The notes under the pieces were generated by a model, which saw only the letters and a list, made by a program, of their open reading frames with translations, was not told the DNA's origin and made no database searches. A DNA stretch of 43,031 nucleotides. It comes from Planctomycetota bacterium (GTDB taxonomy: Bacteria; Planctomycetota; Planctomycetia; Gemmatales; Gemmataceae). Shown piece after piece: positions 1-43,031 of this stretch. Each line of letters opens with the position of its first letter. Position 1 is the first letter of the stretch. The translations under genes were made by a program, and so were the position numbers. The DNA lies in NCBI GenBank assembly GCA_016191165.1, contig JACPPF010000119.1, positions 1 through 43,031 of the forward strand. The letters run 5' to 3'.

Positions 1-214
1 CCGTCGCGAACGTCCTGTTTGAGTTGCTCGAAAGCGTCCATGCCAGCAGCTTAGGAAAACGCCCCGTGCCCAGCTGCGCCAGTTTTGAAAAAAAAGCCCG
101 AAATTTCACTACGCAGGTTTCAGAGAATGGACGACTACGGGCCAGATTCCGTATTTCGCACTTTCGTCGGGCACCACCTCCGGAACCACGAAGTACATTC
201 CGGTCTCCCACGAG

Positions 215-1465
215 ATGATGGCATCGAACCAGAAGGCCGCCTTGACTTCGCTGGCCTGGTTCCGTGCCGTCCATCCGGAGATTCCGTTGTTCACGGGCCG
301 GCTCTTTTTCCTTGGCGGCAGCACCGACCTGCAAAGGCTTGGCCCGGATTCAGCAATCCTCGCCGGCGATCTCAGCGGCATCGTGGCTCGGGAGGCGCCC
401 GCGACCATGGGACCGTTCACCTATCCGCCGCTCGATGTCGCTTTGCTTAAGGACTGGGAAGAAAAGCTGACCGTGCTCGCGGAACAAAGCGTCAAACTGC
501 CGATCACCATGATCAGCGGCGTGCCGTCCTGGCTCCTCGTGCTATTCGACCGCTTGAAGCAGATCACCGGAAAGAAACAGATTGCCGAAATCTGGCCCGA
601 GCTACGTTTGGTGATTCACGGCGGCACCAGTTTCGAGCCTTACCGGTCGATGTTCCGTCAGGTCATCGGCAGCGACGACGCTCATTTTCTGGAAACGTAC
701 CCCGCTTCCGAGGGATTCATCGCGGCCGAAGATCACCGATACAAGATGTTGCGATTGATTCCGGACCACAATGTGTTCTTCGAGTTCGTGCCTGTCGATG
801 AGTTGAGCAAGAACCGACCGACGCGGCACACCGTCGCCGAGGTGGTCCCCGGCATACAGTATGCTGTGGTGCTGACGACGTGCGCCGGCCTCTGGAGCTA
901 TGTGATCGGCGACACGGTCTGCTTTGAGAGCACCAGGCTCCCCTCGCCCCTTGGGGGAGAGGGGTTGGGGGTGAGGGGTCTGTTGCGTTTCACGGGACGC
1001 ACCAAGTACTACCTGTCCGCGTTCGGCGAGCATCTGATCAGCGAGGAAATCGAACGAGCGATGACGAACGCTGCCGACGCGACCGGGGCAGCGCTGGCCG
1101 ATTTTCATGTCGGCCCGGTGTTCCCTACGTCAGGCAGCGGACCGGGACGCCATCGCTACCTCGTTGAGTTCGTGCAGCCGCCACACGATCTCGAATCTTT
1201 TGCGCGAACCCTGGACGAGACCCTTTGCCGGGTCAATGAGGACTACCAGGCCCATCGTGCCGGCGACCTGACCATGCGGGCTCCTGAGGTGACGCTGGTT
1301 CGGCGCGGCGGTTTCGCAGCCTGGATGAAATCCAAGGGCAAGCTCGGCGGCCAGCACAAGTTGCCACGCATGGACAACACCGGGAAACTGACGGAAGAAA
1401 TCTCGCGCTGGCTTGTAACCGAAGGTCACGTAGAGCATCAAAACGAGTTAGTGGTTAGTGGTTAG
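215..1465 (+). CDS. GH3 auxin-responsive-promoter-family protein (5'-damaged acyl-adenylate-type enzyme)
   Basis: The protein resembles the GH3 family, adenylating enzymes that join acyl acids to amino acids or other acceptors; in bacteria the substrate is usually unknown. The diagnostic nucleotide-binding motif SSGTTSGTTKYIP lies just upstream of the first ATG, in the same open frame (about 158-203), so position 215 is not the native start. That frame has TGA at 86-88 and no ATG, GTG or TTG start before 215, while bacterial GH3 proteins normally run to 500-plus residues. Conserved GH3 parts that remain are YPASEGF, the GLWSYVIGDTV strand and FTGRTKYYLSAFGEHL. A dispersed repeat adds about 15 residues near 241-255, and the last residues (VVSG) come from heptamer repeats. 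The gene is probably broken or truncated; a sequencing error in the A8 run at 88-95 is the alternative. Family call is firm, functionality doubtful. Confidence 0.75.
   Translation: MMASNQKAALTSLAWFRAVHPEIPLFTGRLFFLGGSTDLQRLGPDSAILAGDLSGIVAREAPATMGPFTYPPLDVALLKDWEEKLTVLAEQSVKLPITMISGVPSWLLVLFDRLKQITGKKQIAEIWPELRLVIHGGTSFEPYRSMFRQVIGSDDAHFLETYPASEGFIAAEDHRYKMLRLIPDHNVFFEFVPVDELSKNRPTRHTVAEVVPGIQYAVVLTTCAGLWSYVIGDTVCFESTRLPSPLGGEGLGVRGLLRFTGRTKYYLSAFGEHLISEEIERAMTNAADATGAALADFHVGPVFPTSGSGPGRHRYLVEFVQPPHDLESFARTLDETLCRVNEDYQAHRAGDLTMRAPEVTLVRRGGFAAWMKSKGKLGGQHKLPRMDNTGKLTEEISRWLVTEGHVEHQNELVVSG
938..978 (+). repeat. Dispersed G/C-rich palindromic repeat inside the GH3 gene
   Basis: A 41-nt element starting CTCCCCTCGCCCC and ending GGGGGTGAGGGG interrupts the GH3 reading frame without shifting it, encoding LPSPLGGEGLGVRG. 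A related copy in opposite orientation lies inside ubiX (9684-9728) and a diverged intergenic copy at 5636-5677. It is a REP-like mobile palindrome by appearance. Confidence 0.8.
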
Positions 1466-1498
1466 TACAACTCACCACTCACCACTCACCACTCACCA
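1447..1498. repeat. Heptamer tandem repeats forming an imperfect hairpin
   Basis: About three copies of TTAGTGG are followed, after TACAA, by four copies of CTCACCA. The two blocks are nearly complementary (roughly 15-nt arms with two mismatches), so the transcript can fold into a hairpin. It overlaps the GH3 stop codon (1463-1465), so it may also act as a transcription terminator. Related TTAGGGG repeats occur at 27505-27535. Confidence 0.7.
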
Positions 1499-1518
1499 GA
1501 TTGATTGGGGAGAACCGC

Positions 1519-1758
1519 GTGACCTGCAAAGAAGTCGCCGATTTCCTGATGGACTATTCGAACGGCGAGCTGTCGCAAACCGAGCGGGCGATCTTCGAGG
1601 AGCATCTGGGCATTTGTCCCGAATGCGTTGCCTACGTGCAGTCCTACGAAATCACCATCAAGGCCAGCAAGACAGCCTGCGATCAAGTTCATGACGAAGT
1701 GCCAGAAGATTTGATTCGCGCAATTCTCGCGGCCAAACAGAAGTCGGATCCATCATGA
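1519..1758 (+). CDS. Small zinc-finger (zf-HC2-type) anti-sigma-like protein
   Basis: This is a 79-residue soluble protein with the anti-sigma zinc-finger pattern: Cys3 near the N-terminus and HLGICPEC (His-x3-Cys-x2-Cys) around residues 34-41. Such ZAS domains bind ECF sigma factors; longer relatives carry a membrane helix, which is absent here. GTG at 1519 is chosen because GGGGAG ends six bases upstream; a TTG at 1501 has no such site. The stop overlaps the ATG of the following glucosidase relic (ATGA at 1755-1758), showing they were once translationally coupled. No sigma-factor gene is visible nearby, so its partner is unknown. It could also be a general zinc-finger regulator. Confidence 0.7.
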   Translation: MTCKEVADFLMDYSNGELSQTERAIFEEHLGICPECVAYVQSYEITIKASKTACDQVHDEVPEDLIRAILAAKQKSDPS

Positions 1759-2700
1759 ATACTGAAAAACAACGCCTGGAAGAAGATCGTCTTGTCAACC
1801 GCGCTCCAAAATCGAGCCACTTTGGCGCTCACGAACGGGCCACCATCTCCACAACATTTTTTCGCCACAAATTCCCTTCACGTGTAGCTGAGGGAATTTG
1901 TGGCGAAAAAATGTTCGCAAGCGCGCAATGCGTACCTCAGTGAGCGCCGGTGGGGCACCGTTCGCGAGGACTACAGCGAGCACGGCACCGCCTGGGATTA
2001 TTCGCCACACGACCACGCACGCAGCCGGGCCTATCGTTGGGGCGAAGACGGCATCGCCGGAATCAGTGACGACGAACAACGTCTGTGCCTGTCGCTTGCC
2101 TTGTGGAACGGCCGCGATCCGATTCTGAAAGAACGCCTGTTCGGCCTGACCAACAGTGAAGCCAATCACGGCGAGGATGTGCCGGAACTCTACTATTACG
2201 TCGATGCCACCCCGACGCATTCTTATCTCAAGATGCTATACAAGTACCCGCAGCGAGAGTTTCCCTACCAACGGCTCGCCCTAGAAAACCGTCAGCGCGG
2301 CAAGGACCAGCCCGAGTTCGAACTGCTTGATACCGGGCTGTTCGACGATGACTGCTACTTCGATGTATTCGTGGAATACGCCAAGGCCTCGGTGGACGAT
2401 CTTTTGATGCTGGTGACGATCCACAACCGCGGCCCGGAAGAAGCGGAGATCCATGTACTGCCGCAACTCTGGTTCCGCACCGCCTGGTCGTTCAAGGGGG
2501 GAGCCAAGCCGAGGCCTGACGTTGACGGATGAGGGGCCATCGCGGCCGTGCATCCGGAACTTGGCAACTACCTCCTCCAAGCCGACGAAGCACCAAAGGT
2601 CCTTTTCTGCGACAACGAGACGAATACGCAGCGTCTTTTTGGGGTCAACGGGGCCAAGGGGCATTACAAGGATGCATTCCACGATTATGTCGTTCACGGC
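1755..2700 (+). pseudogene. Glucosidase (MGH1/GH63-like) N-terminal relic
   Basis: The opening residues MNTEKQRLEEDR and the later segments [51 protein letters not shown] and NETNTQRLFGVNGAKG are typical of the N-terminal half of bacterial MGH1-type glucosidases (normally about 850-900 residues). The N-terminus and the next segment are in different frames, separated by an insertion that contains a 25-bp inverted repeat (1853-1915). A TGA at 2530-2532 then interrupts the frame between the beta-domain and the HPELGNYLL segment, which continues in the same frame. Homology ends near 2700, where the sequence switches to a GMC oxidoreductase fragment; the whole catalytic barrel is missing. Three independent lesions make this a clear pseudogene. 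Confidence 0.85.
1853..1915. mobile_element. Perfect 25-bp inverted repeat, MITE-like insertion
   Basis: Arms 1853-1877 (AACATTTTTTCGCCACAAAT...) and 1891-1915 are exact reverse complements, separated by 13 bases (1878-1890). The element sits inside the glucosidase relic between two segments that should be contiguous. It has no coding capacity of its own, which fits a small non-autonomous palindromic element; no target duplication could be assigned by eye. Confidence 0.7.
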
Positions 2701-2707
2701 CACCCTG

Positions 2708-3010
2708 CGAACGAATGCGCTCGTCGAACGTCTGGAAACCAGTCCTTCGGGCCGCGAAGTGACGAAGGTGATCGTTAACAGCAACGGCAAGCGGGAAGAA
2801 ATCACCGCGGACGTCTTCGTACTCTCGTGCGGGGCCATCAACTCGGCCGCCTTGCTCCTACGCTCCCGAAACGACCATCACCCGCGTGGCCTGGCCAACA
2901 GTTCGGACGTCGTGGACCGACACTACATGGGCCACGTAAATTCCGTGCAGATGGCTCTCACCGAGTGTCCCAACTCGACGATCTTTCAAAAGACGCTGTC
3001 GATCAACGAC
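2708..3010 (+). pseudogene. GMC-family oxidoreductase internal fragment
   Basis: About 100 codons read RTNALVERLETSPSGREVTK, ADVFVLSCGAINSAALLLRS, GLANSSDVVDRHYMGH and IFQKTLSIND, which match the middle of FAD-dependent GMC oxidoreductases (the region following the FAD fold, with the CGAINSAALLL turn). The N-terminal GxGxxG dinucleotide motif and the C-terminal catalytic His region are absent. The left edge abuts the glucosidase relic in another frame, and the right edge stops at 3010, followed by unrelated sequence and a terminator. This is a deletion remnant, not a functional gene. Confidence 0.8.
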
Positions 3011-3068
3011 GGAGCCGATTCGTGTACAGAATCAGGGGTTTCCGGTACAAGAATCGGGTACAAAATAC

Positions 3069-3100
3069 AAAAACGGCCCGAAGTGAATCAGGCCGTTTTT
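3069..3100. terminator. Bidirectional intrinsic terminator next to tRNA-Glu
   Basis: AAAAACGGCC (3069-3078) and GGCCGTTTTT (3091-3100) form a perfect 10-bp stem with a 12-base loop, and runs of T follow the GC part on either strand. It lies about 50 nt beyond the 3' end of the minus-strand tRNA-Glu and probably ends its transcript. Confidence 0.75.
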
Positions 3101-3152
3101 CGTAAAGTGCATTTCTACAATGGCTTGGCGTGGATTTGGCAGACTTGAAAAA

Positions 3153-3225
3153 TGACCCCGACGGGATTCGAACCCGTGTCGCGGCCGTGAAAGGGCCGTG
3201 TCCTAGGCCACTAGACGACGGGGCC
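3153..3225 (-). tRNA. tRNA-Glu(UUC)
   Basis: The minus strand reads GGCCCCG...CGGGGTC plus discriminator A, giving a seven-pair acceptor stem with one G-U pair. The anticodon arm CGGCC-CTTTCAC-GGCCG has anticodon TTC, and the T-arm loop is GTTCGAATC. Total length is 73 nt and CCA is not encoded. A terminator follows at 3069-3100. The mobile and broken genes lie on its 3' side, a common pattern at tRNA-bounded variable regions. Confidence 0.95.
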
Positions 3226-3354
3226 GTGCTGGCAAAGCAGTCCGGTCATGCCGCAGAATTCGCGGCACTCATACACAATGCTAGAGAGCCAGCTTGCCGG
3301 CGTCAAGCCGACCTTCGACCTTGCAGGTTCAATCCGCTGGTTCCACCCACAGTT

Positions 3355-4068
3355 TCACCACGTCCCCGAGGTTGGTCTTGCCAACGTGTCAACGTGTTCG
3401 TTCGCCGGCGAGGGCAAGCGGAAAAACACAACACAAAGGTAGACCGCCAGGACCGCCGCGAAGAAACACCAGACCGAGACGAATGCATAATGGTAGACGA
3501 CGGCGGCAAGCAAGGCTGATGCCCCGAGCACGAGCCCCGGGATGCGACCCCATTGCTCCGATCCCAGCAGCGGCGGCAGGGCGACGGACGAGAAATAAAG
3601 CATGCGCAGGTAGGGCTTATCAATGTAATCGTAGACCGCCAGACCGGGGTAAAGGTAAGCGATGGAGCTTTGCTCGATCTGCGTTTCCAATAGACCGTTC
3701 GGGTCCATCAGGAGTGGATAAAAAAGGACCCAGAACCACGCCGTTGTTGCCACGCTCAGGGCGGCGAAGAACGCCTTGCGCGCCGGTCGCGGCTCCATCA
3801 ACGTCGTCAACACCGGGAACCAGAACGGCCAGAACGCCAGCGCGAAAAAGAGAAAGACAAGCGAGGCGGCCTGCTTCAAACCATCGTCATGCTGATTTAA
3901 CCCTAACCAGACGAACCCTTCGCTGATCTGTTGGATCCCGAAGAAAAGCGGCACCGAGGCCAGGCCGAGGTAGGTCGGCTTTTTTCGCGCGGCACTTCCC
4001 AAACAATAGATTCCCGCCGGGACCAACACGCCCCCGGCGGCAAAACTCGCTTCGACGGAAAAACACAC
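3355..4068 (-). CDS. DUF6629 family multi-pass membrane protein
   Basis: The 237-residue product starts MCFSVEASFAAGGVLVPAG, the hallmark of the DUF6629 family, and has about seven hydrophobic segments spread over its length (for example VPLFFGIQQI, SLVFLFFALAFWPFW, VATTAWFWVLFYPLL, YHYAFVSVWCFFAAVLAVY). The start is GTG at 4068, preceded by GAGGAG seven bases upstream. It lies 22 nt downstream of the phosphofructokinase gene on the same strand and is probably co-transcribed with it. Biochemical function is not known for the family; transport or sensing at the inner membrane is possible but unsupported. Confidence 0.8.
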   Translation of the reverse strand: MCFSVEASFAAGGVLVPAGIYCLGSAARKKPTYLGLASVPLFFGIQQISEGFVWLGLNQHDDGLKQAASLVFLFFALAFWPFWFPVLTTLMEPRPARKAFFAALSVATTAWFWVLFYPLLMDPNGLLETQIEQSSIAYLYPGLAVYDYIDKPYLRMLYFSSVALPPLLGSEQWGRIPGLVLGASALLAAVVYHYAFVSVWCFFAAVLAVYLCVVFFRLPSPANEHVDTLARPTSGTW

Positions 4069-4090
4069 TTTCCCGCTCCTCGCCTGGATT

Positions 4091-5491
4091 CTATTCCGTT
4101 ACCGACGCGCCTGGCTCGACCAGATACTCAAATTCCTTGCGAAACTCCGGCACCGTTTTCTTGACGACCCGGGCAAGGTTCGCCAGCATTTCCGGGTTGT
4201 CGAAATCCCGCCGTTGCAGGCGTATCATGTACCGCCGCGCCACCTCAAAGCTCTCGCCGTGGATGTTGACGTGCCGGGTGCGCATCTTCTTCGTCACCGG
4301 ATCGATCATCGCTTCGAATGGTTGCGGGATCATGCGCCCCTGCTCGAACGTGATAACGGCGCCATACTTCGTCGCTTCCTCCGAAAGCAGGAACTTCACG
4401 GCGCCATAGCCCAGGTCGCGCGTGTATTCGGCGTCGAAGGGAATCGGGTCGGCACAGCGAAGCTCGTAGCCGAGGTCCTTGTCGATCAACTTCGCGGTCA
4501 AGCCATAGGGCTCGATCTTCTCGCCGAGGAGTTCATGCAGGCGAAACGCCGGCGCCTTGCTCTTGGGGTCAGGCAGGGTCAGTCGCTCCATGACCAGTTC
4601 GCGAATCAACTTGCCGAACTCGATCTCACCCATGCGCAGATTGTCGAAATCGTCGGTTTCATAAGTCCCGTATTTGCCATTGGTTTTGTCAAGGATGACG
4701 CGCAGCTCCTCCCTGACCGATTCGATGAGCCCCTCGGCGAGAACGATGACGCCGTAGTTTTTCTTATTCTCGATCCGCTTGATGATGGTGCCGACAATGG
4801 TGTCGCACAGGCGGCGGAAAGCAATGGTGTTGGGTTTATGCTTTTCGTTAAAGCCGAATTCCTCGGGAATGATGGTGAGGGTGGCGGCGGAGGCCTTGCC
4901 GATGCCCAGCGCCAGGTGGCCGGCGGCGCGACCCATGCACACGACGATGTACCAGCGCCCCGTCGTGCGCGCGTCCTCGGCCAGGTTGCGCACGCTACTG
5001 ACGCCGTAGTGCCGCGCGGTTTCAAAGCCAAACGTCGGCGTCGAGCCGGGCAAGGGCAAGTCGTTGTCGATCGTCTTGGGCACGTGAGCAATGCGCAGGC
5101 TGCCCCCGGCGGCGGTGACGGCCCGATAGATTTGACTCGCGGTGTACGCAGTGTCGTCGCCCCCGATGCTCACCAGCGCGCTGAATTTCATCTTCCTGAA
5201 ACATTCCAGAACCTGGTCCATGTCCTCTTTTTTCTTGGTGGGGTTGGTGCGCGACGTCCCGAGCATGGAGCCGCCGCGAATATACATCTGGGCGACCTGG
5301 TGTTTTTGCAGGGTTCGCACCTTGCCGAGATCGCCCTTGACAAGCCAGTGATAGCCGTCCTGAATCCCGAAGACCTCGATGTCCTTGTTGTCCGCTTCGA
5401 TGGTGACGGCACTGATCACGCCGTTGATGCCCGGCGCCGGCCCGCCGCCGACCACAATGGCCAGACGCGGAATGGTAGGGTTAGGAGTCAT
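4091..5491 (-). CDS. pfp: 6-phosphofructokinase, pyrophosphate-type active site
   Basis: This 466-residue enzyme phosphorylates fructose 6-phosphate to the 1,6-bisphosphate in glycolysis. Visible motifs are the phosphate-donor loop VVGGGPAPGING (13-24), GGDDT (110-114), PKTIDNDLP (138-146) and MGRAAGHLALG. In the phosphofructokinase superfamily, GGDGS and PGTID go with ATP use, while Asp in GGDD and Lys in PKTID go with pyrophosphate use. Both residues here are of the pyrophosphate kind, so PPi is the likely donor and the reaction may be reversible. ATG at 5491 is chosen because homology begins there; the open frame continues 93 codons upstream with no similarity and overlaps a repeat. DUF6629 follows closely. 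Confidence 0.88.
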   Translation of the reverse strand: MTPNPTIPRLAIVVGGGPAPGINGVISAVTIEADNKDIEVFGIQDGYHWLVKGDLGKVRTLQKHQVAQMYIRGGSMLGTSRTNPTKKKEDMDQVLECFRKMKFSALVSIGGDDTAYTASQIYRAVTAAGGSLRIAHVPKTIDNDLPLPGSTPTFGFETARHYGVSSVRNLAEDARTTGRWYIVVCMGRAAGHLALGIGKASAATLTIIPEEFGFNEKHKPNTIAFRRLCDTIVGTIIKRIENKKNYGVIVLAEGLIESVREELRVILDKTNGKYGTYETDDFDNLRMGEIEFGKLIRELVMERLTLPDPKSKAPAFRLHELLGEKIEPYGLTAKLIDKDLGYELRCADPIPFDAEYTRDLGYGAVKFLLSEEATKYGAVITFEQGRMIPQPFEAMIDPVTKKMRTRHVNIHGESFEVARRYMIRLQRRDFDNPEMLANLARVVKKTVPEFRKEFEYLVEPGASVTE

Positions 5492-5833
5492 GAAGCAACC
5501 TCGGATTTGAACTCGCTGCGCGGCGGGCCAAGAATTCTGCCGGCCCAAACGCTGGAAGCCGACAAACCCGCCAGGGACTAGGATTGCAAAGTAGGCCGGA
5601 TTTGGCAACAGGCGCGAACTATTTTCGTGACCGTTCACCTCCCCTCTCTTTTGTGAGAGAAATCCAGGGGTGAGGGGCATGCTCCACGCAGGCGCCCGGC
5701 TCGAATCCGGCGACGAGTCCAAAACGCCATCGAAAAGATTCCACCAACCCACGCAATTTCCACTCGACATCGCCCGATCGAGACGCCATCATAACCAGGC
5801 CCGTTCCGGTCGTCGCATTGGGAGGATTGTGCT
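5492..5833. other. Divergent intergenic region with a diverged repeat copy
   Basis: This 342-nt gap separates the phosphofructokinase start (minus) from the propeller start (plus), so both promoters must lie here. The only clear structure is the repeat at 5636-5677. GGAGG at 5821-5825 is the ribosome-binding site for the GTG at 5834. I see no convincing promoter hexamers. Confidence 0.5.
5636..5677. repeat. Intergenic copy of the REP-like palindromic element
   Basis: The sequence CACCTCCCCTCTCTTTTGTG through CCAGGGGTGAGGGG keeps the ends of the element found in GH3 (938-978) and ubiX (9684-9728), with a diverged, AT-richer centre that forms a CTCTCTT/GAGAGA hairpin. Confidence 0.6.
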
Positions 5834-7450
5834 GTGTGGAAATGGTCCCTTGTTTTTGGCGTGTCATTGTTTCTCGGGGTCGCGCGGATGCCAGCGGGCG
5901 ATGGCGATGAAAAGTATCCGCTGGATGCGCAACTCAAAGTGCTGGCCGCCGATGTCAAGAACAAAAAATATCGCGAACTCGTCCTTGAGAAAATGCTGAT
6001 CACCGATCTGGCAGCGGAATGGCAGCGGGTGGCGACGGCGGATAATGCGGAGAGCTTCCTTGCCAAACATGGCGGCAAGCAAAAAGTACAGGCCGACCCG
6101 GCTCTCAAGAAAGCTTACGAGCTGCGGCTCAAGATTCGGACCGATTACCTGGAACTCATGCGCCAGGGTTATCGCAAGTACAAGCAAGTACCTCCGTTTG
6201 ACAGGGGCGCGAAGGCGGAACCCGCCGGCACCGTGATCCGCAAGACGACCGAGCCGGCCGCGGCTCTCGCAATCGTGCTGCCCTCGCCTGGCGCCGAGCG
6301 GCAATGGCCGCGCTTTCGCGGACCCAGCGGACAGGGCGATACCAATCAGACCAGCCTTCCAACGGTGTGGGACAAGGACGGGCGCAATATCGTTTGGCGA
6401 ACGAGAGTCCCGGGCGCGGGCAACTCGTCCCCCATCGTCTGGGGCGATCACATCTTCCTTACCAGTGCGGATCCGAAGGGGACCAAACGCTTCGTGCATT
6501 GTTTCAATCGGCAAACCGGCAAGCTGCGCTGGACACGCCAGGCGCCGGTCCGACCGGCTGAGACCGGCGTTTGGCCCAAGAATGGCTTCGCCACTTCCAC
6601 CCCCGTTACCGACGGGCAGCGCGTCATCGCCTTCCTCGGCTCCTGCGGCCTGGTTTGTTTCGATTTCAATGGCAAGCTCCAATGGCATCACGAGCTCACC
6701 ATCAAGACAACTCACGGCGCCGGGTCCAGTCCCCTGCTCTACCAAGATCTAGTCATCCTCGCCCAGGACCAGAATCGGACCGAGTCGATTTTCCTCGCTC
6801 TCGACAAGGCCACGGGCAAAAAGGTCTGGGAAGGCAAACGCGCACGCGGCATGACCTGGACTACGCCGATCGTCGTGCGCGTCGGTGAACGCGATGAGCT
6901 CGTCCTCGCCGGCGCCGAGACGGTGCGCGGTTACGACCCATCCACCGGCAAGGAACTCTGGTCGCTCAAAGGTCCGACGCAAGAAGTGGTGCCAGCCATC
7001 GTTGTGGGGAAAGACCTGTTGTACTCAGCTTCGGGGCGTAACGGGCCAACGCTGGCGTTTCGGCCGGGCGGTTCGCGAGATGTAACAGCGACGCACCTGG
7101 CCTGGCGAGCAGTGCGCGGCGGCCCGCACGTGCCAACACCCGCGTACGCCAAGGGTCGTTTGTTTACTTGCAACGATACCGGCGTCTTCAGTTGCCTCGA
7201 CGCCGTCACGGGCAAGCTCATTTTTCTGGAGCGCATCAGCGACCGTTTCGCCGCCTCCCCCATCGTCGCGGGCGATTTGCTTTATTTCCCGTCCGAGACC
7301 GGCATCACTTACGTCGTTCGCGCCGGCGATACCCTTGACATCGTCGCCCGCAACGATCTCGGTGCGCCCATCCTCGCGTCGCCGGCCGTGGTCGAGGGGC
7401 GAATTTACATGCGAACCGATGCCGAACTGGTGTGCCTCGGCAACCGTTGA
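5834..7450 (+). CDS. Secreted PQQ-like beta-propeller protein
   Basis: The 538-residue protein begins with a signal peptide (MWKWSLVFGVSLFLGVARMPAG), then a charged helical stretch (about 30-145), then a PQQ-like/BamB-type propeller. Repeats show the usual blade signature, for example CFNRQTGKLRW, ALDKATGKKVWEG, YDPSTGKELWSLKG and CLDAVTGKLIFL. WPRFRGPSGQGD near residue 158 is the motif that opens planctomycetal PQQ-like propellers. GTG at 5834 is supported by GGAGG eight bases upstream. No catalytic residues or cofactor site can be identified, and the role is inferred to be structural or protein-binding in the periplasm. It stands alone on its strand. Confidence 0.85.
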   Translation: MWKWSLVFGVSLFLGVARMPAGDGDEKYPLDAQLKVLAADVKNKKYRELVLEKMLITDLAAEWQRVATADNAESFLAKHGGKQKVQADPALKKAYELRLKIRTDYLELMRQGYRKYKQVPPFDRGAKAEPAGTVIRKTTEPAAALAIVLPSPGAERQWPRFRGPSGQGDTNQTSLPTVWDKDGRNIVWRTRVPGAGNSSPIVWGDHIFLTSADPKGTKRFVHCFNRQTGKLRWTRQAPVRPAETGVWPKNGFATSTPVTDGQRVIAFLGSCGLVCFDFNGKLQWHHELTIKTTHGAGSSPLLYQDLVILAQDQNRTESIFLALDKATGKKVWEGKRARGMTWTTPIVVRVGERDELVLAGAETVRGYDPSTGKELWSLKGPTQEVVPAIVVGKDLLYSASGRNGPTLAFRPGGSRDVTATHLAWRAVRGGPHVPTPAYAKGRLFTCNDTGVFSCLDAVTGKLIFLERISDRFAASPIVAGDLLYFPSETGITYVVRAGDTLDIVARNDLGAPILASPAVVEGRIYMRTDAELVCLGNR

Positions 7451-7729
7451 GCTTGCTCGCAAAGCGGCAGCGATTACCACACCCGCGCACCAGACCCTAT
7501 GGATCGTCACCGTGACCGTAATTGACATCAAGAGCGATGAATGCCACACAGAAGTGGAGTTTGACACATTCGCAGGGTCATTTTTGGTGGTGTTTCATAT
7601 TGACCGTAGACGCAGCGTGAGACATCACCTCATTTCTGGTAAAATGACAAATCTTCCCGCGCCAAATATGGTCGGCTTCGGAAACCAATTCGCTGGCCTT
7701 GGTTCGCGTCGCTTCAGCCGCAAAAACAC

Positions 7730-8551
7730 CTAACCCCGTAGCCCCGCGGCTTGCATCAGGCGATCCGTGGACGTGTAGGCCTCGCGCACCCACTCGGCGA
7801 TTTTGGCCGGCTCGGGCGAATACTCAAGTTCGATCGAGACCGTGCCGTTGATTCCGAGTGCCTTGATCTCGCGCAGGTAGGGTTCAAAATTCATGACGCC
7901 GCGGCCCGGCGGTAGATCGCCGTGGACCTTGCCGTCGCAATCGCTGATGTGGACGTGGATCGCCTTGCCCTTGAGCCGCCGCAACTCTTCCGGTTTGACG
8001 TGGGCCAGTTCCAGGTGCGATACGTCGATGTTGGCGCGTACGGCGGGGTGGTCCACCTCATCGATGAAACGCACCATGCTGTCCACGCTATTCAAAAGCG
8101 ACAGTTTGAACGGCTCCAGCTCCAGGGCAATCTGCACACCAAGGTCGGCGGCATATTTGCCCAACTCGCGCAGGTTTTTGACGGCGACCTCCCATTGCTC
8201 GCGCGGCGGGATTACCTGCTGTTCCCAGATGTATTCGCCCAGGACCAGAAGCAAGTTTTGCGCCTCGAATTCGTAGACGAGGTCGAGAAACGCCTTGGAG
8301 CGCGTCATATGAAAGCGCTGGACGCTCGGGTTGAAATCGACAAGCCCAATGGCGACACAGGCGACGCTGACGATTGGGAGCCCCGCCTTATCGCATTCGC
8401 GCTTGATGAGCTTGCGTTCCTTCACGTCGATGTCTAGCGGATCGGTGAAAATATCGATCGTGTCGAAGCCGATCTCCTTGGTCATGCGGATGCCGTAGGA
8501 GGTGTCACGGCCAGATTGGGCCCAGGCGGAATTGATGAGGCCAAGTTTCAT
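7730..8551 (-). CDS. Sugar phosphate isomerase/epimerase-like TIM-barrel protein
   Basis: The 273-residue protein belongs to the xylose-isomerase-like/AP-endonuclease-2 barrel family. Candidate metal ligands are conserved: Glu in IALELEP, Asp and His in ANIDVSHLE, His in HVHISDCDG, and Glu in VSIELEY. These enzymes isomerise or epimerise sugars, often in inositol or rare-sugar breakdown; the substrate cannot be read from the sequence. ATG at 8551 is chosen because GGAGG lies eight bases upstream and homology starts at MKLGLINSAWAQ; the open frame extends 29 codons further. It is divergent from dedA, with a hairpin repeat in between. A second barrel of the same superfamily is at 37670-38515. 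Confidence 0.85.
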   Translation of the reverse strand: MKLGLINSAWAQSGRDTSYGIRMTKEIGFDTIDIFTDPLDIDVKERKLIKRECDKAGLPIVSVACVAIGLVDFNPSVQRFHMTRSKAFLDLVYEFEAQNLLLVLGEYIWEQQVIPPREQWEVAVKNLRELGKYAADLGVQIALELEPFKLSLLNSVDSMVRFIDEVDHPAVRANIDVSHLELAHVKPEELRRLKGKAIHVHISDCDGKVHGDLPPGRGVMNFEPYLREIKALGINGTVSIELEYSPEPAKIAEWVREAYTSTDRLMQAAGLRG

Positions 8552-8644
8552 GGGGAAAATCCTCCGGCAAGTTCGTATTGTACCCAGGTTGGAGTCTGTT
8601 TTATGATCTGCCTGGGTGGGCGTGGAGTTGATGGCCATTCCGAT

Positions 8645-8673
8645 CCCCGGGAGTCGCTTCGCTCATCCCGGGG
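8645..8673. repeat. REP-like hairpin between divergent genes
   Basis: CCCCGGGA (8645-8652) and TCCCGGGG (8666-8673) form a perfect 8-bp stem around the 13-base loop GTCGCTTCGCTCA. It lies between the isomerase start and the dedA start, 15 nt before the dedA ATG. Confidence 0.65.
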
Positions 8674-8688
8674 CTTGAACGGAACGAC

Positions 8689-9498
8689 ATGCAGGAATTC
8701 ATTGAAAGCTGGGGCTACCTCGGCGTGTTCATCGGCATTCTGGCAACCGGATTGGGCTTTCCCATGCCCGAGGAGTTGCCAATTGTTCTGGGCGGCGCGC
8801 TGGCGACGCACAAGGAAAAAATCCAGTGGTGGCTGATGCTGCCGGTGTGTATTGTGGGCGTGATTATTGGCGATAGTTTTCTTTATTTTATCGGTCGTTT
8901 CTGGGGCGCCAGGCTGGTCGAGTTGCCGTTAATCCGCAAACGGCTGCTGACGCCCGAACGTTTGGCGAGCATCTCGGAGAATTTCAAAACTTATGGCGTG
9001 AAGATCCTGCTGTTTGCGCGTTTGACGCCTGGGATCCGGGCGCCGATTTTCCTGACGGCCGGGATCACGAAGTTGCCGATCACTTATTTCCTCGTTGCGG
9101 ACGGCATCTACGCGATTCCGGGTGTAACAATCTTGTTTTTCCTGGGCTACTGGTTCACCGACAGCATTATCGATCTGATCCAGTCCTCGGAATTGGCCAT
9201 GGTGAAACCGATCATCGTCCTGGTCGTGCTGGTTGGGGTCGGCGTTTATTTGGCGTATCGTGTTTATCGCAAGCCGGTGGTGACGGGCAATCCGAACGAG
9301 ATGCCGCCGATTGTTGGGCCAGTAACCGAAAGGCTCGATCAGGTCGCGGAGAGCATGGCCGACAAGGTGCTGCATCGCTCGCATCCGGACATGAAAGCCG
9401 ACGTCCCGCCGGCGCCAGCCCCGCCGGGGGAGAATAACGGCGAGCTGCAACCCAGGGCCGAGGAAAAAAAGCAAGAGCACGCCGATGGCCGCCAATGA
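8689..9498 (+). CDS. DedA family membrane protein
   Basis: The protein has the DedA/SNARE-associated fold: an N-terminal re-entrant segment (YLGVFIGILATGLGFPMPEE), membrane spans around LPVCIVGVIIGDSFLYFIG and YAIPGVTILFFLGYWF, and the conserved FARLTPGIRAP motif with its essential arginine. DedA proteins are implicated in flipping polyprenyl-phosphate or phospholipid carriers in the inner membrane. At 269 residues it is longer than the usual 200-220 because of a hydrophilic, Pro/Glu-rich cytosolic tail after residue about 205. Its end overlaps the ubiX start by 14 nt, so the two are translated from one message. Confidence 0.88.
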   Translation: MQEFIESWGYLGVFIGILATGLGFPMPEELPIVLGGALATHKEKIQWWLMLPVCIVGVIIGDSFLYFIGRFWGARLVELPLIRKRLLTPERLASISENFKTYGVKILLFARLTPGIRAPIFLTAGITKLPITYFLVADGIYAIPGVTILFFLGYWFTDSIIDLIQSSELAMVKPIIVLVVLVGVGVYLAYRVYRKPVVTGNPNEMPPIVGPVTERLDQVAESMADKVLHRSHPDMKADVPPAPAPPGENNGELQPRAEEKKQEHADGRQ

Positions 9499-10114
9499 CC
9501 TCGTGGTTGCGATGACCGGCGCCAGCGGGACGCCCTACGGCGTTCGCTTGCTGGAGGTGCTGATCCGCGCGGGCCGGGTAGTACACCTGGTCATCAGCCC
9601 CGCCGGCGCGCAGGTGATTCAGCAAGAGCTGGATCGCACGATCGATCTGGAACATTTTCTACTTTCGGACTTGCTGGGGCACAGCCCCCTCACCCCCGAC
9701 CCCTCTCCCGCGAAGGGGCGTGGGGAGGTTCTGTATCACGACCACCGCGACTTCATGGCCGGCATCGCTTCGGGTTCGTTCTTGACGGCGGGCATGGTGA
9801 TCTGCCCTTGCAGTTCCGGAACGGTGGCGGCAATCGCGCATGGGTTGTCGCAAAACCTGATTCACCGCGCCGCCGATGTCCATCTCAAGGAAAGGCGCAA
9901 GCTGATCCTGGTGCCGCGCGAGACGCCGGTGAGCGTCGTGCAGCTTCGCAATCTGACGACCTGCGCCGAAGTCGGCGCCGTGGTGTTGCCCGCGTCGCCT
10001 GGTTTCTACACGAAGCCGAAGAGTCTGGACGATGCGATCGACTTTATCGTGGGCCGCATCTGCGACCAGCTCGGCGTGGAACACGAGTTGCTCAGGCGCT
10101 GGGGTGAAAAATAA
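9485..10114 (+). CDS. ubiX: Flavin prenyltransferase UbiX
   Basis: UbiX attaches a dimethylallyl group to FMN to make the prenylated flavin used by UbiD-type decarboxylases. Family motifs are VAMTGASGTPYGVRLLE (FMN loop, residues 8-24), ASGSF, ICPCSSGTVAAIAHG, and the C-terminal VPRETP and LPASPGFY elements. The length of 209 residues includes about 15 extra residues (67-81, SPLTPDPSPAKGRGE) supplied by a repeat inserted in frame in a surface loop; the catalytic motifs are intact, so the enzyme is probably active. It overlaps dedA. No ubiD is seen in the window. Confidence 0.92.
   Translation: MAANDLVVAMTGASGTPYGVRLLEVLIRAGRVVHLVISPAGAQVIQQELDRTIDLEHFLLSDLLGHSPLTPDPSPAKGRGEVLYHDHRDFMAGIASGSFLTAGMVICPCSSGTVAAIAHGLSQNLIHRAADVHLKERRKLILVPRETPVSVVQLRNLTTCAEVGAVVLPASPGFYTKPKSLDDAIDFIVGRICDQLGVEHELLRRWGEK
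9684..9728 (-). repeat. REP-like element inserted in frame in ubiX
   Basis: CCCCCTCACCCCCGACCCC through GAAGGGGCGTGGGGAGG is the reverse-complement orientation of the element at 938-978. It adds 45 nt, a multiple of three, and so preserves the ubiX frame. Confidence 0.8.
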
Positions 10115-10126
10115 ACACGCGCAACC

Positions 10127-10148
10127 AGCCCGGAGCGCAAGCGACGGG
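10127..10148. repeat. Short repeat AGCCCGGAGCGCAAGCGACG
   Basis: This GC-rich 22-nt sequence lies just after ubiX in the 272-nt gap before ispG. Its form (CCCGGAGCGCAAGCGACGGG) resembles dispersed short repeats of planctomycete genomes; that comparison is from general knowledge and only one copy is seen here. Confidence 0.4.
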
Positions 10149-10301
10149 AAGCGCAACCCATGGCTTACGCTCTGGACTGGTTCAAAGGCCCCTGGAGCGA
10201 ATCATCAGCTCGGCTTGACGCCACCCCGCCCGAGAAACTACCATGTCATCCGTTAATCGTGCGATAGAATGACGGTACGGACCATGGCGATTCATCCCAA
10301 A

Positions 10302-10364
10302 CTTCGTTTAGCGCCCGCGTCGCACTTCCTGTTATAGCAGGCGCGGCGCGGGCGCTAAACGAAG
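10302..10364. repeat. Perfect 18-bp inverted repeat upstream of ispG
   Basis: CTTCGTTTAGCGCCCGCG (10302-10319) and CGCGGGCGCTAAACGAAG (10347-10364) are exact reverse complements around a 27-nt centre that contains a small CCTG/CAGG hairpin. It ends 22 nt before the ispG start and will be part of the ispG leader if the promoter lies upstream. Confidence 0.8.
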
Positions 10365-10386
10365 ACCGCGGCATCAAGGAGTTTTC

Positions 10387-11586
10387 GTGTACAAGCACAC
10401 TTTCAATCGTCACAAGACGCGCATCGTGCAGGTCGGCAACGTCGCCATCGGCGGCGATAATCCCGTCGTTGTCCAGTCGATGACCACGCCCGATACCAGC
10501 AACATCGCGGCGGTTCTTGCCGAAATCCACCGGCTCGAAGAAGCCGGCTGCGAGCTGGTGCGCGTCACCGTGCCCAAGCCCGAAGACGCGGCCGTCTTGA
10601 GCGAAATCAAAAAACGCATCAAGATTCCGCTCATCGTCGATATTCACTTCGATCACAAGATGGCCCTGGCCGCGCTCGACCATCCGATCGACAAGCTGCG
10701 CATCAACCCCGGCAACCTCGGCGGCATGGACCGCTTTCGCACCGTCCTGAAGAAGGCCAAGGACAAGGGCGTGCCCATGCGCATCGGCGTCAACGCGGGC
10801 AGTCTCGAACGCGAATTCGCCATGAAGTACGGCTACCCTTGCCCGCCGGCGATGGTTGATAGCGCGCTGCGTTACATCGAGATCGCTGAATCAGTCGGCT
10901 ACCGCGACATGATCGTGTCGCTCAAATCGAGCGATGTGCTCACCGCCGTCGAAGCGTATCGCATGTATGCCAAGCAAGCCAACTATCCGACGCACATCGG
11001 CATCACGGAAGCGGGCAAGGCGCCCTACGCCGTTACCAAATCCGCTTGCGGCCTGGCGCCGTTGCTATTGGACGGCATCGGCGACACCATCCGGATTTCG
11101 CTGCTGGGCGATCCGGTCCCCGAAATCGCGGCGGCGTTCGACATCCTCCAGGCAACGCAGCGGCGCGTGCGCAAGCCGGAGCTCATCGCCTGCCCGACCT
11201 GTGGCCGGCTCGAAATCGATCTCGAAAAGATCATTGCCGAGCTCGAAGATCGCCTGAAGGGCCGGACGACCGCGATCAAGATCAGCGTCCTGGGCTGCGT
11301 CGTCAACGGCCCGGGTGAGGCGCGCGAGGCCGACCTGGGCATCGCGGCAGGGGGCGGCAAAGGCATGATCTTCAAACGCGGCGAGAAACTCTACACCATC
11401 CCCGAAAGCGAAATGGTCGACGCCCTGATGAAGGAGATTGACCTCTGGGAAGAGGAGGAACGCGCCGCCGGGCGGTTGAAAACGGGAGCGCCAACGCTCA
11501 AGGTCGACTCACGCGAAGACGATCACCACGACGAAGGCGTCCAAGAGATCACCAACGGGCGGGTGGGTTTGCCGTTGTTGAAATGA
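10387..11586 (+). CDS. ispG: 4-hydroxy-3-methylbut-2-enyl-diphosphate synthase IspG (GcpE)
   Basis: IspG carries out the penultimate step of the MEP isoprenoid pathway, reducing methylerythritol cyclodiphosphate to HMBPP with a [4Fe-4S] cluster. The 399-residue protein has the N-terminal TIM-barrel part (VGNVAIGGDNPVVVQSMT, IPLIVDIHFDHK, LRINPGN) and the C-terminal cluster domain with cysteines at 269 and 272 (CPTCGR) and 304 (GCVVNGPGEA). The start is GTG at 10387 with AAGGAG (10376-10381) five bases upstream. It is the short two-domain bacterial form and has a hydrophilic C-terminal tail of about 40 residues. An 18-bp inverted repeat lies directly upstream. Confidence 0.96.
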   Translation: MYKHTFNRHKTRIVQVGNVAIGGDNPVVVQSMTTPDTSNIAAVLAEIHRLEEAGCELVRVTVPKPEDAAVLSEIKKRIKIPLIVDIHFDHKMALAALDHPIDKLRINPGNLGGMDRFRTVLKKAKDKGVPMRIGVNAGSLEREFAMKYGYPCPPAMVDSALRYIEIAESVGYRDMIVSLKSSDVLTAVEAYRMYAKQANYPTHIGITEAGKAPYAVTKSACGLAPLLLDGIGDTIRISLLGDPVPEIAAAFDILQATQRRVRKPELIACPTCGRLEIDLEKIIAELEDRLKGRTTAIKISVLGCVVNGPGEAREADLGIAAGGGKGMIFKRGEKLYTIPESEMVDALMKEIDLWEEEERAAGRLKTGAPTLKVDSREDDHHDEGVQEITNGRVGLPLLK

Positions 11587-11624
11587 GGTGGGCTACTCCC
11601 GCCCCGTTTTTTCGGCAAAACGCG

Positions 11625-12098
11625 TCACTTTTGCGATTTGGCAGCCTTTTTCGCCCTGAGCAATTCGATCTCAATTTCCAGGGCGTACTCGCGCCATTCG
11701 GGTTCGGCTTGTTGTTGCTGGATCGGCCGCATTGCCACCTTAGCGTGAAGTGCCTGGGCTATTCGCACCCATGGCGCCAAGAATTCGATTTTTTCTTTCG
11801 GGCTACGGTGAAGCTCCAGCCCCACCCGGATGAGACGGCGTGAAAAAGGGATAAAATAGGCGGTGTCAGCGCCCGAACGATACAATTTGGCAGTATAGGC
11901 CAAAAGGGTGTTGTATCGGGTGATCTGTAGTTTTCTGATATCATCATCCCCAGGAGCCGGGTTTAAGGGTTTGGAAAGGATCGCAGGAAACTTTGGTTTC
12001 TGCATTGGTTCCGATTGCGTTTTTGCAATACCGGTACTGAGGTGGAGACAAACCGCACCGACAAGGACTACCGTTGTCAGCCAGTGTTTCTTGGCCAT
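11625..12098 (-). CDS. Secreted protein of unknown function
   Basis: I do not recognise this 157-residue product. It starts MAKKHWLTTVVLVGAVCLHLSTGIAK, a typical signal peptide, followed by a Pro-rich linker and a mostly helical, charged region (about 50-157) ending in a Lys/Ala tail. An AGGTGAGG-like ribosome-binding site precedes the ATG. It converges on ispG with a 38-nt gap. Nothing in the neighbourhood suggests its role. Confidence 0.6.
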   Translation of the reverse strand: MAKKHWLTTVVLVGAVCLHLSTGIAKTQSEPMQKPKFPAILSKPLNPAPGDDDIRKLQITRYNTLLAYTAKLYRSGADTAYFIPFSRRLIRVGLELHRSPKEKIEFLAPWVRIAQALHAKVAMRPIQQQQAEPEWREYALEIEIELLRAKKAAKSQK

Positions 12099-12281
12099 GG
12101 GGATGCCTCACCTTTTTTTTCAATTGAAATCCGCCGGGATTCACGCGTTGTCAAGACGTGATTTGTAAGCGAATGTGTGCTCTTTTTCGCCTACGCTTTA
12201 GACGCGGAAGCGTCAAATTCGACCGACGGCAGTATTCGTTGCAACCTTCGATGGCTAAAAAAATCAAACGCAAAAAAGTTT

Positions 12282-12872
12282 CTAAGTTAGAGGTGGCCCG
12301 AGCCATTCAATCGAGCATTGGTCGAGGATAATTGATCCATTTGTTAGAGGGTGTGCGGTGAGTTCCAGCGAATTTGCCTGCGATGTATCGATGTCGAAAG
12401 AGCCCAAACCCATCATCTTGTTGCAATTCGTTTTGTTGGATGTGCCCGGACGATCAACCCACTCCACCAACGCGTCGCACCACGAATCCGTTCCACCCGC
12501 GCTTCGAATTGTTATGTATGCGAGGAAATGCCATTCGATGGTGATGGTGCCGTTGACGTACACCTGTGGATTCGGTGGCCACGGTTGGGCCGGATTCGCT
12601 AGGCTGTCTGCGATGGGATTTGCCAAGGTCGCGGGATTGCCATTGTTGAAATACAATCGGAAACGTCCACTCCCGTCCGAAGTGCTCTCATTTTCATACC
12701 TGCCCCAGGGATGAATTCGGATGATGTCCCCGGCGGCCAGGGTAAGTGCAGCAAATTGCAGGCTTCCCTTGTAGTCGGTGTCCCCTGTTCCCGAGCTCAA
12801 CAACCTTTTTTCGGCGCCAGTGCTCGCCGTTACCGAACTTAAACGGACATATCTCATTGGAATGTCGGCCAT
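12282..12872 (-). CDS. Unrecognised beta-rich protein
   Basis: The 196-residue product has no signal peptide or membrane helix and is rich in Gly, Ser, Thr, Asn and aromatic residues in short alternating strands (SLQFAALTLAAGDIIRIHPW, FRLYFNNGNPATL, VYVNGTITIEWHFLAYITI). The composition suggests an all-beta domain such as a jelly-roll or a viral/tail-type structural protein, but this is only impression. AAGGAG lies eight bases before the ATG, and a strong promoter candidate is at 12965-12992. The region is less GC-rich than its neighbours, which may indicate transfer. Confidence 0.6.
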   Translation of the reverse strand: MADIPMRYVRLSSVTASTGAEKRLLSSGTGDTDYKGSLQFAALTLAAGDIIRIHPWGRYENESTSDGSGRFRLYFNNGNPATLANPIADSLANPAQPWPPNPQVYVNGTITIEWHFLAYITIRSAGGTDSWCDALVEWVDRPGTSNKTNCNKMMGLGSFDIDTSQANSLELTAHPLTNGSIILDQCSIEWLGPPLT

Positions 12873-12964
12873 CGCGCTGCTCCTTCAAAAGGAAGAGTTG
12901 GATTTCTCCACGACCGTTTTTCGATTGGTATTTGAGTAGGTGCGTTAAAATAAATAGAATTGTT

Positions 12965-12992
12965 ATAATACACCTGCCCACCGTTTTGTCAA
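12965..12992 (-). promoter_or_regulatory. Sigma-70-type promoter candidate
   Basis: On the minus strand TTGACA (12992-12987) is followed after 16 bases by TATTAT (12970-12965), about 93 nt before the ATG of the 12282-12872 gene. The -35 hexamer is perfect and the -10 has one mismatch. The same AT-rich patch also contains TATAAT on the plus strand (12964-12969), which could serve the DUF4058 gene at 13091, but its -35 is poor. Confidence 0.5.
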
Positions 12993-13090
12993 TCATTATT
13001 TAGGGCAGATTTGGGAGCAATGGCTTTCGGGCCAATGACGCGTAGCAAAGAAAAAGCGTCGGGCCAGAAAACAGATGCGAAAGGTGGACC

Positions 13091-13897
13091 ATGAAATCGC
13101 CATTTCCGGGGATGGACCCGTTTATCGAAGCGTGCGGGCTGTGGGGCGACCTTCACACCCACCTGATCGAAAAAATCTACGAACGCCTCGCGGACGCCGT
13201 GCCCGCGCATTACCTGGTGCGCACGGGAGAACGAAACTACGTGGCTCTCGAAGAGCAAGGCGGAGACAAAAGGGGATCGTTCATTCCCGACGTGAATGTC
13301 ACATCCCACCGTGTCGAAACCGCCACCGATGAAAACGTCGCCGTCGCGGAGCCCACAACGCAAGAACCGTACTCGATCCGTGCGTTCATCGACGAGGAGT
13401 TGCGCGAACCCTTCGTCGAGATCCTGGATGCGGACAACGGCAATCGTTTGGTGACGTGCATCGAGGTTCTGTCGCCTTCCAACAAGAAATCAAGCTCAGC
13501 CGGTTGGGACCTTTATCAACGAAAGAGGCAGGGCTTATTGTTGACGGGATCAGCCAATCTAATTGAGATCGATTTACTGCGAAACGGGCGACGGATGCCC
13601 ATGGCTGATCCGTGGCGTCCCAGTCCCTATCGCCTCGTGGTGGCCCGCAAAGGCAGCGCGCCGCATTGCAAGGCCTGGTCGGCTTGTTCGTTGAAGCCTT
13701 TGCCCTCGATCCCCGTACCGCTCCTCAGGCCGGATCCTGATGTCCCGCTTGATTTACAACCAATGATCGACGCGATTTATTCACGGTCGAAATATGATCG
13801 CAGCATCGATTATGAGCGGCCGATCTCGCCGCCTCTCAGTCCTGAAGAAACGTTGTGGCTCGACCAACGCCTGTCGTCGCGTCCGGCGCCGGCATGA
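13091..13897 (+). CDS. DUF4058 family protein
   Basis: The 268-residue protein begins MKSPFPGMDPFIEA, the signature of DUF4058, and contains FVEILDADN...VTCIEVLSPSNK, where the spaced Glu residues and Lys resemble a PD-(D/E)XK nuclease-like core. DUF4058 is common in cyanobacteria and planctomycetes, and its function is unknown. A hydrophobic core, DPWRPSPYRLVV, and a C-terminal YERPISPPLSPEE motif also fit the family. It stands alone; the AT-rich 218-nt gap upstream probably holds its promoter. Two Uma2 genes with a similar presumed fold are also in the window. Confidence 0.85.
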   Translation: MKSPFPGMDPFIEACGLWGDLHTHLIEKIYERLADAVPAHYLVRTGERNYVALEEQGGDKRGSFIPDVNVTSHRVETATDENVAVAEPTTQEPYSIRAFIDEELREPFVEILDADNGNRLVTCIEVLSPSNKKSSSAGWDLYQRKRQGLLLTGSANLIEIDLLRNGRRMPMADPWRPSPYRLVVARKGSAPHCKAWSACSLKPLPSIPVPLLRPDPDVPLDLQPMIDAIYSRSKYDRSIDYERPISPPLSPEETLWLDQRLSSRPAPA

Positions 13898-14039
13898 CGC
13901 CGCGTGCCTGTTCAAATGCATCTCCCATTGCATTCGCCGTTCATTTCCTCAAGAATAAACTTACCTGTCAAGCGCCCGTCGATTAAACTGACATTCGGCA
14001 AGTCGGCCTTTTGAAAGTCGTGCATCAGGGAACCCCATC

Positions 14040-16040
14040 ATGCCGATCCGGGTGAAATGCGAGAATTGCAAGAAAACGCTCAGCGTGAAGGAACACCTGG
14101 CCGGCAAGAAGATCAAATGCCCGGTCTGCCAGCATGTCGTCACGATTCCCATGGCCTCGCCCACGAAGGAAGCTCCGGCATCAAAAGCGCCGGCCGCCGG
14201 CGCGCCGCCGAAAAAGCCCGTGCCAACCGCGAAACCCGCGCCGACCGGGCCCGTCGTCAAGGCGAAACCGACCGAGGAAAAGCCCGCGAGCAATGGCGAG
14301 CAGATTCCCCCGCAACCGAAAAGCAACGGAACGCCAGAAATTCCGGCACAGCCCGACGTGGCGCCGCCTGAAAACGCCGAGGAGGAGGCCCTGTCCGTCT
14401 GGGCCGACGAACCGCCCCCGCCGGAGGAGACCGAGGCGCCCAAGCACATCGAGTTCAAATGCCAGTGGTGCGACGAGCAGGTGAAACTTCCGATCGAACT
14501 GGCCGGCAAGCAGGCGCAATGCCCGAATGAGGAATGCCGGCGCATCGTCAAGGTTCCGCTGCCCAAGGCCCCGGAGAAAAAAGACTGGAAGAAGATGGAC
14601 AAGAAGGGCCCCGTCCTGGCCAAGATCAATCAGCCCGAACAGCTCGAAAACGCCTGGGGCACCGAGGAAGCGACCAAGGCCAAGCAAGCATCGCTGGTTC
14701 AGGCCGGCGTCATCGAACTGCCCACGAAAACCCGACGACGCGACATATTCGACTGGATCGGCCTGGGCTTCCGCGCGTTCCTTCTCCTCGGCGGCGTCGC
14801 CATCGTCGGCGCCGGCGGATATTTTCTTTTCTCCGCCAAACAGCAACAAAACGAAATCAAGGAGGCCGAGCAACTCGTCAAGGGCGCCAACGTCAAGATC
14901 AAGAGCCCGCCGCTCCTGGTTGCCGAGGCCCATCGCACGATCGGGTTGCTCTACCTGAATTCCGCGGCCAAGAACCCGGCCTTCCACGCCACCAACTATT
15001 TCAACGGCGCCTCGGGGGCGAAGTTCACGGCATCAAAACAGAACCCGGCCATCAACGAACAGTTGTTCCTGATCGACGTGGCACTTTCGCAAGTCGAACT
15101 GGGCGGCACCGAGGCGGAATCGCTCGGCGGCGCCAGGATCGAGTGGTCCAAACTCCCCGATATCCTTGAAGCCACGTTGAGCAAGATCGAAACGCCCGAG
15201 GCTCAGGTCCTCGCATTGCGCGAAATCGGATCGCGCCTGTTTGCCAAGCGGCAACCGGAACTTGCGATCGGTCTGACCAGCAAGTTCGGCGTCGCAGCTG
15301 GAAAGGGCGCCAGGCCGCAGGCCTATCGCCAGCAGATTGCCATGATCCTCGCGCGTGGCGAAGCGGAATCGATCAAGCGCCTTCAGAAAACTGAACCAGC
15401 AACGGACTTAAAAAGCGTCAACCGTCGCGTGGGCTATGCCGAAGGCCACGCGCGCATGGGCGAGATCGCGGAAGCGTCCAAATTCATCGATGCGCCAGGC
15501 CAGGCGAAGGATCGCCTCGACGCAAGTCTCGGCGTCGCCGCGGTTTTGCTGCTCGACGAAAAGAACAAGGACCACGCGAGCCAGTTCATCCAGAAGGCTA
15601 TGACCATCGCCAGCGACCCCGGCACGAACCCGACCGACTGGCAGCTGCTGCACCTGGTCAAGCTGGTTGCACGGACCGAATTGGTGGACAAGGCCAAGGA
15701 CGTTGCCAGGCGGCTTAAACATCCCGCCTTCCAGCTTCGCGCGGAGTACGAGATTTTTCTGGCCGTCTGTGCCAGGGCCACGGGCCCCGTGCAAGCCGAT
15801 GCACTCGTGGATATCGAGAACGCCGACAAGGCGCCTGCCGGCAAGGCAGCCCCGAACGCCGGCACCACGCTCGGTTTGGCCTGGACCGCGCTGGCCAAGC
15901 ACAACGCCCGTCATGGCTACAGTCGCAGCGATAATCGGAAAATGTTCAATGATCGCATCGCAACCGTTCACCTGCCCCTCGATGCCGACACGTTGCGCGC
16001 CATGGTGGACATCGGCACGCTCCAGGGCGGCATGAAGTAG
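14040..16040 (+). CDS. Double zinc-ribbon, membrane-anchored protein of unknown function
   Basis: The 666-residue protein has two treble-clef-like zinc ribbons: Cys7/10 with Cys27/30 (CENC...CPVC) and Cys141/144 with Cys161/166 (CQWC...CPNEEC). A Pro/Ala/Lys-rich linker separates them, and one transmembrane helix follows at about 245-266 (LLLGGVAIVGAGGYFLF). The remaining 400 residues are helical and alanine-rich, with the look of TPR-like or solenoid repeats (for example VLALREIGSRLFAKRQPELA, RRVGYAEGHARMGEIAEASK). The zinc ribbons would face the cytosol and the repeats the periplasm. The planctomycetal zinc-ribbon family is recognisable but has no assigned function. pyrB starts 27 nt downstream and may be co-transcribed. 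Confidence 0.75.
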   Translation: MPIRVKCENCKKTLSVKEHLAGKKIKCPVCQHVVTIPMASPTKEAPASKAPAAGAPPKKPVPTAKPAPTGPVVKAKPTEEKPASNGEQIPPQPKSNGTPEIPAQPDVAPPENAEEEALSVWADEPPPPEETEAPKHIEFKCQWCDEQVKLPIELAGKQAQCPNEECRRIVKVPLPKAPEKKDWKKMDKKGPVLAKINQPEQLENAWGTEEATKAKQASLVQAGVIELPTKTRRRDIFDWIGLGFRAFLLLGGVAIVGAGGYFLFSAKQQQNEIKEAEQLVKGANVKIKSPPLLVAEAHRTIGLLYLNSAAKNPAFHATNYFNGASGAKFTASKQNPAINEQLFLIDVALSQVELGGTEAESLGGARIEWSKLPDILEATLSKIETPEAQVLALREIGSRLFAKRQPELAIGLTSKFGVAAGKGARPQAYRQQIAMILARGEAESIKRLQKTEPATDLKSVNRRVGYAEGHARMGEIAEASKFIDAPGQAKDRLDASLGVAAVLLLDEKNKDHASQFIQKAMTIASDPGTNPTDWQLLHLVKLVARTELVDKAKDVARRLKHPAFQLRAEYEIFLAVCARATGPVQADALVDIENADKAPAGKAAPNAGTTLGLAWTALAKHNARHGYSRSDNRKMFNDRIATVHLPLDADTLRAMVDIGTLQGGMK

Positions 16041-16067
16041 AAACGCGAACCCGCAAGAGGAGGAAAT

Positions 16068-17012
16068 GTGTCCCCGCTGCCACGCATGAACTGGGATCGC
16101 CCGCATTTGCTCGGGCTCGAAGAACTGTCGCGCGAGGAAATCGTCGCCATCCTTGACCTGGCCGAGCACTTCACTCAGGACAGTCGCGAACGAAAGAAGA
16201 AGCGAGCCAATCTGGCCGGCAAGGTCGTCGTCAACCTATTCTTCGAACCGTCCACGCGCACGCGCATGAGCTTTAGCCTGGCCGCCCGCCGGCTTGGCGC
16301 GGATGTGCTCGACTTCTCGCCGTCCGGGTCCAGCACTTCAAAAGGCGAGACGTTCATCGATACGGCCAAGAACATCGAGGCGATGGGAATCGACCTGGTC
16401 ATCGTCCGCCATTCCGCGACCGGCGCGCCGCACCTCCTCGCTCACCATCTGAACGCCGGCGTCGTCAATGCCGGCGACGGCGCGCACGAGCATCCCACGC
16501 AAGGGTTGCTCGACATCTTCACGATTCGCCAGCTGCGCAAGCGGGTCGAAGGGCTCACCGTCGGCCTCGTCGGCGACATCATGCACAGCCGCGTTGCTCG
16601 CAGCAACATCCACGGTCTGATCAAACTCGGCGCCCGGGTCATCGTCTGCGGCCCGCCGACGCTGATGCCCGATGGCATCGAAGAGCTCGGCGTCGAGGTT
16701 TCTCACAAGCTCGACGATGTGCTGCCTCGCTGCGATGTCATCAACATGCTGCGCATCCAGTTCGAGCGTCAGCGCAGCGGCCTGTTTCCATCCATTGCCG
16801 AATACGCCCGCCTCTTTGGCATGGACAGCGCCCGACTGCAAAAAGCCAAGCCTGACTTGCTCTTGTTAGCTCCCGGTCCCATCAACCGCGGCGTCGAGAT
16901 CACGCCGGAAGTCGCCGATGGAAAGCACTCCGCCATCCTCCAACAGGTGACTAACGGCCTGGCCGTCCGCATGGCGGTGCTGTATTTACTTTGCGGGCAG
17001 CCGGGGGGATGA
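16068..17012 (+). CDS. pyrB: Aspartate carbamoyltransferase catalytic subunit
   Basis: PyrB condenses carbamoyl phosphate with aspartate in pyrimidine synthesis. The 314-residue chain carries [12 protein letters not shown] (carbamoyl-phosphate loop), [34 protein letters not shown] and the C-terminal [15 protein letters not shown] at 16068 is chosen because GAGGAGG (16057-16063) sits four bases before it; an internal ATG at 16086 is possible. No pyrI regulatory subunit is seen. The pyrC gene lies downstream, separated only by a Uma2 gene, which recalls pyrB-pyrC pairs whose PyrC is a structural partner of PyrB. Confidence 0.96.
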
Positions 17013-17058
17013 TAACCTAACCATTGGTTTACTCGTTGCCCGCGCTGGAGATGCGAAT

Positions 17059-17781
17059 ATGCCTACCCTCGTCGAAATGCCCGTGAAAGTGATCGTTCCG
17101 GATTTCCCACCCGATGAATTGCTAATTTCAGAGGATGGTGTTCCCTTGGAAAGCGATTGGCATGGCGTTGAAATTGAATTGCTCCGCGATCTGGTGCATC
17201 AGCATTTTTCCGGCCGCGATGATTTCTTCGCAGGCGGTAACATGTTCATTTACTTCAATGAGGAACAGGCCCGCAACAAGGACTATCGCGGACCAGATTT
17301 CTTCTTCGTGTGGGGCGCGACGCCGAATCCGCTGCGCAAATACTGGGCGATCTGGAAAGAGGGCGGGCGTTACCCGAATCTGATTGTCGAGTTGTCGTCG
17401 CCATCGACAATCAAGGAAGATCTGACCACCAAGAAGGACATTTACGAGACGACCTTTCGCACCCCCGATTATTTCTGCTTCGATCCCGACGCGGAAAAGC
17501 TGCAAGGCTGGCATCTGGGCAACGGCAACTATGAGCCGCTTGCACCCAACGAACGTGGCTGGCTCTGGTCGAATCAACTGCAATTGTGGCTCGGAACCTG
17601 GAATGGCACGTATCTGAGTCGCGACACCATTTGGTTGAGGTTTTACACGAAAGACGGAGTCATGGTTCCAACGAGTCAAGAAGCGGCACAACAGCAAGCC
17701 GACGAACAGCGCCAGCGTGCCGACGCCGCGGAAGCGGAACTGATCCAGTTGAAAGCCCAAATTGAGCGGAGAAAGAACTAA
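17059..17781 (+). CDS. Uma2 family (DUF820) nuclease-like protein
   Basis: The 240-residue protein has a PD-(D/E)XK-like Uma2 domain: RGPDFFFVWG (Asp), LIVELSSPST (Glu) and a following Lys-rich strand (TTKKDIYE). The C-terminal 35 residues form a Gln/Arg/Glu/Ala coiled coil (QEAAQQQADEQRQRADAAEA), typical of many Uma2 proteins. The family is massively expanded in planctomycetes and cyanobacteria; nuclease activity is predicted from fold and no target is known. It sits between pyrB (46-nt gap) and pyrC (3-nt gap), probably as an insertion into a pyrimidine operon. Confidence 0.88.
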   Translation: MPTLVEMPVKVIVPDFPPDELLISEDGVPLESDWHGVEIELLRDLVHQHFSGRDDFFAGGNMFIYFNEEQARNKDYRGPDFFFVWGATPNPLRKYWAIWKEGGRYPNLIVELSSPSTIKEDLTTKKDIYETTFRTPDYFCFDPDAEKLQGWHLGNGNYEPLAPNERGWLWSNQLQLWLGTWNGTYLSRDTIWLRFYTKDGVMVPTSQEAAQQQADEQRQRADAAEAELIQLKAQIERRKN

Positions 17782-17784
17782 CTC

Positions 17785-19068
17785 ATGCCCCACCTCCGCA
17801 TCATCAATGGCCGCATTCTCGACCCGTCGCAGCAACTCGACGTGGTTGACGAGCTCTGGATTCGCGATGAGCGCGTTCTTGGCATCGGACCACACCGCGA
17901 ATCGCAAGCGGATCGCACCATCGATGCCGCGGGCATGATCGTCTGTCCGGGCCTGATCGACATGCACGTTCACCTGCGCGAGCCCGGGGGCGAGGACGAT
18001 GAGACGATCGCGACCGGCTCCCGGGCCGCCGTTCTGGGAGGCATCACGTCGGTCGCATGCATGCCCGATACCGACCCGCCCCTCGATCATCACGCCGCTG
18101 CCGAGTTCATTCATTTGCAAGCGCGCCGCGCCGGCAACGCGCACGTCTTTCCCATCGGCTGCGTCACCAAGGGCCGCAAGGGCGCCGAACTTGCCGAGAT
18201 CGGCGGCCTCGTGGACGGCGGCGCGGTCGCCTTCAGCGATGACGACGTCCCAATTGCTAGCGCCGAGATCATGCGCCGCGCGCTCGAATACTGCCGCATG
18301 TTCGACAAGCCTGTCCTCAGTCATGCCGAGGACCTCGACCTGACCAAGCTCGGCATCATGCACGAGGGGCGCGAGAGTATGCGCCTGGGCATGCGCGGCA
18401 TGCCCGCCGCGGCGGAAGAGGTGATCATTTATCGCGACATCGAACTTGCTCGGCTCACGCGCGGGCGGGTCCATTTCTTGCATGTCTCCTCGGCCGGTTC
18501 GGTCGAACTGATCCGCCGGGCCAAGGATCGGGGCGTGCGCGTCACCGCGGAAACGTGCCCGCCTTATTTCACGCTCACCGATCGCGAACTCCGCCGCTTC
18601 GACAGCAACTACAAACTGAACCCGCCACTGCGCACCGACGAGGACTTGCAAGCCATCATCCATGGCCTGAAAGACGGCACGATCGACACCCTCGCCAGCA
18701 ACCACTCGCCCCAGGCGCCTGAGAAGAAGCTCCGCGAATTGAATCAAGCCCCGTTCGGAATCGTCGGGCTGGAAACGCTGCTGCCGCTCTCGATCAAGGC
18801 CCTGATCGAACCGGGACACCTGACCTGGCCGCAACTCATCGAGAAATTGACGATCCGCCCCGCGGCGATCCTCGGCATCAAACGCGGCACCCTCAAGCCC
18901 GATGTCTACGCCGATGTGACCATCATCGACCCGAACGCGGAATGGACCATCGACGTGTCGAAGTTCGCATCGAAGAGCCGCAACTCCCCGTTCGATGGCG
19001 TCAACGTTCGCGGCCGGGCTCACACGGTCATCGTGCGCGGCGTGGTGAAATTCGAGGAGTCACGCTAA
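17785..19068 (+). CDS. pyrC: Dihydroorotase PyrC, possibly noncatalytic
   Basis: The 427-residue chain has the amidohydrolase fold of class I dihydroorotase, which closes carbamoyl aspartate to dihydroorotate. The first metal pair is DMHVHLREPG (His61, His63), Asp153 lies in FSDDD, and histidines follow in VLSHAED and HFLHVSS. The catalytic loop normally reading (T/S)DHAPH here reads SNHSPQ, so the catalytic Asp is Asn306 and the second His is Gln. Either the activity is altered or this is a structural dihydroorotase-like partner of PyrB, as known for Pseudomonas. It follows Uma2 by 3 nt and is close to pyrB. Confidence 0.88.
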   Translation: MPHLRIINGRILDPSQQLDVVDELWIRDERVLGIGPHRESQADRTIDAAGMIVCPGLIDMHVHLREPGGEDDETIATGSRAAVLGGITSVACMPDTDPPLDHHAAAEFIHLQARRAGNAHVFPIGCVTKGRKGAELAEIGGLVDGGAVAFSDDDVPIASAEIMRRALEYCRMFDKPVLSHAEDLDLTKLGIMHEGRESMRLGMRGMPAAAEEVIIYRDIELARLTRGRVHFLHVSSAGSVELIRRAKDRGVRVTAETCPPYFTLTDRELRRFDSNYKLNPPLRTDEDLQAIIHGLKDGTIDTLASNHSPQAPEKKLRELNQAPFGIVGLETLLPLSIKALIEPGHLTWPQLIEKLTIRPAAILGIKRGTLKPDVYADVTIIDPNAEWTIDVSKFASKSRNSPFDGVNVRGRAHTVIVRGVVKFEESR

Positions 19069-19090
19069 CGCTTTGTCAAACGTCCTTTGA

Positions 19091-19108
19091 GGGATCAACG
19101 CATCGAAG
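19091..19108. repeat. 18-bp direct repeat, left copy
   Basis: GGGATCAACGCATCGAAG occurs here and again, identically, at 21504-21521. The two copies bracket the secreted-unknown and RTX genes. Both are preceded by TTTGA, within one base of the repeat. Confidence 0.7.
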
Positions 19109-19136
19109 GCGCCATCATGCGAGAGGAAACGAGCAA

Positions 19137-20186
19137 CTATGGTATCTTCACTTTGGGGGGCGGGATCCGAAAAGCCGCATCTTCCTGGCCTTTGGTGAAC
19201 AAGGCATGCGTCTCAGTCAAAAAAGAGAGACGCCACCCTGCAAAGCCCGGCGCAGGTTGGCCCTTGTCGTCCGTGATGTAATCGCCCTGGCGCGCAATTG
19301 TGTTGTGGAATGTGTTTCCCTTCCCGCGGTACCTGAAAAACAGTCGCAAGAAGCGATCTGGATTCGGCGTCCACTCCGCTTTCACCATTCCCAAATCCTG
19401 CTGTACCTGAATAAAAAGTCGTTTTGATCTTTGCGAACCGATAAGTTTGTAGTTGTCAAAAAATCGAAACGAATGGTCGTAAATGGTCGAGTAGTCTCTG
19501 ATTCGATAATAGGGCACGTGGGGGGTGTTCAGGAAAATGGTTTTGTTCACGCCGCTGACGTTGGCTTCGACGCGAGCATGGCAAATCGTGTTGTGGGAGT
19601 TCGAGGTATTCAAATACCAGCCAGCCATAAGCAGGCTCCGTGATCGGATTGGAATCTCAGGATGCGGGAAGCCATCGCCGCTCGCGTCGATGACGTGCCC
19701 TGAAATGATCAGGTTGCCATGCCCGCTAGCGGAAACGGCGCCGCGCGCAAAAATGATACTCCCGTAGCTGCTGCTGAGTGTGACATTGCCATCGGCAATG
19801 ATGATCGAATCGGTGACACGCCCTAATTTAGCGTCGCCGGAGAAAAATCGCAGTATTTTTTTTAAGTCGCGCTCACGGGAGTCAGGGGCCCCGGCGAAGC
19901 TGACGTCCGCGAACTTGACAGGCAAAGCCAGGCGCAGCTTGGTGCGCTTCGTTTCAGTAATGGCGGCAACTTCCGTGATAAGGTCGGTGAATTGCTTCTC
20001 AAAGCCGGGCTCCTTCCAACCGGGACGTTTCCATTCGTCGTTCGTCAAGACCTCCCGCACCATTCTTAACATGACGCCATAGCGATAGGTGTGCGTGTCG
20101 GGCTTGCCCTGTCCATGCGCGCGCGAATCGGCGAAAACGAGCATGGAAATTGCGAAAACAACGGTGGTTCGTGCGATGTTACACAT
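19137..20186 (-). CDS. Secreted protein of unknown function, coupled to RTX gene
   Basis: I do not recognise this 349-residue product. It has a signal peptide (MCNIARTTVVFAISMLVFADSRAHGQG), a helical N-terminal third, and a beta-rich middle with repeating short strands (SIIIADGNVTLSSSYGSIIF, GNLIISGHVIDASG) like a right-handed beta-helix. The ATG overlaps the stop of the RTX gene by eight bases (ATGTGTAA), so the two are translationally coupled. Both are inside the block bounded by the 18-bp direct repeat. A role in the same exported structure as the RTX protein is inference from coupling only. Confidence 0.65.
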   Translation of the reverse strand: MCNIARTTVVFAISMLVFADSRAHGQGKPDTHTYRYGVMLRMVREVLTNDEWKRPGWKEPGFEKQFTDLITEVAAITETKRTKLRLALPVKFADVSFAGAPDSRERDLKKILRFFSGDAKLGRVTDSIIIADGNVTLSSSYGSIIFARGAVSASGHGNLIISGHVIDASGDGFPHPEIPIRSRSLLMAGWYLNTSNSHNTICHARVEANVSGVNKTIFLNTPHVPYYRIRDYSTIYDHSFRFFDNYKLIGSQRSKRLFIQVQQDLGMVKAEWTPNPDRFLRLFFRYRGKGNTFHNTIARQGDYITDDKGQPAPGFAGWRLSFLTETHALFTKGQEDAAFRIPPPKVKIP

Positions 20187-20898
20187 TTTGAATGGTGTCC
20201 CCCTGAGGTACGCTGAAATCGGTCAGGTGGTCGAGAACATCAATGTAAAACAGGTCGGCGCCATTGCCGCCAGAGAGTTGATCGGACAATCCATCGCCGG
20301 CAAAGGTATCGCTGCCGGCCAAAGTGTCATCGCCGTCGCCACCGACGAGTTCGTCAGTGCCGGCATTGCCTTCAATCCAATCGTCCCCGTCATCGCCGAA
20401 AAGGGTGTCGTTGCCGTCGTTGCCAAAAACGTAGTCATTGTTGGCACCGCCGCGAACGATATCTAACCCAGCGCCGCCATAGAGTGTGTCCTCGCCATTC
20501 CCACCGGTTAGCAAGTCGTTGCCGTTTCCTCCGTTGACCATATCGTTGCCAGCTTGGCCGAATAGATCCCTGTAGTCGCCATCTTCTCCGTAGATGTAAT
20601 CGTTCCCGGGTCCGCCGTCTATCGTGAATTCTGCGCCGGTTCCGCCGTAGAGGATGTCATCTCCAGCTTGGCCATAAATTCGATCCTCCCCGCTTCCGCC
20701 CAGAATGGTGTCAGCGTCGTTGGCCGAATCGGTATACCCTCCCGATAGGATGTCGTCCCCGTCCTCACCATAGATTTCGTCTGGGCCCGCGCCGGCTTGA
20801 ACGCTGTCATTGCCGCCGCCCCCGTAGATCGTGTCCGTGCCGATGTTGCTGATCATGGTATCGTTGCCATTACCTCCGTACAGGAGGTCATTCCCCAT
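20179..20898 (-). CDS. RTX calcium-binding repeat protein, C-terminal part
   Basis: The 239-residue frame is made almost wholly of hemolysin-type nonapeptides (GGxGxDxUx; for example YGGNGNDTM, YGEDGDDIL, YGGAGLDIV, FGDDGDDWI), which fold as calcium-filled beta-rolls outside the cell. It ends DLFYIDVLDHLTDFSVPQGD, as in the closing region of such proteins. In the same frame, a TGA 15 nt upstream of the ATG separates it from another RTX segment (20911-21243), so the two are pieces of one gene, split by a stop. The ribosome-binding site for a restart at 20898 is not convincing. Confidence 0.8.
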   Translation of the reverse strand: MGNDLLYGGNGNDTMISNIGTDTIYGGGGNDSVQAGAGPDEIYGEDGDDILSGGYTDSANDADTILGGSGEDRIYGQAGDDILYGGTGAEFTIDGGPGNDYIYGEDGDYRDLFGQAGNDMVNGGNGNDLLTGGNGEDTLYGGAGLDIVRGGANNDYVFGNDGNDTLFGDDGDDWIEGNAGTDELVGGDGDDTLAGSDTFAGDGLSDQLSGGNGADLFYIDVLDHLTDFSVPQGDTIQNV

Positions 20899-20910
20899 GG
20901 AGCAATCCGT

Positions 20911-21243
20911 TCAGCCGTCGCCGCCGAGGATCTGGTCGTTGTATGCGCTACCGTAAAGCGTATCGTTTCCTTCCATTCCATTGATGTTCACCGCCACGGG
21001 AGACAAACGCGCGTCAACATAATCGCTCTCATTCAGGACGTCGATCCGGAGCATCGAGTTGGCATCGAACGGCCCGGTTGCCGTGTGATTGTCCAGGGAC
21101 AACGTCCATCCGTCAGGTACGGCGGTGATTTCCTCCACCGTCTCCGTGATGATTAGTTCACCCTGATTCATCAATGACGGACCGACCCAAACGGAATTGG
21201 CGACTCCCGTCCCGGCTGTGTAAACGATCGTGTTGCCGCTCAA
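20911..21243 (-). CDS. RTX protein, N-terminal part (split or degraded)
   Basis: The 110-codon frame encodes SGNTIVYTAGTGVANSVWVG, a beta-rich domain often leading RTX proteins, then NINGMEGNDTLYGSAYNDQILGGDG, an RTX repeat that runs into a TGA at 20911-20913. After the stop the same frame continues TDCSMGNDLLYGGNGND. Upstream, the frame reaches a stop after ALYTIT without a signal peptide or ATG; the start used here is TTG at 21243. Both ends are therefore defective, and a pseudogene is the simplest reading. Confidence 0.6.
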   Translation of the reverse strand: MSGNTIVYTAGTGVANSVWVGPSLMNQGELIITETVEEITAVPDGWTLSLDNHTATGPFDANSMLRIDVLNESDYVDARLSPVAVNINGMEGNDTLYGSAYNDQILGGDG

Positions 21244-21597
21244 CGTGATCGTATAGAGGGCTGATTGCGATCCTCAAGAAGTTCGACCTTCAAGGATTTG
21301 GAAGGTTGCATGGCGATTTCTTGGTTTTCAACCTGGCTAAATTTTGCAAAAAAAAAAAACGGCGTCAAGATGCACAAAATGCCACGTCGTCGATTGCTTG
21401 ATTAGTTTTTGAGATGAGGCGTTGGCCCATCGCCAACGCGTCCAACACCAAAAGGTTAGGTTGACCAAAACCGCGGCTGTGCATCTTGGCCTTTCCCTTT
21501 GACGGGATCAACGCATCGAAGATCTCATACGCTGCGAGAAAAACCGCTAGGATACAAGCAGATTCTCGGCGCGCCGGTCCCAAATGAAAGAAGGCGT
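21244..21597. other. Gene-free region with direct repeat and A-tract
   Basis: This 354-nt stretch separates the RTX segment from nadE. It holds an A12 tract (21348-21359) and the right copy of the 18-bp repeat (21504-21521). A minus-strand frame at 21365-21583 encodes GFGQPNLLVLDALAMGQ, which vaguely recalls transposase remnants, but I could not confirm it. The nadE promoter must lie here. Confidence 0.4.
21504..21521. repeat. 18-bp direct repeat, right copy
   Basis: Identical to GGGATCAACGCATCGAAG at 19091-19108. It marks the right boundary of the RTX/secreted-protein block, 77 nt before nadE. Confidence 0.7.
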
Positions 21598-23598
21598 ATG
21601 CTCCAGCACGGTTTCGTTCGCGTCGCCGCCGCTCTGCCGCGACTTCGCGTCGCGGATTGCTCCTACAACGTCGAACGTATTCTCGAGTTGATGGATCAAG
21701 CCGAGCGGCGGGCCGTCGATGTACTCGTATTTCCCGAGCTCGCGCTTACCGGCTACACCTGCGGCGACCTGTTTCACCAGCCGGCGCTGCAAGGCGCGGC
21801 GCTGGACGCGCTCGCCTATTTGTTGGAGCGCAGCCGGGCTTGGTATTCGAGGCTGGTGATCGTTGGCTTGCCGTGGCTGGTGGGCGATCAGCTTTACAAC
21901 GTCGCCGCGGTATGCCAGAGGGGTGAATTGCTTGGCGTGGTCCCGAAATCGTATTTACCGACCTATAAGGAGTTTTACGAATCCCGCTGGTTCACGTCGG
22001 GCCGAAATCTTGTCACGGACCAGATCATTTGGCCCGGCCAGCGCCGCGTTCCTTTTGGGACCGACTTGCTCTTCGCCGACGAGCGCCGTGCTGGTGTCGT
22101 CGTTGGCGTGGAAATCTGCGAGGACCTGTGGACCCCGATTCCGCCGAGTTGTCTTCAAGCGATCGCGGGAGCGAAGATTCTCGTCAACCTCTCAGCGAGC
22201 AATGAGGTCATCGGCAAGGCCAGCTATCGCCGGCAGCTCGTCGCCAGCCAGTCGGGTCGCTGTATCGCGGGCTATGTCTATGCATCGTGCGGCGTCAGCG
22301 AATCGACGACGGACGTTGTTTTTGGCGGGCACGGCCTGATTGCGGAGAACGGCAATCCGCTCGCGGAGTCGCCTCGCTTTCAGCGCGACGACGCGCTCGT
22401 CGTTAGCGAGATCGATGTCGAGCGCCTGCAAAACGACCGCCAGAAAACCAATACCTTCAACGATTCGCTGGCGTGGATGCAAGGCCAAACTTTTCGGCGC
22501 ATTCCCATGCTGCTGAAGTCGTCCACCGGGCGTTTGGAGCGGTCGGTTGACGCCCACCCGTTCGTGCCGCGCGGCGAGGAGCAACTGGCCGAACGTTGTC
22601 AGGACATCTTTCATGCCCAGGTGGCAGGGCTGGCGAAACGTCTGGAGCACCTCGGCAAACCCGCCGTCGCCATCGGCGTCTCCGGCGGCCTTGATTCGAC
22701 GCTGGCACTGCTTGTCACCTGCAAGACCCTGGACCTGCTGGCCGTGCCGCGCGCGAAAATCCTGGCGTTGACCATGCCCGGATTCGGCACCACCGGGCGC
22801 ACGCTTGGCAACGCCCAGGCGTTGATGCAACACGTGGGCGTGTCCGCTCGCGAAATCGATATCCGTTCGCTTTGTTTGGAAGAAATGCGGGCCCTCGGTC
22901 ATCGGCCGTTTGGCATCAATCCCCAGAATCAGACCGTCGAATCGCTGTCGGCCAAGCTGATGGAACTGCCCATCGAGCAACGCGTGGACATCACGTTTGA
23001 GAACATCCAGGCTCGAATGCGGACGTCGCTGCTCCTGAACACCGGCTTCGTGATCGGCACCGGCGATCTGTCAGAACTCGCCCTGGGCTGGTGCACCTAC
23101 AATGCCGACCATATCAGCATGTATAACCCGAATATCAGCATCCCGAAAACCCTGGTGAAATTCCTGGTCCGCTGGGCCGCCCTCAACGAATTCGAGGCAA
23201 CCGCACAGAAGACGCTGCTCGACATTGTCGCAACCGAGATTTCCCCCGAACTACTGCCGACTGCCAAGGATGGAACCATCGCCCAATCGACGGAGAGCGT
23301 GATCGGGCCCTATGAATTGCACGATTTCTTTCTTTTCCATTTCCTCCGCTATGGCGCTCCACCGGAGAAGATTCTTTTCCTGGCTCAGCAGGCGACATTT
23401 GAAAAAGTGTATCCAGCGGCCGAGATTCGCCGATGGCTGAAGGTATTCGTTCGTCGATTTTTCGTTAATCAGTTCAAGCGTTCCTGCCTACCGGACGGTC
23501 CCAAGGTCGGCACGATCAGCCTGTCCCCGCGCGGCGACTGGCGCATGCCGAGCGACGCGCAGGCATCCGTGTGGCTGAGTTGGGCAAATGGGACGTGA
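21598..23598 (+). CDS. nadE: Glutamine-dependent NAD+ synthetase
   Basis: The 666-residue enzyme makes NAD+ from nicotinic acid adenine dinucleotide, drawing ammonia from glutamine. The N-terminal nitrilase-fold glutaminase shows the triad Glu47 (FPELALTGY), Lys117 (PKSYLPTYKEFYE) and Cys174 (EICEDLW). The C-terminal synthetase has the pyrophosphatase loop SGGLDST from residue 362 and the ATP-site sequence VIGTGDLSELALGW. The length fits the large bacterial fused form. ATG at 21598 is used because homology starts at HGFVRVAAALP; the open frame extends 33 codons further with no similarity and includes the direct repeat. Confidence 0.95.
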   Translation: MLQHGFVRVAAALPRLRVADCSYNVERILELMDQAERRAVDVLVFPELALTGYTCGDLFHQPALQGAALDALAYLLERSRAWYSRLVIVGLPWLVGDQLYNVAAVCQRGELLGVVPKSYLPTYKEFYESRWFTSGRNLVTDQIIWPGQRRVPFGTDLLFADERRAGVVVGVEICEDLWTPIPPSCLQAIAGAKILVNLSASNEVIGKASYRRQLVASQSGRCIAGYVYASCGVSESTTDVVFGGHGLIAENGNPLAESPRFQRDDALVVSEIDVERLQNDRQKTNTFNDSLAWMQGQTFRRIPMLLKSSTGRLERSVDAHPFVPRGEEQLAERCQDIFHAQVAGLAKRLEHLGKPAVAIGVSGGLDSTLALLVTCKTLDLLAVPRAKILALTMPGFGTTGRTLGNAQALMQHVGVSAREIDIRSLCLEEMRALGHRPFGINPQNQTVESLSAKLMELPIEQRVDITFENIQARMRTSLLLNTGFVIGTGDLSELALGWCTYNADHISMYNPNISIPKTLVKFLVRWAALNEFEATAQKTLLDIVATEISPELLPTAKDGTIAQSTESVIGPYELHDFFLFHFLRYGAPPEKILFLAQQATFEKVYPAAEIRRWLKVFVRRFFVNQFKRSCLPDGPKVGTISLSPRGDWRMPSDAQASVWLSWANGT

Positions 23599-23610
23599 AG
23601 GCCGGTCTGA

Positions 23611-24501
23611 TTACTTGCCCACCTCGGCCACGTAGATCGCGTTGACGCCATCGCGGTTGGAGATCCAGGCGAGGCGGCGTGCGTCAGGCGACCAGGTCGG
23701 CCATTGATCGTTGCTCTTGTGCCGGGTGAAATTGCGCTGATCGGCGCCGTCCGGGTTCATCAGATAAATCTCGTAGTTGTTGTCGCGTTTGGAAACGAAG
23801 GCGATTTTCTTGCCGTCGGGGGACCAGACGGGCCAGGTGTCGATGCGCGGATGGGTGGTGAGTCGTTTTTGGCCTGAGCCATCGGCGTTCATGACCCAGA
23901 TGTCAAAGTTGCCCGCCCGGGCGCTGGCGAACGCGATTTGTTTGCCGTCGGGCGACCAGCTGGGCGAATTATCGATCGCCAGGTCGGTGGTAAGCGCCTT
24001 GAGGCAGGAGCCGTCGGCGTTCATGATCCAGATATCCTGGTTTTTGTTGCGCGTGCTGGTCCAGACGATCTTTTTTCCGTCAGGAGAAAAACGGGGCGAT
24101 TCCTCGAAGGCATTCTTGTGAGGCAGCAGGTTTTTTTGTCCCGAGCCGTCCGCGTCCATGATGTCGAGTTGGAGCTTGCCGTCGGTGCCGCGCAGGATGT
24201 CATAAACGAAGAGGATACGTTTTGAATCGGGCGTCCAATGGCCATCGAGCTGCGGAACGGACGCCTTGGGTAAAAGTTGCGTGAGGTTCGAGCCGTCCGT
24301 GTTGACGGTCCACAGGCCCATCTTGCCGCCGAAGTTACCCCGGGTGAAGAGGAACTTCCTGCCGTCGGGCGACCATTGCAAGTGCTGGATGAAGCCAGAG
24401 ATTTTGGCGACGCGCATGGGCCTTGCCGCAGTGGGCTGTCCCGTGGCCACCGGGACGTTCAAGGCGGCTGCGACGATGATCCAGGCCAAGCGATTCAACA
24501 T
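23611..24501 (-). CDS. TolB-like WD40-type beta-propeller, secreted
   Basis: The 296-residue protein starts with a signal peptide (MLNRLAWIIVAAALNVPVATGQ) and holds six PD40/TolB blades with the repeating pattern SPDGKKIAF...DIWVMNADGSGQKRLT. It resembles periplasmic TolB or protease-associated propellers, but lacks the TolB N-terminal domain and Tol-Pal neighbours, so it is not TolB itself. It is 10 nt downstream of prpB on the same strand. A binding or sensing role in the periplasm is inference. Confidence 0.85.
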   Translation of the reverse strand: MLNRLAWIIVAAALNVPVATGQPTAARPMRVAKISGFIQHLQWSPDGRKFLFTRGNFGGKMGLWTVNTDGSNLTQLLPKASVPQLDGHWTPDSKRILFVYDILRGTDGKLQLDIMDADGSGQKNLLPHKNAFEESPRFSPDGKKIVWTSTRNKNQDIWIMNADGSCLKALTTDLAIDNSPSWSPDGKQIAFASARAGNFDIWVMNADGSGQKRLTTHPRIDTWPVWSPDGKKIAFVSKRDNNYEIYLMNPDGADQRNFTRHKSNDQWPTWSPDARRLAWISNRDGVNAIYVAEVGK

Positions 24502-24511
24502 GGACGTTTCC

Positions 24512-25381
24512 TCACCCGAAGTAGGCGCGGTCGCGCGCCTCGTAATCCTTGTAGCGCAAAAGATCGTACAACTCCGCGCGGGTCATCATGTGGGGGAGGC
24601 GCTCGCGCTGATGGCCCAGGCTTTTCAGGTCCGCCAGCGTATCGTGGGCTGACTTCAGCGCGGCGCGGAAGGCGGTCAGCGGGAAGAGAACCATGCAATA
24701 GCCGAGCGCGCCGAACGCCTCGACGGTAAGATTCGGGCTGCGACCGAATTCGGTGTTGTTCGCCAGGAGCGGCGCCTCGACGGCCTTGGCGAAGGCGGCG
24801 AATTCGTCTGGACTTTCCAGGGCTTCGGGAAAAATCGCGTCAGCGCCGGCGGCAAGGTACAACCTGGCACGCCGCACCGCTTCGTCAATGCCATGCACGC
24901 CGCGCGCGTCCGTGCGGGCGATGACGACGAAATCCGCATCGCGCTTGGCGGCGACTGCCGCGCGAATCTTGGCAGCCATCGCCTCGGCACTGATCAGGGT
25001 TTTTCCGGAAAGATGCCCGCACCGTTTGGGCAACTGTTGATCTTCCAGGTGAAGGCCTGCGACGCCAGCCTCCTCGAACAACTGCACCGTTCGTTCCACG
25101 TTGAGCGCTTCGCCGAAACCCGTGTCCGCGTCGCACAACAGGGGCAGCGCGGTGGCGCGGGCAATCGTCCGTGCCTCGTTGACGAACTCGTTCAGGCTGA
25201 GCAAGCCCACGTCCGGTACGCCGTATGCCGCGGTAAGGGCCCCGCCAGAAAGATAGACGGCGTCATGCCCCAGGCGCTCGGCCATTTTCGCGACCAGAGC
25301 GTTGAAGACGCCCGGAATGGCGATCGGCTGGCGTTGCCAGGCATTGCGAAGACGACGGCCGGGAGAAGGGTGGTGTGTCAT
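24512..25381 (-). CDS. prpB: Isocitrate lyase/PEP mutase family, probable 2-methylisocitrate lyase
   Basis: The 289-residue chain has the family's TIM barrel with DADTGFG (84-90, metal site), the active-site loop KRCGH with Cys121, HLEDQ, and VIARTDA. In this family KRCGH marks true lyases, and the length and GYGVPDVGLLS-like segment favour 2-methylisocitrate lyase of the propionate methylcitrate cycle, splitting the substrate to pyruvate and succinate. No prpC or prpD is seen, so a related lyase, such as oxaloacetate hydrolase-like, is possible. It is divergent from the plus-strand propeller at 25476; the tolB-like gene follows. Confidence 0.85.
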   Translation of the reverse strand: MTHHPSPGRRLRNAWQRQPIAIPGVFNALVAKMAERLGHDAVYLSGGALTAAYGVPDVGLLSLNEFVNEARTIARATALPLLCDADTGFGEALNVERTVQLFEEAGVAGLHLEDQQLPKRCGHLSGKTLISAEAMAAKIRAAVAAKRDADFVVIARTDARGVHGIDEAVRRARLYLAAGADAIFPEALESPDEFAAFAKAVEAPLLANNTEFGRSPNLTVEAFGALGYCMVLFPLTAFRAALKSAHDTLADLKSLGHQRERLPHMMTRAELYDLLRYKDYEARDRAYFG

Positions 25382-25475
25382 GAAATTTCACTTTGGAAGT
25401 GGCGGCGCGCAACACGCCTTGACAAAGTCGGGGCGTCCCTGGACAAAGAACAAATCTTCGTTCAGAGGTCGTTCT

Positions 25476-26837
25476 ATGCCAAAACATCCTTGCCGTCCGC
25501 GCCTGGGACGTTTGCTTGCCCTCGTGCTGGCGGGTCTGTGCCTCCTGATCTTGGTCGGCGTGGCGTTTTATTACTATCGCCAGCGCGATCGGGAGGAGGC
25601 CGATCCGCTGCGCGTCGAGGAGTTGGCGACGATCAAATTCAGCGATCCGAATGCCACAACTCGAGACTGGCCGCAGTGGCGCGGGCCCAATCGCGACGGC
25701 GTGTCCACCGAAATCAACCTCCTCACCGCCTGGCCCAAAGACGGCCCGAAAAAGCTTTGGGAGGCCAAAACCGGCGAGGGGTTCGCCAGTGTCGCCATCG
25801 CCAAGGGACGCGCCTTCACCATTTTTCAGGACGGCGGCAACGAATCGGTCGTTGCCTGGGACGCCAATTCGGGCCGCGAAGTCTGGCGGTTTTCCTACCC
25901 ATGCGCTTACACGAACTCCTACGGGAACGGCCCGCGGTCGACACCGAGCGTGGATGGCAAATTCCTCTATTCCGTCGGCGCCACGGGCAAGATGTATTGC
26001 CTGGAGTCTGAAACCGACAATCCAGCCGGCAAGCTGGTCTGGTCGAAGGACCTGCTCAAGGAATTCGCCGCTGCCAATCTGCGCTGGGGCGTTTCCTTCT
26101 CGCCGCTGGTCGTTGACGACCGGGTCTTGGTCATGCCCGGCGGACCCAACGGCAACGCCCTGGCGGCGCTCGACAAACGCACGGGCGAGGTCCTCTGGAA
26201 AAAGCATGACGATCAAGCCAGCTACAGTTCGCCCGTCGCCGCCACCTTTCATGGCAAACCGCAAATCCTCTTCCTCACCGGCGCTCGGCTGGTAAGCGTG
26301 GCGCCCGACACCGGCGAGGAATTCTGGCATTTCCCCTGGCCGATTCAGCTACAGTGCAACATCGCCACGCCGATCGTGATGGACGACTATGTCTTCATCT
26401 CAACCGGCTACGGCAAGGGCTGCGCGATGCTCAAGATCGACCAGGGGGGCGCCGGCGGACAACCGAGCCTGGTCTACAAAAATCGAAGGATGCGCAACCA
26501 CTTTTCATCCTGTGTGCGCTACAAGGACCACGTATACGGCTTCGACGATTCAAACCTCGCCTGTCTGAACTTGCGCACCGGCGAACGGACCTGGGAAGAA
26601 CGCGGCTTCGACAAGGGATCGGTCTTGCTGGTGGGCGATCAACTGATCGTTTACGGCGCGAATGGCATTCTGGCGCTGGCGGAAGCGAATCCGCAAAAGT
26701 ATGTCGAAAAGTCGCGCTTCCAGTTTTCAACGCAGCATCAACGTTGCTGGTCTGTACCCGTGTTGTCGCACGGCTTGCTCTACGTGCGCGATCAGGAGAA
26801 GCTGGTGTGTTTTGACGTGCGCGCGGGGTCACACTGA
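25476..26837 (+). CDS. Membrane-anchored PQQ-like beta-propeller protein
   Basis: The 453-residue product starts MPKHPCRPRLGRLLALVLAG, with an N-terminal hydrophobic helix (about 11-33) and no evident cleavage site. WPQWRGPNRDGVS near residue 67 opens a PQQ-like propeller, whose blades show AWDANSGREVWRF, ALDKRTGEVLWKK and CLNLRTGERTWEERG. The domain resembles BamB and alcohol-dehydrogenase propellers but lacks cofactor ligands. ATG 25476 is chosen because the membrane helix begins there; an upstream frame reaching 25302 overlaps prpB. It converges with rplQ across a terminator. It shares architecture with the 5834-7450 protein. Confidence 0.85.
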   Translation: MPKHPCRPRLGRLLALVLAGLCLLILVGVAFYYYRQRDREEADPLRVEELATIKFSDPNATTRDWPQWRGPNRDGVSTEINLLTAWPKDGPKKLWEAKTGEGFASVAIAKGRAFTIFQDGGNESVVAWDANSGREVWRFSYPCAYTNSYGNGPRSTPSVDGKFLYSVGATGKMYCLESETDNPAGKLVWSKDLLKEFAAANLRWGVSFSPLVVDDRVLVMPGGPNGNALAALDKRTGEVLWKKHDDQASYSSPVAATFHGKPQILFLTGARLVSVAPDTGEEFWHFPWPIQLQCNIATPIVMDDYVFISTGYGKGCAMLKIDQGGAGGQPSLVYKNRRMRNHFSSCVRYKDHVYGFDDSNLACLNLRTGERTWEERGFDKGSVLLVGDQLIVYGANGILALAEANPQKYVEKSRFQFSTQHQRCWSVPVLSHGLLYVRDQEKLVCFDVRAGSH

Positions 26838-26865
26838 TTCGAAAGGGATATGCTCAACCGATGAA

Positions 26866-26894
26866 AAAGGCCAGCATATCAGATGCTGGCCTTT
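26866..26894. terminator. Bidirectional terminator after the alpha operon
   Basis: AAAGGCCAGCAT (26866-26877) and ATGCTGGCCTTT (26883-26894) form a perfect 12-bp stem with the loop ATCAG. On the minus strand a T-run follows (A-run at 26864-26868), fitting an intrinsic terminator for the rpmJ-rplQ operon, and the plus strand can serve the convergent propeller gene. Confidence 0.8.
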
Positions 26895-26913
26895 CATGGT
26901 TTTGCCAGGACAT

Positions 26914-27495
26914 TCAAGCGCTGGCCGGCGGGTTGGCGTCGCCGCTGGGGGTTTGCGCCTGGGCCGGCGCCTCCGGTGCGGGGTGCTCAGTCGGCGGCGT
27001 TTCCGGTGGCGCTGGCTGCGTCTCCACCTTGGGCGCCGGAGCCGGAGCGGTGTAGGCGGGTTTGGAGCGAGATCGGACCTCGCCGGCTTTGAGAAGTTCG
27101 AGATAAGCGGTCGCGCCCGCATCGCCGAGACGGACCTGGTGTCGTTTCATAATGCGCGTGTAACCACCGGGGCGGTCGAGATACCGCGGCGCGATGTCGG
27201 AGAACAGTTTTTGCACAACCGTGCGCGGGTCCGCCGGGCCGTCGTCGTCCTCGTGCGGCTTGACAATGGCGTCCGCCATCGGGCCGAGACGCGCGACCAC
27301 GAGACGGCGCGCATGCAGCGTATTTCGCCGCGCCAGCGTGATCAGGCGTTCCACGAAGGGACGAACGCCCTTGGCCTTGGGCAAAGTCGTGATGATCCGC
27401 TCATGCTGAATCAAAGACTTGGTCAGGTTGCGGTAGAGCGCAAGCCGATGGGTGGCGTTGCGATTCAGCTTTTTTCCGGCTCTTCGATGTCGCAT
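26914..27495 (-). CDS. rplQ: 50S ribosomal protein L17, long C-terminal tail
   Basis: L17 is a large-subunit protein located near the peptide exit tunnel. The N-terminus MRHRRAGKKLNRNATHRLAL is highly typical, with TLPKAKGVRPFVERLITLAR following. The protein is 193 residues, against about 120-130 in most bacteria; the extra C-terminal 45 residues are Pro/Ala/Glu-rich (APAPAPKVETQPAPPETPP) and probably disordered. It is the last gene of the alpha operon and is followed by a terminator. The 66-nt gap to rpoA holds telomere-like repeats. Confidence 0.96.
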   Translation of the reverse strand: MRHRRAGKKLNRNATHRLALYRNLTKSLIQHERIITTLPKAKGVRPFVERLITLARRNTLHARRLVVARLGPMADAIVKPHEDDDGPADPRTVVQKLFSDIAPRYLDRPGGYTRIMKRHQVRLGDAGATAYLELLKAGEVRSRSKPAYTAPAPAPKVETQPAPPETPPTEHPAPEAPAQAQTPSGDANPPASA

Positions 27496-27504
27496 GATGA
27501 GTCA

Positions 27505-27535
27505 GGGGTTAGGGGTTAGGGGTTAGGGGTTAGGG
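27505..27535. repeat. TTAGGGG tandem repeats, G-quadruplex-type, between rpoA and rplQ
   Basis: The plus strand reads GGGGTTA four times followed by GGG. Runs of four G separated by TTA are the classic intramolecular quadruplex pattern, and the unit is identical to a ciliate telomere heptamer. The alpha-operon message carries the C-rich strand (CCCCTAA). The tract lies immediately before the rplQ start. Confidence 0.85.
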
Positions 27536-27561
27536 AAAGTCTGATCCCTACCCCCTGATTC

Positions 27562-28557
27562 CTATCGCCGCACGGGCATTTTCATTCCCAGGGTCAGGCC
27601 ACGCTCGGTGAGTTTCTGTTTGACCTCGCGCAGCGTCGTCTCGCCGAAGTTGCGCACTTCGAGAAGTTCCTCATCGGAGCGAATGACCAGGTCGCGCACG
27701 GTGGCGATGCCTTCGGACTCCAGGCAATTCGTGGCGCGGACGGAGAGCTCCAATTCGGCCAGGCTCATGTTGAGCTTACGTTCCAGTTCGTGATCGACCG
27801 TGTCGCCCGCGCTGGCGGATTCGGCGCGTTCATCAAGCGACATTTCCGGTCCTGGCTCGGCATACTGGATGAACGGATTCAGATGCTTGCGCAGAATCTT
27901 GGCGCCCTCAACGAGAGACATATGCGGACTGAGAGTGCCGTTGGTCCAGATTTCCATGACGAGCTTGTCATAGTTGGTTTTTTGGCCAACGCGGGTTTCC
28001 TCGATCTCGTATTTCACGCGCACGACCGGCGAGAAACTGGAATCGACGGGGATGACGCCGATCTCGCGTTCGCGCCCGGCGTTTTCCTCGGCGGTCCGAT
28101 AGCCACGGCCATTTTCGACGGTCATTTCGACGACAAAAGGCACGTCATCGGTCATGGTGGCGAGGACGTGCTCGGGGTTGATGATCTGAACGGTTTCATC
28201 GGCAATCACGTCGGACCCGCGCACCACGCCGTGCTGCCGCTTTTCGATGCGGATGGTCTTGACCTGATCGGTCAGGTTTTTCACGACCAGGCTTTTGATA
28301 TTGAGGATGATGTCGGTGACATCCTCGGAGATGCCGGGGATGGTGGTGATCTCGTGTTGCACTCCTTGAATCTTCACGCGCGTGATGGCACTGCCTTCAA
28401 GGCTGGACAGCAACACGCGGCGGAGGCTATTGCCGATGGTCACGCCAAAGCCGCGCTCAAAGGGTTCGGCGAAGAATTTTCCGTAGGTGTCGGTCAGCGT
28501 TTCCCGTTCGCAAGTCAATCGGTTGGGCAGTTCCAAACCGCGCCACTTGATACGCAT
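27562..28557 (-). CDS. rpoA: RNA polymerase alpha subunit
   Basis: The alpha subunit nucleates RNA polymerase assembly and contacts regulators and UP elements. The 331-residue protein has both domains: the N-terminal dimerisation part ([29 protein letters not shown]) and the C-terminal DNA-binding domain [20 protein letters not shown] with the DNA-contacting Arg, ending in [14 protein letters not shown]. Its length is normal. It lies in the usual order rpsD-rpoA-rplQ. A 156-nt spacer with two hairpins precedes it. Confidence 0.97.
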
Positions 28558-28629
28558 GAGGTGATCTCCAATGGCCGAGGGGAGTGCCCGGCGCCGTCCT
28601 GGGAAGCCGGGGCCGAATACGGCAACAAG

Positions 28630-28701
28630 CCAGGGGTGAGTGCAACCAACCCCTGGGAAAGACAGAACTCGAACCCAGGGTTTCGTTGCACTGATCCCTG
28701 G
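28630..28701. repeat. Pair of inverted 27-nt hairpin elements between rpsD and rpoA
   Basis: Element A (28630-28656) is CCAGGGGT-loop-ACCCCTGG. Element B (28675-28701) is CCAGGG-loop-CCCTGG. The reverse complement of B matches A at about 22 of 27 positions, and the loops contain complementary AGTGCAAC and GTTGCACT. It therefore looks like a two-unit REP/BIME cluster. Confidence 0.7.
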
Positions 28702-28713
28702 TTGTGTGTGCGT

Positions 28714-29355
28714 TTACCGCGAGCAGAATTCGATGATGAGCTGCTCGTTGAGTTCACGATCCTTGTTCAAACGCGGATCAACATCGCCGCGGCCGGGGAC
28801 GCTTTTGAGCATCCCTTCGGGCGGTTCGGAACCCGTGATCTCCAGAAAATCGGGGATCGGTTCCATGTGAGCGGTCTGATTGAGCTTCACCTGGGCGATG
28901 CTCTTGGGGCGATTCTTTACCGCGATGGTGTCGCCCTTCTTGACAATCAGGCTCGGAATGTCGCAGTTTTTTCCGTTGAGGGTAATGTGCCCATGCGCGA
29001 CCAGCTGGCGGGCGGCAGCCCGGGACGGGGCGAAGCCAAGGCGATGGACGACATTATCCAACCGGCGTTCCAGTAAACTGAGCAGGGCCTCGCCAGTGTT
29101 CTCGGTCGAGCGCGCGGCCAGGGAAAAATAGCGGCGGAATTGACGTTCAAGGATTCCGTAAAACCGCTTCAGTTTTTGCTTCTCGCGCAAACGATCGCCG
29201 TATTCCGTTTGTTTGCCGCGGCGCGTATGCATGCCAGGGGGCTGGTTGCGGCGTTCGATGGCGCATTTGGGGCTTTCGCATCGACTGCCCTTGAGATAGA
29301 GCTTGATGCCTTCGCGGCGACAAAGCCTGCAAACCGGATCAATGTGACGAGCCAT
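28714..29355 (-). CDS. rpsD: 30S ribosomal protein S4
   Basis: S4 is a primary 16S-rRNA-binding protein that starts small-subunit assembly. The 213-residue chain is the zinc-binding (C+) type, with Cys9, Cys12, Cys26 and Cys31 (CRLC...CESPKC), followed by the S4 RNA-binding domain ERRLDNVVHRLGFAPSRAAA. The C-terminal region has a short insertion relative to E. coli (EITGSEPPEGMLKSVPG), ending NEQLIIEFCSR. In Proteobacteria S4 regulates the alpha operon; whether it does so here is unknown. Confidence 0.97.
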   Translation of the reverse strand: MARHIDPVCRLCRREGIKLYLKGSRCESPKCAIERRNQPPGMHTRRGKQTEYGDRLREKQKLKRFYGILERQFRRYFSLAARSTENTGEALLSLLERRLDNVVHRLGFAPSRAAARQLVAHGHITLNGKNCDIPSLIVKKGDTIAVKNRPKSIAQVKLNQTAHMEPIPDFLEITGSEPPEGMLKSVPGRGDVDPRLNKDRELNEQLIIEFCSR

Positions 29356-29436
29356 AGGATTGTAGCAGTAGTTAGGGGTCAGTGATCAGTGGTTAGTGAA
29401 CTAAGGCCAACCGCGCCAGGCAGAAGCGGACAGCGC

Positions 29437-29817
29437 CTAAACCCGGCGTTTCTTCGGAGGGCGGCAGCCGTTATGGGGCAGGGGCGTGACATCCTCGATC
29501 ACCTTGATCGAAAGGCCGGCGGCCTGAAGGGCGGTGATGGCCGATTCACGACCCGACCCGGGTCCTTTCACGCGCACCTCGACTTCCTTGACGCCAAATT
29601 TGGTCGCCCGGTCCGCCACCACTTCCGCGGCGCGCTGGGCCGCGAACGGCGTGCTTTTTCGACTGCCTTTGAACCCGACGGTCCCGGCCGAGGCGCTGCA
29701 CAACGCATCCCCGTTGGTATCGGTGATGGTGACAATCGTGTTGTTGAACGTCGATTTGATGTGGGCCACACCGCGGGCGACGTTGCGTCGGGCTTTTTTC
29801 TTTTTACTTTTGGCCAC
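29437..29817 (-). CDS. rpsK: 30S ribosomal protein S11
   Basis: S11 lines the platform of the small subunit near the E-site. The 126-residue chain shows [49 protein letters not shown] and the closing [17 protein letters not shown], all canonical. It is preceded by a 152-nt spacer packed with three hairpins, and is followed by rpsD after 81 nt. Confidence 0.97.
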
Positions 29818-29846
29818 GTCGAGACATCCTCAAGGAAAACGACACT

Positions 29847-29954
29847 GCCCGACCGCGCGTGTGGTCGGGCTGGTGGTTGGCGACCCATGTTGGGTCGTAT
29901 CTGTTTTACTTTAGCCCTGGGCGGGCTAACGGCAAGGCTGCGCCATCCGTTAGC
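29847..29954. repeat. Three consecutive hairpins in the rpsM-rpsK spacer
   Basis: Perfect stems are GCCCGACC/GGTCGGGC (29847-29870), CGACCCA/TGGGTCG (29881-29897) and GCTAACGG/CCGTTAGC (29925-29954). Together they fill most of the spacer. They resemble unrelated REP-type palindromes collected at one site, and may influence expression of rpsK. Confidence 0.65.
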
Positions 29955-29969
29955 GTAAAAACGGGCGGG

Positions 29970-30353
29970 CTACTTGGCCTCCTTGACCCCCTTCTTGCCC
30001 GCGACCGTTTTGCGCGGACCCTTTCGAGTACGGGCATTGGTGCGAGTCCGCTGCCCGCGGACCGGTAAATTGCGCCGATGGCGAAACCCGCGATAACAGG
30101 CGATTTCTTTCAGGCGCTGGATGTTCTGCTGCTCCTGGCGGCGCAGCTGCCCCTCCACGACGTATTCGCGGTCAAGGATGGTCGCGATCCGGGCGACCTC
30201 TTCTTCGGTCAGCTCCTTCGCCTTCCGCTGCGGGTTCACCTTCGCCTTGTCACAAACCTCAAGCGAAGTCGTGGGCCCGATGCCCCGAATATAACGAAGC
30301 GAAATATGGGTCGGCTTCTCGTTGGGAAGGTCAACACCCAGAATACGCGGCAT
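29970..30353 (-). CDS. rpsM: 30S ribosomal protein S13
   Basis: S13 sits in the head of the small subunit and contacts the large subunit. The 127-residue chain starts [20 protein letters not shown], has [14 protein letters not shown], and ends with the basic [20 protein letters not shown] tail. ATG at 30353 is used because homology starts there; an open frame runs 40 codons upstream through rpmJ. The gap to rpmJ is 44 nt. Confidence 0.97.
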
Positions 30354-30397
30354 GAACGAAACTCCTTCAAAAACCCATACGGACGCGCGGTTGAGTA

Positions 30398-30511
30398 TTA
30401 TCCCTGGCGCTGTTTGTGGCGCGGGTTGGTGCAAATGACGAAGACGCGCCCCTGGCGCTTCACCAGCTTGCAATTCTCACAGATTCGTTTGACGCTTGAT
30501 CGCACTTTCAT
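30398..30511 (-). CDS. rpmJ: 50S ribosomal protein L36
   Basis: The 37-residue protein is read from ATG at 30511 to TAA at 30398: [20 protein letters not shown], then [17 protein letters not shown]. It has the zinc ribbon CENC...C...H typical of C+ L36. It is the first gene of the alpha-operon segment here; infA and secY, often just upstream, are absent, so the ribosomal gene cluster is divided in this genome. Confidence 0.95.
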
Positions 30512-30563
30512 GGGAAACCTCGGACCGTTCGATGGTTATGGACGGCAGGTCAACGGATTTCTC

Positions 30564-30591
30564 ATTGTAGAGGGAGGCGGATCGTCGGCAA
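30564..30591 (-). promoter_or_regulatory. Promoter candidate for the rpmJ-rplQ operon
   Basis: On the minus strand TTGCCG (30591-30586) is followed after 16 bases by TACAAT (30569-30564), about 53 nt before the rpmJ ATG. Position is right for the start of the alpha operon; the hexamers each differ from consensus in one or two bases. Confidence 0.45.
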
Positions 30592-30761
30592 GAGGGGCAG
30601 CGGAAAGAACCTCATGCACCCGGAAACGCGAATGCGCGAAACTGCAACCGCCGCGAGCAGCGACCGCTGCTGGGTTTCTGGCTCCTGGCCTGCTTTATGC
30701 CTCCGTTCGTGATAACCCGAAGCGCACTGATCAATGAACGTCGGCAACGATACGGAAGCGG

Positions 30762-31814
30762 TCAGCGATTGCGAATGCGCTCGAGCGCCCAGGCGGCGGC
30801 ATCGCGCACCGCGGGATCGACGTCCGCAAGCGCTTGCCGAAGCGCCGGCACGGCGTGCTCGTTCCCGTGGTTGCCCAGAGCAATGGCTGCGTTGCGGGCC
30901 AATCCGACACGTCCGGCTCGCCAAAGGGGCGTGTCCCGGAAGCGACTGCGAAAATCCTCGTCACTCAAATTCAGAATCTCAACGAGATCGATCTGAGTTC
31001 CGGCCTGCGTCGGCATGAAGGAGGGCTCACGTCCCACCGGCGCCTTACGATTCCACGGGCAGACCTCCTGGCAAATGTCGCAACCGAATACCCAGTCGTC
31101 CATCGGCGCGCGAAGTTCCTCCAAAATGACGCCGCGCAGCTCGATGGTCAGATAGCTGATGCAACGCCGGGCGTCGAGTTGAAAAGGCCCGACAAAAGCA
31201 TCGGTCGGGCAGGCGTCCAGGCAGCGTGTGCAGGTGCCGCAGTGGGAACTGGAAAACGGATCATCCGCTTGCAACTCCAGATCGAGCAACAGCGCGCCGA
31301 GAAAGAAATAGCTGCCCAGCCAGCGGTTGAGCAACATGGTGTTCTTCCCGAACCAGCCAAGTCCGGACCGTCGCGCGAAGTCGCGTTCAAGGAGCGGCGC
31401 CGTATCGATGACCGCCCGCCCGCGCACGCCGGGGTTTTCACCCTGAATCCACGCCAGCAACCCTTTCAGCTTCGCACGCAGCACGTCGTGGTAATCCGCC
31501 CCGCCCGCGTAACAAGAGACCCGGCCTTTATTAGTTGTCTGTTGGCCACTGCCTGCCGCCGGCCTTTCCTTGTAATTGATCGCGACCATCACGACGCTTC
31601 GCACGTCAGGCAACACGGACTGCGGATTGCGCCGGGCCTCGGCATGGCGAGCCATGTATTCCATTTCACCCGCGAAGCCTTGGGCCAGCCAATCTTCAAG
31701 ATGGGCAAAGCCATCGGCATCGCTCGCCGGCGCGATTCCAACCAGCTCGAAGCCGAGGGCGTGTGCTTGTTCTTTGATGCCCAATTCAATTGAAGGCATG
31801 GGAAGAGACTTCAT
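30762..31814 (-). CDS. queG: Epoxyqueuosine reductase QueG
   Basis: QueG performs the last step of queuosine synthesis in tRNA, reducing epoxyqueuosine with cobalamin and two [4Fe-4S] clusters. The 350-residue protein shows the cobalamin-domain motif IDTAPLLERDFARRSGLGW and GKNTML, then the ferredoxin clusters CGTCTRCLDACPTDAF and FGCDICQEVCPWN. The C-terminus is HEAT-like (VPALRQALADVDPAVRDAAA), as in the family. Its ATG at 31814 overlaps the stop of the upstream Uma2 gene (ATGA), so the two are coupled. A second ATG at 31799 is also possible. Confidence 0.95.
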   Translation of the reverse strand: MKSLPMPSIELGIKEQAHALGFELVGIAPASDADGFAHLEDWLAQGFAGEMEYMARHAEARRNPQSVLPDVRSVVMVAINYKERPAAGSGQQTTNKGRVSCYAGGADYHDVLRAKLKGLLAWIQGENPGVRGRAVIDTAPLLERDFARRSGLGWFGKNTMLLNRWLGSYFFLGALLLDLELQADDPFSSSHCGTCTRCLDACPTDAFVGPFQLDARRCISYLTIELRGVILEELRAPMDDWVFGCDICQEVCPWNRKAPVGREPSFMPTQAGTQIDLVEILNLSDEDFRSRFRDTPLWRAGRVGLARNAAIALGNHGNEHAVPALRQALADVDPAVRDAAAWALERIRNR

Positions 31815-32386
31815 TCAAAAAACCGGACGATGGGCAATTCGAAACCCGGCAGAACATCCGGCAAGGTGAGAGTGTCGCCCTTGTAGAGGACGCGCGGGGG
31901 ACTTTCCAAGTTGTAGACGGTGAGCGATTCCGTTCGCGGATCAAGGACACAGACGACGGCGACGCCGGCGTTCAAGAGGTCGTTAACTCGGTTATGGGTT
32001 CGATGCCAACTATCGGTGGGCGAGCGAACCTCGAAGGCCGCATCCGGCGCAACTTCGAGATACCCTTCGGGAAATGGGCCTTTGGGAAGTCGCTTGTAGC
32101 TATAGTAACTTATGTCCGGCCCGCGCACGGTATCCGGATCGCGTTCGGTTACCACGCCGGAATCGTTTGTGACGACGCGCCCCAGGTCGTTTTCGTCCTC
32201 CGCAAAAACCCCGATCCATCGGCTCAGGCGTGAACAGAAATGTCCATGACGGGGAGCGGGCACGTTCATGGTTACCACCTTTCCACGCACCAATTCCTTT
32301 GGAATTCCGTCGTCAGGAAGAAGACGAAATTCAGCTGCGGTCATCAGGCCTTCCAGCAAATCCGCGGACGCCATACGGCCTCCCAT
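31811..32386 (-). CDS. Uma2 family (DUF820) nuclease-like protein
   Basis: The 191-residue protein has the Uma2 order: MTAAEFRLLPDDGIPKELVRG at the N-terminus, RGPDISYYSYKRLP, then AAFEVRSPTDSW with Glu followed by a basic turn, and VLDPRTESLTVY. The PD-(D/E)XK-like site residues (Glu of KELVRG, Asp of GPDIS, Glu of FEVRSP) are present. It is sandwiched between the B3/B4 gene (start immediately after that gene's stop) and queG (four-base overlap). No functional link to queuosine is known; as elsewhere, the family is simply widespread. Confidence 0.9.
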   Translation of the reverse strand: MGGRMASADLLEGLMTAAEFRLLPDDGIPKELVRGKVVTMNVPAPRHGHFCSRLSRWIGVFAEDENDLGRVVTNDSGVVTERDPDTVRGPDISYYSYKRLPKGPFPEGYLEVAPDAAFEVRSPTDSWHRTHNRVNDLLNAGVAVVCVLDPRTESLTVYNLESPPRVLYKGDTLTLPDVLPGFELPIVRFFE

Positions 32387-33022
32387 CTACTTGTTGCCAA
32401 GGACACCAGCCATTGTATCCGCGCCCAACTGGTGAAGCAATTCCCGATACCACGCCCCGGCCTGCGCTGCCCGGCCTGGCAAGGCGGTGGTGCCCCAGAT
32501 GACCGTGAAGGTCTGGGTCGTCTGCGCGTCGGTCTTGGTGCGTTGGGCATCCTTGACCGCGTTGCCACAAGGCCCCGCCGCGTCGAACAGGCAAAGCAGT
32601 CCGGCCAAATCGATCGTTTGCCCCGAGGCGTTGAAGACATACGACGCGCCCGCCGGCGCGATCGACACGCGAAACGGCGGCGTGGCCTTCCCAAGATCGA
32701 CAATGCTGATGGGCAGACCGCTATGCAACGATACGATGTTGCAAACATCCACGGCCGGATTGATCGAGGAGAGAGACCCATCCGCCACCGCGCGAACGAG
32801 ATACTCGGACGCCGGCTTGCTGCGGCCGGACGGCTTGAATCCGCCGTGACGAAGCAGCGCCCGTACCGCGTCCCGAACGGAGTCGTCGCTTTTCATGGGG
32901 GCGCCGGTTTCCAGCGCCAGAAGCGCGAACACCTCGGCAGGCGTCGTCGTTTCGCCCAACGGTTTGGGAAACGTCGTGGTAAACGCAAACAGGTCGAGCA
33001 GGGGATGGGGATCAAGTTTCAT
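32387..33022 (-). CDS. B3/B4 tRNA-binding (PheRS-beta editing-like) domain protein
   Basis: The 211-residue protein is a stand-alone B3/B4 domain, the module that in phenylalanyl-tRNA synthetase removes mis-attached amino acids. The core shows GRSKPASEYLVRAVADGSL, SINPAVDVCNIVSLHSGLPI and SIVDLGK. Free-standing B3/B4 proteins may trans-edit mischarged tRNA or bind other substrates. ATG at 33022 (MKLDPHPLLDLF) is preferred because AAAAAGG precedes it; upstream starts at 33052 and 33115 are possible. Uma2 and queG follow in a tight operon, placing it in a tRNA-linked context. Confidence 0.85.
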   Translation of the reverse strand: MKLDPHPLLDLFAFTTTFPKPLGETTTPAEVFALLALETGAPMKSDDSVRDAVRALLRHGGFKPSGRSKPASEYLVRAVADGSLSSINPAVDVCNIVSLHSGLPISIVDLGKATPPFRVSIAPAGASYVFNASGQTIDLAGLLCLFDAAGPCGNAVKDAQRTKTDAQTTQTFTVIWGTTALPGRAAQAGAWYRELLHQLGADTMAGVLGNK

Positions 33023-33245
33023 GGCTACCTTTTTCTCAGTATCTGTTTTCATTGTACGGTCAACAAACAATCGCCTGCCGCGTTTGACGGCGGAATGGAA
33101 AAAATTGGAAATCACAAATGTAAAGCTGGCTTTTGCCCGGGGGTTCGTGTTAAACTAAAAGGCACTGGGGCAGTCCGACGACGCATCGCTCGAAAGGCCG
33201 CGGGCCGGATTCCTCCGTGGGGAAGAAGCAACCAGGAATAACGCC

Positions 33246-35372
33246 ATGTCACCTGCGCAAATGCCTTGCCCGCACTGTGGCGCGATGTTTGACGTTGCCG
33301 CGGGCACGCCATCGGCGTGTCCGATCTGCCGGCAACCTCTCAACGCCCCATCGCCGTCAGAATCAGCCCCACGCACGGGAATCAACGCGGCTTCCGATGC
33401 GACCCTGTCCGATACGCTCGCTGATCAACCGTTGAAATTGCCCGTGACGGCCAAGGCGCGGAAAGCCAAGGACGGAATCCTTGTGTCGAAGCCGTACGCG
33501 CCTCCCGGCGCCATCGCCTCGGGAGCGGCGCCCCCTTCAGGGCCGACCGTTCTTCCCCAGCTCGCGGCGCCCACGGCTCCGCCACTTCGCAAGCCACAGC
33601 AAAGCAATGCCGGCGGCAAAGCGATCCTGCTTGGGAGCGTGTTCGGCTTGCTCCTGCTTTTTCTGGGCGGGCTCGCCATTGCAGGCTGGAAGTTAACAGA
33701 GGCCAGGGAAGCAAATCCTGATGAACTCAACGATTCCAAAACCCCGAAGGTTCTTGTCAAGGCGGATGACCAGAAGAAATCGATCCCAAAGGAAAACTAT
33801 CCCGGCGGCGAAGACAATCTGGCCAAGGTTTCCGCCGATGAACTGGAAGACCTTCGCCTGAAGCTCGAAGAGGAATTGAAGCAAACCCTGAAACGAAAAG
33901 TGTCCGCGCGGCCGGTCAACGAGGCGGCATGGGATCCCATCCTGTCGTCGGACGGATCGCGACGGATCGCCGTCGGAGTGGATCAGCGAAAAATCAACCT
34001 GGCCATCGACAAGGGCGTTGCGTTTTTGAAACGCACCCAGCTGCCCAACGGCTCCTGGAGTTCGGGACATACCGTCGGGTATGCTTCCGTCGGCGGATTG
34101 ACCCTGCTGGAATGCGGCGTATCGGCGAAGGATCCCGCCGTGCAACAGGCGGCCAAGTTCGTTCGCGGCCACATCGCCAACCTGACCTCGACGTATGAAC
34201 TGTCGCTGGCCGTCCTTTTTCTGGATCGCCTGGGCGATCCATCCGATGAAGCGCACATCCAGGGCATGGGCCTGCGCCTGATGGCGGGGCAACAGGAATC
34301 GGGAGGCTGGCATTACCACTGCCCGCTTTTGCCGGCGAAGGAAATGTATGAGCTTTTCAACTTTGTGCGTGCTAACGAAGAGCCTAATTTTCTGCATCCG
34401 ATCCGTGATAAACTCAAGACGCACTCGGGCATCGTCGTCAATCCCGTGCGCGAGCCGATCAAATTCGCAAACCCCTTCAGCGAACTCAACGATTTGATTC
34501 TTGTCCAGGGCATTGCCGAAATAGGCGCCGCCAAAAAGCCGAAGGACGTGACCGGGGCCATCATGCCACTGGTTTTCCAGGAAAAACCGCCCCCCAACAA
34601 GAAGCCAGTCCCTGGGAAAACCTCACCAATGAAAGGCAAGCGCCCGGGCAAGCTGGCGCCAAACCTCAAGAACCTTCTGGTCGTGAAGAACCAGGGCAAG
34701 AAAAAAAGGAACCGAGGCAACGTCAACGGTGGCGGGGGAACCGATAACTCGAATACCCAGTTTGCGCTACTCGCCTTGTGGGCCGCGCGCAGGCACGGCG
34801 TGCCAACCGATCAGGTTCATCTCGCCGGTTATCACCGCTTCACGACCTCGCAGAACGCGGACGGTGGCTGGAACTACCATTACAAGGGTTCCGGTTCGAC
34901 CGCGAGCATGACCGGGGTCGGGCTCCTCGGGTTAGCGATGGGGCATGGGACTTCTCCGGAGGTTGTCCGTTTCAATCCGAAAAACCCCAAAGACTTTCTG
35001 GTAAAGCCCGCTCTACAGGATCCAGACATTCAGCGCGGGTTGCTGGCCCTGGCGCGCAGCATCGGTCAACCGTCCACCGATCCCAAGGCATCCAACTTCC
35101 CGATGCAGAATCTCTACTTCCTCTGGACCGTGGAACGGGTCGCCATGCTTTATGACCTGAAAACCATCGGCGGCAAGGACTGGTACGGCTGGGGCGCACA
35201 GATTCTCGTTCACAATCAAAACGCGCAAGGGGCCTGGCCCGTCTCCTATTATCCGGGCCAATCGACGCCGCTCAACACTTGCTTCGCCCTCCTGTTTCTG
35301 CGGCGATCCAACCTGGTACAGGATTTGACCAACAACCTTCGACTTTATTCCGGTGTTCGCGACGGCGAATGA
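33246..35372 (+). CDS. Zinc-ribbon, membrane-anchored alpha/alpha-toroid protein (paralogue 1)
   Basis: The 708-residue protein has four parts: a zinc ribbon (Cys8/11 and Cys25/28), a Pro/Ala/Ser-rich linker, one transmembrane helix at about 126-147 (LLGSVFGLLLLFLGGLAIAG), and, from about residue 245, an alpha/alpha-toroid of the terpene-cyclase/prenyltransferase-repeat type (INLAIDKGVAFLKRTQLPNG, GWHYHC, NTQFALLALWAARRHGV, SQNADGGWNYHYKG). A Lys/Pro-rich disordered insert of about 65 residues (435-500) splits the toroid. No DxDD or metal-binding catalytic motif is evident, so it may be a binding protein rather than a cyclase. The paralogue at 35395 follows after 22 nt. Confidence 0.8.
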   Translation: MSPAQMPCPHCGAMFDVAAGTPSACPICRQPLNAPSPSESAPRTGINAASDATLSDTLADQPLKLPVTAKARKAKDGILVSKPYAPPGAIASGAAPPSGPTVLPQLAAPTAPPLRKPQQSNAGGKAILLGSVFGLLLLFLGGLAIAGWKLTEAREANPDELNDSKTPKVLVKADDQKKSIPKENYPGGEDNLAKVSADELEDLRLKLEEELKQTLKRKVSARPVNEAAWDPILSSDGSRRIAVGVDQRKINLAIDKGVAFLKRTQLPNGSWSSGHTVGYASVGGLTLLECGVSAKDPAVQQAAKFVRGHIANLTSTYELSLAVLFLDRLGDPSDEAHIQGMGLRLMAGQQESGGWHYHCPLLPAKEMYELFNFVRANEEPNFLHPIRDKLKTHSGIVVNPVREPIKFANPFSELNDLILVQGIAEIGAAKKPKDVTGAIMPLVFQEKPPPNKKPVPGKTSPMKGKRPGKLAPNLKNLLVVKNQGKKKRNRGNVNGGGGTDNSNTQFALLALWAARRHGVPTDQVHLAGYHRFTTSQNADGGWNYHYKGSGSTASMTGVGLLGLAMGHGTSPEVVRFNPKNPKDFLVKPALQDPDIQRGLLALARSIGQPSTDPKASNFPMQNLYFLWTVERVAMLYDLKTIGGKDWYGWGAQILVHNQNAQGAWPVSYYPGQSTPLNTCFALLFLRRSNLVQDLTNNLRLYSGVRDGE

Positions 35373-35394
35373 CCCGCCTGGCAAGGAAAACGCT

Positions 35395-37587
35395 ATGAAA
35401 ACCACGCAACTGACCTGTCCGAATTGTCGTTCGTCCCTCAAATTCGGCGCGGAGATCGCCGCGGGTATGTCGGTGGAGTGCCTGATTTGCATGAAGCCAT
35501 TTGTCGCCACCAACCCGGTCGTGATGGATGCTCCGGCGCCGGCCCCCGCGCCGCCCAGGAAACCAGCGCCGGCAAAAACGTCCGTGAGCGCGAGCAAACC
35601 TGGCGCCGAACTTGCGCAACCCTCCGCGCCGCGGCTGCGCAAGCCCGCCAGCTCCAGCGGCGGATTGGTCACCGCCGCGGTCGCGGTCGCCGTCCTGCTC
35701 CTGGTCGCCGGCGCAGGTTTCGGCATCTGGAAATTCATTGACTCCAATTCCGCGAAATCTGGGCCCGACAAAAATACCGATGGCGGCCCCATCGCGCTGA
35801 ACCCGAAAAAAGGCGATAGCGACAAGAGTGTGATCCCGCCCAAGAAAAAGCCCGAGAAAGAACCTGACCCGGCGCCGAAAAAAACCAATACAGATCAAGT
35901 CAACAACAACCCGCCCGAAAAAAAGGCGCCGCCCAAAAAATCGACCGAGGAACCCGAACCCGTCAAGAAGGACGACGAAAAGCCAAAGCTGGTTCGCAAG
36001 GAGACTGGCAAGCCCAAGGTCAAGGATCCAATCCTCACCCTGGAGCCGAAAAAGGAAATCGTCAAGAAAAAAGAACCAGGCCAAAAGCCCGTGCCGCTGG
36101 TGGGCGTCACCCAGTTCAAGATCGATTCCGCAATTACCAAGGGAGTTGCGTATCTGAAGAAATCGCAGCTTCCCAGCGGAACCTGGCCGAGTGAAAAACA
36201 CGCGGTTGGCCACGCGTCACTGGGCGGCCTGGCGCTGCTCGAATGCAAGGTCGCGACGGATGATCCGTCGGTGGTTCGGGCAGCCAGGTTTGTTCGCGCC
36301 AATGTTGGCAGTTTGAATAGCACCTACGATATATCGACTGCGGTTTTATTTCTCGATCGGCTAGGCGATGCCGCGGATCGCCCGATTATCCAGGGACTGG
36401 CGCTTCGTCTGATCGCCAGTCAGGACGCGGGCGGCGGTTGGGGCTACATCTGCAATGTCCTGTCGCCACGGGCCATGTATGACCTCTTCGATTTCCTTCA
36501 GAAAAACAAGAAGTCCAACGTCCTGAACCCGCTTGGAACGCCGGTCAAGCAAGCCGTGATGGTCGCCAATCCAGCAACCAAGCTCAATGATCCGAGCGAT
36601 CCGTTTTACCAGTTTGCGGAGTTGGTCAAGAACAAGGGAGCGGGCGGCGCAGGCAGGCCGTTCCCAGCACCGGGGGGCGGGCTGCCGCTGCCTCTGCCCG
36701 GCGGCAAGCAGCCCTTGCCCTTGCCCATCCCAGGTGGCAAGCAGCCCCTGCCCTTGCCGTTGCCCGGCGGCAATCCTCCGCTTCAGCCGCTGCCGGGCGG
36801 ACAACCGCCGGTACAGGGCGGACCTTTGCCAGGCGGCGTCCAGGACCCGCTTGGCCCGGGAGGTAGCAACGCTCACATTCCGGCCGTCAAGTTTAACGGC
36901 AAGACCAAAAACCAGGTGCCTCGTCCCGAAGCCAGCGTGGGCAATGCCGACAATTCCAACACCCAGTTCGCCCTTCTCGCGCTGTGGGCGGCGCGCCGGC
37001 ATGACGTGCCAGCCGATTACGCTCTTGCATTCGCTTACCAGCGCTTCATGGCGTCTCAGGTTCAGGACGGCGGTTGGGGCTACGGCTTCGTGGCCGGCGT
37101 CCCGCAGGGTTCCCACACCATGACCTGCGTGGGCCTGTTGGGGCTGGCGCTCGGGCATGGCGTCGCGCCCGAAGTGGTCAAGTTTGACGCGAAAAACCCC
37201 AAGAATTCGGTAGTCAAACCCCCATTGCAAGATGCCGCCATCCAGCGCGCCCTGACTTGCGTCACGCGCTACATTGGCCAGCCTCATGCGAATCCCAATG
37301 GCGCGCAGATCCCGATGGAGAACCTTTACTTCCTCTGGTCGGTGGAACGCGTTGCGGTCCTCTATGATCTGAAGACGATGGGGGGCAAGGACTGGTACAG
37401 CTGGGGCGCTCAAATCCTGGTCCGCAACCAGGACGCCGACGCGGGCGACTGGCGTGATTCCAACTACACCGGCGCCAATCCCGCAGTCAACACCTGCTTC
37501 GCTCTGCTGTTCCTGCGCCGCTCCAACCTCGTGCAGGACCTGACAAACGATTTGCGCTTCTACTCCGGCATCCGTCAGGTTGATTGA
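35395..37587 (+). CDS. Zinc-ribbon, membrane-anchored alpha/alpha-toroid protein (paralogue 2)
   Basis: The 730-residue protein repeats the plan of its neighbour: zinc ribbon (Cys8/11, Cys29/32), linker, transmembrane helix at about 89-112 (GLVTAAVAVAVLLLVAGAGF), a very Lys/Pro/Glu-rich stalk (about 120-235), and the toroid from about 240 (ITKGVAYLKKSQLPSGTW). It has a Pro/Gly/Gln-rich insert (about 425-490; PLPLPGGKQPLPLPIPGGK) at the same site as the partner's insert. The final 200 residues are very similar in both, for example NTQFALLALWAARRH and RRSNLVQDLTN. ATG 35395 is chosen because homology and an AAGGA site begin there. They arose by tandem duplication and are probably one operon, ended by the terminator at 37621. 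Confidence 0.8.
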   Translation: MKTTQLTCPNCRSSLKFGAEIAAGMSVECLICMKPFVATNPVVMDAPAPAPAPPRKPAPAKTSVSASKPGAELAQPSAPRLRKPASSSGGLVTAAVAVAVLLLVAGAGFGIWKFIDSNSAKSGPDKNTDGGPIALNPKKGDSDKSVIPPKKKPEKEPDPAPKKTNTDQVNNNPPEKKAPPKKSTEEPEPVKKDDEKPKLVRKETGKPKVKDPILTLEPKKEIVKKKEPGQKPVPLVGVTQFKIDSAITKGVAYLKKSQLPSGTWPSEKHAVGHASLGGLALLECKVATDDPSVVRAARFVRANVGSLNSTYDISTAVLFLDRLGDAADRPIIQGLALRLIASQDAGGGWGYICNVLSPRAMYDLFDFLQKNKKSNVLNPLGTPVKQAVMVANPATKLNDPSDPFYQFAELVKNKGAGGAGRPFPAPGGGLPLPLPGGKQPLPLPIPGGKQPLPLPLPGGNPPLQPLPGGQPPVQGGPLPGGVQDPLGPGGSNAHIPAVKFNGKTKNQVPRPEASVGNADNSNTQFALLALWAARRHDVPADYALAFAYQRFMASQVQDGGWGYGFVAGVPQGSHTMTCVGLLGLALGHGVAPEVVKFDAKNPKNSVVKPPLQDAAIQRALTCVTRYIGQPHANPNGAQIPMENLYFLWSVERVAVLYDLKTMGGKDWYSWGAQILVRNQDADAGDWRDSNYTGANPAVNTCFALLFLRRSNLVQDLTNDLRFYSGIRQVD

Positions 37588-37620
37588 TCCGGAAGCGAGC
37601 CCTTCGCCCCGAAAAACCTC

Positions 37621-37652
37621 AACAACCCCGCGCCGACCAGCGCGGGGTTGTT
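37621..37652 (+). terminator. Hairpin terminator after toroid pair
   Basis: AACAACCCCGCG (37621-37632) and CGCGGGGTTGTT (37641-37652) form a perfect 12-bp stem with an eight-base loop, followed by a short T-stretch. It lies 33 nt after the second toroid gene. Confidence 0.7.
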
Positions 37653-37669
37653 TGCGTCAAGGCATTGCC

Positions 37670-38515
37670 ATGAAACCGTGCCTCAGCCAGGCCACGACCA
37701 TGCCCTGTAGCTTCGCGGACGACGTGAACTCCTGCGCCGATGCCGGCTGCCCCGCCCTGGAGGTTTGGTTGACCAAGCTGGAAGACCACCTGCAAACCAC
37801 CTCGATCGACGCCACACGCGAACTGCTAAGCCGGCGCAACATCATGTTACCAGCGGCGGCCTACCAGGGTGGCTTGTTGCTTTCGCAGGGAGAGTCCAGG
37901 CGAGCCCACTACGATCATTTTCTTAAACGGCTGGACTTGTGCCAGCAGTTCAACATACAGACTCTCTTGCTCGCGCCGGATTTCACGCAAAAAACCGAAT
38001 CCACTCACCTCGATCAAGCGTGCGCCGCCTTGGCCGGGGCGGCGCAGTGGGCTGCCGGGTTCGGCGTCACGCTCGCCCTGGAATTTCGCGCTCGAGACAC
38101 CTTTTGTGCCAGCCTCGACACCGCGCTGGCGCTCATCCATCAATGTGGCGAACCAAACGTTGGCGCCAACCTTGACGTTTTTCACTGGTACACCGGCCCG
38201 AGCAAGTTTGAGGATTTCGCGCTCCTGACACGTGACCGCCTGGCCCACGTGCAAATTTGCGATCTGGCCGGCGTGCCCCGCGAACTCGCCACCGATGCCG
38301 ACCGCGTCCTGCCGGGCGACGGCGACTTCCAACTCCTGCCGATCCTTGATGTGCTACGCCGCCTCGGCTATGACGGCTGGGTCTCGCTGGAGGCCATGAA
38401 CCCCACCCTTTGGCGCGCCAATCCCAAACAGGTCGCGGAAATCGGCTACACATCCCTCCGCAAGATTCTGGGCCTAGCCGTCACCGAATCGGCCTGGAGC
38501 GCCCGCCCGATTTGA
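37670..38515 (+). CDS. Sugar phosphate isomerase/epimerase-like TIM-barrel protein
   Basis: The 281-residue protein is a xylose-isomerase-like barrel. Candidate metal ligands are Glu in LALEFRA, Asp and His in GANLDVFHWY, His in HVQICDLAG, and Glu in VSLEAMNP. Substrates in this family range from inositol derivatives to hydroxypyruvate, and cannot be told from sequence. The chosen ATG at 37670 follows the terminator and has AAGG about eight bases upstream; the open frame extends 30 codons back through the terminator and is rejected. It is not closely similar to the 7730-8551 barrel. Confidence 0.82.
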   Translation: MKPCLSQATTMPCSFADDVNSCADAGCPALEVWLTKLEDHLQTTSIDATRELLSRRNIMLPAAAYQGGLLLSQGESRRAHYDHFLKRLDLCQQFNIQTLLLAPDFTQKTESTHLDQACAALAGAAQWAAGFGVTLALEFRARDTFCASLDTALALIHQCGEPNVGANLDVFHWYTGPSKFEDFALLTRDRLAHVQICDLAGVPRELATDADRVLPGDGDFQLLPILDVLRRLGYDGWVSLEAMNPTLWRANPKQVAEIGYTSLRKILGLAVTESAWSARPI

Positions 38516-38722
38516 CCATCCCCGAGCCAATTACCCCCCAGGCGGCCGATTTGCTTGAAGCTGTGCCGAACATTCGGCTTGCAGCGCATCGTTTTCCGAA
38601 GTTTGCCCCATTTTGGCTTCAGTTCCGGCTGTTTTGAACCGCGAAAGATTTACAATTGAGCGAACGGTGTTTCACTTCGGGATGTGAAGCCTGCGTCATC
38701 GGAATTCGTCGAGGAGACAGAA

Positions 38723-39562
38723 ATGAGGCGATTGAGTTGCTTGATTTTCGGTTTGGCCGTGGCTGGTTTGTTGCACGGGCCCGCGTTTGGGCAAGCGAAA
38801 AAAGAGAAAACGAAAGATTCACCCAAGAAGGTCGAATTCAGGGGACCGTCCTACAAGCACCTGGATGGTCAACTGGTGGTCTTCGTCGCCAACGGCGCCG
38901 GCGGCTCGACGGCGGTCAGCGACAACCTGTTCGACCTCAACAGCGAGCACAACCTGCGGTTGCGAATTCAAATGGTCCCCTGGGCCAAACAAGACTCGCT
39001 GTTTCGCGATCTGGTTGACCAGGAGTCCCAGATCAACGCCGCCGCTCGCATTGCCTGCACGGTGGAGGCCATCCGCAAGGACGCCCCCCACGCCCATTTC
39101 TTTTTCGTCGGGCAAAGCGCGGGCGCCCGCGTCGTCCTCGCTGCCGCGGAGATGCTGCCTGCCAAGAGCGTCGACCGAGTCATCGTCCTGTCGCCCGCTG
39201 TTTCCTGCTTCTATGATTTGACCCGGGCGCTCAAGACGTCGAAGTACGGCATCGATAACTTCTATAGCACCGAGGACGGCATCCTGGAAATTGCCGAGGA
39301 GAAGGTCGGCACCGCCGAAGGCCTCAAGACTCCGATGGCCGGCCGCGTCGGTTTCCGGCTCGCTTCGTCTGACAAGAAGGAAATCGAGGCCTATCGCGCC
39401 GTCCGGCAAATCCGCTGGACCCAGGACTATTGCGGCTCGGGCGGACACTTCGCCTGGACCTTGCGGCACAATCTCAAGAAGACCGTCGTGCCGATGTTCT
39501 TCTGTGCCCCCGCCGGCGATTGCCCCACCATCGTTTTGAACAAGAAACCAGCAAAAAAATAG
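38723..39562 (+). CDS. Secreted alpha/beta-hydrolase-like protein
   Basis: The 279-residue protein starts with a signal peptide (MRRLSCLIFGLAVAGLLHGPAFGQ). The strand-turn-helix FFFVGQSAGARVVLAAAEM has a GxSxG nucleophile elbow with Ser132; VIVLSPAV and a late GSGGHFAWTL (with the candidate catalytic His) fit the fold. GAGGAG is six bases before the ATG at 38723. The substrate is unknown; lipid or ester hydrolysis in the periplasm is plausible. DUF1501 follows after about 140 nt on the same strand. Confidence 0.7.
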   Translation: MRRLSCLIFGLAVAGLLHGPAFGQAKKEKTKDSPKKVEFRGPSYKHLDGQLVVFVANGAGGSTAVSDNLFDLNSEHNLRLRIQMVPWAKQDSLFRDLVDQESQINAAARIACTVEAIRKDAPHAHFFFVGQSAGARVVLAAAEMLPAKSVDRVIVLSPAVSCFYDLTRALKTSKYGIDNFYSTEDGILEIAEEKVGTAEGLKTPMAGRVGFRLASSDKKEIEAYRAVRQIRWTQDYCGSGGHFAWTLRHNLKKTVVPMFFCAPAGDCPTIVLNKKPAKK

Positions 39563-39704
39563 GTCTCCCGCCGCCTGGAGCCTGGTGTTCGTATGGCGTC
39601 ATACGGACGCCAGGCCATTTCCTAAACCCATCGTTGACTCCCGGCCAAATCTATGCGAACATGAACTCCGCCCACGAGCTCATTGGCATGGGCAGGAGTT
39701 CCGC

Positions 39705-41072
39705 ATGTTAAAACCCGTGCTCCGCGCCGCCTCGATGCGCCGCCGTGATTTCCTTCAGGTCGGTCTCCTTGGCCTGGGCGGCCTGGGGCTTGCTGACCTT
39801 TTGCGCGCCCGCGCGGCCGCCGCGGAGCGCGCCACGAACCGGCGTGACACCTCGGTGGTTCTGCTTTTTCTCACGGGTGGGGCAAGCCACATCGAGATAT
39901 TTGATCCCAAGATGTCGGCCCCGGCCGAATACCGCAGCATCACCGGTGCGACGCCAACCACGCTACCCGGCGTTGCCTTCGGCGGCACGTTCCCCCGCCT
40001 GGCGCGGCTCGCGGGTCAAATGGCGGTGGTTCGATCGTTCACGCATGAAACGAGCGATCACACGCGCGCGGTGCAACAAGTGATGCGTGGCAACAACACC
40101 GGCCAGGCGGGCATGGGTGCAATCCTGGCGCGCCTGCGCGGCCCCAGCCATCCGACCACCGGCTCCCCAACGCACGTTTACCTCAGCGAAACCGAAATTG
40201 ACGCTCAGTTCGACAAGGAGCGGCAACGCCTTCTCGAGGCCGCCGGGCCAGGGCAACTGGGCGGCGCCTACGCGCCTTTTCCGCTCGGGTTCAACAGCCC
40301 AACCAGCCGGGACCTCCATCTGAATATTTCGCGGCGCCGCCTGGAAGATCGCCGGGCCATGCGTCATGCCTTCGACCAGATCGCCCGCGCCGTGGATACG
40401 TCCGGTTCGCTCGAAACGCTCGATCGCTTTGAACGGCAGGCATATGAGGTGCTTGTGGGCCGATCGCGCGGCGCCTTCGACCTGGCCCGCGAGGATCGCC
40501 GCGTCGTCGAAAGCTATGACACGAGCCGTTTTCGCACGGGCCTGAAGGAATACCGCGGCTCATCGCTGGGTCACCAGCTCCTCCTGGCGCGACGGCTCTG
40601 CGAGGCGGGGTGCGGCTTCATCACGATCCACAATCCCGGCTGGGACATGCACGGCGGGACCACCCAACTCGACATGCGCCACGGCATGGAGGAGCTCGGA
40701 CGGCCCGTGGATCACGCCGTTGCCGCCTTTTTGGAAGATGTCCATCAGCGCGGCCTGAGCGACAAAATTCTCCTGGTCATCACCGGCGAGTTCGGGCGCA
40801 CCCCCAGAATCAACGCCAGCGCCGGCCGCGATCATTGGCCCCAGCTCAGCACGCTGGCGCTGGCCGGCGGCGGCCTGCGCATGGGACAAGTGGTCGGCCA
40901 ATCGACCGCCCGCGCCGAGGTTCCGCGCGCCGATCCCGTGACCATCGAAAATCTGCTGGCAACCGTGATGCACGTCCTCCTCGACGACAACGCCCAGCGC
41001 CGCCTTCCCCTCCTGCCCGGCGCCGTGGCCGCCACAGTTGCCAGCGCCCGCCCGATCCGCCAGCTGATCTGA
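39705..41072 (+). CDS. DUF1501 family Tat-exported protein
   Basis: The 455-residue protein starts with a Tat signal (SMRRRDFLQVGLLGLGGLGL). It has the DUF1501 (sulfatase/alkaline-phosphatase-like superfamily) features LFLTGGASHIEIFDPK, RSFTHETSDHTRAVQQ, GWDMHGG and VITGEFGRTPRIN. DUF1501 proteins normally accompany a DUF1549/DUF1553 cytochrome-type partner in planctomycetes; none is present here, so this one is an orphan. ATG at 39705 has AGGAG six bases upstream. Function is unknown; an outer-surface hydrolase-like role is presumed. Confidence 0.9.
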   Translation: MLKPVLRAASMRRRDFLQVGLLGLGGLGLADLLRARAAAAERATNRRDTSVVLLFLTGGASHIEIFDPKMSAPAEYRSITGATPTTLPGVAFGGTFPRLARLAGQMAVVRSFTHETSDHTRAVQQVMRGNNTGQAGMGAILARLRGPSHPTTGSPTHVYLSETEIDAQFDKERQRLLEAAGPGQLGGAYAPFPLGFNSPTSRDLHLNISRRRLEDRRAMRHAFDQIARAVDTSGSLETLDRFERQAYEVLVGRSRGAFDLAREDRRVVESYDTSRFRTGLKEYRGSSLGHQLLLARRLCEAGCGFITIHNPGWDMHGGTTQLDMRHGMEELGRPVDHAVAAFLEDVHQRGLSDKILLVITGEFGRTPRINASAGRDHWPQLSTLALAGGGLRMGQVVGQSTARAEVPRADPVTIENLLATVMHVLLDDNAQRRLPLLPGAVAATVASARPIRQLI

Positions 41073-41102
41073 TCAAAAAGCCCGCGGAACCTGACAAATC
41101 GT

Positions 41103-41132
41103 TTGCAGTTGGCCGCGCGCGCCGCTTACAAT
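41103..41132 (+). promoter_or_regulatory. Promoter candidate for the 41216 gene
   Basis: TTGCAG (41103-41108) and TACAAT (41127-41132) are separated by 18 bases and lie about 85 nt before the ATG. Both hexamers have one or two mismatches, so this is only a candidate. Confidence 0.35.
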
Positions 41133-41215
41133 AGCTCCATGAACTCTCGGCGGGCAGACGCCGCGCCGCTACGTCCGATCCCATTTCGTTTACGACTTTC
41201 TTCAGGAGGTGCACC

Positions 41216-41560
41216 ATGGTTCGCATTGCCTATTTTCTGATGTTCCTGATGGTCGCAGGCTGGTTGGCGCCAACCGCGCACGCCCAGGACTTGAAGAAAC
41301 TGGCGGCGCGCGTTGCCGAGCAAGGCCAGCTTGTGAACGAACTCCGCTCGGCTCTCAAGAAGAACGACGGATCTTCCCAGCGCGCCCAGCACGATGCCGC
41401 GGTCGCCGAATACAACGCCAGGGTCAGGATTTTCAACCACGCAATTGCCAGGGCAAACCAGGATGTGGCCGACCTCAACCGCACGATCGCGGCCTACAAC
41501 AAGATCGTGGCCGAGTACAACCGGGCGATCGCCGAATCGACAAAAAAGAAAATACGCTGA
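41216..41560 (+). CDS. Small secreted coiled-coil protein
   Basis: I do not recognise this 114-residue protein. A signal peptide (MVRIAYFLMFLMVAGWLAPTAHA) is followed by about 90 residues of continuous charged helix with heptad-like spacing (LAARVAEQGQLVNELRSALK, AEYNARVRIFNHAIARANQD, AYNKIVAEYNRAIAES), a likely coiled coil, ending in a Lys-rich tail. A near-perfect ribosome-binding site (AGGAGGTG) precedes the ATG. It may pair with the collagen-like protein 220 nt downstream as an extracellular structural component; this is context only. Confidence 0.65.
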   Translation: MVRIAYFLMFLMVAGWLAPTAHAQDLKKLAARVAEQGQLVNELRSALKKNDGSSQRAQHDAAVAEYNARVRIFNHAIARANQDVADLNRTIAAYNKIVAEYNRAIAESTKKKIR

Positions 41561-41782
41561 GCGCCTTTGACGACGGTACGCGTTGTGGCAATCCCATTGG
41601 CCGCAAGGTGTGGTTTGCCAATGTGGATTCGTCCGACCGCGCCGAAAAAAAACTATTGAGAATCTCGGTTTCGACTCATGTCCACATCCAAAACCTCCGG
41701 CGGTGGTGTAAAGTTTTGACGACAAGGAAAGATATTTCGGCGCGGCCTTGTCGCACACTTTGCCTACCTTCGGAGGTTCACT

Positions 41783-42511
41783 GTGAAACCGCTCGTTCAC
41801 TTGTTGTCCATCGCGTGCCTGTCCCTGGCAGTCTCCAATGCCAGCGCGTGGCCGTTTCATTACCGCTTGTTCGGTCCGCCGTGTCCATTGCCGTGCCCGA
41901 AAGACGGCATCGATGGAAAAAATGGCCGCGATGGCATCGACGGCAAAGATGGCAAGAACGGCTTGAACGGTCGGGATGGCCTCAATGGAAAAGACGGGAA
42001 ACCTGGCCCCCGCGGACCCAAGGGACGCGATGGCGTCGACGGCAAAGATGGCAAGAACGGCTTGAACGGCCGGGATGGCCTCAATGGAAAAGACGGGAAA
42101 CCTGGATTGACCGGCCCCCGCGGACCCAAGGGACGCGATGGCATCGACGGCAAAGATGGCAAAAACGGCTTGAACGGTTGGGATGGCCTCAATGGAAAAG
42201 ACGGAAAAACCGGCAAGACCGGCCCCCGCGGACCCAAGGGACGCGATGGCATCGACGGCAAAGATGGCAAGAACGGCTTGAACGGTCGGGATGGCCGCAA
42301 TGGCAAGGACGGACGCGATGGCAAGGACGGCAAAACTCAGGTTGTCTACATCGTCATTTCCAACCAGAACTCCTCCTTCTACTACTGGCAACCCTCCTCC
42401 AATTATTACTGCCCACCCAATTGGGCGCAGCCCTACTCGCACCAGCCGGCCTGTCCCAATCCGTGGGGCTTTGGCCCAGGCAACTTTGAGACCCCTTCAC
42501 CCTGGCGGTAG
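41783..42511 (+). CDS. Collagen-like triple-helix repeat protein, secreted
   Basis: After a signal peptide (MKPLVHLLSIACLSLAVSNASA) the 242-residue protein has about 140 residues of Gly-X-Y triplets (GRDGIDGKDGKNGLNGRDGL) and a Tyr/Pro/Cys-rich C-terminal tail (YYWQPSSNYYCPPNWAQPY). The repeats are Asp/Lys/Asn-rich, as in bacterial collagens, which use charge pairs instead of hydroxyproline. Four DNA units of 96-108 bp are near identical (41924-42334). It would form an extracellular rod, with the tail as the likely anchoring or cross-linking part. Function is otherwise unknown. Confidence 0.85.
   Translation: MKPLVHLLSIACLSLAVSNASAWPFHYRLFGPPCPLPCPKDGIDGKNGRDGIDGKDGKNGLNGRDGLNGKDGKPGPRGPKGRDGVDGKDGKNGLNGRDGLNGKDGKPGLTGPRGPKGRDGIDGKDGKNGLNGWDGLNGKDGKTGKTGPRGPKGRDGIDGKDGKNGLNGRDGRNGKDGRDGKDGKTQVVYIVISNQNSSFYYWQPSSNYYCPPNWAQPYSHQPACPNPWGFGPGNFETPSPWR
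41924..42334 (+). repeat. Four tandem collagen-type coding units
   Basis: Units start at 41924, 42023, 42131 and 42239 with lengths 99, 108, 108 and 96 nt. They share most bases, including AAAGATGGCAA and GGCTTGAACGG, and differ mainly by indels of three codons at the PGPRGPK/LTGPRGPK junction. Such near-identity points to recent duplication and likely length polymorphism. Confidence 0.85.
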
Positions 42512-42665
42512 AAAGGTTCCTTCACCCGGCCGCGCGCACGATGGCAGTCAAAGACAACGGTCGCGCGTCTCCGGGTGCCCGCGCAAGTTTCCTGACGCCT
42601 GCCGTTTCCTGGATGCAACAAGCTGACTTCCCAGCTTGCATCCTTGAACAAATCAGGAGACAAAC

Positions 42666-42908
42666 ATGCGAGCCTTGATCACCTGCACGGTTCTCGCCCT
42701 CACTACATTCACGCCAAACCTGGCAAACGCGCAAGCCCCGGCTGGCTCCGCCGCCGACCTCATCGATAGCTGGTATGTGCGCTACCTCGGACGCCATGTC
42801 GATCCCACGGGTCTTCAAGACCACATGGCAGCGATACAGCAAGGCGCCGCAATCCAGGTTGTGGAGGCCGCCATCCTTGCCAGCCCCGAATTGAATAGCG
42901 ACAATTAA
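42666..42908 (+). CDS. DUF4214-like secreted protein, truncated
   Basis: The 80-residue frame has a signal peptide (MRALITCTVLALTTFTPNLANAQ) and begins a DUF4214-type domain (DLIDSWYVRYLGRHVDPTGL, AAIQQGAAIQVVEAAILAS). The last codons SDN and stop come from the first of three repeats (42898-42918), so the domain appears cut off by an inserted element at 42897. DUF4214 proteins are usually longer, often with calcium-binding or surface context. A functional product is unlikely. Confidence 0.65.
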   Translation: MRALITCTVLALTTFTPNLANAQAPAGSAADLIDSWYVRYLGRHVDPTGLQDHMAAIQQGAAIQVVEAAILASPELNSDN

Positions 42909-42991
42909 CCTTCCCCACCCGCGACAATTGTCCTTCCCCACTGGATATCGGAACTTGGGCCAGCCGGGCGGCGACAATTAACCCTCCCCAC
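42898..42991. mobile_element. Iterated 21-nt repeats, probable IS21-like terminus
   Basis: GCGACAATTAACCTTCCCCA and its variants occur at 42898-42918, 42921-42941 and 42971-42991. IS21-family elements characteristically carry multiple short terminal repeats, and a gene (DUF4214) is cut just where they begin. The rest of the element would lie beyond the window. Confidence 0.5.
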
Positions 42992-43031
42992 TGAACACCT
43001 GGACATAACTGGCGCAGCTGGAACCGGCTAC

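Follow-up and report, generated by a model that had tools for sequence, protein, structure and literature searches.

The window, a 43,031-nucleotide stretch of a Planctomycetota genome of the family Gemmataceae (contig JACPPF010000119.1), carries two adjacent genes on the same strand, separated by 22 bases, that encode paralogous, membrane-anchored, ring-shaped proteins, here designated P1 and P2. The start of P2 is most likely the ATG at 35395, giving a product of 730 aa; an alternative GTG at 35353 would overlap P1. The following features were assigned, with the supporting evidence in brackets.

33246..35372, + strand: P1, a protein with ribbon, TM helix, stalk and toroid, 708 aa (ORF, profile matches, alignment, AlphaFold model)
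33267..33329, + strand: Cys4 ribbon of P1, CPHC...CPIC (Cys invariant in the alignment)
33621..33689, + strand: predicted TM helix of P1, about residues 126-148 (hydropathy; N-terminal flank positively charged)
33975..34397, + strand: toroid part A of P1, with a QW-type motif and STYELS (alignment, model)
34398..34733, + strand: disordered insert of P1 (insert alignment, model, composition)
34734..35363, + strand: toroid part B of P1, DNSNTQ ... YFLWTVER ... DWY ... NTCFALLFL (alignment, motifs)
35395..37587, + strand: P2, paralogue of P1, 730 aa (ORF, profile matches, alignment, AlphaFold model)
35416..35490, + strand: Cys4 ribbon of P2 (alignment)
35665..35733, + strand: predicted TM helix of P2 (hydropathy)
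36529..36942, + strand: disordered insert of P2, limits approximate (insert alignment, model, composition)
36695..36773, + strand: 33-base tandem repeat, 2.4 copies, within the P2 insert
36949..37575, + strand: toroid part B of P2, limits approximate (alignment, model)
37621..37652, no strand assigned: GC-rich hairpin of 14 pairs in the gap after P2, a possible terminator
37670..38515, + strand: TIM-barrel (AP_endonuc_2) gene, probable ATG at 37670, syntenic in the genus
38684..39562, + strand: alpha/beta-hydrolase-like gene whose product has a hydrophobic N-terminus and looks secreted, syntenic in the genus

With this hairpin ahead of it, the TIM-barrel gene may have a transcript of its own. 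Elsewhere in the window, positions 30762-31814 encode an epoxyqueuosine reductase of the QueG type with C-terminal HEAT repeats.

Architecture and conserved residues of P1 and P2

Aligned over their full length, P1 and P2 are 40% identical (E 3e-142), with identities of 38% in the ribbon, 27% in the linker, TM helix and stalk, 55% in toroid A, 22% in the insert and 64% in toroid B. The cysteines of the Cys4 ribbon do not vary among ten aligned sequences. Hydropathy analysis gave one strongly hydrophobic helix in each protein, and the stalk is of low complexity in both, with a lysine content of 12% in P1 versus 24% in P2. AlphaFold predicted an alpha/alpha toroid for both proteins (pLDDT 81.5 and pTM 0.82 for P1; pLDDT 76.9 and pTM 0.79 for P2), and these toroid models are good except at the insert, which occupies the same toroid site in each and is modelled mostly at pLDDT <50 (model residues 147-222 in P1 and 145-260 in P2). 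The P1 insert consists of 16% Lys and 25% Pro/Gly/Gln, and that of P2 of 7% Lys and 47% Pro/Gly/Gln, with the 33-base tandem repeat making up part of its Pro/Gly stretch. These results bear out the preliminary description of the locus, which had reported two paralogues sharing ribbon, helix and toroid, with strongly different stalks and with different disordered inserts, Lys-rich and Pro/Gly/Gln-rich, at one toroid site.

In both proteins the ribbon probably faces the cytoplasm and the toroid the periplasm, a topology based only on hydropathy and on the charge flanking the helix, a bias that is weak for P2. Profile matches to 'PID_CTERM' and GltJ were dismissed, as they map to the TM helix and to the linker of low complexity. 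HEAT and alphaRep matches in a profile search of solved structures were likewise set aside, since they probably stem from distant homologues that carry HEAT repeats at the C-terminus and not from P1 or P2.

The best aligned chain for either model was squalene-hopene cyclase 2sqc (P1, Z 22.9, rmsd 2.9 over 267 residues; P2, Z 23.0, rmsd 3.3 over 271 residues). Domain 2 of this enzyme (2sqc / 1sqc) resembles P1 and P2 in its alpha/alpha toroid and QW-type repeats, with Z about 23 over about 270 residues, although the sequence match is weak. P1 and P2 differ from the cyclase in lacking DxDD, in having one toroid domain instead of two, in conserving another set of residues, and in carrying a ribbon, a TM anchor and a large disordered insert. 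The beta subunit of protein prenyltransferase was a fold match only (Z about 17.9). AprG, a 'transaldolase' by its PDB title, was also matched structurally (Z about 19.6), indicating that the fold class is not restricted to terpenes, although sharing a fold says nothing about function.

Among 32 homologues, the near-invariant residues (P1 numbering) are T316-Y317, D500-N-S-N-T-Q505, Y624-x-L-W-S-x-E-R631, D645-W-Y647 and T678-x-F-A-L-L-F-L685, and many conserved residues lie close to helix starts in the AlphaFold model. From the alignment and the model, we regard TY, DNSNTQ, YxLWSxER and DWY as a putative ligand pocket. Conservation in at least 90% of the other 30 homologues picks out 67 toroid positions, of which P1 retains all 67 and P2 64; the retention in P2 suggests that both copies probably serve one kind of function, and both look functional and alike.

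It is possible, though on balance unlikely, that the toroids are active enzymes performing new chemistry on the squalene-cyclase fold, with an envelope substrate held at the conserved pocket. The near-absolute conservation of polar and aromatic residues exceeds what a scaffold would be expected to need, and AprG exemplifies other reactions on this fold class, but no catalytic motif of a known enzyme was identified in the toroids, and the conserved residues may be structural (QW-type) or serve binding only.

Conservation of the pair and variation of the inserts

Six genomes of the genus were informative: the window genome, G001, G002, G003, G005 and G006. G004, in which no toroid match was found, is only 74% complete. 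Both P1 and P2 are present in the window genome and G006. In each of the other four genomes one toroid gene stands immediately ahead of the TIM-barrel and hydrolase genes, and P2 is missing from the locus; in G001 a second toroid gene is carried on another contig. In the core tree, P2 groups with the second G006 gene (bootstrap 100), and the two branch outside the P1-type genes of the whole genus (bootstrap 89-91), a placement that dates the duplication before the genus diversified. The simplest history would thus be an early tandem duplication, after which most of the genus lost P2. This fits the large-scale duplication and divergence described for Gemmataceae (PMC8567305). Gene conversion between P1 and P2 was considered and judged unlikely, because toroid B of P1 is 77% identical to its G006 orthologue versus the 64% it shares with P2.

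The difference between the two inserts looks, from sequence comparison, like ordinary drift of a disordered linker. In G002, G003 and G005, where the gene is single, the P1-type inserts contain 39–41% Pro/Gly/Gln and 8–10% Lys and are nearer to P2 than to P1, so that insert composition is no marker of a subunit; the P2-type insert of G006 contains 32% Pro/Gly/Gln. Composition is as variable among orthologues as between P1 and P2. The site is used throughout the family, with inserts of 2 to about 160 residues, and most members of the close set still show homology in the opening part, NPxRxP ... DPFxxL. The preliminary description had called the inserts swapped and taken the pattern as a sign of a two-subunit machine. 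A difference in composition is real, but there is no sign of exchange, and the variability among orthologues speaks against inserts that complement each other.

We consider it improbable that P1 and P2 are obligate partners in a heteromeric machine for periplasmic binding, in which the different inserts give the subunits different surfaces. Adjacency on one strand with a short gap, retention of the pair in two species of the genus and the strong differences in stalk and insert would all suit such a machine, as would the tandem toroids found in G009, G075 and elsewhere; set against these are the single gene in four of the six informative genomes, the P2-like composition of P1-type inserts in single-copy genomes, and the same pocket residues kept by both copies. 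Of the two-subunit periplasmic machine put forward in the preliminary description, the membrane anchoring and the probable periplasmic location are retained and the obligate pairing is not: the pair occurs in only two of the six informative genomes, and the single-gene loci are largely the finding that the same description had set against its own proposal. Tandem toroid genes were found at 8 of 43 loci overall, which makes the tandem arrangement a habit of the family; their recurrence at other loci still leaves room for functional pairing.

A different second tandem toroid pairing was seen in two genera (L097, 4315-8250, and L098, 6-3132), in which the second genes group together with a bootstrap of 97.

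The terpene-cyclase question and the wider family

Both proteins reach the gathering score of Pfam PF13243 (SQHop_cyclase_C), P1 with 26.1 bits, exactly at the cut-off of 26.1, and P2 with 28.6 bits. Their NCBIfam scores are 36.4 and 29.5 bits for TIGR01787, far under the cut-off of 322.7, and 21.3 and 17.8 bits for TIGR01507, versus a cut-off of 431.1. The DxDD proton-donor motif is absent from the sequences of P1 and P2. P1 and P2 have a squalene-cyclase fold, yet with the missing DxDD and the low NCBIfam scores they cannot be recognised as class II terpene cyclases. This agrees with the preliminary description, which saw no cyclase motif and argued against a terpene enzyme. The family is usually annotated with a terpene or prenyltransferase name, which the missing DxDD makes doubtful for P1 and P2. 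Helix counting and the co-linear structural match would place STYE at the DVDD position of the cyclase; when the toroid was aligned by profile to domain 2 of the squalene-hopene cyclase from the same genome, the register slipped by repeats. A reading of the toroids as class II terpene cyclases or as enzymes of the protein prenyltransferase type is, despite the Pfam scores and the fold match to squalene-hopene cyclase, highly improbable in view of the missing DxDD, a best NCBIfam cyclase score so far from its cut-off, the probably periplasmic position of the toroid and the separate squalene-hopene cyclase ORF with DxDD in the window genome.

This separate ORF (L001, 1393-3585) contains a repetitive stretch, TPLTPAPSPARGEGSLSPDAPSARGERSLSPDAPCAGGEGSLSP, shortly after DVDDTA; the stretch has the look of a repeat element that inserted into the gene and is now translated.

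When the toroid B piece (215 residues) was searched against 199 sampled genomes of the phylum, 93 gave a match at E <= 1e-10, many of them with several copies. The toroid is therefore not an undescribed kind of protein; P1 and P2 look like the products of an old duplication within a large family of planctomycetes, and not like a new machine of two parts. A literature search on the toroid family, planctomycete DUF4159 and DUF3352 found no functional study, and the main text of two planctomycete papers (PMC8567305, PMC10632474) does not mention the toroid family.

Among related proteins, those that join the toroid to DUF4159 in the same genomes (L020, 837 aa) have the same toroid, with the motifs SNSQFAMLALW, GLER, DWY and NTAFALLFL and a weak SQHop_cyclase_C match under the cut-off; unlike P1 and P2, they carry a C-terminal DUF4159 region (two matched stretches), have no ribbon-TM stalk and form a separate lineage. 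Ribbon-TM-toroid paralogues in Gemmataceae (L072, L074, the second gene of L097, and L099) share the architecture of P1 and P2 and have related motifs, but several have a short insert and they lie in other gene neighbourhoods. At L099 (7932-12277), the gene for a BatA-vWA protein follows the toroid gene after 39 bases, a neighbourhood that points to a possible link of that toroid to BatA-type envelope systems.

Gene neighbourhood and proposed role

Downstream of the toroid gene or genes, a TIM-barrel gene and then an alpha/beta-hydrolase-like gene are found in the window and in G001, G002, G003, G005 and G006. Directly upstream, a trio encoding an ECF sigma factor, a putative anti-sigma factor and a DUF3352-like protein was observed in G002, G003, G005 and G006, that is, in four of the six genus genomes, and also in G009, which belongs to another genus. 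The window genome and G001 carry the trio away from the toroids, on another contig (C26 and C113, respectively), and in most other genera examined it is not beside toroids. The trio of the window genome (L142, 1989-4947 of G000:C26) has one TGA counted within the anti-sigma match.

The anti-sigma protein of G006 gave a zf-HC2 match under the gathering score. For the secreted protein of the trio, the G009 product scored above the DUF3352 Pfam cut-off and that of G006 reached 18.3 bits versus 26.8, and the others had no Pfam match at 0.01; for all but the G009 protein the label DUF3352-like rests on homology to that protein. Homologues of the DUF3352-like protein are present in 71 of 95 Gemmataceae genomes, and in the other genera inspected no toroid gene lay within the short flanks fetched around them. 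With the trio directly upstream, the toroid seems in these relatives to belong to an envelope response under ECF-sigma control. Such a link is supported in part of the lineage; in the window genome, where the trio is not adjacent, regulation by the ECF sigma factor may not apply and is uncertain.

Computation established that P1 and P2 are paralogues, and also their architecture, fold match, lack of DxDD, conservation and synteny and the absence of P2 from most of the genus; topology, pocket, ligand and regulation are inferred. The explanation we favour, with moderate confidence, is that P1 and P2 are duplicated, anchored, periplasmic non-cyclase toroids that probably have one kind of function, binding and possibly processing an envelope ligand. 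A tandem duplication in the ancestor of the genus would have produced both genes. The Cys4 ribbon would probably lie in the cytoplasm, with one helix crossing the inner membrane and the disordered stalk holding the toroid in the periplasm, where it would bind an envelope ligand (a glycan, a peptide or a lipid-linked precursor) at the conserved pocket and possibly process it chemically. Periplasmic binding or processing of such a ligand is the likeliest function of P1 and P2. In relatives, the toroid may act in an ECF-sigma-controlled envelope response. The two copies would probably be partly redundant in function, P2 would later have disappeared from most of the genus, and insert and stalk would be fast-changing disordered linkers.

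A bolder picture, which we offer as a rather doubtful speculation, is that these proteins belong to a planctomycete-specific branch of the squalene-cyclase fold that moved to the periplasm on a membrane anchor, lost the cyclase acid, gained a new conserved active site and became the output of an ECF-sigma envelope response, with tandem copies specialised for different ligands. For a family found in 93 of 199 genomes, for which we found no functional paper, the conserved motifs and the ECF neighbourhood provide entry points to its role in the unusual envelope of planctomycetes.
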